DNA of 64,000 nucleotides from the NCBI GenBank assembly GCA_000827205.1, contig KN832555.1, forward strand, positions 1,042,893 through 1,106,892. The letters run 5' to 3'. Source of the DNA: Plicaturopsis crispa FD-325 SS-3. Its lineage: Eukaryota > Basidiomycota > Agaricomycetes > Amylocorticiales > Amylocorticiaceae. A program made the position numbers and the translations under genes. Position 1 is the first letter of the stretch; each line of letters begins with the position of its first letter. Below are positions 1 to 64,000 of this stretch, piece after piece. A model generated the notes under the pieces. It was not told where the DNA came from. It made no database searches and saw only the letters and a program-made list of their open reading frames with translations.

Positions 1-927
1 CATCTTTAACGGCTGGCTACCAACTTGGGAAGTTGACACGAGTACCTCCGTCTCAAACGCCGAACTTGGACGCGAAGCAGGACGAGACCGAAGTTCAGGA
101 TGTGGAAGAAGATGAGGACGACAGTGAAGACGAAGGTGCGCTCCGTGAGAGGGTGAAATAAATGTAGTGGACGACCCATTGACAATCGCGTTGTTAGATG
201 AATCCGCCGCCGATGGAGATTTGGCAGCTATACAAGCAGGCTTCATGGAACCGTGTAAACTGGTAAGACGCATGCTCAATTATGCACCTGTATCGATCTT
301 GAGTCGTACTTGAAGGTTCTGATCGTCCGGACAGACTTGAAGATGACACCAGGCAAAATAGCTGCACAGTGAGTGATCCTGCAGGTTACGTCTTCGAACG
401 TCGTTAATTAATGGCATGTCTCTTAGATGCGGGTATGGATTCAAGACTCACAATCTTCTTAACGTCCGTTGATAGCAAATTAGGCACGCGACACTGGCAT
501 GCTACAAGGCATTGGTCAAAAAGAACCCAAAGCTCGTTCAACACTGGGAGCGTATAGGGTATAGCATTCAGGTATCTCCTTTGTCTTATAGCATTGACCA
601 ATACAGCGTTCTAGGCAAGCCAAAATCGCGTTGAAGGCGAATTCTGAGGAACAACTACTGGAGCTAGAAGCTATCGCGAAAAGCCTCAACTTGTGTGCCC
701 GCTCCATACAGGACGCGTCAGTAATCCGTTTATTTTTCGGAGACACATCTTCTTACGGGTTTTTGCTGGCAGTGGTCATACGCAGGTGGAGGCAGGATCG
801 CGCACGGTTCTTGGAATTGGCCCCGGTAAGTATTTGATGCTCACAAGATGCGCGTGACGCTAATACTCGTCGAACAGCGCCGGTGAATTTGATCAACGAG
901 GTTACCGGAAAATTACGATTGTTGTAA
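1..927 (+). CDS. PTH2: Peptidyl-tRNA hydrolase 2 (PTH2/Bit1 family), 5' end outside window
   Basis: Releases peptides from peptidyl-tRNA that has dropped off ribosomes; the fungal enzyme is often tied to the outer mitochondrial membrane. The window begins inside the acidic linker that precedes the catalytic domain. Exons by splice signals: up to 123 or 135, 168-262, 316-368, 427-432, 484-558, 615-716, 773-825, 878-927. The spliced product reads VLIVRTDLKMTPGKIAAQCG, then HATLACYKAL, the ARSIQDAGHTQ region, a TVLGIGP motif and the terminal VTGKLRLL, which are the PTH2 family landmarks in order. The exon 427-432 is only six bases, but it supplies the conserved Cys-Gly after AAQ. The first donor inside the window is uncertain because the alternative intron would be very short. 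Family assignment is firm. Confidence 0.9.
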
Positions 928-1161
928 TGCTACGCATAAACGATAATACAGTGTTACCATGCGGTTCTTCCGCTTCAAGCTGTCGTATCCGGAAAAGACT
1001 CTGGTGGTGATACAATTCTTGGTCAATACACTAATGATACAAGTCGCAGACGTCTATGGCTTTGGGGTGCACTCAGGCATGGAAGCCCTCCGATTTCTCC
1101 TCGAGACTGTGTCTCTTGGAGATGTACGAAGGGCGTTGCTTTAATGTGTCGACTCTCGCTT

Positions 1162-1776
1162 TCATCGCCTGCGGCCAACGCTGGGGCCGCTGCCTGCTTC
1201 ACCGCCTTGGCCTGCATTGCCTGTCGGAATCTCGTATCAGCAATCGGTACCACCGCGCAGTGTCGCACTACTGACCTGAGAACAGCTCCACCAACCCTCC
1301 TGTCTTGCCGTCGACGCTGCCGCCCGGAGCAGAGCCGCCGACACCTGTGTATGCATTGCTGCCACTTCCTCCGCCTCCGCCTCCTCCGCTGCCGCCGCCG
1401 CTCGAGATGGCTTTGTAGCCCTTGAACTTGATGCGCCTCCCTGTGCCCGCGGGCCCAGAGCTAGCATCCCCTCCTTGGCCTGCATTGTCTGCGAATGCCA
1501 TCGTCAGCAAAGGTGCTCGTGCTATAGCCGTACATGCCGCGTATACTCACCAGAGAACAGGTCAACGAGACCTCCAGTCGAGCCCAGCCCGCTGGTCCGT
1601 TCGGAACCGAAGCCACCGGATGAGCCTACTACTGATCCACCGGGAGCCTTCCCGCCTGCCCCGGTGTATGCGTCGCCTCCGCGGACCATGATCTGCCTGG
1701 GCAGAGGCCATGGTGCTGCGGCTGCGAGCTGGAGGGAGGCGGCGAGGACGGTGAAGATGATGGTGGTGGAGCGCAT
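1162..1776 (-). CDS. Small secreted glycine-rich protein with duplicated exons
   Basis: Not a family I can name. Three exons fit: 1776-1551, 1488-1276 and 1220-1162, giving about 165 residues. The N terminus is a clear signal peptide (MRSTTIIFTVLAASLQLAAA), followed by a Gly/Ser-rich chain without cysteines. Exons 1 and 2 both end in a GLV(D/E)LFS block. Exons 2 and 3 both begin with NAGQGG(D/E)A followed by SGP and GRR. A YTG(A/V)GG(K/S)APGGSV block occurs in exons 1 and 2. Both introns are phase 1, so exon 2 is a symmetric unit that could be duplicated without a frame change. A TATA box lies 120 bases upstream of the ATG. A role in the cell wall or surface is only a guess from the signal peptide and composition. 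Confidence 0.75.
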
Positions 1777-1895
1777 GATGGTGGAAGTGCGAGTGAGAAT
1801 GGGTGGGTGGAAGGCAAGTATTGAGCGGCGGGGAAGTAGTGAAGTGGTGGTGAACAACAAGGGATGTTGTTGGAAATGTCTAGGATGTGGGCCCG

Positions 1896-1903
1896 CTTTT
1901 ATA
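1896..1903 (-). promoter_or_regulatory. TATA box of the secreted glycine-rich gene
   Basis: TATAAAAG on the minus strand, 120 bases upstream of the ATG at 1776. A strong TATA box suits a regulated, highly expressed small secreted protein. Confidence 0.6.
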
Positions 1904-1916
1904 TTGCTAGTGATCT

Positions 1917-1977
1917 GAGGCTGACGACGTGAGGCTAACGGTTTCAGTGGCTGACCTGAGGCTGACCTGGGGCTGAC
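1917..1977. repeat. Short direct repeats of GGCT(G/A)AC
   Basis: Five copies of the heptamer GGCTGAC or GGCTAAC, several extended to GGCTGACCTGA, lie within about 60 bases just upstream of the TATA box at 1896-1903. They could be binding sites in the promoter of the secreted-protein gene or a simple local duplication. Confidence 0.5.
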
Positions 1978-2159
1978 TGCGAAGACGCGACCAGCGCGTT
2001 ACAATCCCGTCCGACCACGTGAAGGTTTGACACTTAGGCGCCAGGCCCAACGCGGTGCCGCTCAATTTCAATTCCTGTCAATCCTGCGCAGAAATATAAG
2101 GCTCAAGATGACTTCGCCGTCCTCTGCCTCCTGCCACCATCTGGCCACTCGCAAGCATT

Positions 2160-3078
2160 ATGGGTAGAACGCGCGGTCGTTTGACGATGCCCAAAAAATC
2201 TAGTGCCAAAAAGGATCCGCCGGAGCTCTTCGAAGTCGGTATGTTAGTTCGAATTGAAACACTGCTCAAGTATTCATCCGAAAATTGTAGAAGTGATCAC
2301 CGGGGCGCGTAGGGCCTCTCCAAGAGTATGGGTAAGCTATGATGCTGTGTCTCTCGCATTTTTGGTTCTCATCACACGTCCAGGAGTTTCGAGTGAAGGT
2401 ATGGTCAACATTCTGTTCATCCATTTGTTTCGAAGTACACCTGGCCTCAACATGGATGCAGTGGCTAGGGTACTCGGAAAAGGATACCTCGTAAGGAGCT
2501 TCCTAAGAATATCATTGCTATTTATCTCACCCCTTTTGTAGCTGGCAGCCGGAGCGTAATCTAAAAGGCTGCGAGGACATGGTAATCCGCCTCCGCCAGC
2601 AGCTCGGCATCGAGAGCTCGACCAAGTGTCCAGTTGGGCTAGTATTCATCGCTCCACCGTCCTGGATTAGTACGTGTCGCTCTCCGTATTCTAACCTTGT
2701 AGAGGTCTAATTTTTGATACCCAGAGCGCGAAAAAGAACGCTACGACAAAGAACGAGCACAACGCAAACGCATGGAGGATCGGAAACCGCCTGTCCGTAA
2801 ACCGGAATCGTCTACGAGTTCCATCAAGGAAGAACACGCATCCTCTGTCTCCCAAAACGAACGGGTGTGTGGGTGCCAGATTCGATGGACAGCACCACAG
2901 TATGATTGACGCTTTGACATTCGCCTCCAGGTATTCCGTCCACATCAAAAGAAATATCACCTCCGAAGAATGTGACGGCGCGGAGGGTCCACTGGCTCCT
3001 CGAGTGAAGGCTCTCGTTCTCAAAAGTGTATCCACATTGATTGCCCGGCCAACGGAGGCATACATAACGCTTCAATAA
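2160..3078 (+). CDS. Chromodomain protein (HP1/Chp-like), very intron-rich
   Basis: Probably a reader of methylated histone H3, acting in the nucleus. Exons: 2160-2238, 2291-2331, 2384-2398 (15 bases), 2462-2490, 2542-2669, 2725 to about 2864-2868, then a last exon from 2931. The spliced chromodomain reads ELFEVEVITGARRA, EFRVKWLGYSEKDTSWQP and ERNLKGCEDMV, with the aromatic cage positions (F, W, W) present. After it come an SWIK segment and a strongly basic-acidic helix (REKERYDKERAQRKR). No chromoshadow domain is visible. The 3' end is ambiguous: three overlapping GT donors at 2865, 2867 and 2869 give three different C termini, and the one I give ends at 3078. Confidence 0.8.
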
Positions 3079-3347
3079 TCCAACCCCCATTCATCCGATG
3101 CTGCTTGTGTTCTCATGAGTCAGGACTGCAAGTGCAAGGCGTACTTCCATCCATCCGTGCGTATCTCCGTTCAGTGGCGCCCCGCACACAAACACATGTC
3201 CTCGTTTCTTGAATCATTGGACGCGTCCAACTCACGCCGCGCGGTCGGAAAGTCTGCTTCGCTGCTATCCTGTATCGCATTCCATCCAAATGAAACTGCA
3301 AAAGGTCTTACATGACATTACATAGTATTGATTTACGGGAAGGCATT

Positions 3348-5589
3348 CTACTCAGCCACCTCCGTCTCCGCATTTATGCTCTTTCTGTACTGGGCGAGCA
3401 TGTCATCGACGACAGCTTTCCATGACTCCCGGACGGACCGTCCCCCGACCTGGGCCCTCGCCTCATCCATGGCATTCGTGATTACATCCCTCCACTTATC
3501 CATGCCAATCCATATTTGGGCCTCTAACAGCTCCTCGGCGTCGTAATCAGCTTCCACCTCGAGTATGTCGTCGGGACTGAGCTTCGGCGCCTCTCCTGTG
3601 TGCAGTGCGTTAAGTGAGCCCTGTTGGCACGAGCAAGGATGAGCTCACTGACCGTATGCATTAGTCGCATGAACGCGCTGCGGCCGGCTCTTCATGATCG
3701 CATTCCTCTTCCTTGTCTTCGCAGAAAGAATCAAGTAAAACAGCCGGCCCACCACCTCCACCGCCCTCGTCTTCACGTCCTCAACCTCGCCGCCCCGCGC
3801 CGCCGCCAACACGCGCTCGACGAACTCCGTCGTATACATCCCCCCAAACACGCGCGCCGTCATCCCCGGCGGACACAGCTTCTCCACGTCCACATCCACG
3901 CCCGCCGTAGACGCGAATTCGTCTTTAAACCACGCGCGCGTCTGCGCCTCGTCCCACGTGCGCGGGTCCGCGGCGTCGTACGGTGCGGGCCCGCGCGGCC
4001 TAGGTACGGACGTCCTGAAGGGCGCGGCGTACCCGAGCGTGTTCGTGCTGTGCACCGTGTCCTGGATGTGCGGCGACACGTGTGCGATGATCACGGTTTT
4101 GGATCGTTGGCGGCTCTCGATGTCGAATATGGGCTGTGAACAAAGATCGGTATGGGTGAGTCATATGGATGTAGGAGAGGGAGGAGAGGGAGGGGGGGAG
4201 GCGTACTTTGAGGAGCATGGTGAGTTTGTTCGAGCGCCAGGGGATGTGCACGAAGCCGTCCTCTTGGGCCATCTTGGCTTTGGCGCGGACGCACTCTTTG
4301 AGGTTCATGAGGCTCTTGTTGTTTTCGCGCGACTCGTCCATGCGCTGTTTGTCGTGGGCTTTCGAGTCTTCGTACCGCTCGCTTCCTGCAAGGCTATAAT
4401 ATGCCCGCGTCCGTTCAGTCTCTGCCCTATGTAGACAAGAGAAGAGTGAAACTGACTCAACGAGGATGAGCTGACCCTCCTCTGCGTACGGAAGGAGCTT
4501 GTTCTTCACTCTGATAGTGAGCATGGCGTGACTCCTGCTGCTCGTAGCATTCCTTAACGTTGCGCTCGTGCGGCGGTGCAGTAGAGAAGCTGTTATCAGC
4601 GACTGCAGCTCCTCCGAGGACGACACAGGCGTCGATATCAGGCGTGGACGTACGTCGCCAACCTATACCACTTCAATTGCAGCCCCATGAATGACATGCA
4701 ACACAACGCACCTTATCCTCGTGCACTGCAACCTCCTTACGCACAGGATTGCCTTGCGCGTCGACCTCAGTGCGGGGCTCCACCAGATCAACAGCATGCC
4801 GTCCAAGGAGCTCGAGGAAGGTCACGCTGAACTCGAATACGCCGTCCTCCAGGCGATCGGTCCCGCCCTCGGGGCTATCAGGACCACCCTCACTCGTTCG
4901 TAGCCTCTTCCCAACGACGCGCGCACTTTCGAATAGGTCGCGCGCGATGCGCGATTCGATGCCCTCCATGGTCCACGTCTTCCCGGAGCCGGTCTGTCCG
5001 TATGCGAGGACGCAGCCGACACCCCCTGAGAGCACGAGCTCTAGTAGCTATTTTATATATCGGTTGTCAACATCGTTGGGCGTAAAATTATCGTGGAAGG
5101 ATGAACGTACGTCGGGATGGACAACAGTGCGTTGGTACACCTCCTCGTTGTCGATCTCTGCACTAAATGCGAGGTCGGCGGTATACGACTTGTGCGTAAG
5201 CGTAGGCCCATTCCACTGCGCGCCCAAATCAGACAGACACCCCGCGGAGGTGATTGACACGAGCACGGCAAATGGCGCACCTTCATGCCGGGGACGTGAG
5301 CCACAAACACGCCCGGGTCCGCGCTCTGCAGGCTGATGCCCGCGCAAAAGTCGACGCGCTCGCCCGACTCGGACTCTTCACTAGTATTGCCTTTGAACTT
5401 CTGCTGCGCCTCGTGCACCAGGGGCGGACGCGTCCTAAACGCGACGATCACGTCCTTCGCGCGCTCGCGCGCGTGGTCGTCCGTAGTGTCCGCGAACCCG
5501 GTCGGCGCGGGCTGCTTGTCTTGCCATTCTTGTAGAAGGGCACGGAGACGAGGAAGATGGTCCGTGGTTAATGTCGCGGAGGATGCCAT
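3348..5589 (-). CDS. Kinesin motor protein (kinesin-13/KIF24-like)
   Basis: Microtubule ATPase of about 623 residues. Exons: 5589-5281, 5215-5111, 5047-4712, 4662-4457, 4393-4207, 4133-3653, 3595-3348; all phases agree. The motor begins near residue 46 (DVIVAFRTRPP). The P-loop GQTGSGKT is at about 155-162, switch I SSRSH at about 291-295 and switch II DLAGSER at about 319-325, restored by splicing at a GTCAGT donor. The motor ends near 420 (NTLGYAAP). The tail of roughly 200 residues shows no long coiled coil. The wording of the later motor segments (NNKSLMNLKECVRA, IPWRSNKLTMLLK) resembles the kinesin-13 side of the family, but subfamily placement needs a tree. Two short insertions in the first half of the motor are rich in D, E, S and G. 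Confidence 0.85.
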
Positions 5590-6611
5590 AGTTGCTTGCG
5601 TATTCGGTGCAGTATGTAGCTATGGAGGGTATTCTTTCGAGGCTCCCTTTGTATGCACAAACGCGTTACAGTTCGAGCCGCGTTAGAGCTGGAATACAGT
5701 GCTTGACTCCGTTGTACACGACTGCCGAAATGACTAGGATGGACGTCTTGCTCAGTATGACCGTATATCCCAGGAAGAACCACCGCTTGCACCACCCACC
5801 TTGCTCAGTGCATTGGCATATCGAGGAAGAGCCCTCGGTGCCGGCCTCGGTCCCGTCAGGGTGCATGCGGTCCTTGCACAAGCAGACTTGCAATTGTCTT
5901 GGCTGATGTTGAGCACACTCTAGGACATTGCACAGACGGTAATTGACCAAGTTGACATCTCGATTGACTGTCGACTTCTCGGCTGCATGACTCTTTCCAG
6001 AACCCACCGTACCAACATGCAGGTTCATACCGTCGATGCGCAGGCTACCCCCGGTGTCCCCTTGTATACACCTAGTTTAGACGCCTACCCAAACTCGACA
6101 TCGTACCTGAGCGCTGAGCATGACTGCCAGTGGCAACTTGCTCATACCTATAAGCCATCGCTCAATGTTTCCCGGATAGCTTGACGCGGGCTCAGCCACA
6201 GACAAGTCCTTACCGGCTTCCATAAAGCCGTATCGACCTCCATGGCGCACTGCCAGGCCTATTGGTAGCTGCCAAGATATCCAAACCATTGTTCATTGCT
6301 CGACGCGGGCTCTGCCACAGACAACTTGAAGTCCGTACCGGCTTTCATAAAGCCGTATCGACCTCCATGGCACAGCAGAACGGGTATGCACTCCCAGGCT
6401 GCTGCCAGGCGTCTGACAGAGCGACATCGATGCACAATCAAGTTCACGGTATGCACACACGTGACTGCTTCCCTAGGATGCGTGGTCAGCCTCAGGTTCG
6501 CGCGTTCGGGCAAGTAAGTATAAAACCATACCCGCTTTCTCTATATTTTTCTTCACAACCCTCTCCGCGATACCCAATACCCAACATCCCCGTCCAAAAA
6601 ATAAAGAGACC
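5590..6611. other. Divergent spacer between kinesin and GST genes
   Basis: This 1.0 kb stretch holds no ORF with convincing codon pattern or family match. It contains the duplicated segment at 6181-6370. The far right end, with a pyrimidine-rich tract and TATA-like CTATATTT at about 6540, probably holds the promoter of the GST gene. Confidence 0.5.
6181..6370. repeat. Imperfect direct duplication of a 65-70 bp segment
   Basis: Copy 1 runs 6181-6245 and copy 2 runs 6300-6370. Both read GACGCGGGCTC(A/T)GCCACAG, then a shared TACCGGCTT(C/T)CATAAAGC block ending in CGACCTCCATGG. Copy 2 has a few extra bases in the middle. The repeat period is about 120 bases and weaker similarity continues beyond the copies. 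Function unknown; it lies in the spacer upstream of the GST gene. Confidence 0.8.
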
Positions 6612-7672
6612 ATGGCCACTGCTATCGCGACGCTGTACGGCTTCAAGACCTCCGTCTGGGCGTCCGTGCCCGCCCTCGCCATGTGAGTCCGCCGTGCGTA
6701 CGCCACGATGTCTAGTCCCGCTGACCACGCCGCGTAGCATCGAGCTGGGATACAAGAAGGGCGCGATCGAGACGAAAGAGGTAGACCTCCTCGAAGGAGA
6801 GAACTTCGCGCCATGGTTCCTCAAAATCGTGCGTTGCGGCTGAGGGGTGTAGGGCATCACGCTGACCGTTGTTGGCCGCGCAGAACCCCGAAGCCACAGT
6901 GCCGACACTGCGGACCGCACAAGGCGAGGTGTACACCAGTACGGTGGATGTGGTGCACTACCTCGTGGAGCATGCGCCGAAGAAGGTTGCGCGGGGCGGG
7001 GCGGTAGCGGAGATCGTGCATGACGAAAAGTACAACCCCAACTTCGCCAAGTCGCTCGCCGTGCGTCCATCTCTCCCATCTCCTTTGTGCGGACGCTGGC
7101 TCACTCCTGACCCCGTAGCGCGACGACGACGAGCTCGAAGCAAAAGCCGCCGCCGGCACGCTAGCCTTCATCACGAACCGTACGTTCCTTCCCCCATATC
7201 CACCACTCCCCCGCACTAACCCCCCACAGGCCAAACCGCCCTCCACACCTACTCCACCACCGCCTCGGGCCTACCCTTCCTCGCCTCCCTCTACACCCCC
7301 CACATCGAGTGGAACGGCTCCCTCCTCGCCCTATACACCGACACCGCCCCCACCGCCGCCAAATCCGCCTTCTTCGCGCGCTCGCGCGCGCACTGGGTGG
7401 CTTTGCGCACTGGCATCACGGAGGTGCTGCCCGGCGTGCTGCCGACGCGCGGGTTCATCGGGGGCGCGGAGCCGGGGGAGGACGATTTCCACGTCGCGGC
7501 GTGGTTGGCGCGCATGGTGAGTATTGTGGGTGGGGGGAATGGGAGGGGTGGGGTTAGGGCGCTGGAGGGGGAGTTGGAGGGGAGGAGGGTGCCGGAGGTG
7601 GTGGTTGGGTATTGGGATAGGTGGGTTGAGAGGGAGAGCTGGAAGATGGTTTATAAGGATGGGCTTCATTGA
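6612..7672 (+). CDS. Glutathione S-transferase-like protein
   Basis: About 280 residues in five exons: 6612-6682, 6738-6828, 6884-7060, 7119-7179, 7230-7672. The N-terminal half has the thioredoxin-fold pattern of GSTs: MATAIATLYGFKTSVW, then an IELGYKKGAIETKEVDLLEG strand-helix, then the FAPWFLKINPEATVPTL stretch with the cis-proline VP that contacts glutathione. The C-terminal half is helical and alanine-rich, as expected for the GST C domain, and ends near WKMVYKDGLH. The last exon could take a splice at 7517 but reads open to the end, so I keep it whole. The substrate cannot be told. The codon set in the last two exons is very C-rich and then G-rich, a strong local skew. Confidence 0.8.
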
Positions 7673-8053
7673 GATGCTGGAATCTATTAGGGCGATTGTC
7701 GATGAATGGACAGAGCAAGTGAGTGTATATGTATTCCTACGGATTGCATATAGGGAGGATTAACCACAGCGGGAACCATTATGTCCGAGTCTGTAACAAA
7801 GCTATGATTGAGCTGAGTGCGTCAGCTCTGAAAACACAAAAACCGCGCACCTATACGTCTAAAGTTACAATTACATCAACATACCATACCATACAATTCT
7901 TCTCGTCTATGCTCACGCCACCGGATACGGCGACCCATTAAGCTGCGTAGTCGACCCCATCGTCATCTCCTCCCTACACTCATCCAATCTACATCCCCAC
8001 CACCACCATCAGCATCACACACACAAACACACACACACTCAAAAAAAGGCAGC
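7673..8053. other. Convergent 3' spacer with CA repeats
   Basis: No gene seen. It holds the 3' ends of the GST and DLT1 genes. A (CACA)n/(CAAA) tract followed by seven A lies at about 8014-8047, just past the DLT1 stop. Confidence 0.5.
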
Positions 8054-9100
8054 TTACACCCGAATAATCTCGCGCGCCGCCCGTATCCCGATGACGAACT
8101 CCGCCTCGGTCGGCTCGCGCGCCGCCGTCCGCGCGAGCTGGATCGCGGAGTCGTAGTAGTGCAGCAGCGTCAGGCCTTCACCGTCGTCGTGTCCACCACC
8201 TTGCACGGGTTCATGATCGGGGACGGGGGAGGGGGCGTCGAGGGTTTCATCGCGTCCACCGAGAGACGAGGTACTGTCGCGCCCGAGCAACGGCCACCCG
8301 TCCGCGCGCATGGGCGGGAGGAGCGGCGTGATGTAGCGGAAGTGGTGCAGCATGCGCGCGTGCGGCTTTAGTGGCGGGTGCGAGGGGATGATCGCGTGTG
8401 CCAGGACGTCTGTGCGTGCATGCGGTTATATTATGTAGCTAATGTGAGAGGTGGGGGAGGGGAGGGGAGGGGGAGGGGGAGGGACGTACCGATTTCGGAT
8501 ATGGTGTCGAGGAGGGCGCGGCGGAAGCGGGTGCCTGCGTACTTTGTGCCTGGGGCGAGTGGCGTGAGTGACGGGTCGCGGGGATTTGGAAGGTGGCATA
8601 CCGGGTCTGCCCCAGCCCTCGTGGGCTGCGTACTTTGGCTGCGACTCGTAAGACACTAGACAGGTGCGGACGTATTCCTGGCAGATATACTCGTGCACCG
8701 ACTTCATACGACATCTTTAGCAATGGGTAGAGCAGGTCAGTGAGGTGGTAACGCACACCGGGCAGATCCTTCTTCCCCAACAGCCTATGCTCCCTAGAGA
8801 TACGCTGTAGCTTCCTCCTAACCGCGATCCTGCGATTCACGCAAAACACCAGTGACATCACGACCTGCAATTCCATTAGCAAAGGAAAGAAGTCGCAGTG
8901 GGGTGTGTACGGACGAAGATAGCGTACGCAGCGCCGATGATGAGCGCATTGTAGTTCTTCTTCCACGAGCGGTGCGGGTCAGTGCGGACCGCCTGGGAGA
9001 GGAGAGTCGCACAGGAGAGTACGGCGAGACATATTGTGGCGAGAAGGAGGACCAGATGGCTTAATGACGATAAAAGCGAGCGCGCCCGACGGGAAAACAT
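8054..9100 (-). CDS. DLT1: DLT1 (defect at low temperature 1) family membrane protein
   Basis: About 269 residues in five exons: 9100-8915, 8864-8757, 8701-8602, 8549-8490, 8409-8054. Two transmembrane helices near the N terminus (about 9-35, and about 50-75 spanning the first splice) are followed by a positively charged stretch VNRRIAVRRKLQRISREHR. Then come EYICQEYVRTCLVSYES, RFRRALLDTI and a C-terminal HYYDSAIQLARTAAREPTEA. These blocks in this order match the fungal DLT1 family, whose yeast member affects growth in the cold; the molecular function is not established. I chose the ATG at 9100 because the longer reading frame upstream (to 9289) adds a stretch unlike the family. Confidence 0.85.
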
Positions 9101-9629
9101 GCGGAGTTGGGGAGCCCAGAGGATGGTAGCAGGAAAGAGAACGGCTCCCAGCAACTTGAAGCCGAGGCAATGATAGAAATGTGGACCAGCCTTATTCGAG
9201 GTGCTGTGGACAAAGCCACGTGGCGTTGCGCCGCGGACGGAACCTTTGTTCGCACCGCCACCAAGTTCGTGTTCACTGCCAGTTCTCATTCATCGAGCAG
9301 CATAAACCACAAATTGTCCACACACACTGACCCAAAAAGATCAGAGACACCTGCAGTAGAGCCTGCTGGATTTTATATCTTTATCGCTTGGACCGTGCAT
9401 AAGGTACGAGAAGTTTCGATCGCTATAGGTTCACGGTCCTTATTGCCTTTTCCTGCAGTGCCAAAGCTGAGGGACCATTGTTCGCCATTGTACGTCTACG
9501 GTGGACACATATCTCTACCCATCAGCAAGTCGCCTGCCTATTTTGAGCGCTCCTACAAAGTGTTGCGCCTTGTATAATTTGTGAGCCACTCTTTCCTCTC
9601 TTTCTATTCCACCACATCTCGATTTCACT
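9101..9629. other. Divergent spacer between DLT1 and FunK1 genes
   Basis: It presumably holds both promoters. A 156-codon frame on the plus strand crosses it but has no recognisable content. No clear TATA box. Confidence 0.4.
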
Positions 9630-12222
9630 ATGCCGTCCCTACCGCATTCTAACTCTGGAACCAAGGTCTCCTTTAACCAAACCAGCCCTGTTAAGGTCTC
9701 CAACAAGGCCAGAAAACAATATCGCTTTGGGAACCTCGAGGAACGACGAACGATCGTGATGTCGGACCTCGGTGGCGTACCTCAACTATCCTGGGGACAA
9801 TTTGAGCCCTATCTACCTCCTCTATTTATCGATATCTCAGCCGTTAGGGCCTCACTGGAGGCTTCTGGCGTGATTCAAGACAGCCGATGGTCAGCGTTCG
9901 ACGCCAATCCGTCCGCCATCTCTCAAAAAGAGGACGCCGTTTTCAAGCGACTAGATGGCATATTTAACGCGATCGTCCATCAGTGCCGCGATAACTCCCT
10001 GGGTCGAACTCAAACATTAGAAAGAGCGCAGAATCCTGACCGGGTACCCACTTCCAACGAGCGCACGAACACCTCACGCCCCGACGGTGCCTACATCGTC
10101 GTAGGTAGCCCCTACAACTGGGGAAAGATCGGAGTGCCTGAGGAGCAGAAGAAGTTTGGTAGGGACGCATACGACGTACGTTTTCACTCATGTCTCCGTG
10201 GCTTTTCTTCAACTTATCTTTGTTTTCTTGTAGAACACGCGCAAGATCATATGGGGCATGCATCATATCATGCGGGATGATCCATGCCGGCGTTTCACGT
10301 ACGGCGTCACCATAGAGGACACGCAAATGCGCGTGTGGTTCTGCAACCGTTCGAGCCTGATTGTCCTCAAGGATTTCAACTTCGTCACGGTACGTTCCTT
10401 CACAACTGCTCACAGTGTAGTTAAGCTCATCATGCACATTCGATAGGACGTGGAAAAGCTCATTCGCATATATTCGTCCTTCGCATTCACGACGCCTGCG
10501 GAACTCGGCTGGGATCCTACCATCCGCGCTATAGATGGGACCTCTCCGACGGAGTACGAGATCGACGTCTACGTGAAGGGCCAGCCGAAACCGCTGGTGT
10601 ACCGCTCGGCCAAAATTATCTGGGATCACGCAGCCGAAGACATGCATAGTCGAGCCACGAGGGTCTTCGAGGCCATCGATCCAGATGGCAAGCAGGTCGC
10701 CATCAAGGACGTTTGGCGAGACCACAGCCGAGAATCAGAGGGTGCTGCCGTCCAGACGGTGTTCCGACGACTCAATATGCTCGGTGCGGATGCGAAGAAG
10801 TACAAGAAATACTTCATGAAGGTTTCGCAATACGGCGACGTTCAGATTGATGGTCAGACCGACGACACTTTCGAGCTCATCATGCACCATACACCCCTTC
10901 CTGAAAACCTCAGTCTCATGAGCCTCATGCAAGCACCGCGTGACGACGAACCGAACGGAAATCATCCCATAGTGGTTGACGGTCTCCACAGCCGTGTCCA
11001 CCAGAACACCGAATTTCGCCGCCGCGTTCATCATCGAATAGTCTTCGCCGCGGTTGGGACGCCTATTCACCGTCTGGTTCGCCTCAAAGACCGGTCACAA
11101 GCAATGCTTGACGCTCTTACGGGTATGTTTTCGCACCACTCTCTGAGAACAAACGTGCATTGATATTTGTATGTGGCAGGTCACAAAATATTATGCGAAC
11201 TCGGTTATGTCCACCGTGATGTCAGCGCGGGAAATATACTCTGGACCAAAATGCCAAATGGAAAGATGGTGGGAAAACTGACGGATCTCGAATATCTCAT
11301 GGCCATCGATTCAGATGCCGAGGCTCACGGCATACGCACAGTACGTTGTACTTGGTAATTACTGTGACTTGTGCAGTCCTGACCCGAATATCCTTAGGGT
11401 ACCATCGATTTCATGTCTATCGAGGTGGACGCCATGTCGTATCGCTTCCGAGCCACAAGCAGAACCGACTTTGGCAATAATCAAGGCACGGACTGGAACC
11501 TACTCGGCGACGTCGCACCTTTCGAAGTTGCTCCTGACGATCGCAATGCAGCCGAAAGCTACGACCAGGACGAAGACGACGAAGACGACGACGACGAAGG
11601 TAGCGACGACGGAAACCATCACATCCCTGACGATGTCGCGATAGTAGAGGACTTGATCGAGCACATCGAGATTCCTTTTCGCCACAACCCCATCAACGAC
11701 GTTGAATCTTTCTGGTGGATGATGGCGTGGACTTTCTTCTCGCACATACCTATTCACCTCTCACCAAGCACCACGGCGAACAAAGAAGCACCGTCGACTT
11801 CATCGAGCTCGTGGAATGTCGACGCTCAGTCGCGTGTTGCCCAGGAGATGTTTCCTGGCGTGTTCGGGAGCGCAACCCGCTACGACTTCATCCAATCGAA
11901 AGGCAAATTCCAATCCAGCGCCAAGGTTCTTCCTCCCCAATTCCAGCCCTTCTGTGAGATGCTGGAGAAAGCGAGAAGGGAGCTCGTAGCCAAGTACGGT
12001 GATGCCGAAAAGCCTCGAGACGGCATCGATCACTCTGTCTTCCGCCGAATTCATGGTCCGTTCATGAAGCTGCTCGCAGAGATTGTGGACACGGCGGGTG
12101 ATATAGAAATAACGACTCTGCCATCTACGAGATCCATCCTTTCGACTGCCAAGAGCTCAGGGAAACGTACGGCAGACGGCCCTGCGGGTGAGCGTAGATC
12201 CAAACGCAGCAAAACCGGGTGA
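9630..12222 (+). CDS. FunK1-type fungal protein kinase
   Basis: About 787 residues in five exons: 9630-10175, 10234-10389, 10447-11122, 11180-11340, 11398-12222. Belongs to the FunK1 kinases that are expanded in mushroom-forming fungi; their substrates are mostly unknown. Visible kinase features: VAIKDVW (candidate VAIK lysine), catalytic loop HRDVSAGNIL at about 471-480, LTDLEY in place of the usual DFG at about 493-498, and GTIDFMSIEV, the activation-segment/APE equivalent, at about 514. The replacement of DFG by DLE is normal for this family. A run of Asp/Glu lies between the activation segment and the DVESFWWMMAW helix. The C terminus is basic (GERRSKRSKTG) and could be a nuclear signal. 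All splice phases agree. Confidence 0.92.
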
Positions 12223-13550
12223 TGCTTAGTGAGTGCATTTTCATGTCGCATCAGTACCATGCTCTAATTCCTAAATCACTGTCAGATGTACCTGCGTTGG
12301 CACAATGGAATAGTATCAACAAGTTGATCGGGCTATTGCTCTGTCATTGTAACACCTCATTCGCGCCTTTGGGTCCCCATTCCATATATGTGCTCTTTCT
12401 CACTTGTCTATCTTGAATCTCACTTTGTCTTGTGTCCCGCCGACGTCTAGTACTACGTATACCTGCTTTTCGTTTCTGCGAAACGTCAAGCTTCAAATTA
12501 TCTACTACTCAACTTCGACTGGGGCCCGCGACTCGGAGCTCGTACAACTGTGCTATTCCACTATAGGGAAGTAGGCATAAAGTGTGTGGTTTCGCGACAA
12601 AGTCAGTTGACTCCCGTGACAGACTTGCTAGTAGTAGCTGCGATGGCGTTGAGTAGCGCTCAGCGCTCAGGGCTTACAGTCTGCGCATACAACACGCACA
12701 AACAACCGCCCCAGTCCTGAGATTGCAACCCCGCGAATCCGCCACGCGGCCTCTTTTGTTTTGAACTTGAAGACTAGTCTCTGCTATGTTTGAAAGTTGT
12801 AGGCTGAGAACTTCCTCGCTATTGCTGCTGTCGCATCTAGTCCTCCTTTAACGCGCTCATACTTGTATATCGACGCGGCTACCAGACGCGGCGAGGGCGT
12901 CACACCTTTCGCTTCCGATCGGCCTCGGTCGTGCTGATGTCTCAGGTGTCAGTGATGAGTGGTCACGACACACTCTGAGCCTAGTCTCAATCCTAACGTC
13001 TAGACGCAATACAGCAATTCTACCTCCATTCTGAACTCTGGGCCGACATTTGAACGCCGGAAAGGATTTTGTGAGTGAACGTTTGAACTACTCCTTGATC
13101 TCCGGACGTTTCGCTGAAGCACACAGTGTGCATTTGGATACAAGTTCCGATGGGGCTTAAATGTCTATCCTAGTATGCACTAGCAGGCGGAAGACTCTGA
13201 TCTGGTCGCCGTATAGTCAGAGCCAGCCGCTTACTGGCATCTTCCCTAGACCGCTTTGAATTGTGGCGCATAGACCACGGAGATACAAGGGGTTTCGTGA
13301 CGCGTCACTGTACCAGGGAATCGCATCTCACGGTGAGGAAACGCTCCTGATAGACTCTCGACCGCGTTTCTCATAGCGCTCTGTGTAGACGATCGTCGTG
13401 GCCAATTGAAAATTATCCGTGAAACACACGTTCCCCGGCGAGTAGGCCAACGTCAGAGGACGAATGCTGTCTTGAGTATTGGCCGACCACATTCAGCGTA
13501 CATAAGTGCCACCAGATGAGGCACTCTGCGTCGTCACAGCAGTCTTTGCT
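12223..13550. other. Empty 1.3 kb intergenic region
   Basis: Stop codons are frequent on both strands between about 12420 and 13500 and I see no coding pattern, RNA gene or repeat. Short stretches look like decayed sequence, but I cannot tie them to any gene. Confidence 0.5.
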
Positions 13551-14936
13551 ATGCATAGTATTTCTAAGGTCTTAATCACATTCGTGCCGCTGTTCCTCTC
13601 TCTCTGTGGGACTGCTGGTGCTAAGGTGTTTGCCTTGCAACCGTCCTCGTATCCAGACGTTGCAGATCACCACTGCATTGCGGTATGCTCCTTTGCTGTA
13701 CTTCCAGGAGTCCAATGTTTACTGATAAATCTCACTGTCCAGTTCGCCTGCGCCGGACTCAATCCCAAATCCAAAGGCTTCCACCGCGACACCTCCACGG
13801 TCTTTACACGCAATAGGCGTCATGCAATTGGCTGCGACGGAGTCACCCAGTGCGGAGGTGGCAACTCATGCGATGAGGTGCGTTTTAACAAACGAATATG
13901 TGTCGGATGGTATGGTTGATTGAAACACAACTGTTCAGATCCCGTACGCCAGCTCGTTCGACGGAGGCTTGGGATGCTTCGCTAGTGATTGGACCATTAC
14001 AGGTCATTCAGTAAATAGATTGTACTCCTGGGGCACACACCGATGTGTCAAAGCGTCCGACAATAGTGGTGAGCACGGTATGGGCCCACTGAGACGTACG
14101 GGAACTCACGGACAGCATTTTGTGCAGCGCATGGTAGAGCTCTCCAACGTTTCTATAGGTGTGTAAAACTCTCAGTCCCGAAAGAAACTGTCTCAGGAGC
14201 ACTATGATTCAGTACGAACCGCATCGCCAATCTAGAAACCTAGTAAGCTTGCGCTCTTTCGTGAGTTAAAGCCTCTCGACTGACACACACGGTATACAGC
14301 ACCGTATCCTTGTTGCTCCCACCAAGGGGCTGCTCTCCTGCAAAGTACTGCAACGGCGTTGTCGTACAGCAGAATACAGGCCATCCCAACTACGTAGATC
14401 TGTGTAGGGCTGCCAACAATGACGGACGAAAGTTTGCGTAAGTACCTCCTCGCGAGCATTGTTTCCCCAGTGTCGTCCACTAACATTGTCTTGCAGAAAG
14501 ATAGTACGGTCTCAGTACAGCCAGGTGAGTTCAAATCCTATAGGCACTGGTGTCATTTTAGTGACGGTATTGTTAGGCTCCTCGATGTCCCTCACGCAAT
14601 TATCGCCGTGAGGAACTTGGCACAAGCAACAGCTTGGAGCCTGGATTAGGCGAGGACGACGATATCAACCCAGGAGATGCTTCAGAGTTCGATTTCGATG
14701 CCCTTGTTACCGCTGGTAACGCGACCCTTCCCGACAGTAGTTCCCCGATGTCCCGCGTAGCCCGTCTCGAGAGCGGGCATAGGGTCTTAGAGCTGTTTGG
14801 CTCGCTCAGCGTCGGCGACGAGGTCTGGGTCCACGACGAAACCCTATTGGAAGGCACGCTCAGCAAGGTTGCCAATGTGACCACCGTTGCTGAGGCCTTC
14901 GCTGACCTCGCTTTGGAAGGCCGACAGACCTGTTGA
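13551..14936 (+). CDS. Secreted NucA/NucB-type deoxyribonuclease
   Basis: About 338 residues. Best model exons: 13551-13682, 13743-13877, 13939-14162, 14300-14437, 14497-14524, 14577-14936. There is a signal peptide (MHSISKVLITFVPLFLSLCG, then TAGA). The mature part has the fungal NucA/NucB layout: a HHCIAFACAG cysteine pair, RNRRHAIGC, then GNSCDEIPYASSFDGG, matching the family signature CDEYPFAS...GG, and a following HRCVKASDNSGEHG segment like the RCV...QGG block. The family cleaves DNA outside the cell. The C-terminal 120 residues are acidic and not part of the nuclease fold. Exon 14300-14437 and its flanking introns are the least certain part; the long intron 14163-14299 is atypical. Confidence 0.65.
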
Positions 14937-15108
14937 TTTATGGGAGACATACGGTAGATGAATCAAATTTATCTTTCGACATACGGTTTCGGCTTTCACC
15001 CGGTTTCACGATTATCATTTTATGCTGAATTGGAACAAATCAAACTGGCGAGCACCAGCAATATTGCAAGTAGATGGGATGAGAACCACAGTGCTATCAG
15101 TATTACAA

Positions 15109-18100
15109 TCAAGACAACCCATATTTTGGCTTGAAGTAAGCAGGTGGTAATGTCGCCAATATGTCTACTAGCGGTCGCTCGACGATGACCAGTTCCCCCC
15201 GGGCGATGAAATCGACAAAAAGAATCGGACGATAGTGTGTTATCATCTTGAAATTCCTTCCCTTCCCGTTCGCGTGCGTTTCGAGATGGCTCTCTGGCGT
15301 CGCCTCCACGTCACCATTGGCATGCCGCCGTCGCTTTTTCGACGTTGCTTCAGGCGTATCGAGCCGCACTTGGCACAGCCACGTCGAACCCCAGAACAAC
15401 GCGTACTGCACCTCCGGATGCTCACTCGTCGGTATATCGAATGCAACGCCGAGCATTGGATCGTGCGCGTGGCTGAAACGGACAGGAGGGGAGTGAGAGA
15501 GCGCGCGAGACCACTCTGGGAACTGCCGCGCTTCGACATCGAATATCTGGAGGGTGTTATTGGGAAACCCGAGTACCAACATGTTGGGATGGGAGGAGTT
15601 GAAGGAGAGGGCGTGGACTGGATGAGGGAATGAGGGCAATGCGCAATGATGCTATGATATCCGCGTGTCGGTAAGCATTCTGAAACCGGTAGAAATATGA
15701 GGGTTTACCTTGATAGAGTCTAGATGGAATATATGCGTTCGAGACCGGTCGTCAGTGGTAGCAAGCCACTGCCCGTCAGCACTGATAGCCATCCTCGAAA
15801 TAGTGGCGGTAGTAAGGTTCGACACCTCATCCTCCCCATCCTCCATCGGGGCATCGTCTGCACTTTCCTCACCGCTTTCCTCGCCGCTCGATCGAGGTCC
15901 GTCCATATCGACATCGCCACCCGTTTCCTTCGCTTTCTGCGCCCGCGGTGACTTGTCGACTCTCCCGATCTTTTTGACGATTCGTTCACCAGGAATTATG
16001 CCGGTGGTGCGGTGGTGATCAAATCTGCGGAGAACATGGGGCTTGTCGGAGCTCAGATCAAGAACAAGGACATATGGTGTGAGGGTTGTCGACATGACAA
16101 GCTTCGATGAGTCTGGCGAGAAACAAAATGCAGATCCTCCAGTCGACGAGGAGTTCGGAATATGCGGTTGCAGAATTGCGGTGAAGTCGCGTATTCGATG
16201 GGGTGTTATATCGCCATTTTTCTGAGGGACCAAGGTAAGAGCAGAAGGCATCTGTATACCGAAAAAGGCTTACATTTTCAAGCTTAAACAGCTTGGCCTC
16301 GTATACATCCGAAACAACAAGCCATCGGCCATCGTCTGAAATAGCACTGGAGACAAGGTTCGTCTGAGCGTCCAAATCCATATCTAGAACAGGCTCCCAG
16401 CCAGCCTGCGGTGTTTCATCAGGACTGTACATGTATTGCTCCTCGAGTGAGGATGATTTTGAAAGAATCCTCCAGATGCTGAGACTGGTGTCGCGCATGC
16501 ATACAACAAGCCTTGCTTCGCGGGAGATTTTGACACTAGAAGTGGATGCAGGAGCTGAGGGGTATGCCAAACGGCGATGGTAAGAGTCCTCAAATGTCGA
16601 TACGGAGCTAGTTGCTAGCGGGTTGATGATTTTTGTTATTGTGCTGGTCGGCAGGGCAGCCGGTGTCACCACCACAGACATATCCAGTCCACCGGACGCA
16701 AGGATTGGGGCTACGTCGATAGGATATTGGCGTTTATGCGACGAAGGGAGAGGGGTGTATGGTGGCCATATTGCCAAAGCCCGGACGTCGTGCGAGTGGA
16801 GCCGGCGGGACGACGTTTGAGCCCATCGAGTCGAAGAGCTCAAGATCGAGGAATTTGATGCCTCCGGATTAGAGGATCTTACGAGGGAGAATTGTGCAAC
16901 CTTCTGGTCCACGCCAGAGGTATAAACTGAGGTGCCCTCCTGTGGACGACATTAGTAGAGAAAAAAAACGGTTGAACAGCAGATGCACTGACAGAGCCAA
17001 CGGTCAAGCACAACACATCTGCACCGTGCCCCTGGAAGCTTTGCAGCTGTGTACACGTCCGCGAGTCCCAAAATTTCACCATCCCAAGAGAATCTCCTGA
17101 GACAATGGTGCCATCCCTGTTAGGACGGACGAGGCCATTAGTGGATGTTGGGGCAAGGAACAGGTTATGTACTAACCCAAGTGTTCCGACTGTCCAAACT
17201 AGAGTCCTCTCGCCTCGCATTTTGTCCGTACCCATTCTCTCCAAGACCCGGCCTGTCGCTACATCCCATTTGCGCAAGCTGCTATCGGAGCCGCCTGTGA
17301 CAAGCCATGAGTCGGTCCAGTCTTCCTCGTCGTCGTCATCACTCGAGTCATCGGAGCCTTGTCCTGCTTTCGAGTCCGTCGAAGCTTGACGAGGTACAGG
17401 CGGACCCCACGCAATGCTCAGCAGCCGGCACTTCACCTTGTCGAATCGACGCTGATGGCTTAGGGAATCGTGGACGAGAGACAGAAGTCTAACGGCGCCA
17501 TCTTCGCAGCCAAGGGCGAGATGAGTCGACGCGGGGTTAGCTGCAATCGACCAGATTGAACCTCCCTGCGAGCTGATTGTGCGCTAGAAAAGTCGCCGGA
17601 AATCAATTAACGGAGGAATCTTGGGTCGTTTGTTTTGATTACTGACCCGTACGCATCCACGCTCGATGTCCCATTCTATCAGTTCACTTCCGCCGCCCGA
17701 GCTGAAGAGCCTCAAGTCAGACCAGGACGGAACAGCATCCGGTCCAAGTCGCTCGGGGTACCGAATCGTGAACGCGATGGAGTCAACTTTCGATGGATGA
17801 GGACCAGAAAGGGTCTAGCAGAGATAAATTCAACTTAGCCAGATTCGTGCAAAAGATGGCAAGAAATACCTTTTCGACGACCCAAGCTTGAGGCGACTGG
17901 ATTTTACGGTCGCTGCCAGTCCATGTACACAATTCTATGTTTCCGTTTGCTCTCCCGACAGCAAGTGTCCCGAACTTCACCGCCTGTCGACCAGAAGCGG
18001 CCTTTTTCCCCTTGACGGATGGCAAAGGCAACGGAGGGAAAGCGAGAGCAGTTATTGCCGAGGGTGTAAAATCAACGAATCGGCAGCGGTGGACCGCTAG

Positions 18101-18118
18101 AGTGGTGCGTTCGTCCAT
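15109..18118 (-). CDS. UTP4: UTP4/cirhin, WD40 subunit of the small-subunit processome
   Basis: About 889 residues, seven exons: 18118-17870, 17814-17647, 17583-17177, 17116-16993, 16939-16274, 16221-15709, 15651-15109. Acts in the nucleolus in the t-UTP complex that starts 18S pre-rRNA processing. The N terminus HRCRFVDFTPSAITALAF and the C terminus VERPLVDILATLPPAYF are UTP4 hallmarks. Between them lie WD-type repeats such as WLVTGGSDSSLRKWDVATG, GTIVSGDSLGMVKFWDS and VYTSGVDQKV. Two acidic insertions (about SDDSSDDDDEEDW, and a second Glu/Asp/Ser run near residue 640) are typical of nucleolar proteins. All phases fit. It shares a 280-base divergent promoter region with TIM10. Confidence 0.93.
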
Positions 18119-18398
18119 ATAAAAAACAGAGCCGGATCCAATACAAGAGCAGAGCGATACAGAGAGCGATTTAGACGGCCGCTAGTTCGCGATTTACAGA
18201 CATAAAAACTCGAGCAAGAGGTGAGCGGAAGAGATCTGCGACGCGCTCGCCAACTTTTTTCGGAGGTTTTACAGACTTTGCCGATGTCGTTCACGGTTCC
18301 GTCGACGCGACTCTCATTTTCGTCCTTTCACCCGTCACGCCCGCCACCGCTCAAAAACTTTCAAAAGTCCTCCCTTTCTCCTTTCGCGCACTTTCAAA

Positions 18399-18813
18399 AT
18401 GTCTTTTCTGCGTGGTGGTGCCGCCGGGGGCTCAGGTGTCAACCCTGACCGTATGGAAATGGCGACCCAAGAGTGCGTGAAAGCTGCTATGCTATCCACG
18501 TTCCGACTTACTGACATCCTGGTGTTTAGATTAGAAATGGTCACCGACGTGTTTAACCGCATCGTTTCGTCAGTGCCGTCTGCGAGCAGCTAAAAATGTT
18601 CTTAACTCTCACTCTGTACCCTCCAGGTCATGTCATTCAAAGTGCATAAGCACACGATACGCAGAAGGAGACCTTAACAAGGGGGAGAGCGTCTGCATCG
18701 ACAGATGTGTGGCCAAGTTCTTTGAAGTGAACAAAAAGGTTGGGGAGAAGTTACAGAGCGGGGCCGCCGGTGCAAGCGCCAATCCAGCAGGAGGCTCGAC
18801 GTTTGGATTATAG
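18399..18813 (+). CDS. TIM10: TIM10, small chaperone of the mitochondrial intermembrane space
   Basis: 99 residues in three exons: 18399-18472, 18530-18568, 18627-18813. Tim10 pairs with Tim9 to carry hydrophobic carrier proteins across the intermembrane space. The twin CX3C motif is present at Cys40/Cys44 and Cys61/Cys65 with the usual 16-residue spacing, and the words [12 protein letters not shown] and [18 protein letters not shown] are Tim10-specific. The length matches the family. The first splice falls after GCGACCCAAGA and the second inside the serine before Cys40. The upstream region is shared with UTP4. Confidence 0.95.
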
Positions 18814-19226
18814 AGGGCTTCCGCCCTGCCGACATGGACGCGATTTGCTACCACCTATGACCACCATACGGATATATTCCACTTAATGCTATGAAACCGC
18901 CGTTCCCAACTCGTTATGAAACAGCGATGCGTTCTTGAATTTCACAGAGGTACGATGATGGAATGTACACGGAAATGTGAATGCTCAATGAAACCCAAAA
19001 CCCAGATCAGAAAAATGCAGCGAACACCGAAGACGTGAATTCTCGTGAAAATCGAGATGGTGGTGTATGTCCGGTGCCATGCAATGCGAAGATCGCCGCT
19101 AATTCGTCGGGAGTGTGCATATGAGTGCAGGCTTCTGATCCACACGACGGGAACTCACAAGCTATGCACACAACCAGGCTCAGTTCGATACTAAACAGCG
19201 CCATCGCCTCAGCCAATGCCGTCTAT
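18814..19226. other. Convergent 3' spacer
   Basis: Holds the 3' ends of TIM10 and of the small zinc-binding protein gene. No gene or repeat seen. Confidence 0.5.
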
Positions 19227-19622
19227 CTATTTGGCAAATGTGGGGAAGCAATCGGCTATGGTCTTCGAATGCTTGTTCTGAGCATGTTCCTCAAGGCTGT
19301 CGAATCCGTCAGCGGCGCTCCTCCATAGATCCAAGACACAAGGACTCACGCAGGCGCACGAGTTGTGGTAAGCTAAGGCACATGCGTCAGTGTTGCGCAG
19401 GATGATAGTGTACCGTAAACAGCCATGAACTCACGAAGGGCTGTTTGCATGTCGCACAGACGATGTTCTTGGCAGCTTCGTTGACCTTTGCCTGGCTCTT
19501 GCCGCCCTTGGCACCCTTGTCTGCGTTCCTCTCCCGTTTCTGCTGTGCTTTAGCGCCCTGTATGATTTGTGAGTCGATACCATCGCCTGGCGGTGCCAAA
19601 AAGGTGAGCTCACGTTGCCCAT
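19227..19622 (-). CDS. Small 4F5/ZNF706-like zinc-binding protein
   Basis: 74 residues in four exons: 19622-19614 (only nine coding bases), 19557-19435, 19372-19350 (23 bases), 19296-19227. The spliced product begins MGNGAKAQQKRERNADKG, followed by NIVCATCKQPF and then EEHAQNKHSKTIADCFP. This is the fungal 4F5/ZNF706-like pattern: a basic N-terminal stretch and one C2H2-type finger (CATC...H...H). The role is not well established; members bind nucleic acid or alter protein aggregation. Each intron is about 50-60 bases. The tiny first and third exons would be missed by simple gene finders. Confidence 0.88.
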
Positions 19623-20118
19623 CTCAGTCCTTATTTGACTGCGACGAAAGCGAGATCTAGAGAGAACAGATAGCAACGAAACCGATAGAAAGCAGACAAA
19701 AACGAGAAAGCGGGAGACGTCGATGGAGATTTAGCAAGTAGAGCACGCCGACTGTGGACGGTTGGTGGACGGCACAAAAAGTTTCAAGTCTGTCGCGTGG
19801 TAGATTTAACCCCTATCCTGTGCGATAAGCCCGTGACGAAATTTGCCCTGCAGATTGCTCTCGCTCTCGGACGCTCGGACGAGTGTTTCGATAAAATCCG
19901 AGACGATTCCGAGTCATAGGTGCAGACTGGGGATTCCACCACGACGCCACAGGTGGCCAGCGACTCGGGGTCGGACACGAGATATGCTGCGAAATCGTAT
20001 TATGCGTATGTTGCTCTCACCCCTCTACCATCGACTTATATCAAGTCTCACAGTCCGCCCCGCGTCTCGAAGCTTCCCCTCCCAAATTCCCATCCGATTC
20101 TCTTCGAAGCGCTGTACA
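19623..20118. other. Divergent spacer between 4F5-like and threonine aldolase genes
   Basis: Holds two promoters. The aldolase frame stays open upstream of its ATG back to 19843, and an in-frame ATG at 20002 or 20008 would add an Arg/Ser/Leu-rich leader (see the aldolase entry). Confidence 0.45.
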
Positions 20119-21709
20119 ATGTCGACTCCAATTAACTTTGGGGAACTCGCTGGGCAAATCAAGTTGGACGTCTTGTCCAAGACCCAGGATATCGACAATG
20201 CTGCGCAGCGGAAAGAGATCTCTCGAAACTTTGTCTGTGAGTCATTGTAGCCCAATATCAAGTTTAGGTTCAGTACTTATATGTAATTCTAGCCGACACT
20301 GTGACAGGTAATGCTTTGCGGTCGTTCAAAGCGGAAACCCTCTAATCCACCGGGCCACAGCACCCAGCAAGGAGATGTACGCGTATGCCGCATTGGCATC
20401 TATCGGCGATGATGTATTTGGTGACTCTGCTACCCGTGCCCTCGAAGAGCATATTGCGAAGCTTGCCGGCAAGGAAGCCGCTTTGTACATGACGTCTGGC
20501 ACTGCTTCGAACCAGATTGCGCTGAGAACACATCTCAAGCAACCGCCATACTCAGTACTATGTGACCACCGGTCACATATAAACAAGTGTGTGAAGCACC
20601 AGGTCCAATTCTACTTGTTTCTTACCTTCTCGTTTTTAGATACGAAGGCGGTGGCGCTGCATTCCATTCTGGTGCTACCACGCTGGCGATAATACCTGCG
20701 AACGGTTAGAGAAATTCGAATAATTCATCCCTAACCATTTTGCTGAATAACGATATTTAGGACACCATCTGACCCTCGATGACGTCGAAATAAATATGGT
20801 CGTCGGGAACGATATTCATATGTAAGGGCATCGATTTCAGTGAAGTCTCCAGAGCTGAATTCACACAATTTACAGTGCCCCGACCGAGGTTGTTGCTCTC
20901 GAGAATACCCTGAACGGGACCATCTTCCCGCAAGACGAGATTGTCAAAATATCCGACTTCGTCCACGCACAAGGCGCAAAGATGCATTTAGACGGCGCCC
21001 GCATATGGCATGTCGCAGCTGAGACCGGACTGTCTATCAAAGAGCTGTGCGACCCCTTTGACAGCGTCAGCATGTGCTTTAGCAAAGGACTCGGTGGGTT
21101 TTCTGGCGTGCAACACGCTGGCTTCCTTACTGATGGTTTTTATAGGTGCTCCAATAGGATCCTGTCTCACGGGAACGCAGGAGTTCATCACCAAAGCCCG
21201 TTGGTTCCGGAAGGTCTTCGGAGGTGGTCTTCGCCAGACCGGTATCCTCACTGCGTCCGCGGCCTACGCCCTGACGCACAACTTCCCAAAACTTCCTGCG
21301 GTCCACGCCCTCGCCAAGTACCTTCAGAAGGAATTAGAGGTGATTGGCGCTGACATCCTCAGTAGAGCCGAAACGTCCATGGTACGCACATGTCATACCA
21401 TATCGAGAATAACAAGTCTTGACGCCGCATTAGGTCTTCTACGACCCTGAACCGCTTGGTGTTACTTACGACGAGATCCTGGAGAGGGGTTCCCAACTCC
21501 CAGAGCCGCTCAAGCTCCGCGGATCCAGGCTCACGCTGCACATCGAAACCTCAAAGGAGGCCGTCGACGACCTCTTAGCCGTGATCAGGGAGCTCGCGGA
21601 GGAGAAGAAGAAAGCAGGCTGGGTGCGTCCACAGTCTAAGCCAAAGACTAACGGCTTGTATAAGGACGTATACGTGCGGTCCACCAAGAAGGCCGTGAAG
21701 AAGGCATGA
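20119..21709 (+). CDS. GLY1: Low-specificity L-threonine aldolase (GLY1-like)
   Basis: PLP enzyme that splits threonine or allo-threonine into glycine and acetaldehyde. About 360 residues, eight exons: 20119-20236, 20293-20307 (15 bases), 20361-20586, 20640-20704, 20761-20821, 20876-21093, 21146-21381, 21434-21709. Signature parts: SDTVTAPSKEMYAYAA near the N terminus, HLDGARIWHVA with the PLP-ring aspartate, and SVSMCFSKGLGAPIGS with the Schiff-base lysine at about residue 188. Length and order match the family. I chose the ATG at 20119 from conservation, but the frame is open upstream and ATGs at 20002/20008 would give a leader rich in Arg, Ser and Leu and poor in acids, like a mitochondrial presequence, so dual targeting is possible. 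It ends 110 bases from the convergent URB2 stop. Confidence 0.93.
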
Positions 21710-21819
21710 CAATGTAGCTAAAGTGTATCGCATATATATGGTCCCTTGATTTAGCTGCTGGGGAGCAACGCTATAGATATAGAATACACATTTTGACGAG
21801 TTCAAGATGCAACTTCGCG

Positions 21820-24800
21820 TTAGCCCTTTCCAACGTATTTCTGCTTCTCGTACTCTCTCCATATCGTCTTCATCGCAGCTTTCCCCCCAGCGTCCAAAGC
21901 TGATACCATCATCGCATCCCGGCTGTGATCACTGATCATACCACACAACGCGAATAATCCAGGCTGGAGCTCCCGCCTTAATTCCGAGGACAAGAAGCAC
22001 AACGGGTCATTCAACGCGTCAAGATAGGCCTTGAGAACATATGCGGCATGTTTGGAAAACGGTTTCGCCAGCGATTCGGCCTTCTGCGGCTCCGTCGTGG
22101 AGGAAGAATTATGTGTCCGCGCGATGCTCTTCGTCGTGAGCACCGTCAGAAGCCGCGCGAGAGCCTTGCCTTCCTCCGCTGCTAGTGGCTCACTGGGGCT
22201 GATCCATGCGGGCATGGTATTGGTCACTAGCCTACTCTGCTTCCCGCCGAGCTGGGGGCGGGGACTGCGGACCGATAAAATCAACTGCCCAAGGATCATG
22301 GAAAGGTGGGGTAGCGTGCACACGACCAGGTCCCGCCGTAGACGGATGAGCGCACTGATTGTTGCGACTATCTGGTGGAAGATTGCCGCGGAAGTATGGT
22401 CGTCGTGATGCGTAGAGCCTACGAGGAACTTCGACACGATAGACCAGACACTACTCAGATCGGCGAGTCTCACAGCAGCTGGCTGTCAAACGAAGGAATA
22501 TCAGTTGACGCCGTCGTGCGGAGGGGTAGAATATTTACTCGGTCAGAGACATGTTTTGATATAAAGTCGAGAACGTCTAGGCGAAGTAGCAAGTCGCCGT
22601 CGTAAAAGCGAGATTGACTAGCGAATAAATGCAAGCTTTGAGTGACGAAAATTTGCGTGGGCCGCAGAGTACCTGTCGGAAAACAATCAACCTCACTGCG
22701 CATCTAACTGGGACGTGATAGTCTAACCTTGCGGAGCCTCACGCAACGTGAGGGTTGCCAAATGTACGATGCAAACAAGATCCTCATACGAGTGACCTTT
22801 ACTAGACAAGGATTCCACGATGAGGTTCAGGATGTGGGAGAAGTCAGTCGCCGAGAGATGCTTGTAGGCAGTTGACATCAACAGGTCATACTCTGCGTGG
22901 CCTAAGGGTTAAATCAGTATGAATGCGAATTCACGATGTATTTTCGTACTCACAGGTAGGATCGGATGTCCGGGAAAGTGACACATATGCCGCCAGAGTC
23001 AAATCAAGGTGCGACGCTCTGTCGTGTCCATGAGATGCATGTAAGTCTCCGAGCACGATGGCAAAAGTTGCCACACGAGCATCGGCTGACGAGGATGTCG
23101 CTTCTGTGGCTCCTCGATCAGACATAGATACAGCGTTTGCGAGGAGTCTAGCCCCAAACTGAGGAAGGTCGTCATCTATTGCACGTGTAAGCTGTTTGAA
23201 AGCAGTTCATTTTGGCGCGACACATACTTTGTAGCTGTAACCACTGATGCAGAGCTTGGACTCGGCACCAAGAGGCCAGTAGCGATGCGTCATCGAGGTG
23301 TCCGGCATATGAGCCCTCTCCTACAAGGGAAGACACAGAGGGACGAAGATGGGTAAGCATGGCGTCGTAGACAGCGCGCATTGATATCCGCGCCTGATCG
23401 GGGAGCCTGAGGAAAAATGTCAGGTCGAGATACGCAGGACTGTTTGTATATGAAAAGTTTACGTAGAAAGAGAAGCGTCTCTAGTGATCAAGTCAATCAT
23501 CCGAAACAATGTCTCTGGTTTAGGCTGAGACACTAAGAAAAGCTGCGAAGCGACATCGAGCACGGTCCCCGACACATCGCCTATACTCTCATCGGATGAG
23601 CGAATAAGAGCCCTATATCCCCGATCACGGTGAGAATTTGCCAACAGCGGCCTTTCGAGTGGACGCACGATATATATATCTCAACGAGCTCTAGAGTTGC
23701 AGACGTATATTGAGCGGACACCTTCCGGGGTGCATCGGTCGGGTCTAGGTTTACTAGATGCCGCAAAAAACCGGGTGCATTCTATGGAACACGATGAGAC
23801 GATGACCTGGAGGATGCGTTGACAACGCACAGGATGATCTACAGATCCCACGAGAGACAATACGCGCTTCAAAAAGACGCGTACATGGACGATAGCAGAG
23901 GATCCAAGTTCGGGAAGACTACCAAGTATATAATCCGCTGCTAGTGCACGCCGTACGAGGTCCGTCCGCGCGGGCCGGGAAAGATATTCGACGGGAATAT
24001 GTAGCAGTATCTCGTACGCCTTAGCAGCTCGCTGGATGTTCTCCTTCAACGGGTCCGAGCTATCGAAAATAGAGGTCCAATCGAGAAGCACTGCCAGTAT
24101 GGCGGCTATCATAGATAATTGAGAACTTGTTTGGACAGAATTCAAGGAGGAGCTTACTCCGAATGTTTGGAAGCTCCCAAAATTGAGCTGACCGGAACGC
24201 GCGATCTGATATGAGACTCAGATGTATCTGCTCATCAGAACTTGCCGCAAGTTCCGTAGACCGGGCGTCCAATAGTAGTTTGACAAACTGCTGGAGTTGC
24301 TGTTCTGTAGAGAATGCGCTACGTACGCAGCGTTTCGTAAGGTCAATCGACACAGAGGTATGAAGAGGGCACATACTCGACCACCGGAAGCCATCTATCA
24401 ACTAATGTGGATAGCAGGGCCAGTGCGGCATTAGCAGCACCCCGTTCGTCCAAAGTCAGCTGGCAAGATAGACCTGGCCAGCCAGACGTATGGGCTATTA
24501 GATGCCGACCTATGTAGTTCAAGAGACCGTCGAAGATCGCTCCGGATTCCAGGAGCTCGCTGCGGCTCGTTTGCCACAGTAAGGCACGATACTAAGCAGA
24601 ATTTCGTTACGGTGAGCAGGGATTTCGTGAGTGAGGGGGATCACTTACAATACCAAGAGTGAGTTCAGGCAATATGCCATCGCCCCCCACGATGTCTAAC
24701 ATCTTAACAAACAACTTCCGTTCCGGTTTCGGTTCTATACGGAGGGATATCGCCGTGGGTGTGCATAACGAGTACCGAAATCGCAAAGCAGAGGCTGCAA

Positions 24801-26909
24801 CAATCTGCGGCGCCCATATATCGTCACGGCCATCCTTCCGGATCGACTTGAACATCTTGGACACTACCTGGTGCGCAAAGACCGAGTGCGCGTCTGCTAG
24901 CAGGTCACGGACTTCTGTACGGACAAGCTCCGGAGCGGACTGTAAAGGGAGGGAGGACAACACGGTCGCGACGATCCTAGCCGAGAGTGAAAACGATATC
25001 GCTAGACCCTGTGCATTGACGTCGCGATTTTGTCCTCCATTCTCCATCTTTCGCTTTTTTCTGGGTCCCTCATTACTGTCCTCGTTCAGAGCCTGATGAA
25101 AGCCCTCCCAAGCATTCCGCAGCTCTTGTAGAATTGACTGAGCTGTCGCAAGGATCTGACCGGGCGTCATGAACCCATAAGTACTTTTGGCAAGCCGGTC
25201 TAGATGCGAAAGACTGAGGAGGGGTCCAGACGAAGCCGTCTCGTACGCAGTATGAGGGGAGTCGATAAGTGGTGATAAGGAAGAAGGAGAGAGCGAGTGG
25301 AGGAGGGACGTGATGTACGACGGGAGAGTGCGTGTTTTGCTATGGTGCTCAATGAGCGTGCTGAGCAGCTTTACTGCAGCCCCAGTAGTAGACGGGCGAG
25401 CCTAGGAGATGCGACGGGATATGAGTCAGTGGTGTGCGTGTGGACGACATGCAACAAACGCACAAGTAGGATTGCAGGATAAATGAGTGAGACGCTGGGG
25501 CCTACGAGGTCATGGTCAATAGTGACCAGAATGGACAGGACTTCCATGGCAAGATTCATTTTGTAGTCCTCCTCCGCTGCAAAAGCGTTCAGCATGTGAT
25601 ACATCATAGCGATCGAAATGCGATATAAAATACCTTGTCCGGGTGAGAATGCCAATGTCGCGATAGCCAGGTCACGATTGCGACCCAGAACTTCTTGGGC
25701 TTCGTGTTGTTTCGCGTTCAGTAGCCTCTCCGTCTCGATGATCCGCAGCAGTGCAGCCCGTGCAGACCAGGCTTCGAGGCCAAGGTCCCCTGCCTCATCG
25801 ATGATTACGCAGCAGGATGCAAGCACTTTCGCGCTCGCCACCCGTAGTTCCTCCATGGACGCGCCAGATACCGATTGGTTTGAGCCCTGGCCGAATAGCG
25901 CGGTCCTATGTTTTTTGAGAGCGTTTATGGCGGATGAGAATAATCGGGGAAGGGCCGAGAGTGTATATCTCGTCAGCTCTTGTGTTTTTTCTGCTTCCAC
26001 TAATGCTTCGAAGAAAGGTAAGGGCGATTGGGACTGGCGCAATATGTCGAGGTTGAATATGGTCTCGACGCCGGTGACGGATATGTCCTCCCATAGGAAG
26101 TCGTATGGGGATGCATCATGCGTTTGAGCGCACGTAATCCATGCACTGAGGTGGTTCTTCATAAAAATCGAATATAGCTGTAGCGAGCAAACAATGAGTT
26201 AGCGCCTTTCAAGAATATTCGCACTACTGACTTTCTTCTTGTTCGCCGAGTTAGACAGCGACGTGCGGAAGGAGCGTACTATAAGCGAGGCTGTACGCGC
26301 AAAGTCCTCGGTGAGAGTTTTCTCTTTCACCGCGTCCAGCACCGCGCCGAAGCACTCCAGCAGGACTTCCGAGCCCAACTTTTGAACGCCAAGCGGCCAT
26401 AGCACGAGAAATAATCGATGAGCGAAGGACAGCAGCAATTCCTGCTGCGAATTATCCGTATGCGGAAGCAGTCTCAGGAATGAAATAGCTATTGGCGCAA
26501 TGGGCACGCGGTTCAGCAAGGGAAGGAGCCAGGTCTTGATCGCACGCGTATTCACGCGAGTCTGCTCGAAGTCGTGTGGGGATATAACATCTGCCATTAG
26601 GCTCCAGTAGCGTACATCGAGCTGTGGGTTGACTGGGCTGGATGGTATATGTTTTAGTGCGGCACGCATACTCGAGATGAGCAAAACGCACGGTTCTTTC
26701 GCTTTCTCCTTCAAAAATTTTGTGAGTATCCATTCGACAATAACCTCTCCCTTGTTAGGAACGTGAAATTCTTGGTTGGACCATGCAGCCTGAGCTATTT
26801 CGATTTTGAGAGGACCGTTTGCGTGAGGAGGATCGGAGGGTGCCTTTAGGGTGCGAACAAACGTCTGAGACGATTGCGTGTAGGTTTCCACCGTATTGAC
26901 CGATGCCAT
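21820..26909 (-). CDS. URB2: URB2/NPA2 nucleolar 60S pre-ribosome factor
   Basis: Large helical-repeat protein needed for early 27S pre-rRNA processing. About 1473 residues, 13 exons: 26909-26232, 26177-25464, 25401-24649, 24591-24377, 24318-24158, 24105-23843, 23781-23705, 23651-23463, 23406-23228, 23175-22954, 22901-22728, 22672-22539, 22482-21820. All phases agree. The assignment rests mainly on the conserved C-terminal segment: HAAYVLKAYLDALNDP, then ELRRELQPGLFALCGMISDH and KAAMKTIWREYEKQKYVG, the URB2 C-terminal domain. The rest is Leu/Ala-rich helices, as in the family. The start could also be five codons upstream at 26924. The small exons 23781-23705 and 24318-24158 depend on single splice choices and are less certain. 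Confidence 0.85.
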
Positions 26910-27001
26910 TGCTAGAGCTGGCATATATCGTGTTCCCCGCCTTTGGCAAGGCCTTGAGTTTTTACGGTCAGATGCAAGCTAGCGCTTCGACTTTCAAATT
27001 A

Positions 27002-27514
27002 GGGTGGGTCACAGTAGAAGTTTTGACGTCGATTCGAGGTCGATTCGCCGAAGATTTTCGAAAAGATTCGACGCGGATTTTAGACCTTCAAACGCTCAAA
27101 TCGACGCGAATCCGATTTCAACTTTGACGCAGCGAGATTTTGCACCTCAACGGACTTTCAATTTTGTGATGGGGGATGCACATGCCGCGCGTCATGCCGG
27201 ACAGGTGTAAGGACTTATACGGCACGTTTCTTTGATGTTCTGCTTCGATATTGGCCGTAAGTAGATTTTTCGCCCATGCCGGAGCGGCATTAACTCAAAA
27301 TAAAATAAAAAATGGCAATAAACAGTATGCGACACTCGTTCGGCAGTGCTTCGGCAGTGATATTTGCAAGCCCTTCCGACATTGCCGGCCCTGCCGAGCG
27401 CGCGTGGGCTCAAAATCTTTCATTCGATTTTGCCATGAAGGCCTTGAATCTTTCCTTGAATCTTTCCTCGAATCGACGTCAAATCGACGTCGAATCTTTT
27501 ACTGTGACCCACCC
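27002..27514. mobile_element. 513 bp MITE-like DNA element with inverted ends and TA duplication
   Basis: The left end GGGTGGGTCACAGTAGAAG is matched in inverse at the right end (reverse complement GGGTGGGTCACAGTAAAAG). Both ends continue into GACGTCGATT-rich subterminal repeats. A TA dinucleotide flanks each end (27000-27001 and 27515-27516), as expected of Tc1/mariner-type insertion. There is no transposase frame, so it would depend on an autonomous relative elsewhere. The inner part holds tandem pieces such as TTGAATCTTTCC. It sits in the spacer between the divergent URB2 and RBR ligase genes. The near-perfect ends suggest a fairly recent insertion. Confidence 0.8.
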
Positions 27515-27663
27515 TAATAATTCTGTAGAGTTCGGTAAAATTAAATAGCCCCTGACTCTGAATCTGGTCAAGGCGATCGGGTCCGCCAGCTTGACTCCCG
27601 CCTTTTCCTTCTCGCCAGCTCCCGCCATTGCACCAAGTATCGTCGCCCGAGGAGTCACTGTAC

Positions 27664-29337
27664 ATGCTGGATCCTGCAGCCGATAGCACTGACACTGATA
27701 CCTGCAAAGAGCTTCAACAGGAAGAGTGGCTGGTTCTAGAGGTAACGTTGCAATTCTTTCAGGAAAGTACCATACTCACACTGAACATCGTGTCTCCCTC
27801 GTAGTCCATATATCCGGACTGCGTCTCTAGCAGCCTCTCAGATGGTTCTCTCAAACTCGAGATACCCATCGATCTTGGTGGGCCGCACAATGTGACCGTG
27901 GTCGATGACGGCACGACCCCTTCATATTCGGCGAACGCGCCTCTTGTCGCACCACCGGTCCAGTCACTGGCTAGCCTTCCGCCCCTCCTCCTAAACCTCA
28001 TCTTACCACCGGCATACCCACTACACTGTCCTCCTCAAATTGTTTCGTTTCATGCTACGCATTCATGGCTTCCTTCGTCGACAGATCTTCCGAAGATTCT
28101 CCAGGAGAAATGGCAGGAAGGTGAAGGTGTTCTCTATACTTGGGTGGAATGGATTCGGGACGGCGGTTTTCTGGACGAATTGCGTTTGCGCTCCGTAGAT
28201 GGTAATATCAGGTAAGTAATACTCGCAGCATGCGGAAAGACGGGGTCATGACCATAATTAACACCAGCATACCACATCCAGCGCCGCACATACTGTCCCC
28301 CTTGCTCTCGGCACACGATAATGCCATGAAGATCAATCAATTCTCACAAAACTCCTACGTGTGTGCGGTCTGCTTGACGTCGCTCAAGGGCTCGCGTTGT
28401 TTGCAGCTTGCGGGATGCTCGCATGTGTTCTGTCGGACTTGCTTGGAGGAGTTTTGGGGAATGTGCATTGCGGAAGGGGATGTGGGACGAGTGGGGTGTC
28501 CTGATCCTGGGTGTGTGAAGGAAGGACGGGAGGTGGGAGAAGAAGAGGTGCGGAGAGTCGTTTCAGAACAGGAAGTAATGCGATGGCGGTGGCTGAGAGA
28601 GAAGAGGGCCCTGGACAGAGGTAGGCCGTCATGACTTAAAACTATTCAGATTGCTTGACGACTCTTCGATAGATCCAACCTTGATACATTGTCCTATGGA
28701 TTTCTGCCAGACGCCAGTCCCAAAACCTCGTGTCGATGATTCGGAATCGGGATGGGCTCGACTTCGGACATGCCCCTCTTGTGAATATTCGTTTTGCGCT
28801 TTCTGCAAGCGTTCATGGTGCGTCGCGACATCGATTATATCACACCGTGCATCATCTTACCCTGTCATAGGCATGGCCCTATCTCGGATTGTCCCGTCTC
28901 CGTCCTCTCGTCATTAGTGGCGGAGTATATCGCGCTGCCCCGGGGCTCGCCGCGGCTGAAAGTTCTTGAGCAGCGCTTCGGGAGGCAGAACATCGCGAGA
29001 CTCGTGGCCAAGTACGAAGAAGACCAAGCAAATAAACAATACTTGGACGCTTCGACGATGGCGTGTCCCGGGTGCTGTGTGCGCGTCGAAAAGTCGTTTG
29101 GTTGTAATCATGTACGCTGTCATTGTTTTGATCTTCACCTGCCATCTAATCTCTGTACAGATGACGTGTGCAAAGTGCAAGATGCATTTCTGCTATCGCT
29201 GTGGCAGCAAACTGAACGGCTCAAACCCATACCAGCATTTTTCGACGCCAGGGCTGCCGTGCTACTCGAAACTATTCGATTTTCAGAGCGTGGAGGAGGA
29301 GGGGTGGCAGCCTGTAGAGGGATTCGACTTTATATGA
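27664..29337 (+). CDS. RWD-RBR E3 ubiquitin ligase (RNF14/Itt1-like)
   Basis: About 466 residues, six exons: 27664-27741, 27805-28211, 28268-28620, 28673-28817, 28871-29111, 29161-29337. The N terminus ELQQEEWLVLESIYPD opens an RWD domain (about 1-155). RING1 starts at Cys194/Cys197 (CAVC) and runs to VGCPDPGC. The IBR region has CPMDFCQ and RTCPSCEYSFCAFCKRSW. RING2 is MACPGCCVRVEKSFGCNH followed by MTCAKCKMHFCYRC, in which the cysteine at about 406 (FGCNH) is the expected thioester-forming residue. RWD plus RBR is the RNF14/yeast Itt1 arrangement; human RNF14 acts on stalled translation. This function is by homology only. Confidence 0.92.
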
Positions 29338-29804
29338 TGTTGTACGAGGACCTTGCCGAATAATAATTGCTTTGACATCAGCAGCTGCGGCGCCGCAGGA
29401 TAAAAAGTGAGCAGGAGGGCCGGCGTCGGAGTTGGGAAGCCGGCGCAAAGAGGGTCTGGCTTTCGCTGACCCCCTGGGCTCTGTAATTTTGACAAGTCTC
29501 CTATATTATCGTCGATTCCTCCTTCTCTCCTTCATCTTGCTCCTTGTCCTCGTCGTTTCTCTTTTCGTTGCTTGGCCCAGCTGTTTGACTGATTTTCTTC
29601 TCCCTTTTATCCGGTCAAACGACACTTTCTGGCACCGCACGACCGAACGACGGACATTGATACCAAACTTTGTCAATACCCCGACCCCTCTCCTATCCAC
29701 ATACCCCCCAGCCCACACAGTACTTCGTTTATCTAAGCCGGACAGATCGCAGGACTCGCCCGTCTGTCTTGTATATTGACGCTGTCTACAGACCTACGAG
29801 ACCT

Positions 29805-32800
29805 ATGGATATCTACACCACCTCATTCACTTACCCACGCCGGTCGCGTTACACTCATTCCCCTTCTTCTTCTATCGACTTTCCAGGCGCCAGCAATGGC
29901 AGCGGTGCGCAGGGGTCGTCCGACCCGTACATGGCCGCTTCGCACCTTCAGCATGTCAACGCCAACGCCAACGACTCATTGTCCGCGTCAGACGCGGAGG
30001 CCGTGCAGAAGCTCGCGATGATGGCCATGTCATTGCATGGATGTCATGTGTCGTATTTCCCAACGGACCAAGGCCGGGGGTGGAATTTCCATGTCACAGG
30101 AGCGTACCAACAAGTCATGGTGGCTCGGGGCATGATATTGAAGGAGTGCCCGATTCAGGTACGCAGCCGCCGGCTCTGTCTTGATTTCATACTCATTGTT
30201 TCGGCACGCATAGCACCGTGCTGCAATCAAGGTGACGCGCTCTGAGATCCTAGATTCCCCGTCTTCGAAGCCGTCTCTCAAGCCCGAAGTACGGCGCAGA
30301 CTCGATGAAATTGCATCCCAAACGCTCGCGCACATCGCAGTGGTGAATAGTCCCCTCTCATTGTCCAACCGTACGCCTCCCGATGGTGTTAGCAATAGTG
30401 CTGGCTGGTCGGGGCTTGAGACGGAGCGTGTGTGTGAATTAGTTGTTTCCGGCCACGGTGATTCAGTAGACCTGGCACGAGTTCGACTGCTGGTGATGCT
30501 GGACGAGCTGGTGAGTCTTTGTACTTAAATAACGTCTGGCCGTGATCTTGACCGCATAACAGAGCGGATTGCATGCCGAGGTTTGCGAAATCGACCATAA
30601 ATTACACGCCATCATTGCCGGCCGCAAGCGCTACGTTCTTCAAACCATTCAAGAGGATACCGCGACGAACATCTACTTTCCTTCTCCTCTCCAAGGTCTC
30701 GTGGGCCCTGATATTTCGGGACAAGGAACTCCTCTGCGACACAACAACAATGTGATCTGGATCACAGGAGAATTCTTTGGCGTACAACGAGCTAGAGATA
30801 TGCTCTTCCAAGTATCTGTGAACAAAGTAATGCTCCTTCGATTTCGATACAGACGTCATGGCTAATATTTCGGCCAGAGTAAATCGGTCATCTCAAGAGA
30901 TACGGCCATCTTGCCACGCAAACTGGACTGGATGGTCACAGACCGCGCGGAAGACCTTAAATCTATCATGAGCGACAATGCAACATTCATCCAGCTTCCC
31001 CCGCTTGGCAGTTCGACAAGCCTTATCACCGTCTACGGTGACCATAGAGTCAATATACAGAGGACCGTGCGGTCCATAATGCAACTGGTCGGTCGCTGGT
31101 CTCTCTGTTCGCCTGCCACAGAAACTAATACGCTTCACTGTGGCTCCTCAGGCTTGCCAATATTACGTCGCGTCGTTTTGGCTGCTGCCAATCCAGTTTA
31201 ATGTACTGCTGCCGCCAACGACTCTTAATGCATCGCAGGTCACCACCCTTCTCAAGCAAATATCCATCACGACTGGGGCTGAGGTTGTTTTCAAAAGTAT
31301 GTGCTTTGAGATGCACGGTCTTGAGCACGAAGTTCGGGCGGCCGTCAACATGATATTGGAGCTTGAAGCCGTGAAGGTATTTTAACTTTCACGCTATTTG
31401 GTAAAGAGGCTAATGCCTATGTCTCAGGCATTCCACCACGAAATACGCTTCCAAATCGAGCTTTCTAACGAGCACCGCGAATTTATCAGCGGCAAGAAAA
31501 ACGGGAAGATCAACAAAATCATGCAGACTTCAAACGTGAAGATCAAGTTCGAGACCTTCAACGACCACAATTTTCTCATCGACATCGCGGGGAACGATGG
31601 AGCCGTTCTCCAGGGACTTTCACTACTGCAAGAAGAACTCCCCGCCGAAATCTCGTTCCATGTTCCTGAAGCGTATCACAAACGTATCATAGGCGTTGGC
31701 GGGCGAAGCATCCAGAGGATCATGAAGAAATATGGCGTGTACGTCAAATTCTCGAATGCCGAGGAGTTCGCTGCACTTGGAGGATACAACGACAATGAGG
31801 ATAACGTCATAGCGCGTACGCCGGCTAAGAACGCTATAAACCTCGACAACCTCAAGCAGTCCGTCATGGAGCTTGTCAATCCGAAAGTAAGCCCCGTTCC
31901 CAGACGTTTAGTAGATGTAATGCTTAGTCTAGTCCAGGATAAGGATTATATCAACGAAACTGTGTCGATCCCGCGTCGCTATCATCGTACACTTCTCGGC
32001 GAAAAGGCTATCTTCATCCACGATATCGAGACCAAGACGAACTCCAGAGTACGGTTCCCCGACAAGGAGACGGCCTCTGACGTTGTTACTGTTTTCGGTC
32101 CGGAAAGCCAAGTGCAAATTGCTGCAGCCATGTTACTGGTAAGATAGAGTCCCACCTTTCACATATCTGTCCTGCTGACATGAGCTTGTAGGACCATGTT
32201 CCTTTCGAGGCCGATATGGCTGTACCCCCTAGCGCCGATTTAGCGCGCCTATGCTCGTCTGCAGACTTTGTTGCTTTCACTGAGGGAATAAAGCGGGATT
32301 ATCAGGTATCCATCGTTCCCAACATGAAGCCACCTTCTGGCAATGGGACACCCGGCACGGAAACGCCAACGGAATACTCATTCAAGTTCCGGTGCCAGAG
32401 GAGTAACAGTGACTTCCTGGTTACTGCCCGGGAAATGCTAGAGCAGTTCTTGCTGAACCATAACATCCACGTGTATCCCTCGCCGACCGCGCACACACAC
32501 AAAAGGGGCGACTCGTTTGCGGAAGCGTTCCCCCATTTCAACAGCAAAGTCCTGTCCACGGCAAGGACTCGGGGTGCGTGTCTGTCTGTCTGCATCCGGG
32601 CTTTACGTGTCTAATAGCGCATTCGTTTAGACTCCGCGGAGCTCGTAAGACCGTCCGAGCGCGAAGGCGATAGGAGATTACGGCTCGCTAATTCCTCGCC
32701 AGACGTGAAGGCGTTGTTCAACTCCCCCTCATACATCTACGACTTAGAAGAGCACGATGCTACGCCTCCCAATTACATTGCTGGGCCATCGCTTGATTAC

Positions 32801-33264
32801 TGGACGCCTCTTCCGCCTATCGTAAGTCACATCCATGGGATATGCACGTCCTCGCTAAAATGTACTACTTCCTATAGGGATCTGGGATGCCTAATCGCCA
32901 CAGGCATGGAGAAGGTGCCTTGAAGCGAGGCTCTGATTCCCTCTTGGAGGCGAAGATCAAGGAGCAGATTTCCAAGCCACGTTCCCTGCAAAACCGTGCG
33001 CAGTCCCTCGATCTCACCTCGTCGCTTTCCCGCATAACGGAATCGTCGTCCCGCCTGCCTCCTCCTGAATCGCCGACGAATTCTATTGGAGAGAGTGGAG
33101 GGAACTCGAGCCCAACGTCGGCCACGGCGCCCTCGTTCCCGAGCGTATATGGCCCGCCGATGTCGTCAAGGTCTGCGGTCATTGGGAACCAACGGGTCAA
33201 CCATGGTCTCGACGATGAGGCCGTAGACGAAGTGTCGAGGGTTATCTCCAACCTCGGATTGTGA
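29805..33264 (+). CDS. Multi-KH-domain RNA-binding protein
   Basis: About 989 residues in ten exons: 29805-30158, 30214-30510, 30563-30826, 30878-31087, 31152-31376, 31428-31886, 31938-32138, 32192-32573, 32631-32821, 32878-33264. All are phase-consistent. At least four KH folds show their GxxG-type loop: IIAGRKRYVLQTIQ, ISGKKNGKINKIMQ, IIGVGGRSIQRIMKK (the most canonical) and LLGEKAIFIHDIE. Others may be degenerate, as the segments between them also have alternating strand and helix patterns. The N terminus is Ser/Tyr-rich and the last 130 residues are disordered, with Ser/Pro clusters. Probably cytoplasmic, binding mRNA. It resembles the large fungal vigilin- or bicaudal-like KH proteins, but I cannot place it further. 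Confidence 0.87.
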
Positions 33265-33653
33265 TCGCAAAGCTAGATTCCGCGGAGTCGTTTCTTCTAC
33301 GGACGCCAAGAATGTGTGTCGCGTATTTAAAAGGTGTACAAGGAAGGAGTCCGAAGGACGTCGCATTTAGGTTACTATATCAGCCCACACGTATACTCCT
33401 GCTCACATTTTCGCCTTCCAGCTTGTCCCAAGAACTGTTCAAAGATTTGTCTGCTTCGTTTTCGTTCATGTTGTTCATCCCCGCCGCTCCGTCCCCTCAC
33501 TTTTCCGTGTAAATTAAATCGAGGTGTTCCTGCAATAATATCAGTGGGCTGGTCACCGACTTATCCTTAGAAGTACTATTCTCGCAGTGAACGCATCGAT
33601 TGTATCCAAAGTCCAGCAGAAAGAATACATTCTCCGATGAATGGGGCGTCGCA
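33265..33653. other. Convergent 3' spacer
   Basis: Lies between the stops of the KH protein gene and VMA5. T-rich, nothing else seen. Confidence 0.5.
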
Positions 33654-35258
33654 TTACATCGTAATCCACGGCACCTCGAACAGGACGAAATCGAAGAACT
33701 CCTGCTCCATTAGCGTTTGGTATTCTCCTACGAACTCCTCGGTCTCGCCCTTCTTGGAATTTGCCCCCTTCGATCGAGGGCCAAGGTATGCGAAATGGTT
33801 TGTCAAGAGCCCAAGCGTCTTCTTCGTCGCCTTTGGTTCAGGCTAGGGAGGGAGGGCATGTACAAGTGAGTTTAGATTCGACCAGCCCTTTTTTGCCAAA
33901 CTGACCTTTATGATGAGTCCAACATAGTTTGCTGGTAAACCATATCGCAGGACACTTTCCACAAACAGCCGGACAACTTTCAGGTGAACGAGGATTTGGA
34001 ATGACTCGGAGAAATTTGTCCGCGACAATCGAAGCAATTCGGTCTGAGCGTCGAGTGACACTATGTTAACCTAGCACTAGCCCACGCGAGCATGAGTGAG
34101 CACTCACCCAAAGTTCCTTTTCTGTCGTGTCCGCGGTCTCAAGCTCCTCTCGTTGCTTGGCTAGAAGTTCCTCTGCATAAACGAAATCCCGCACGATGAA
34201 CCTTTTTGCAACGGTGAATAAAGGTGACTAGGCAAGACATAGGCACTGACTTGTTCTCCCGACTTTTCTGCACAAATTCGTCGTGGACCTTGCGGAATAT
34301 AACTACGCCAAATAGTGTAAATTCGCTATCCGAAGTTATGACCCTGCCGCATAGCCAGTTAGCAAGTCAGCGAGACAAGTAGGCGCAATCATACTTTGAG
34401 GACCGTGGCACTACCATTGAGGTCAAGCGCTCGTATTTGGAGTTCCACTCCTTTGTAAGGCTCCTAGAATGAGGTTCAGCCGATGATATTGTAGTAGCAG
34501 GCGCGCCCCGTACTTTGGAACGGCCACAAGCAATGTCTCAAGGTACTCGGAATCCTGAACGAAGTCATCTTTCGAAACTACATCCGCTAACGACCGAGTA
34601 GACAGGTTCCCTCTGGAGATGCAGATCATGTTCAGCGTGGTATTGGGGGGACGTGATCCGTTAACTTACGTTTTCTTCCGTTGCATCTGCGTTAACGATC
34701 CCTTGACCAGGTTGTAGTTGTTGAGTTTAGATTTCATGGCATTGTCGATAGATGTCATTTCCTGGCAGACGCGCTTTGTTAAGGCAAAGGGATTGCTCGC
34801 AAGCTTCAAGAGCGTACCTTGCTAAGAGCCTCAACCATCTCACGCAGCCCCCGCTGAACGCCATAACGCCCTTCGTTCCATCTCCAATCTTTGAGAAGAT
34901 AATCGTCAACGCTGTGCTCGTTGATCAGAATATGTTGTGACAGCTTGGTGGGATCGTTGTTCAGCAGGTTCCGGAGTGTGTCGACTGTTTTGGCGACGGT
35001 CGCGGTGAAGAAGAGGTCTTGCTTCGGCAGTTCCTCTGACAAGCCGATAAGTATATCGAGAGTTCCTGTCTAACGCGTGCAAGTGTCAGGATATGCAGGC
35101 TATAAGAATCGATTCGTCCGTACCTTGAACGACGGAATAGCTATTTGGGCCAAGCCGCTCTTGGTAGACGACAGCTTCCCTGATATTTCTTGCAATAGAC
35201 CCTCCGAGTCCCCATCCTGGGGTACTGAAATAATCCAGGTACTCTGATCAGAGGGCAT
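33654..35258 (-). CDS. VMA5: V-type proton ATPase subunit C (Vma5)
   Basis: 386 residues in nine exons: 35258-35124, 35069-34818, 34761-34670, 34612-34514, 34463-34395, 34343-34251, 34201-34108, 34043-33906, 33842-33654. Subunit C links the peripheral stators of the vacuolar ATPase and leaves when V1 detaches. Diagnostic stretches: the N terminus [10 protein letters not shown], then [55 protein letters not shown], and the C terminus [19 protein letters not shown]. Length is close to the yeast protein. The start is fixed by conservation and lies 152 bases from the divergent sulfurtransferase ATG. Confidence 0.96.
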
Positions 35259-35410
35259 AGCGAAACGTTACGGGCGGCGGTTAGAGAGATCACGGACTAA
35301 GAACTGCAGCATCCGTTTCGGGCTGTATCCGTCCGCCGAAATTTATAAGTACGCGACTCAGTGCATACTCGGTTCCTTCACACTGTCACCTATTCCAACT
35401 TGCAACCCCC

Positions 35411-36705
35411 ATGTCCTTGACGTTCCTCAGATACTCTAGTTCTGCGCGTGCTGCCACTCGGTGTCTCCGCGTTTACACCAGGCAAATGTCGTCGTCCGGC
35501 GCCACCCCGTTGTTGATCTCACCATTACAGTTGAGCAAGCTTGCTCCTTCCAGCGATGTCGCTATCTTGGATGCTACCTGGTTCATGCCCAATGCTCCCC
35601 GTAATGCGCGCGAAGAGTTTGCATCTAAGCGTATTCCTGGTGCTCGCTACCTCGACTTGGACGAAGTAGCGAGTGCTCATGAACTTGGTTTGAAGCACAT
35701 GATGCCTGAAGGGCGCGTCTTCGCTGACGCGTGTGGTACGTGCATGTTCAAATGGACACAGTGTTTCAACTGACGCAAATGTCTTCACTGCAGAAAAACT
35801 TGGCATTTCCCCTTCCTCTCACGTCGTGATGTACAACAATCTGCAGAGGAAGGTTACATACTCTCAACTCATGTTTGTACAGATATGACGCGCACGGCGT
35901 ATTCTCGTCTCCACGCGCTCTCCTAATGTTCAAATCCTTTGGTCATGAAAAGACAAGCGTTCTGGACGGTGGTCTACCCCGTTGGGAATCCGAGGGTCTC
36001 AAAGTAGACCAGTATACCCCAATGGACGAGGAAAAACCTCCGAGCTACCCGACCCCGTCTCTCGATGAGCGGGTCGTTCGAAGTAGGCAAGATCACCGTG
36101 TCTTTCTTAGCGGTAAGCTCACGGTTGCGTAGGCTATACGCAGATGGTATCCAACTCCTCGTTTGATCCAACGGTGGATCTCAATGCTGAGCTCGTTCTC
36201 GATGCGCGGCCGCGTGCACGGTAAGTGATACTTATACTGTGCTTGCCTTGTAGCTTACGTGGCCGTCGACTGACTTTTCATAGATTTGAAGGCAAGGCGC
36301 CCGAACCGCGTCCTGACATTCCTTCAGGTCACATTCCGAATTCATTTTCACTACCATTCGACACTTTCCTACAAACCCACAGCAGCCCCACGTTAAGGTC
36401 GTCTGCCACCTTCACGACCTACCGGCCTCCGTCCGAGATACGGAAGGCCTTGGTTGATGCCGTAGGAGTGGACCAGGCAGAGCTCATAATTAGCGGGAAG
36501 CGGCCGGTCACAGCTACGTGCGGCAGTGGCATGACCGCCGGTGTCATCTGGTTGGGCCTGAAACTGCTAGGTGTCGACCAGATAGGCCTATACGACGAAG
36601 TGAGTGATCTAGTCAAATGATGTATCCGCACACGCTAACAGAAATGTCTAGTCGTGGACGGGCTACGCTGCTAGGAAGTCTAGCCGCATCGAAAAATCAC
36701 CTTGA
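35411..36705 (+). CDS. TUM1: 3-mercaptopyruvate/thiosulfate sulfurtransferase, two rhodanese domains (TUM1-like)
   Basis: About 339 residues, six exons: 35411-35735, 35794-35830, 35883-36082, 36133-36220, 36284-36599, 36652-36705. Moves sulfur from mercaptopyruvate to a protein cysteine, feeding tRNA thiolation and cofactor synthesis. The N terminus (SLTFLRYSSSARAATRCLRV) looks like a mitochondrial presequence, with an internal Met at about 26 that could start a cytosolic form. Domain 1 has VAILDATWFMP, IPGARYLDLDE and HGVFSSPRALLMFKSFGH. Domain 2 has VLDARPRARFEGKAPEPRP, SGHIPNSFSLPF and the active loop TATCGSGMTA with the catalytic cysteine at about 296. CGSG(V/M)T is the mercaptopyruvate type of loop. 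Confidence 0.93.
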
Positions 36706-36933
36706 TCTGGAAGCTTGTATTCGTACCAACGGCGGTTCAATGCAGAGATTTCATGCAAAGCGACGTGATACATTGGAAACTGGTAATGGTACAACTGTGG
36801 CAATCATACAGGTACATACTAATACATTCACGAAATGTACTTTTGAACGAGCGTCTAGTAGTCCCTGGCCTTCGACGACGTTAATGTCCGGAATTCCCAC
36901 AAAACCCAAATGAAACTTCATCCTCGCGTGGGG

Positions 36934-37553
36934 TTAATAGTCTTTTCGGTCTAGGACTGTCATAAGGCCGTCGATGCCTACAGCTGCCTCGACCTCGACT
37001 GGGCGTTGGGCGTCAGGCCACGATGTCCGTGCGACAGTGGCAAAGTAATGTATCTATGAAACGCGAAGGTGAGCAGCGTGTTCTTCATTCATCGAAAGCG
37101 ATGGCACTCACAGAAACTTTATAGCGGTCCTGTTTCTGAAATTTTGGATGGGAAATTTTGCAGAACCATCTGTAGAGAAAGGATATTCAGTATGCATCTA
37201 CGCACGGTTAGACGCGTAGAGTGTACTCACTGCTCATCAACTAGTGCGTTGCCACCTGTGTCCTTTGCGTCGACATACAATGATCTCCGCGATAGGTTCA
37301 GCAGCTTCTCGACGTCGACAGCATCTTTGCACAGGAATGTGTCGCTGTGCGAGAGACGCGGGCCATATCTGGCGGCGGTTGTCCCGGCTAACAACGAATG
37401 CGTGCGTGCAGGGCCGGATGTGCTTCTAATGCAATGGCAGGGCTCGTCCGATATAGAGCGTGCAGCCCGGCGCTGGCAGCAGCAGTATCTGAGGAGTGTC
37501 CGTTGGACAGAGGCGAGCTTTCTTTGGAAGATTTTCATGCAGCGGGGGGCCAT
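36934..37553 (-). CDS. Unrecognised protein, 3' exons only
   Basis: I do not recognise it. Three exons fit well at the 3' end: about 37553-37231 (5' limit unknown), 37169-37112 and 37053-36934, with consistent phases and good GTGAGT donors. The readable part contains KDAVDVEKLLNLSRRSLYVD, a GGNALVDEQWFCKISHP segment and a last exon EVEAAVGIDGLMTVLDRKDY. Further exons probably lie upstream toward 37910, where another minus-strand frame is open, but I could not connect them. It could also be a decaying gene. Neighbours give no clue. Confidence 0.35.
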
Positions 37554-38224
37554 TTTGACGAATGTTTTGAACGATACTTCTTGGTTATCTCTCGGGGGGT
37601 CTTATAGGTTCACGCTCTGCGCGCGCGTCCTGATATGTACGTCGGATTGACGTATACGTCAGCGCCTGCCCTCCGACAAGTACGAGTCCTGAGACGGACA
37701 TACCGCCTACATGAGGCGGCACCGAAACGAGGTGCGCGGGTCTTGAGGTAATACGCAAAGTCTGGGCCCTTTGGTGTAGCGTTCAAGCGGGCCTGTATGG
37801 TACGTCTATCTTGAAATGTTCCCGACTTAGTCTCGCGTCTTCCAACACATGCCTGATGCTCCTCGACCGTTCGAGGGTCACCTGGGACTGCGAGCCATAC
37901 ACTTTCCTGCAAGTGATGATACGGTGGATCGGTGGCGTAGCGTCGGGGAGCAGATGGTCAAGACCATGATAGCTAGTATAGCAGCGAGTAGGGAGTACAT
38001 TATGTCTTTACATACAAGTACATGTGCAGTTGAATACAAGTCGTGGCTTCATCTTACGGCCAAATTTTAGTCCGTGAATCATGTTATGGTAGACACTCCA
38101 TTGTAATGCTTATCTCACGGCAGCCCGTGTCGCGCTGCCCTCTTCCAGAACCCCCATGAACGGAGGTACACGGGAAGATGGCAGTTTCCCGAGTGCGTGC
38201 GCAGGCCGGCCATTGTAACGTACT
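37554..38224. other. Unassigned stretch between two unrecognised minus-strand genes
   Basis: A minus-strand frame of about 100 codons at 37610-37912 may belong to the gene at 36934-37553. Nothing else stands out. Confidence 0.3.
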
Positions 38225-38879
38225 TCAACTCGATGCTGGTTCTTCCTCCGGAAGAGCGTAAGTCTCCAGCTGTGGTGCCATGGTCAGCTGGATATAACCG
38301 AGAGGACACTCGATCACTACGAACCTTTCCAGCACTAAAACGTTGTACCCCTTCTTTTCGATTTCGTGCATCAGCTGCTGTCGCGCGAAGAGCAGCGCGT
38401 TGCTGAACTCGTTGCCCCGCGGCAGGGACTTGAGGTCGAAAACATACGTCCCGCACGTGTCGGTGTCGCAGACGCGGACGATGTCCAATTCTAGAAACGC
38501 AAACTCTCGGATTAGGCACAAGTTTGGTGGTGGTGGGTCTCCGCGAGAAGGACGCACCCTCTTCGTCATTCTCGTTGTAGTACACCGGGACTGGCTCCAC
38601 CGACTTGCTTTCCACGACCTCCCAGGGTGTCTCTCCTCTGCGCCGAAAGAAGCGGGGCACACGCATTGCGATGTTCGGGGCGAAAGTCGCGATGTCTCGC
38701 GATGGGTAGGCAGCTGGGCTTAACGGGAATCCGTGGCGATGAAAATTGTGGCGGAGGGGGGCGTTAGGGTTGAGATTAAAGGGCTCATTGTCGGTTTCCG
38801 CAGGGTTAATAAACACAGAGCGCTTCCGGAACACCTCGCGGCACCGCCACGCAAGCTGTTGAACGGGCTGCAATACCGC
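38225..38879 (-). CDS. Unrecognised protein with a conserved-looking C-terminal domain
   Basis: Two exons are clear: 38879-38558 and 38505-38225, joined in phase 1. At least one 5' exon should exist, because 38879 follows an acceptor and no fitting ATG begins this frame before an internal methionine. The product has a Phe/Arg/Pro-rich first half (NAPLRHNFHRHGFPLSP, VPRFFRRRGETPWEVVE). The second half is compact and alternates strand and helix: FAFLELDIVRVCDTDTCGTY, VFDLKSLPRGNEFSNALLFA, EIEKKGYNVLVLERFVVIEC, then a short acidic tail. It looks like a folded alpha/beta domain, but I know no family with these words. No signal peptide is visible in the readable part. Confidence 0.5.
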
Positions 38880-39745
38880 CTGCGGTCAAAAAACCGGATA
38901 TTAATATCTCGAGTCATCACGATCTCTGGGACTTAGTAGTAGCATCTGAGTAGCATACAACATGATCTTGGTAGACTCACGATGAAGATAAGATAGGTAC
39001 CGGATGAATCCATCCATCCATCCATCCACGGAGGAAAGAGGCCAACGGCAAGTACTCCGTCGGATCCACTGAGAGTTCCGGAATTGCACAGCACAGCTGC
39101 GCACATAGCTCTACAGGGATAAGATTCAGCGCCTCTGGCAGTAAATTTCTGGTTCAGAGACAAGTATGGAACGGGCTTACAGTCCTTGCCAGGTGTCGTC
39201 GCAATTCCTGACTACAAGAGTATGACACGACCGCACGGACTTACCGCAAAGGCCGGCGGTCCACGTCTCTCTTTCCGTAGCATTCCGTTGGGGCGAAATG
39301 ATTGGCTATGTTTGCATCCAATCGTGCAGCAGTGCTGTACACCGTTTGTGTTCATCCAGAGATGAGATCCGTCATTTTAGATGCAAAACTTGGTTTGACC
39401 GTTTGAGATGAGTTTACGGTTTCGCCACAGTGTCATCGTGGCAGTAGCGATGTCGAGGAACCGCTTCGTCGGTTCCGGCCGAGGGAGTTTTAAAGGCGTG
39501 CCATTATTGGATTGCCACTCTCTAAGTACCTCCATTATCATGGAACAAGCTCCTATAAAGTTCTTGGTACTACGGTTGAACGTTGAACGTTCAATGGTGA
39601 ATTGGGTGCACAAAACCCTCCTAGTCGCCCAGTTGCACCGTTTGTGTAGGATTTGTGAACAGCGCCCGTGACAATATATTTCATCAGATACATTCACATC
39701 CTTTAACCCCATAAAATGACACCGGTCACACTCGATGCTAGGACC
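38880..39745. other. Spacer with a CCAT microsatellite
   Basis: Probably holds the missing 5' exon or promoter of the gene at 38225-38879 and the 3' end of the BIM1-like gene. Apart from the repeat at 39008-39029 I see nothing definite. Confidence 0.35.
39008..39029. repeat. (CCAT)n microsatellite
   Basis: About five tandem CCAT units followed by CACGG. Simple repeat. Confidence 0.8.
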
Positions 39746-40553
39746 CTATAGAGCCATCGCGAAACCCATGACACCAAGAATGCCTGCAACAATGCCGGAG
39801 GAAGTGCTCGCACCTCCAAGAGCGCCGCTTGTCGAAGTCGACGACGACGAGGAAGACGATGATGTCGAAGTCGCATTAGAGCACGACACACCCGATTCGC
39901 TTGCATTGCTCGACAGCGTCAGGTCAGCGCACTGTTACCGGATATCCGTCAGCATGTGTCTCCAATCGAATCTCCGCAGGAGAGCGCGTACCTGGTAGAG
40001 CGCGCCGTCTCCGCCATCAAACACGAATTCCAATGTTACGTTCTGGCCATCCTTCAGACCGCCGGTTGCGTTTGCAGAGAGGAGGTCGACGGGTAGGCAG
40101 AACGCGCCCTCGCCGCTGAACGACGCAAATGGTGCCAGGAACTGGTTCTTTCCGCCAGAGGTGAAGTTGTCGAACGAGGTGGGGTTCTGCACGGTGGAAA
40201 CGAGGATTCCGACTGTATTAAAATGATTGGATAGAATTAGTTAGCTGATACCGTGTAGTACGGTTAAGATGGAGCACTAACGCGTCCACGAAGGGTGTTC
40301 ACTGGTCAAAGTGATGAAACCGCCCGAGAGGGGGAAGGAAGTGCGGTTCGACACAGCGTTGTTGTAACCATCTGCAAATAGTCCTCCATTAGTCCTTGCG
40401 CATAAGTGTCAACCGTGAATACAGAAACTAACCGCAGAACGTAGGCTCATCATCCTCCACAAAGTTCCCTCGCGGTGCGGGGTACTGGAGGTGGAAATGC
40501 GCGTTGGCGACAGCAGCGAGCCCGGCGAAAATCGTGAACGACGTGAAGCGCAT
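39746..40553 (-). CDS. BIM1-like (X325) copper-binding, GPI-anchored secreted protein
   Basis: 205 residues in four exons: 40553-40433, 40371-40282, 40212-39992, 39931-39746. The signal peptide ([18 protein letters not shown]) would be cut just before a histidine, giving the mature start [11 protein letters not shown]. This N-terminal His with the (Y/F)PxPRG sequence is the mark of LPMO-like BIM1/X325 proteins, which bind copper through that histidine. Cysteines fall at [13 protein letters not shown] and YQCADLTL. N-glycosylation sites and a Ser/Thr-rich stalk precede a hydrophobic C terminus ([16 protein letters not shown]), as for a GPI anchor. The related Cryptococcus Bim1 aids copper import with Ctr1. 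The next gene upstream here is a CTR copper transporter on the same strand. Confidence 0.9.
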
Positions 40554-41104
40554 TGTGGTTTTGGATGGTCGTAAGGAAGGAAGGATATGGGGATGGTACT
40601 GTATCCTTTCTTGCTGGAACCGACGAGCGTTACCGGGAGGGCTTTATAGTCCTGTCGAGTTCAGTGATGAGATGCGCTTGTCCCTCCAGCCACCGGGAAC
40701 CTTTCGGGCAGGCTGCCCGTGCGAAAATATGGCAAGCGAAAAAAAACTTTTTCACCTCGTTCCCACGTGCGCCAACGCCCCTGTCGCCCTCTGAGCGTGA
40801 AAGCGCTTGAGCCCGTCGACAAGTGTCTGCGTCGATGGCAACGGGGAATATTCTTCTTGCCGTCGTTGCACGGTCGATATACGAAGGTGCTTTTGGGGCA
40901 GGTCGCCGTGTCCCAGGGGCCGCTTGCAGGAGCGTCGGTGGCATCGACGGAGATAATGGTGGGGCTCGCAAACAGAGATGGCTCATCATTTCGTCGAAGT
41001 CAAAGGGGATGGCTTTCCAACGTTAGACAAGGGCGGACAACAGTAAAAGATACAGGATGAATCGACATCCGTAACAGCTTGACAAGCAAATGAACGGGAA
41101 AGTC
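40554..41104. other. Spacer between CTR and BIM1-like genes
   Basis: Holds the BIM1-like promoter with its TATA box (40642-40648) and the CTR 3' region. The open frames here on both strands lack recognisable content. Confidence 0.45.
40642..40648 (-). promoter_or_regulatory. TATA box of the BIM1-like gene
   Basis: TATAAAG on the minus strand, about 90 bases upstream of the ATG at 40553. Confidence 0.6.
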
Positions 41105-41756
41105 TCAATGAACATGACCATGCGCGCCGCCGAACCGACCAAACACAACCTCTCCAATGCCCAACCCGAGTATGATTGTGATGATATACGCAGCATTGAA
41201 CGTCCTGCATATCTCAATCAAAACACGAAGGGACTGCGGACGCGGCGCACTCACATCACGGCCAACATGAGAACATAGGCCAGGAGCATTTGGATGACAT
41301 ACGCAATTCCGCGGGGAACATCGTTCGCAGCGATGAACGGTGCGAACACACGAGTGCTTTTCACTGAGCTCGCAGCCGACGTAGCGCCCTTGTCCTCGTC
41401 GCTGGACTGTGTCGATGCTCGCGCATCGCCTTTCTGTTTGCCAGATACGACAGCCAAAGCGCTTTGGATAGCCATTAGCACGGCCCATGCACCAGCGGCG
41501 AGAATCGTGGGACGCACTTGCTCTTCCACCGCGCTTCCAGCACGCCTCGGAAAGCAGCGAGCCCGCGCTCGATGAGGGTGAGCACGAACAGCCCGATACA
41601 GGCGCCCGCGATCGCCCCGCTAGAGGACGGCATCCACGAAGCGAAAAACAGATTGTCACCGCCAGTAAAGTGAAAGTAAGGCGTCATCATCATCATCATG
41701 GTCGAGTCGCTGCTGGCCGTAGCTGTGGCTGACGCTGTAGCCGTAGACATGTCCAT
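41105..41756 (-). CDS. CTR-family high-affinity copper transporter
   Basis: 181 residues in three exons: 41756-41518, 41461-41255, 41204-41105. Forms a trimeric copper(I) channel in the plasma or vacuolar membrane. The N terminus is short and Met-rich (MDMSTATAS, then five Met in a row before TPYFHFTGGDNLFFASW). TM1 is SSSGAIAGACIGLFVLTLIE. A charged cytoplasmic loop follows. TM2 is VIQMLLAYVLMLAVM and carries the MxxxM selectivity motif. TM3 is AAYIITIILGLGIGEVVFG with the GxxxG packing motif. The tail ends in HGHVH, a histidine-rich metal site. An in-frame ATG four codons upstream (41768) is possible. A telobox lies 81-94 bases upstream of the ATG. Confidence 0.93.
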
Positions 41757-42988
41757 GGTAGAGGTCATGGCAGATGATAGGAATGTGCGACGTGATGATG
41801 GTTCTGACCGCCGGAATAAGAATGGAAGGGGAAATAAACCCTAACCCTAATTCTGGTGACGAAAAACAAGAAATGGACGAACGTACGTACGTACGTACTT
41901 CGCAGCTGCAGCGGGGCACGCGACGCGATTGTCACGATAGGAACATAGGAACGACTCACAAAGAACGCAGGAACCAGAACTTGTGAAGATGGCCAAAAGA
42001 TACGGAGGAGACGGTACTTTTGCTGCAGCAGCCGATCGGGTACTTCGGATAGAGTAGCGGGGCGAGCGCAGGTGAACGTCCGCAAGCTCACCAGGGACCA
42101 TGACGCGTTCGAAGCAATGCGACCCGGATCGGTTCATCGCAAAACATTGAGAGCGAGCCGGACGGGCATATTGAGCGAGGGCACGACAACCGGGCTCTTC
42201 ATCCAAAGCCGACGGACGATAACGAGAGGGGCGGCGGCGGCGGGAAGCACGAGTGATTGAGAAACATCAAGCGGGATATCGATTTTCGGCAGCACAGGCA
42301 GAGACGACATGGACGAAGGAGAGCAGAGATAGGCAATCGCAGGGAAATCGTGCTTGACGTCTGAGAGGACAAGTCGGAGAAAATCGAGTGCCCAATGGGC
42401 AGGGTCAGATTCGGAGAACTACGCTCGCACTTTCCCTGCCCATGCAAATTATTCGACAGGTGTTCGATAATCGTGCTTGAATATGGGTCCGCTTCCGGGG
42501 GGGGGGGGTGACGAGATCCTGAGCTCACTAATTCGAGCGTCGCAGACGGACAAACGCGAAAAATTAAGGACCAAACGACTGTGGAGAGTCCTCGTAGAAA
42601 GCAGTTGATCTCGATATGACCTGTACAGCTGGGGTGGACGTCGAGCCAGTGCTGAGTGGGGCAGCTCTATGATGTTCTGGTTAACGAGTAGCACAGGAGG
42701 AAGTACGAAAGCTAGCGAAAAGCGAAAAGAAACAAGCAAGTACCAACTGACGAGCGAGTGCACTGCGGGCGTACGTGGACGTTGGGAGAGAGACGGGCAG
42801 GCGAGGGCGAGGCATTTGTGCGAGGTCTGGCCAATGGCGTTATTCTCTCACGCTTTGGGCTGAGATCCTGTCTTTATAGCGCAACAGTTTCCCACGGGTT
42901 TCACAATGAATCTCAACGCGCACCCTCCGAACGTCCGACGACGCTCTCACTCGACACCTGCACCTTTCCGTTACACCGCCAAAGCAAC
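41757..42988. other. Divergent promoter region between CTR and rhodanese genes
   Basis: 1.2 kb without a supported gene. Contains a telobox at 41837-41850, an (ACGT)n tract at about 41880-41898 and a run of about a dozen G at 42497-42508. Open frames here look like chance. Confidence 0.5.
41837..41850. promoter_or_regulatory. Telobox-like motif AACCCTAACCCTAA
   Basis: Two tandem CCCTAA units, 81-94 bases upstream of the CTR start codon. Telobox-like motifs in fungal promoters bind Tbf1/Rap1/Myb-type factors; here the role is inferred from position. Confidence 0.5.
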
Positions 42989-43640
42989 ATGCTGCGTACG
43001 ATTTCCAGACCCGCATCGCGGACGGTCTTTTCCGCTACCCGTGTCGCGCGCACACCGCGCGTTCTCCTGCCGGCATTCCAGCAGTCCCTGCGGCATGAGT
43101 CCGGGCTGCCGCCATTCGACAAGGAGAAGCGCAGGCAGGTGCTCGAGGCGCGCGACGACCAACAGCGGGACTGGGACGCAAAAGTCGTCACATACGCCGA
43201 TATCAAACCGAAGACCCTGAGCCCAAGTCCTGTACGCCCTCTCACGCGCATTAATGGATGCAGTTAATTAACTGCGAGCAGGACGCGTACCTCATTGACG
43301 TGCGAGAGCCGGACGAGGTCATACAGGGCTCTATCCCTTCCGCAGTCAACCTCCCTCTGTCCGTGCTCGCCAACTCTCTGCACCTCGACCCTGCCAAATT
43401 CAAACAGACACACGGGTTTGAGAAACCAAAGAAGGACCAGGAAGTGACGTTCTACTGCCGTAGCGGTGTGCGCAGTTCGACAGCCAGCGACGTTGCGAAA
43501 CGGAATGGCTACACAAAGTGTGTCCCTGCTGTACTCTGTGTCCGCTCAATAGCTGTTACTGACCTTTATTCCTGATTAGCATCCAGAATTACAAAGGATC
43601 CTGGTTGGACTGGCTGGAGCAAGACAAGAGCTCTTCATGA
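42989..43640 (+). CDS. Mitochondrial single-domain rhodanese
   Basis: 185 residues in three exons: 42989-43231, 43264-43517, 43580-43640. The N terminus (MLRTISRPASRTVFSATRVA) is a typical mitochondrial presequence with Arg/Ser and no acids. The rhodanese domain has LIDVREPDEVIQGSIPSAVN, then FYCRSGVRSSTASDVAKRNG with the active cysteine at about 146, and ends NYKGSWLDW. It resembles yeast Rdl1/Rdl2, which turn over thiosulfate. The first intron is only 32 bases (43232-43263), short for this window but with clear GTACGC and CAG borders. It lies 218 bases upstream of frataxin on the same strand. Confidence 0.9.
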
Positions 43641-43794
43641 GTGTATGCCTGTACAGTGTGGACTCATATGCAATACACAATGTGCTTTTAGACCTCTTCT
43701 TTACGACTGCAAAGTTATCCTTTCAGCTGTCGCTCGATACATGCTCCTTGAAATATTTCCGATTGACAATGTGTCTGCGCGATGAGGTGATCGT

Positions 43795-43808
43795 AACCCT
43801 AACCCTAA
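43795..43808. promoter_or_regulatory. Telobox-like motif AACCCTAACCCTAA
   Basis: The same 14-mer as at 41837-41850, here 51-64 bases upstream of the frataxin ATG. Confidence 0.5.
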
Positions 43809-43858
43809 TGTACACAATTTCGAGCCCAGCGCGCTTTCATTCTCTTCCACCGCCTGCC

Positions 43859-44575
43859 ATGTTGTCAAGAAACCTCGCACGTCTCATTGTCCAGCGCTCC
43901 ATCTGCCACGGGCAACGCGTTTGCCTTAGGCAAATATCACGCCAGTATGCCTCGCCGTCCTCAGTTATCGCTGCCCAGCGACACCGGCGGCATATGAGCA
44001 CCCCACCACCGCAGCTTAATGTTAGGTACGCACCGTTCTCCCCTCAGTTCGGGCGCACCGAGTTGATTACGTTGGTGCTAGTGAACTCTCCATGGAGAGG
44101 TACCACGAACTATCCGACGCAACCATGGACACGCTCCTCGAATCGCTCGAGGATTTACTGGACGGGCTCGCGAATCCCGCGTACGAGGTCGAATACAGCG
44201 TATGTGCAGCAGCTTCCCGAGCGGTAGTCGACGATCTAACGCTGCTTCGTCCTGCTAGAGCGGGGTGCTCACCCTCATACTCGGGGACAAGGGCACATAC
44301 GTGATCAACAAGCAGCCCCCGAACAAGCAGATATGGCTGTCCTCTCCCTTCAGGTGCGTAGCATTCTCCCCATCAACTTCCTCTCAGTGACTTATTATAC
44401 CTGCAATGCTAGCGGTCCTAAACGCTACGACTATTCGGCGCCGAGGGATACATGGCTGTACTCCCGCGACGACCGACCACTGGGAGACCTATTAGACCAG
44501 GAGCTGAGTGATGCATTAGGGTTCGAAGTGAAGCTCGGCGTGGACGTGGTGTCGCAAAAGGTGGAATCAAGTTAG
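43859..44575 (+). CDS. YFH1: Frataxin (iron-sulfur cluster assembly)
   Basis: 180 residues in four exons: 43859-44025, 44082-44199, 44259-44353, 44413-44575. Mitochondrial matrix protein that speeds iron-sulfur cluster assembly. The N terminus [20 protein letters not shown] is a presequence. The fold is seen as [20 protein letters not shown] (helix with acidic ridge), [40 protein letters not shown] and [20 protein letters not shown]. The [21 protein letters not shown] core is the family's best conserved stretch. All splice phases agree. Confidence 0.97.
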
Positions 44576-44931
44576 GTATAAATATATTTAGTTCACTCGT
44601 CACCGTGGAATCCGGAGCCCCTGCTAATAAATTGTGCTTGCTGCTCATTTCGCGGGAGGCCGGCGGGCATTGAATGTTGTAAAAACTGTAGAGAGGTATG
44701 CATATGCCAAGGATATATGGTTACCGATAAACAGGACATGAGTGATCACAATGCAGGACAGAGTGCTGGGATGGAGATGTATGGGATCGTGAAAGGGATG
44801 CGCGTGAACTAGCGATACAAGAAAAGATAGTTGATGAGAAACGATGCTAGGGATGATCTGCCCATGGGTTAACAATTGTTTGCGGGGAGAAAGTGTATGC
44901 GCGCTTACTGGTGTGCTATAGAATGCGCTTC
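44576..44931. other. Convergent 3' spacer
   Basis: Between frataxin and the acidic nuclear protein gene. Nothing seen. Confidence 0.5.
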
Positions 44932-45635
44932 TCAATTGTGATTATGCTCGTCGGGCGACTCGTGAAGCGCCCGCCTGCGCTCGAGGAACAGTGAGCCCAA
45001 CAGCCTAGCACAAGGATTAGGTTCAGTACAAATCAAACATAGAAGAGGAAAGGAAAGACGCACTTGTTCCGGCTGACATACTGCTCCTTCACCTTCTGCA
45101 CCTCGTCCATCTCCATTGCCACCGCCCTCGTCTCAAACCCATTTCCGGGGTAGGAGGATTTACGACTATGCTCCTGGGCATACAGATGTCCCGAAGGCCG
45201 TGACGTTAACGTGGGCAGAGTCTTATCCGAAGAGACATAGGAGTTGGTTTGTGGTGGCATCTCATGAGGCGAGTACGGTGGCCGGGATGGGTGCGATATA
45301 GACTGTGGCACCTGGTGCGACGAAAACATCATGCGATGCTGGTGTTCCGCATGCAGGTCGTGCAGGACGCTGTTCGCGGATTTGTACGCCTGCACGAGAT
45401 CGTGCGGGCCCGTGCCCGCATCCACCTCATCCTCCTCCTCATCGAACTCCTCTTCATCGTCGTCCTCGTTCATGCTGTTGTCTGGGGCCGCCCATCCGCG
45501 CTGGCGGCCATCGAGCACGGGCGCAGCTGTGCGGCGCCGCTTGGGATCGCGGTGGCTTGGCATGTCGTCGTCGGGGACGAAGGCGATGTCGGACGACGAT
45601 GCCGGAGGCGAAACAGGTCGCTGTCGTTTCAGCAT
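44932..45635 (-). CDS. Acidic, disordered, probably nuclear protein
   Basis: 214 residues in two exons, 45635-45064 and 45004-44932. I do not recognise a family. The chain starts MLKRQRPVSPPASSSD, carries a likely nuclear signal (DPKRRRTAAP), then a strongly acidic run (EDDDEEEFDEEEDEVD). A short helical segment follows (LVQAYKSANSVLHDLHAEHQ), then a Ser/Pro/His-rich middle. It ends in a charged helix, KVKEQYVSRNKLLGSLFLER. The helix at the C terminus and the LVQAYKS segment are the parts most likely to be conserved. It is divergent from WDR70, with 269 bases between their ATGs. Confidence 0.7.
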
Positions 45636-45904
45636 ATGTCTGTGCGATTATCCTTGACAGATTGGGGATATGGAAAAGGTGAGAAAGGTAGACAGCGAGG
45701 AGTCCGGCGATGGTGGCAAGACGGTGACCAAGTCGGAGAACTGCGAACGCGTATTTACCAGGCGCGTACCAGGCATTACGTAACCTGCTCATCTTCAGTC
45801 ACGGTGGCGCCTCGTACTTACAACGACGTCTGACTTTGTACAGGTGCTTGTACCACCTCAAACCTGCGTTGCACTGCTTTTTCTCAGCCGTCTACACATT
45901 CAAG

Positions 45905-48384
45905 ATGGCGGACATGGACGTATTCGCGGCAATGGGCATCGCAGGATTCGGGAAAACGACCAAGAAAAAGCAGCTGGACCCGTCTCGGTTTGACAGAAAT
46001 AAACGAGAGGAGGTGCGCAAACGGTCTTTCAGCCGGCTAACATGCTGCTAACACGGCTCAGGTCGTGCCTACTGCATCCCATGCGGACGACGACGAAGCA
46101 AAGCCGTCCCCCGCTGTCGCAGGGCCCAGTCGAGGACCGGAGCCCGCATCGCAAACCTCCATGCCCCCTCCGCCCCTCCCACCGTCCGCGTCCAAACAGA
46201 CGCCCGAAGAGGAAGAGGAGGAAGAAGAGCCGGAGTTCGACTTTGGCGACGACAACTTCGACTCTGCGGACTCGGACCTGCCAACCTTCCCGACGACGCA
46301 CGAGATCGTGCTGAAGGACCACACGAAGGTCGTCTCCGCGCTCGCGCTCGACCCCTCCGGCGCGCGCGTCGTGAGCGGCTCGCACGACTATGACTGCAAG
46401 CTGTGGGATTTCGGCGGCATGGACATGCGCTGCAAGCCGTTTAAGAGCTGGGAGCCTGCGGGCACGTACTACGTATGTTCCCCACCTGTGTGCATATGTG
46501 TGTGTGCATAGAGGGCCAACAATGGCGCGCAGGTGAACGATTTGAAGTACTCGAACGACGGGCACAGGTTCTTAGCTGTGTCTGGGACGACGCAGGCGAA
46601 GCTGTTTGACCGCGACGGGGAGGAACAGTACGTTGCGCTCGTTGTGTCGTGAATCGGATATTCTCACCTGAATGGCAGGGCCACTTATATTAAGGGCGAT
46701 CCCTACATCCGCGATATGCGGCATACAGCGTGCGTTTCTCTCTCCAATTTAGTATGCGGTCAATTAACGCAGTTCCGGAGACAGTGGCCATGTCGGTGAA
46801 TTGTCTGCGTGTGCATGGCATCCTAAGGATTCGGAAACCTTCATAACGAGCTCAGCAGACTCCACAATTCGGTACGTTTCACGATCTCATCTTTCTACTT
46901 TATTTTAATCGGACGCTGCGACAGAATATGGGACGTGGAGAACAGGCGGAAACAGACGACGGTCATCGTCGTGAAGTCGAAAGAGCGGGGTGCGCGGACA
47001 CGCGTGACGACGTGCGGGTACTCGCCCGACGGAGCTCTCATCGGCGGAGGTGCGTTTTCCTGTCAACCTTGTTTGCGCGCTGCGCTAAAGGGCGCCTGTA
47101 GCTTGCGTGGATGGTGCGTTGCACATGTGGCAGACGCGCTCGAATTTCGTGAGGCCAAACATGACCATCGAGGGCGCGCATGCCAAGGGGACCGAGACGG
47201 GCTCGTTGGTGTTCTCCGTGGACGGGCGGACGGTGCTCACGCGCGGTGGCGACGACGCTGTGAAACGTACGTGTGGACATTCAATCATCGAGACCAATTT
47301 CTCATGCATCGCACTGCAGTCTGGGACCTGCGTGCATTCAAAAAGCCGCTCGCTGTGCGAGAGGGGCTAACGACGCTGTATCCTACTACAAACGCGGTGT
47401 TCAGCCCGGACAACAAATATGTGGTCACAGGGATGGGCGCTTCCTCGAAAGGTGGTAAGGGTAAGCTTATGTTCTTGCACAAGGACACCCTAGAGGTCGC
47501 GCAGGAAGTCGAGATGGCGACCACCCCTGTCAAAGTGCTTTGGCATTCCAAAATCAACCAGGTTCGTGTGTGCGCCAGGAAAATGACATTGCGTATTGAC
47601 AATATCAATATCACAGGTTCTAACCGGTCTCGCGAACGGGGAGATATGCGTGCTGTACTCACCCATGACCTCATTAAACGGCGCGAAACTGCTCTCAAAC
47701 AAGGGCCCGCCGCGCAAACGTACAGTGGAAGACATGTCCGATGCGCTCGCGGAACCGAATATCATTACGCCGCACGCGCTGCCCATGTTCCGCGACAACG
47801 AGGGGCCTGGCGGCAAACGGAAACGCGAGAAGGAGCGCATGGACCCGAAGAAGAGCAGGCGCCCAGAGCTTCCTGTGACAGGACCAGGGCGGGGCGGGCG
47901 CGTAGGCGCGAGCGCTACACAGCACGTCGTGCAGAACCTCGTGCGGGACACGACGCGGGACGAGGACGTGAGTGTTGTTTGCTTTGTCCTGGCAACGGTG
48001 AACGCGGCGACTGGAAAAATTTTGATCTCGGCACGCCGAATTCCGATCTCTGGCTTCCACGTTCCACGCTCCTTTGCACACGACACTCACGGTTATTTTT
48101 TTTGCTCGTTCGTTGCAGCCGCGAGAGGCGTTGCTCAAGTACGCCGAGCTAGCAGAGACGGATCCACAGTGGACTGGAGGTACGTTACGATTTGGCTTTG
48201 AGAGTTACAGGGTGGTGGGACATGCGGCGGCTTTGACGTTGTTGATGATTGATGTAACCGGAACTGACGTGGCGGTTCTTGCCGACGACGATTTTCATTC
48301 ACAGCCTGGCGACAAAACCAGCCCAAGCCTGTATTCGCAGAGGCAGAAGAGGAGGAGACGGACGAGAACGGCGGAGGGTCCTAG
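45905..48384 (+). CDS. WDR70-type WD40 protein
   Basis: About 595 residues, eleven exons: 45905-46012, 46062-46472, 46533-46627, 46679-46729, 46773-46871, 46925-47049, 47102-47266, 47320-47561, 47617-47967, 48119-48179, 48305-48384. Orthologue of human WDR70, which supports histone H2B ubiquitylation and DNA double-strand break repair. The N terminus has MGIAGFGKTTKKKQLDPSRF and a long Pro/Glu linker. WD repeats follow: VSGSHDYDCKLWDFGGMDMR, ACAWHPKDSETFITSSADST, IRIWDVENRRKQTTV, GALHMWQTRSNF, LWDLRAFKKPL and VLTGLANGEICVLYSP. The C terminus PREALLKYAELAETDPQWTG and the final NQPKPVFAEAEEEE are WDR70-specific. Near 47580 a run of A makes the exact acceptor coordinate uncertain by one base. 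Confidence 0.92.
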
Positions 48385-48519
48385 CGCTGTGGAACGAGGA
48401 GACTCGTATATGTTTTTTGTAGCTAGGACTGTAGCCTGCCCATTGAGAAAAGGCGATTTTAAGGGTGGCCCGGGTACGGATAGGGTGGGACCCCGGAGGA
48501 ATCATAATTCTTGGGGGCC

Positions 48520-48526
48520 TATAAAG
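48520..48526 (+). promoter_or_regulatory. TATA box of the BET gene
   Basis: TATAAAG, 84-90 bases upstream of the ATG at 48610. Confidence 0.5.
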
Positions 48527-48609
48527 GGACTGACTGGTTCAAATCCCGCCTGGCTCTGCAAATTCCCCTTCCCCTCGCACACTCCTGTGACTGTCACGCG
48601 TTTGCCACA

Positions 48610-51400
48610 ATGGACGCGCCTCAAAACAGTCACGCAATCAACGACGGCGCCGCCATCCTCGACAGCGACGCCCATCCAATTCACGCAGATTCCCCTACAA
48701 CGCCCGTTTCAAATGCTCAAGCAGTCAAAATCGATATGGACTTTGTTCAGGAGGAGAGCGATGCTAGACACGAGCCAGTCCCGATCAGAGTAGACGTCGC
48801 GTCAGTTGACCCCTGTGAGTCTCCTTTTTTTCTCGTTCTCTTTCCTCCCTTTTTCACACCAGGAAAGCCACGCAAGTCGACGTGCAGATGGCCTCGGAAC
48901 CCGTCGCAGAGGTCAACGGTGCTGTCGAGAACGTCGTCGATGTCGTGATGGGCGAAGAGGAGCTTTCGTACCCGTCATACGCCGCCGAAAACGGCCATAC
49001 AAACGGTGTCACAGCTGCATCCGCCACAACTACACCAGCAGCCGATGTCGTTTCGGCCGCCGCAACACCCCTCCACGATGTACCTGCTTCCTCTCATACA
49101 TCGCTCGAGCCGAGGTCCTCTTATCGCAGTCACAGTCCAGACTCGCCGCCACCTGCAAAGCGTGCGCGTGTATATTCCGACGCTAACAAAGCATCTTTGT
49201 CTCATGTAAGTTCATCTGCTCGCTGTACGCCGTCAAAGGGCGTGCTAATGGCCTGCATTTACCCTCCGTCTGAAAAGTCCGCCACCCCACCTCCAGTGTC
49301 TGCAGAGCCCCCGCCGCCATCTTCTACGCACGACTCTCCAATGGTAGTGCAGGAGAATGGATCCCCTCCAGATCCAACACCAACACCGACGCCCGCACCA
49401 CCTGCCGATACGCCTCAACCTGCTGTCGCTGCACAACCTATTGCGTCCGAACCGCAACCGTCTGCGCCCACTTCGACACAGGTGACGCTTAGCCCCGCGC
49501 AATACCGCTTCTGCCTCGGTGCAGTCAAAAACCTCAAACGCTCCAAGGAGTCGGGTCCGTTTCTTCGGCCAGTCGACCCTGTTGCGCTGGGCATCCCGCA
49601 CTATCCGAGCATCATCAAGAACCCCATGGACCTCAGCACCGTCGAGCAGCGTCTCGTTGCGTCGAACCCTTCGAAACCCGATCCAAACGCGCAACATCGA
49701 TACTATAACGCTGAACAGTTTATAGATGACATACGCCTCATTTTCAGGAATTGCACGACGTTCAACGGGCCGGACCATCCCGTCGTCGCGATGGGCAAGC
49801 GGTTAGAGGAGAGCTTTGACAAGGCGTTGAAGAATTTGCCGGCACCTCTTGAGGTGCGTAACGTGAATTTGTGTATGTCATCATAAGCTTATACGGCGCC
49901 GCGCAGATTGCCCCTCCAGTGGTTAAGAAGCCTTCTACACCGCCTCCCCCTCCTGCGCAGTCGAAGAAGAACGGCCGCCGGCTGTCCACCACCGTGCCCC
50001 AGATTCGGAGGAACGACGGCGATGCTCCCGGACGGCCCAAACGCGAGATCCACCCTCCTCCCCCGAAGGACCTCTCGTATGTCGATGCCCCGCGTAAAGC
50101 CCGCCGGGCCAAAGCTCCCAGGAACGACGGTACCGCGGAGCAGCTCCGATTCTGTAGCAAGCTGCTAGCGGAGATGCACAAGAAAACGCACTGGGCGATC
50201 GCCAACCCGTTCTATGAGCCTGTCGGTGCGTAGCGCGTTACCAGTCCCTCGGCGTGTCTTAGCATATCCTTTTTCAGACTGGGTCAAGCTAGAAATCCCG
50301 GCTTATCCCAAGATTGTCAAGAAGCCTATGGACCTTTCGACCATGCGGAAAAAGCTCGACAACCATGAATACGCGTCCGCACAACGATTCTGGGACGACT
50401 TCAAGCTGATGATCCGGAACTGCTTTAGCTTCAACCCGTCTGGCACGATAGTCAACCAGGCGGGTAAAGATTTGCAGCGTTTATTCGACGAGAAATGGAA
50501 GTCCCTACCGCCCCTCCATGACGCCTCGGACGAAGAGGACGATGAGGATGACGAGGACGCAGACAGCGGCTCTGAACGCGCCCGTACGTCAAGTTTCTAT
50601 GCCACATTTCTCCCCACGAATTAATGTGCTGATCGCTAGACTATGCAGGTACCATTGCCATGATGGAAAGCCAGATCGAGAGCATGCGCGGCAACATTGC
50701 GGCCCTCAAGGGTGCCAAGCCGCAGAAGGAGAAGAAAGAGAAGAAGAAACCTTCGAAACCCAAAGCGTCGTCGTCCACTGCCGGTCCGTCGAAACCCAAG
50801 CAGCCCAAGCCCGGCATGGGGAACAAGCGCGGCCCCAAGAAGCAGCCGCAAATGACGGACGACGACGTGCTGACGTTCGACCAGAAGAAAGACCTCAGCG
50901 AAGCCATCGGCTCGCTCGACGGCACGAAGCTCGAGCGCGTCATCCAGATCATCCACGAGGGCGTGCCCGAAATACGAGACGTGAGTCTGCCGCAGCAGCT
51001 TTTCCTCCGTGACACGGTTGTTAAAATGCGGGCTCTGATGACCAAGCAGAGCACAGAGGAGATTGAACTCGAGATCGATCTGCTCCCCTCGCAGGTGCTC
51101 ACGAAGCTGTACAACTTTGTCCTCAGGCCGTTGCGCGCGGGCGGGACGGCGACAGGGAAGCGCGCGCGCGGGGGCACGGGCAAGGGCACGGGCACGGGCG
51201 GGCTGAAGCGGAAGAGCATGGACGAGGACGTCGAGGCGGAGAAGATCAGGCAGCTCGAGGAGCGCATGGCGATGTTCGAGCAGGGCGGCAGCGCGGGCTC
51301 GTCGACCGCGGTTGCCTCGCGCGCACGCGCCGCGGACGACAGCGAGCACTCGTCGGACTCGAGCTCGGGGTCGGATAGCTCTGGATCGGACAGCGAGTGA
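48610..51400 (+). CDS. BDF1: BET double-bromodomain protein (BDF1/BRD4-like)
   Basis: About 811 residues, seven exons: 48610-48814, 48868-49205, 49278-49853, 49907-50225, 50278-50583, 50640-50980, 51050-51400. Reads acetylated histones and recruits transcription machinery. Bromodomain 1 is at about 255-365 (IPHYPSIIKNPMDLSTVEQR, NCTTFNGPDH; acetyl-lysine Asn at about 344). Bromodomain 2 is at about 440-560 (IPAYPKIVKKPMDLSTMRKK, NCFSFNPSGT; Asn at about 532). The NET domain is near 655-720 (VIQIIHEGVPEIRDSTEEIE, then LPSQVLTKLYNFV). The tail ends in an acidic Ser-rich run. Introns 49206-49277 (72 bases) and 50981-51049 (69 bases) are multiples of three without stops, so unspliced forms would still be translatable; removing the second restores the NET consensus. 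Confidence 0.95.
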
Positions 51401-52071
51401 TTTCGTCTGTCGGTCTGTCTGTCTTTCGGGTTGTGCTTGTGCGTTGTTATTGCTGCTGCGTCTGGTCCGTTGTGCATGTGTTCATCCGCCCGCGTCGTGC
51501 GTGTTCTGTGTTGTCGTTGTTGGTCGTACTCTTCCTTTCGCTCGTTCCCTCACCGTTGACACTTTTATTTCTCTTCTTGCCCACAAAGTACTTATCCTAC
51601 CATTCAAACCTAAAGACTCCCCCTGCTGTAGCTACATAGTCGGTTTCGTTTCCCTTTGACGTCGCGATAATCCATTGACGTTTTCAACTCAAATGCGAGA
51701 CCTCGACATCGATAGCCTTGACCGTCTAATTCGGTGTACGCAGATGGATGGATAACTGATAGCATTGCCCCGCTATAAAACATTATGCGCTTATCTATTC
51801 TGCGGCCACGTAGGGCCAAGTGACTCGCCCATCCCATGGATGCCCTCCAGGCTAGAGACATGTGCGACTCCCTGCACGTCCGCGAGACGGGGAGATGGTG
51901 GTCCGGCTAATGGATGTATTCGCATGCGATGCGGTATGGTGGTACTTATTGTACAAGATTGTGTGGGTATCGATCGATCGTACTGCTCATCGTCGGACAG
52001 TCAGCACCACTATACACCCCAGTCGTTAAATTGTGGCGGGCGTACCGTGCGTCTCCAGGCTCAGCGGCAGG
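51401..52071. other. Convergent 3' spacer
   Basis: 3' regions of the BET and cupin genes. The BET side is T/G-rich (TCTGTCTGTCTGTC type). No gene seen. Confidence 0.5.
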
Positions 52072-52415
52072 TTATTCGCCAACGACGTACGTGCACCCCT
52101 CCGCACCGATCCACACTTCGTGCACGCGGTCCGCGTCGACGTCTATCCTCGCGCCCGCGCCGTGCGTCTCGCGCGTGGGTGAAGCGTCCTTCGGGTACGC
52201 GATAGTGAACGTGCCGCTGAGGATGAGGTGCGTCGTGACGCCCGCATGGCGGTGCGGCGGGTAGTGTACGTTCCTATACACGCGTTATACGTTAGTGTGC
52301 TGCTGTGTACATCATGTGTCGGGCTGGAATTGACGCACGGCTTGTCCGTCCATGTAAAGACGTTGGTGAACCCCCAGGATTTCACTTCCGCCTCCTTCAG
52401 CTGGTTGGCAGACAT
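52072..52415 (-). CDS. Small single-domain cupin
   Basis: 92 residues in two exons, 52415-52339 and 52273-52072. A minimal cupin barrel. Motif 1 is seen as HYPPHRHAGVTTHLILSGTF (metal-binding His pair and the GTF turn). Motif 2 is DVDADRVHEVWIGAEGCTYV, which keeps one His. Small cupins of this kind act as isomerases, dioxygenases or sensors; the substrate cannot be told from sequence. The N terminus MSANQLKEAEVKSWGFTNVF has no targeting signal, so it is likely cytosolic. Confidence 0.85.
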
Positions 52416-52734
52416 GGTAATGCGATCGCAGAGTCAAGTCAAGTGTGCAGGCCAGGGCGTCTGTGGGTGCACAGGAAAGCTGTGGGTGGTGGAGAATAGG
52501 AAAGAAAGCGCGATAACCAAGGATTCTTGAAAAGGGCGCCCGAGTCACTCGGCGAGTCAGAAAAATAAAAACTCAAAGATAACCAAGTTCCGGTCAGATG
52601 ACATCACGATAAACGAGGACCTGCGCAATCATTGGCCATATCTTATTTGCCAATCACAGTCGAGTAAAAACATAATGCATAACGCAGATACACACAAAGC
52701 ACGAAAGCAGGGTAGTAAATATCACAGAGCATAA
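52416..52734. other. Spacer upstream of the cupin gene
   Basis: A/T-richer than its neighbours. Promoter of the cupin gene and 3' end of the G-patch gene. Nothing else seen. Confidence 0.4.
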
Positions 52735-54198
52735 TCATCGACGCTTGGATCCTTTTTGCTGTTGGAATTGGCCCCACGCTGAGCGCACAGGTGCTGGAGG
52801 AGGGACGACGGGCGGAGGGGGTGCTGCTTGCGGAGGAGGCGGTGGTGGAGCGAAGTTACTAGATGGGGGCGGCTGGGGAGGCGGAGCTGGTGGTCCTGAC
52901 GACCAGCCACCGCGATTGGGAGGGGGAGGGATCGATTGCGAGCTGCCCGTGTCCAGTGAGGTCCAGCCTGCCGTCCGGAATGCAGGCGCGGAACTTCGGC
53001 TATCGTGTTGTTGCTGGGAACTTGATGCAGGCTCCGGGGCAGGTGTAGGGGCAGAAGGACCAACGTTCGCCCAACCAGATTTCTTGAAGCCAGACTGAGA
53101 AGGCGGTGGCGGCAGTTCGGGCGGCGGAGCTGGAGGGGGCGGTACTGAAGACGCTACGGACGCCCAACCCGACTTCTTGAACCCTGTCGGCTTCGGCTCT
53201 CCGTCGCCACTGTCTAGCGCTGGGGTAACTGGCGGTGCTACAGTAGGCCGCGCCATTCTGACACCGGCAGCAGCAGCGATCTTCCTCAATTCCTTCTCCT
53301 CCCTCTTCCGCTCCTTCTCCTTCCGCTTGTCGATTTCTTCCTTCGGTTTCGCGCGCACGGTGGCCTGCATGTCCTTGAACCGGGCCTTGTGATGGTGTGC
53401 ATACGAATTGGTATGTTCGTCGTATTGGGCGACGGTCTGGAATTGTTTGTCGCAGAGCGAGCAGTAGAATGCCTTGAGAGTATCCGTTATCTCGTTCTTG
53501 AGGGCCTCGCGACGGGCGACGGTGTCCTGTATCTCCTTCAATAAATTTACAGAGGAACGAAGTATAATCTGCACACCTCGCGGACTCTACGCTGTTCTTC
53601 CGTTTCTTTGACCTGGCGCTCAGAATCGAGTCCACGGCGCTGGGATACGGTGGTTTCGATCATGCGCACGTCCTGGCTAATTTTACCCAGACCCGTCAGG
53701 TCGCGCTTGATTTGAAACGGAATGGGGTCAACGCGGCCTGCGATGACGTCGTGAGCGCAAACATTGCCGCGGATAGAGAACGAGCATACCTTCACCCGAC
53801 AGACCGAGCGGCTGTCCCTCTGCCCAGCCTAGCTTCGCTAGCATAGCAAAGCCCTTGTTCGTGCTCTTGATCTTGGTCTCGACCGTGATGACTTCGCGCT
53901 CCGCCCTGCCGGAGACGTATTCATCGTACTTGGCGATATCGGCACCTGGAGGCGGTGGGGAAGGCGAACGAGAGATGATAGATGTGTTGTCTTCGTCATC
54001 GTCATCCACGTCCATGGCATTTTCTGCGTCCGGCGACCTTGAGCGCTATATGAGGGTAGGAGAAGGACAGGGCAGTATGGGTTCTTGTCAAGGGCGCATA
54101 GAACGCAGAGGCAATACCTTCAAGTTCTGCCGTTCGCTCGGGCCATCCTCGCGAGAGATGGGTATGGCATTCCAGCGGGCGACAGATTTTGCAGACAT
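52735..54198 (-). CDS. G-patch and C2H2 zinc-finger protein (GPATCH8-like)
   Basis: 432 residues in four exons: 54198-54118, 54045-53790, 53737-53577, 53535-52735. Likely an RNA-processing protein that activates a DEAH helicase. The G-patch is at about 70-105 (GFAMLAKLGWAEGQPLGLSG, then EGRVDPIPF). A C2H2 finger follows: FYCSLCDKQFQTVAQYDEH, then SYAHHH, within a Lys/Glu-rich helix. This order matches vertebrate GPATCH8/ZNF804-type proteins. The last 190 residues are Pro/Ser-rich and repeat a tryptophan motif: GFKKSGWASV, GFKKSGWANV, FRTAGWTSL, NRGGWSSG and VRSAWGQF. The start is shared with a 206-base divergent promoter facing MPH1. Confidence 0.9.
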
Positions 54199-54404
54199 TT
54201 TGTGCTCGCCGTCGTCGTCGTTGTCGTCGCTGTCAGTGTCGCCGTCGTCGTTGCTGTGGCTGGGAATGAACAGCGAGCTCGGTCCGGGAAAAAGTGGCGC
54301 TCGACTCGACAACGCACGTGAGCCGAGTCGCGTCAAGTTCGTGTGGCACAAGCAACTTTCCTCTTCTTCCGCTACTTTCATCTTCGTCGTCGTCGTCGAG
54401 CACG

Positions 54405-57400
54405 ATGAGCTCGGATGGCTACTTTGACGATGATTTCAACGATCCGGAACTGCTCGAGGCAGCCAACACCCTAGAGGCGGCCCACTTTTCTCCTAAGAAA
54501 CCACCCCCACGGCCCGCGACTCTTCCCCTCGCGAAACAGCCGTCCGATTCCTTCGACGCAAGTTTCGACATGGACGACATCGATTTCGCGCAGATTGACG
54601 CGATTACCGAGGATGCGTACAGCGGTAGACTAGCGCAACCCGTCGCAGGGCCGAGTGGTCTCGCGCGAACGGGATCGAAGCAAATGACCTTGTTCGGTGA
54701 CGTTCTCCAAGAGAAACCCAAGTTAACCCAGCTATCGCGTTCGGGCTCTGGATCTGCATTACAGAGGACAAAGTCTACGCCGCGTAATCCATTTGGGCAG
54801 CAGGCCCCGAAAACGAAGGTGTGGGATCAGACTGCGTGGGCAAAATCCGGGTGGAAGAAGCCCCAACCCAAAGGGAAAGGGCGGTCTTTTGATGACGAGG
54901 ATGGAGAGGATGAAGAGGCAGTGGAATTTGAGCAATTCCCTGCTCCTGTTGTGCCTGGTGGTGAGTACTTGCGCTACTTGAGTTGTGATTATAGCTAAAT
55001 TTCACCCCGCAGCCGGGTAAGACCTTACATGTTGCCGTGTATGATGTAGCTCACGATTACCTCGTCGTGCATTTCGACCAATAGACCTGTAGGTCCACAC
55101 CCCTCATATTGCGTTACTTGAGCTGATTCGGAATTCACTTTCTTAGCCCCCAGCTATGAAGCTCGTCCCAGACTTGCTCGAAGTCAAGCATTGGATATAT
55201 CCCCTCAACAAGCCCAAACGCGACTACCAATACAACATAGTCAAGCACTGCTTATTCGAGAACACGCTTGTCGCGTTACCAACCGGTCTGGGAAAGACAT
55301 TTATTGCAGGCGTCGTCATGCTTAACTGTTCGTGATGCGCTACCCTCGTATAAGCAGATCGCCCTGGTTGACATAGACGCTCAGATTACCGTTGGTTTCC
55401 CGACGGGAAGATCGTGTTTGTCGCGCCTTCAAAGCCACTCGTCGCCCAGCAAATCGAAGCATGCCACAAGACGTGTGGTATTTCCGGCCATGACGCAGCA
55501 GAACTCACTGGAAACGTCCCCAGAGCCCAACGGGCGAAAGCCGTACGTATGTATCTGTAACCCGGTCGAGTAATCATTGACCGTTGTCTTTCTTTAAGTG
55601 GCGCGAGAAACGTGTATTCTACATGACACCGCAAACACTCATGAACGACCTGATCAGCAGTAATTGCGAAGTCAGGGATATTGTGCTCATTGTCGTTGGT
55701 ACGTTCTCGCATATGTTGTGTCCGTCCGCTCAATCTTAATTTTTTCCGTTCTCTATAATGTAATAGATGAAGCGCACAAAGGCACAGGCGATTATGCCTA
55801 CGCACAAGCTATCCGGTATCTCATGGCAAAGAATGGGCACTTCCGCGTGCTCGCCCTGACCGCTACGCCTGGAGGTACTCCGGATGCGGTTCAGGCTATC
55901 ATCGACTCCCTTCACATAAGCCACATCGAGATCAGAGACGACAATAGTCTGGATCTCAAGGAATACATCCACGAGAAGGTACGGTAACCTTTTCCAGATC
56001 ATAAGCTGAGCTAACGTTTCGGGTCTTTGCCACAGGTCCTCAAACAACATATACTGAAGATGAGCGAGGATATCAATAAAGTGAAGGATCTGCTTGTCGC
56101 GCTGATGAACGTACGTTTGTACCAGCCAAATTCCTGACGGAAAGCTGATTCGAAGCGCTTTTCAGTCTATAATCCAACCTCTCAAGAATCGCGGTGTGAT
56201 CCCAGGGCACACAGACGTCGCGACCATGCATCCGTTCCGCACGACTGCTATTAGCGGCGAGATCATGGGCGGCAGGGGTAAGAAGGATCAGATGTGGGCA
56301 CTTCAACCTCTCAATCAGCTGGGCTCACTCGCTCGTGCTATGGGTTATCTTGTGCGTCACCACCTCCGCCACGTCCTCTATCATCCAAGAAATGCTCATT
56401 TCTGCGTTCCGTATTCCAGATCGAAGGTACCATGGGCATGTGCTACTCCTGCCTATCCGAGATCAACAAGGAGCCAGAGCCGGTCCCGGGCAAGAAACAG
56501 CAAGCGGGGAACAAACTGCGCGCGAACCCGCTCTTCAAGGCCGTCATGCAGGAGCTCGAGGCGCAGCGCGCGCGCGGCTTCTCCGCGCACCCGAAGATGG
56601 AGCGGCTCAAGGCGCTGATACTGCAGCATTTCGGCGACGGGCACGCCGCGGATGATACTAGGGCGATTGTGTTCGTGACGTTCCGGGAAGCGGTGGACGA
56701 GATTGTGGCGGAGTTAAATAAGGAGCACCCGTTGATACGGGCGTCGAGGTTTGTTGGGCAGGCGAATACGAAGTCGGGAAATAAGGGCTTCGCGCAGAGC
56801 GAACAGCTCGAGGTACGCCTGCTGCTTGCAATCTTTTCGTTTACAAAGGGGCTCATTTAGTTTGTTATAGGTCATACAGAAGTTCACCAAAGGCGAATAC
56901 AACGTCCTCGTGTCGACAGCAATCGGCGAGGAAGGGCTCGATATCGGTCAAGTGGATTTGATTATGTGCTACGACGCTCAGAAGACGCCGATCCGCATGG
57001 TGCGTACCCCGTACACTTCTGTCCACTGGCTGCACTCATCGTTCCGTCTAGTTGCAACGCGTTGGACGTACTGGACGTCAGCGCACCGGTATCGTCCACG
57101 TCCTACTAGCCGAAAACCGGGAAGAGCACAATTGGGACAAGGCAAAAGCCACACATAAAGACGTCAACCGCTCGATCGTCCGTGGAGACCAGCTAGAGCT
57201 ATACGCAGATGTCGACCGCCTGATTCCAGCCCACATCAAGCCGGAGTGTCTGGAGCGGAAGATGGACTGCATCGAGTACGTGCGTGAGGGCCCGAAGAAG
57301 CGCGCTTCGAAGGGGGCGGGGTCGCCTGCGGCCAAAGGCACGAAGCGGAAGCGGAACGACGATATCGGGCGGAATATGCCTGAGGGCGTGCACGGTGGGT

Positions 57401-59277
57401 TCGTCTCTGTGGCGGAGTTGCTGGTGAAGGGCGCTGCGAAGAAGAAGCGGAAGAAGAATCCCGTAGAGTTCGATCCGTTGGCGGGCGAAGACGACGATAC
57501 GGACATGGAGCTTGAAAGTGGGATACTGGGTCCCCGCCGGACTGTCTCGACGTCGGCTGCTTCGTCAGCTCCCAAGCAGAAGAAGATGCGTCGCTCGGCT
57601 ACCACCGCTGAGGGCAAGCAGCCCAAGGCCTCCTCAAGCAAGAAGAAAAAGAAGAAAGCCTCCAAGTCGACGGAGGACGCGCCCAGTACCAGTCAGTTCT
57701 CGCAAAAGGGCATGGATGATTCAGACGACATGGAACTGGAGCAGGGAGTCATTAATCCCCTTGCTAATACTCTCGGCGGACCATCTAGGCGCCGAAGTCC
57801 ATCCCCTCCCGAGAACTCCCCTAAATACTGGTCCTCGTCACCCGAGGTTCCGTTGGTGGAGGTCATCGACATCGCATCTGACACCTCGGACTGCGCGATC
57901 GTAGATGGTTCACCGGGAGTGCGCTCGCGCAAATCGAATTCTACGCCGCGTAGTCAAATGTCGCTGCCGAATTCGAGTCCTGGATTCCGCCCCCAGTCAC
58001 CCAAGTATTGGACGTCATCGCCCGAAACCCCGCCACCGCAAGACGGCCTCGATGCAATGCAGGAGGACTCGCCAAGTCGTCGCAGTGGACCTCCCGCTCG
58101 TAAAAGCACTTCAAATTCGCCAAGACACGGGAAAGCGCCGGAACGGTCTGCTTCTCCAGGTGCTGTCTCCGACACGAATGAGAAGAGTATGGCCTGGCTG
58201 GTTGATGAGGACGAAGATCCTGATATACTCATTGTCGACTCTTCCCCCCTTCTTGACCGCCGCAAGTTGCAGCCCTCCGACTCGGATATCGAAATCGTCG
58301 AAGAGCCTGTTCCATATGTGCCTCCGTCAAGGAAAGGAAAGGAACGAGAACATTCCGCTTCAACAAGAGCCCACTTTGAAGCGGATGTATCGGTGGAGAT
58401 CATGGGAGAGCCAACATTCGTGCGCCCACCCGATCGTTATAACATGCACCATGACCTTCCTTCAGACACTGACTTGTCCGTCGAGATTGTGGAGAATCCT
58501 GATGCGGGTGGCTCTTCCTCGAGGCGAGATCACGTACCGCATGGCTCTCCTTCCTGGTTGCCGTCCAACACACCGCCCCTCCGGCCAAAAGGTCGACGCA
58601 ATTTTGACATGCAGCCACCCCAACTTCCTGCCCGACTTGTCGACACGTCACCCATGTCTGACTACGCGGGACCAGAGCCTACGTACCCCGTCCGCGCTAT
58701 TGGAAAGCAGCCCAAACGTTTTGCACCACTGAATCAGTCGAGCTCACCTTCTCTTGACATGCCGCCTCCGTCTCAACGGCGGCTGCAAAGGAAGAAATCG
58801 CACTCGCCATCCCCGAACGCAGCCGATGCACCTCCCAGGAAACTCAAGAAACGGAAGGAACGCGATCCCATCGACCGACACAAACACAACCCGTGGATCG
58901 AAACCGAGGCCGCTCACTCTGGCGACGAAGTCAGTGAAGGCTCATCGCAGGCAGACGAGCCGGAAAGCGAGTCCGACCGTCTGTTCCTCCAAGGACTCCC
59001 GGAAACGCAAGCGTCTTCGTCTTACGACCAAACGCTGGCCTACCGCCAGAGTCTGTTCACGCAACCGCCTGCGAGAGGTCGGGTACCTGCGTTTGCGCGT
59101 GGGCCGCGGAGGCCGGGAGTCCTCGGTAGGGAGGAGAGCTCGAGGCGTAGGGCGGGTGTGTCCAGCTCCCCACCGAGAGAGGACTCCATGCCCGACGAAT
59201 ATGCTCTGGGCAGCTTTATTGTGGGCGACGAGGACATATCGTATGCTGCAGATTCGTCGTTCGAGATTCCAATGTGA
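54405..59277 (+). CDS. MPH1: MPH1/FANCM-family DNA repair helicase
   Basis: About 1402 residues, ten exons: 54405-54960, 55154-55327, 55385-55542, 55599-55698, 55767-55978, 56036-56110, 56166-56351, 56420-56812, 56871-56999, 57052-59277. Remodels stalled forks and D-loops. Helicase motifs: [20 protein letters not shown] leading to PTGLGKT (about 228-234), DEAH (about 330-333), [20 protein letters not shown] and QRVGRTGR (about 663-670). The region from about 700 on, all in one exon, is predicted disordered and rich in Ser/Pro. It holds two SPKYW(S/T)SSPE blocks and several acidic-flanked hydrophobic clusters like SUMO-binding motifs. The intron 54961-55153 is unusually long, and a mini-exon inside it cannot be excluded. 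Confidence 0.94.
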
Positions 59278-59500
59278 CCACCGTACATTATTGTATTATT
59301 GCGTATATATTTTCAGTGCTTTCTTCTGTGAACAATTTGCGTTTCGGCAAGGTGCAGGGAACGAGCATCGAGGACAGGAGAGCATGCTCAATATGAGCGA
59401 GAGGTTTATCTTTTTCCTCTGATCAGAAAAATACGAGATAGAGCGGATTATACAAATAGACAAGCAACATAAAGCATCGACCAAAGGCATTCACACTACA

Positions 59501-62354
59501 TTATAGCATTCCCATGCCGTCCTCGCCGTCGCCGTCGCCACCCCATCCGCTGGCGGCGACCTCCTCCTCCATGTGTACGGGCGAATGCTCATGGATTTGC
59601 TCCGGTATGTGGACGTCGGGGGCGTCATTGACGGGCGTGTGCGGAGTAGTCTTCGGCACTGGTGTGGTCGATGCGGATGGGTTGTCGGCATACCAGGACA
59701 CCTGGACTGGTCCGATCGTGGAGATATTCGACCCCTTCGCAAGGCCCTAAGAGATCACGCCTCGGTTAGTTTTTTGTTAAGAGCATAAATCAGTGAACCA
59801 TACCTGTTCTGCAGCACTCCGCGACCTGAAGCTAACAAGAACGTCACCATTCTCCGTGGTGTCAACTGCATCCACTTGTCCGGTCGTCTTTAAACAACCC
59901 AATAAGCAAATAGCTCTTCACAAGGAACTAAATATCTACATACCTCATACCAATCGCGCACGGCCTGCAGTCCCGTATCACTGACGCCCTTGACGAGGAG
60001 CTTCTTCGGGCGGTTGTCCAGCTTCATGCTCGCGCGTGCAGGCATACCTCCACGGGCCGCGCCTCTGTGGAAGCTGCGCGAAACGCGCCCGCGACCTCGA
60101 TAGGGCCGGGAATATGTGGGCGCACCGAACCCATACGACGGGTCAGCGCCTGCTTCGGACAGTCCGAGACTCGCAGCCTACCCTTGTTAGTAGCTGTAAG
60201 TTGTACTAGCGACAGGAATTTACACACCTCGGCTTTGAGCCTAGCAAGTTTCGCCTTGAGATCCTCCGTGCTTTCACCCTCCCCATCAAGTGTCGCGCTA
60301 TGTATCTCCAGCTCCTTATCTAACCGCTCCCGCTCCTTGCGCTCGCGGTCATCTGTCCCCGCCGTCGACGTTTTTCGTTTCATCGTCGCAGGCCCAGGTG
60401 ACGGTGACGCCCCGGGCGTAGCAGTAGCAACCCCAGGCGTCATCTCCTCGCCCAGTTTCCTCAGCCTCGCCATGATCGTCTTCTTCTCCTCCGCCGACGC
60501 GCTCCCCAGCTGGCCCATCAGCGATTTCTGCTCCGCGATCTGCTGCTCCAGGAGCTTTTGCTTCGCTGCGAGCGCGGTAGCCGCTGCTGACGGGGTGGTA
60601 GACGTTTTCCGCGGCGTCGCTGGCGTGATTGTAGACGCACTGGACCCGTTCCCGTTCGAGGAGGAGGAGGAAGGCGCCGGTGCAGGCGGCTGCGATTTCG
60701 CTGATATATTTTTAACGAGCGGGGCTGATGCCGCAAGCATCCTCGAGCCCGCCTGCCCATGCCCCTCCATCGGCCTATGCCAGAACAGCTTCACGAACCG
60801 GTTGTTAAACACTGCGTCCTCGGATTTCCACGCAGCGTGCGCGGCATCGTGGTCCTCGAAGCTCACGAGCGCCTTCGCGCTGCTTGCGTCAATCGCGACG
60901 TTGGTGACCGTCCCGAAACGCTTGAACCAGGTGTTCACTGCGTCGAGGGAGAGTTTGTCGTCGGGGATCTTCTCGACGACGAGCGTCTTGTCGTTCCGTC
61001 GCTCTGGTCGGAAATTGTGCACTTCGCCACCGAACGTCCCGCGGCCCCTGCCCGCACCGCCGCCGCCTCGAGGCCGCCCATTGAACCCTCCCTGCTGGCT
61101 CGGTAATTGATGCATCGGTCCACCCATATCTATATCCATCGGCATATTCATGGGTCTCTGCTGCTGCTGCTGCTGTGGTATTGGTCGCCCACCCATCCCC
61201 CCATTCCCCTGCTCCCGGTACCCATTCTGCGGTGGCGGCGGCATCTCGCCCGGGGGAAGTGCCGGCGTGAGGTCCTGTATGACAGGCAGCTCCCCGGACG
61301 CATGCGGGCGGGCCCCGTCCTTGCGCGGTATTATCGGTGCGCGCGTCTGGGGGCGCATGTCCATCCGCGCGTCGGCGGGGTTGTACGCGCCCATGCCGTA
61401 CGCCATGCCGCCGCCGCCGTTGGGGAACATGGGCATGTACGGGCCCTGCATCTGCGCGCCGTTCATTGGGAACATCTGTCCCGGGATGACGGCGTCCTCG
61501 CCGTGGCTGTATTTGCAGAACGCACCGCGTGCGCAGTAGCCGTTATCTAGACGCAGCGCATGTCAGTGAAACGCATGAGGGTGTACGGGTGCGAAGGGGA
61601 CGCACTGTGGTAATCTCGGCATATGCCCCTCTTTGGGTCGGGTGGTGCGTACGCCTGCGAGCGGCCGTTCATGCCCATGCCATTCATGTCCACACCCATC
61701 CCCAGATGCGACGGCCCCTCTCCGTGCCCGTTCATGCCCCGCCCGCGCCCACCGCTGCCCCACTGGCCCATGCCCCCGCGCCCGTTCTGATACCGCGAAA
61801 AGTTGCCGTCGTTGCTGAGCCGCGGGCCCTTGGCGGGCGGTCGGCCGTCGCGCTCGTCATTGTCGAGGTTGCGCTTCTGGCCGCGGTTCGGCGATGTGGA
61901 TGTGGCGGCGGGGGCCATGAATGCGTCGAGCGGGATCGGGATGCCGGTGTCCATGGTCTGCGGCTCGGTCGGGGTGGGCTCGGTCGCGGCGGCGTACGGG
62001 AGGTAGGATTTTGTGCGCAGGACGGTGAATAGTGTATCGATGAAGGCGTTCGTCTCTGTGTGCAGCCGGGGGATGGATTAGTACCGAGGAAGGGGGCGAG
62101 CGGAATGTGACGCACCCTTTTCCAAAAACTCTTCGAGCTGCTCTACGAACTCTCTCCGCATGTCGCTTTCGGGTGTGTCATGCGTGAGCAGCGCTAGGAT
62201 GTACTCTGCGAGCGCTCCGGGCTCGGCGTCGCATCTGTGGGATCGACGATGAGCGTTTAAGGTGGGATATTGGAAATTTGAAAACTTGCATAGGTTCGAG
62301 AGCCCTGACGAGCCATGGCTTGAGGTGTGTCACTGTGGACCGGTCAAAGACCAT
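59501..62354 (-). CDS. RBM26/27-like CCCH and RRM RNA-binding protein
   Basis: About 838 residues, seven exons: 62354-62290, 62234-62116, 62055-61606, 61546-60228, 60177-59944, 59887-59804, 59746-59501. The N terminus THLKPWLVRALEPICDAEPG, then DTPESDMRREFVEQLEEFLE, is the PWI-like domain of RBM26/27, proteins of nuclear RNA decay. One CCCH finger follows (CRDYHNNGYCARGAFCKYSH, spacing C-x8-C-x5-C-x3-H, about 207-226). RRM1 is near 398-470 (KTLVVEKIPDD, AKALVSFEDHDAAHAAW). A coiled coil follows near 540-650, and a second RRM near 709-775 (KLLVKGVSD). Met/Gly-rich and RG-rich linkers lie between. The first intron has a GC donor (GCAAGT at 62289), supported because only that join gives EPICDAEPG. 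Confidence 0.92.
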
Positions 62355-64000
62355 TTTACTGGGAGAAAGCGCCGACGAAATCTATGCCAAACAGCAGACG
62401 GCGAAACGAGGAAAAAGCGCAGAGATGAGAGCGGAGAGCAAGAGCGATGGACGCACAGTCGACGAACTCGGAAGACTGCACTGTCAGTCTTTTACAAGAA
62501 TCTCGGGTTCTCGGGATTCATTGCGTTTCGAGCTTTTCGTCTAAATAAATCACTCGAACGTACTTTGCTCAAACCTGCTCAAACTCGCGAATGGTACATT
62601 GCCGTTTCAGTGATTGCATTTCATTGAGCATGCTATGGACGAGAATTTACATGGAGGGGAATTGCAAGTAAAGCCCTCTATTAGTGGGAAGAACGACAAA
62701 TCGTGAAACCCTCCACAGCCCTTCAAACTTCAGGAGTCGCATATCTGCGATACTGAGACGCGCGATGCCTCTGCAATATACAACTTGCAGATACGCCTTG
62801 GTGAATTTGAAGATACGCCCACAAAGAATTGGTCCACGACGGTCGGAGAACAGCCGAGAGCCAGCGCCATCGTAGTAACGAAATTAACATATGCTGAAAG
62901 TGCATTGCGTTCGGGTGTTCACCGTTGTCCACTACCGAGTCGAGTCTCCAATTGCGAGATGAGCGGCCCCTTCAGAGTCGAACGCGTCCATCCAATCCAG
63001 TCAAGCACAGTTCACCAGCTCGCCACCGCACAGTCCGGCGCCAAAGTCACCCCTCTCGACCCTGAGAGAACAACGCAGCCCATCAGTCACGCACCAGGCC
63101 CAGCATTCCAGAAGTTCCTGAGTCAGCCCTGATTTTCCCCGAGTAAAGATGATCAGGGTGATGGTTCCCCGAGTAAACACGATCGTGCCTGCGGTGAGGA
63201 CGATCGAAGGCAACGGACGACGAGAACGGAGCAACCGGGAGGCGGCGATAGGAGTGCCGGCGGCGCTAATCGGCCGACGTGGGAGGGTTGTGTGATGGGC
63301 GCGACGTGGTGGCGACGGAGGGGCGACAGCAGACGAGGAGGCAATCGAGGGAGGGGGAATTGCGAGCGTGTCGGTGAGGCAAGTCGGCATGAGGTGAACC
63401 GCCAAGGAGGGACTGGCAGCTGTGCGATGTAGGGGGTACAACGGAAAGACGACTACCTGAAGATCGCAGGTGACAGCGGCGACAGATAATGTCAAGCATC
63501 GATTTTTGTTGGGAACGACGATTGCCCAGAAGGCGTCTTGAGCCACAAAGTCTGGATACCACAGACCCAAATAACCTAGCAGGCAGTAAATCAGCAGAAC
63601 ATAGGCAAAAACGCAGCTACCAGACGGCGGATTCAAGGACACGAGATCGCAGTGCAGGGAAAGCAACGGGGAGAAAGCAAGATGCGAAAGTGCGAGATAA
63701 AAGCGAGAACGAGGTTTATATAGGGCCGAGCCGGAGCCGTGAGGCATTTGAGCGGCGAGCCATTTTGCTATTGGCTCGCATGTTGCCGCAAAGTCAACGG
63801 ACCCCGAGGACCACATCCTCGACATAACAAATTAAAGTCGATATGAACTAGCAAAAACTTGCTACTAAAATGCTCTGGTTAATAACAGGATAGAGCGTAT
63901 GTGACCTCGAGTACTTCATGCAAGGACTTTTTAGCAGCTGGACAATTTAAGTAGACGGTAAATGTTTGAAGGACTTCTATCAGAGCACTTCAGGGAACTG
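62355..64000. other. Region without a supported gene
   Basis: The first 100 bases should hold the RBM26-like promoter. A 274-codon minus-strand frame (63001-63825) is open but has erratic composition (many Cys, Trp and Pro runs) and no recognisable motif, so I do not call it. No repeats or RNA genes seen. Confidence 0.4.

What the first reader, a model, noticed from the sequence alone, without database searches (positions are those of the whole stretch)
39746..41756. Copper-uptake mini-cluster: BIM1-like protein next to a CTR transporter
A GPI-anchored BIM1/X325 protein with the mature N-terminal histidine and a CTR copper channel (MxxxM, GxxxG, Met-rich N terminus, HGHVH tail) are neighbours on the same strand. 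In Cryptococcus the related Bim1 and Ctr1 work together in copper import. Physical linkage suggests shared regulation and a two-part copper capture and import module.
Basis: partly seen in the sequence, partly recalled or inferred. Interest (0 to 1): 0.75.

Follow-up and report, generated by a model that had tools for sequence, protein, structure and literature searches.

The report
BIM1-CTR copper-uptake gene pair
In this fungus a gene for a copper-catching surface protein sits directly beside a gene for a copper channel, a real and sensible pairing that resembles a neighbour set already reported in the mould Aspergillus fumigatus, although nothing in the DNA shows that the two genes are switched on together.

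Summary
Two intact intron-containing genes lie in tandem on the minus strand, 551 bases apart: a BIM1-like/X325 protein (205 aa; PF20238, E 2.4e-29; 40% identical to LaX325; mature His1, His48 and the GGDG Asp kept; GPI-type tail) and a CTR channel (185 aa; PF04145, E 5.9e-36; MxxxM-x12-GxxxG). Searches of the genome found no second BIM1 and one other CTR, but they could miss divergent copies. Adjacency by chance is roughly 4 in 10,000 if those counts are right, reckoned after the fact. In Aspergillus fumigatus a GPI-anchored protein, the copper transporter CtrA2 and a metalloreductase are adjacent and were co-induced; a table in another paper points to that GPI protein as the BIM1 homologue (my inference). 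Linkage is not universal: tags put CTR and BIM1 apart in Cryptococcus and Pseudogymnoascus. The predicted shared copper-response motif was not found; the only Cryptococcus-type match is far from CTR and near a divergent rhodanese gene. Relatives of this fungus could not be searched. Verdict: a genuine copper capture-and-import pair, a new member of a known kind; co-regulation unproven.

The parts
39746..40553 (-). BIM1-like / X325 gene, 4 exons (40553-40433, 40371-40282, 40212-39992, 39931-39746 with stop), 205 aa, signal-peptide-like start, mature His1, Ser-rich stretch and GPI-type hydrophobic tail
41105..41768 (-). CTR copper transporter gene, 3 exons (41768-41518, 41461-41255, 41204-41105 with stop), 185 aa, MxxxM-x12-GxxxG, run of five Met in the N-terminus, HGHVH tail
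40554..41104 (.). 551-base gap between the CTR stop and the BIM1 start, holding the BIM1 promoter; no strict fungal copper-response consensus found; no Pfam match in three long frames
41769..42988 (.). Upstream stretch of CTR, shared head to head with a rhodanese-domain gene starting at 42989; holds a double telomere-type repeat (41837-41850) and an (ACGT)4 run (41881-41896)
42989..43640 (+). Neighbour: rhodanese-domain gene, divergent from CTR (not a copper-uptake gene; end approximate)
43859..44575 (+). Neighbour: frataxin gene (end approximate)

Best explanation
The pair encodes two successive steps of high-affinity copper uptake. The BIM1-like protein is secreted, has its signal peptide cut before His19, and is tethered by a GPI anchor at the cell surface; it binds Cu(II) through a histidine brace (mature His1 and His48) plus the Asp of the GGDG loop (mature Asp121). 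Copper is released, reduced by a metalloreductase encoded elsewhere, and passed as Cu(I) through the trimeric CTR channel; its Met run, MxxxM and HGHVH tail would bind and hand on the metal. Shown here: sequences, exon structure, ligand conservation, adjacency, and copy number at the sensitivity reached. Taken from papers on relatives: cooperation of Cbi1/Bim1 with Ctr1 and induction in copper starvation. Inferred: surface localisation, that this CTR rather than the other one is the partner, the reduction step, and that adjacency was kept by selection.
For: Pfam matches; 40% identity to LaX325 with H1, H48, D121 and the four mature cysteines C22, C91, C127, C143 invariant; His brace plus an Asp on a Gly-rich loop as copper site of LaX325 and modelled Bim1, with mutagenesis support (passages of PMC7529816); CTR signature MetXXXMet-X12-GlyXXXGly (passages of PMC6531763; seen); match to the CTR1 structure 6m97 (E 7.2e-9). 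No second BIM1 gene found; two CTR genes by family search, giving chance adjacency of 3.3e-4 to 4.0e-4 for 10,000-12,000 genes, a gene number that I assumed. Precedent: A. fumigatus Afu6g02800 (putative GPI-anchored), Afu6g02810 (copper transporter) and Afu6g02820 (metalloreductase) adjacent and higher together in hyphae exposed to normal than to CGD neutrophils, log2 11, 8, 3 (passages of PMC2481287); a table in PMC13208438 lists XP_747797, XP_747796 and XP_747795 beside P. destructans BLP2, CTR1a and FRE7. Cbi1 and Ctr1 interact physically and genetically in C. neoformans (passages of PMC9258870).
Against: No strict shared copper-response motif. Tandem, not divergent, and the CTR promoter faces a rhodanese gene. 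No metalloreductase at the locus: of 8 PF08030 matches none lies within 1 Mb. Unlinked in P. destructans (CTR VC83_00191, 04814; BLPs VC83_02818, 03095, 07867) and C. neoformans (CBI1 CNAG_02775; CTR homologues CNAG_00979, 01872, 07701). In A. fumigatus under copper excess ctrA2 fell 4.85-fold while Afu6g02820 was among the metalloreductases more strongly upregulated in wild type than in the aceA mutant, so that set does not respond as one unit to copper (passages of PMC8425704). X325 proteins also have reported roles in wall remodelling and development (passages of PMC9695133). That Afu6g02800 is the BIM1 homologue is inferred from the matching order of tags and accessions; the column of XP_747796 was blank-padded in the text and I read it as A. 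fumigatus from its number.
Confidence: 0.72

Rival explanations
1. Both genes work in copper biology but their adjacency is a coincidence of gene order with no shared regulation or selection.
For: No strict shared copper-response consensus; tandem layout; the neighbours that could be named (rhodanese, frataxin, WD40, BET bromodomain, KH) are not copper-uptake genes; unlinked in C. neoformans and P. destructans; the pair was picked out after reading and copy numbers are lower bounds, so the 4-in-10,000 figure overstates surprise.
Against: A similar neighbour set in A. fumigatus with co-induction, consecutive tags of BLP2 and a metalloreductase in P. destructans (VC83_03095/03096) and ctr-fre pairs in F. 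oxysporum show that such genes do cluster in fungi.
Confidence: 0.35
2. The BIM1-like protein acts mainly in cell-wall remodelling or development, as reported for other X325 proteins, and the CTR serves copper needs independently.
For: X325 proteins are reported in Laccaria-Populus symbiosis, Podospora growth, Epichloe symbiosis and synnema formation (passages of PMC9695133); Cbi1 loss alters the Cryptococcus wall and the cbi1 mutant has phenotypes that the ctr1 mutant lacks.
Against: In C. neoformans overexpressed CBI1 does not restore wall integrity without CTR1; two of three P. destructans BLPs are induced by copper withholding; loss of the X325 gene IcFBR1 lowers a CTR3 transcript (log2 -1.17); the copper ligands are kept here.
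Confidence: 0.15
3. The CTR of the pair is a vacuolar, CTR2-type exporter of stored copper, so the two proteins never meet.
For: Its N-terminus has one Met run and lacks the repeated His/Met motifs of the other CTR on contig C3; the two are 28% identical over 111 residues. Fungal CTR families include vacuolar members.
Against: A Met run stands about 20 residues before the first membrane segment and the full channel signature is present. These features do not separate the types firmly, and no fungal reference sequences were at hand for a tree.
Confidence: 0.2

Closest known systems
Aspergillus fumigatus Afu6g02800 - Afu6g02810 (CtrA2) - Afu6g02820 neighbour set
   Same: GPI-anchored protein (by inference the BIM1 homologue) beside a CTR copper transporter; co-induced in one experiment
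   Different: Has a third gene, a metalloreductase, not found near the pair here; an ascomycete; nothing about expression is known here
Cryptococcus neoformans Cbi1/Bim1 with Ctr1
   Same: Same two families, shown to interact and to be Cuf1-dependent in copper starvation (passages)
   Different: Genes not adjacent by locus tags; no expression or interaction data for the pair here
LaX325 of Laetisaria arvalis (6ibh, 6ibi, 6ibj)
   Same: 40% identity, same mature N-terminal His, internal His, GGDG Asp and four cysteines
   Different: A single solved protein; its genomic neighbours were not looked up
Fusarium oxysporum ctr3-fre9 and ctr1b-fre12 pairs
   Same: CTR gene clustered with another copper-uptake gene (passages)
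   Different: Partner is a metalloreductase, divergently transcribed, with Mac1 sites reported; here the partner is BIM1-like, in tandem, and no such sites were found

Membership tests
BIM1-like / X325 (PF20238) | Match to the family model above its cut-off | tested here: met
   103 bits against 27, positions 1-139 of 140
BIM1-like / X325 (PF20238) | Mature N-terminal His, second His and Gly-loop Asp as copper ligands | tested here: met
   H1, H48, D121 invariant with LaX325 in a two-sequence alignment; ligand types from passages of PMC7529816; that D121 is the ligand is my reading of 'Gly-rich loop'
BIM1-like / X325 (PF20238) | Secretion signal and GPI anchor | tested here: inconclusive
   Hydrophobic C-terminal tail after a Ser-rich stretch; no N-terminal window above threshold; no dedicated predictor
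BIM1-like / X325 (PF20238) | Copper binding and role in uptake | not testable with these tools
   needs protein or mutants
CTR copper transporter (PF04145) | Match to the family model above its cut-off | tested here: met
   124.7 bits against 25.3, positions 2-151 of 151
CTR copper transporter (PF04145) | MxxxM-x12-GxxxG signature | tested here: met
   M149-M153, 12 residues, G166-G170
CTR copper transporter (PF04145) | Three transmembrane segments | tested here: inconclusive
   Hydropathy over threshold at 48-73 and as one long stretch 132-178, long enough for two segments but not resolved by the scan; the matched parts of 6m97 agree
CTR copper transporter (PF04145) | Plasma-membrane rather than vacuolar type | not testable with these tools
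   no fungal reference sequences at hand for a tree
Copper-uptake gene cluster (CTR with BIM1 and/or metalloreductase) | Genes adjacent | tested here: met
   551 bases apart; three long frames between them without Pfam match
Copper-uptake gene cluster (CTR with BIM1 and/or metalloreductase) | Shared copper-response sites | tested here: not met
   0 strict matches upstream of BIM1; 1 upstream of CTR, distant; the consensus of this fungus's regulators is unknown, so the negative is weak
Copper-uptake gene cluster (CTR with BIM1 and/or metalloreductase) | Metalloreductase in the cluster (seen in some sets, not in all) | tested here: not met
   8 PF08030 matches at E up to 0.01, nearest about 1.07 Mb away on the same contig
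Copper-uptake gene cluster (CTR with BIM1 and/or metalloreductase) | Linkage conserved in relatives | not testable with these tools
   no fungal relatives held; searches found none in non-fungal collections

The most novel reading that the evidence does not exclude
Probability: 0.3. Interest if true: 0.55.

Novelty: new member of a known kind. Interest (0 to 1): 0.38.

Why it matters
How BIM1 hands copper to CTR, and to which CTR when a genome has several, is open. A genome in which the only BIM1 gene found stands beside one of the two CTR genes found offers a simple test case, and comparison with the A. fumigatus neighbour set would show whether gene order marks the functional partner. If the linkage is coincidental, the finding is ordinary.

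Tried and rejected
A frameshift in the CTR gene: suggested by the change of frame near 41,500 and by my first splice; rejected when a 56-base GT-AG intron (41517-41462) restored the frame.

Other BIM1 copies: the PF20238 family search found nothing, not even the window's gene, so it was not used as evidence. The window protein, LaX325 and an N-terminal DNA pattern (8 matches, against 14 for the reversed control; only the window gene reads as X325) found no second copy. Limits: protein searches of this kind did not see distant paralogues, since the window CTR did not find the C3 CTR nor the reverse. Divergent BIM1 or CTR copies may therefore exist.

Shared promoter elements: consensus motifs (the Cryptococcus CuRE, TTTGCTCA and TGTGCTCA come from papers, the others are recalled) and shared 10-mers between upstream stretches of BIM1 (552 bases), CTR (700) and the C3 CTR (600): none for the pair, one between BIM1 and C3 CTR. 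GTAC, a copper core reported for another fungus's CTR promoters, occurs 10 times in 1192 bases upstream of CTR (about 4.7 expected from 253 in the window) and once upstream of BIM1 (about 2.2 expected); four of the ten are one (ACGT)4 run, so I did not count it.

Relatives: viral contigs with both proteins and genome contigs with the two-sequence alignment gave none. Structure prediction was not run, because a spliced protein is not a letter-for-letter reading of the window.

Papers: 10 searches; the last, for copper transporter, metalloreductase, GPI-anchored, adjacent, X325, LPMO (5 of 6), returned none. Searches listed mostly off-topic papers. Two papers that I recall as first describing Bim1 and X325 are not held (identifiers recalled). 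I saw passages of 15 papers and the whole text of none.

Full report
What is there. The window lies on contig C2 of a 33.2-Mb genome in 49 contigs. At 39746-40553 (minus, stop included) a four-exon gene encodes a 205-residue protein that matches PF20238, BIM1-like, at 103 bits. phmmer against solved structures gives one distinct sequence at E up to 0.001, LaX325 (6ibh), E 6.5e-32, aligned from query residue 19 to residue 1 of the chain. The two share 40% identity; His1, His48, Asp121 in GGDG and cysteines 22, 91, 127 and 143 (mature numbering) are invariant. A Ser/Thr-rich stretch leads to a hydrophobic tail (188-205), as in GPI-anchored proteins; six N-glycosylation sequons are present. No anchor or signal predictor was available, and the N-terminus did not pass the hydropathy threshold used.

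At 41105-41768 (minus, stop included) a three-exon gene encodes a 185-residue CTR protein, PF04145 at 124.7 bits, with M149xxxM153, twelve residues, G166xxxG170, a run of five Met (24-28) about 20 residues before the first membrane segment, and the tail HGHVH. It matches the CTR1 structure 6m97 at E 7.2e-9. The genes are 551 bases apart; three long stop-to-stop frames in the gap have no Pfam match. Divergent from CTR is a rhodanese-domain gene (start 42989), then frataxin (start 43859), a WD40 gene and frames with bromodomain and BET domains; a second rhodanese-domain gene lies near 35.3-36.6 kb and KH domains at 31.4-32.1 kb. None of these is a copper-uptake gene. Pfam was run on selected stretches only (10 frames each, of which 17 of 20 had no match; three joined models; four frames), so genes may have been overlooked.

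Copy number and chance. The PF04145 family search found two genes, this one and one on C3 (3 matches). The window CTR as query found only itself; the C3 CTR found only itself plus a 13.9-bit match on C14, E 0.6, which I disregarded. So protein queries here do not see paralogues as distant as 28% identity, and counts are lower bounds. For BIM1, two protein queries and an N-terminal pattern found only the window's gene, while the family search missed even that one. If a single BIM1 gene fell at random among 10,000-12,000 genes (my assumption), it would flank one of two CTR genes with probability 3.3e-4 to 4.0e-4; more copies would raise this in proportion. The pair was noticed after reading the sequence, so the figure is descriptive, not a test. 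The C3 CTR has a His/Met-repeat N-terminus, and no BIM1 match fell near it in the whole-genome searches.

Regulation. The genome has two copper-fist matches above cut-off among five listed, so a regulator of that class probably exists. The Cryptococcus CuRE consensus (passages of PMC7961099), TTTGCTC(A), TGTGCTCA and the S. pombe CuSE (recalled) have no match in 552 bases upstream of BIM1; in 1192 bases upstream of CTR there is one Cryptococcus-type match at 42817 (0.11 expected; the relaxed form, the same site, 0.43), 1049 bases from the CTR start. Looser cores show no clear excess: 3 and 1 upstream of BIM1 against 1.58 and 0.44 expected, 2 and 1 upstream of CTR against 3.41 and 0.95. In 1000 bases upstream of the C3 CTR five patterns gave no match, so the consensus of other fungi may not apply here and the negative result is weak. 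Tandem layout excludes a shared bidirectional promoter.

Precedent and counter-examples (passages only). In C. neoformans Cbi1/Bim1 and Ctr1 interact physically and genetically and are among the genes most induced through Cuf1 in copper starvation (PMC9258870). In A. fumigatus, Afu6g02800 (putative GPI-anchored protein), Afu6g02810 (there called a low-affinity copper transporter; [quoted passage not shown] a strain lacking all three grew normally on iron-limited media (PMC2481287). Under copper excess, however, ctrA2 fell while Afu6g02820 was among genes more strongly upregulated in wild type than in the aceA mutant (PMC8425704), so that set is not one copper-response unit. A table in PMC13208438 lists XP_747797, XP_747796 and XP_747795 beside P. 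destructans BLP2, CTR1a and FRE7. Matching the order of accessions to the order of tags makes Afu6g02800 the BIM1 homologue; this is inference. In P. destructans BLP2 (VC83_03095) and a metalloreductase (VC83_03096) have consecutive tags, with no CTR among the near tags. In F. oxysporum ctr3-fre9 and ctr1b-fre12 are neighbours (PMC11563359). In C. neoformans the tags of CBI1 and of three CTR homologues are far apart. None of 8 PF08030 matches lies near the window pair. So clustering of copper-uptake genes is a known kind; I did not find a BIM1-CTR pair in a basidiomycete described in ten searches of the held library, which lacks most subscription journals.

Mechanism. Best supported: surface capture of Cu(II) by the histidine-brace protein, release and reduction, and Cu(I) import by the CTR trimer. 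Sequence and ligands are shown; localisation, partner choice and co-regulation are inferred. Rivals are coincidental order, a mainly cell-wall role of the X325 protein, and a vacuolar CTR; none is excluded.

Verdict. Observation confirmed; interpretation partly supported; new member of a known kind. The literature link to A. fumigatus raises the finding above a single curious pair, and a gene-order survey of fungi would settle it.

Noticed in passing
window 41837-41850 and 43795-43808: Double telomere-type repeats (AACCCTAACCCTAA) lie 69-82 bases upstream of the CTR start and 51-64 bases upstream of the likely frataxin start. The genome has 49 matches in all, overlapping ones included and some near contig ends, against 0 for the reversed pattern; two within 2 kb is notable. 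Promoter elements or repair scars; not resolved.
   Followed up: partly
window 41881-41896: An (ACGT)4 run upstream of CTR, the only run of three or more such units in the window; it gives four GTAC cores.
   Followed up: no
window 35.3-36.6 kb and 42989-43640: Two rhodanese-domain genes lie on either side of the copper pair, the nearer one followed by frataxin.
   Followed up: no
L001 (G000:C3:1538137-1538949): The second CTR gene of this genome has a His/Met-repeat N-terminus very unlike the window's CTR; no BIM1 match fell near it in whole-genome searches.
   Followed up: partly
window 38118-38885 (minus): Long open frames beside the BIM1-like gene with no Pfam match; identity unknown.
   Followed up: no
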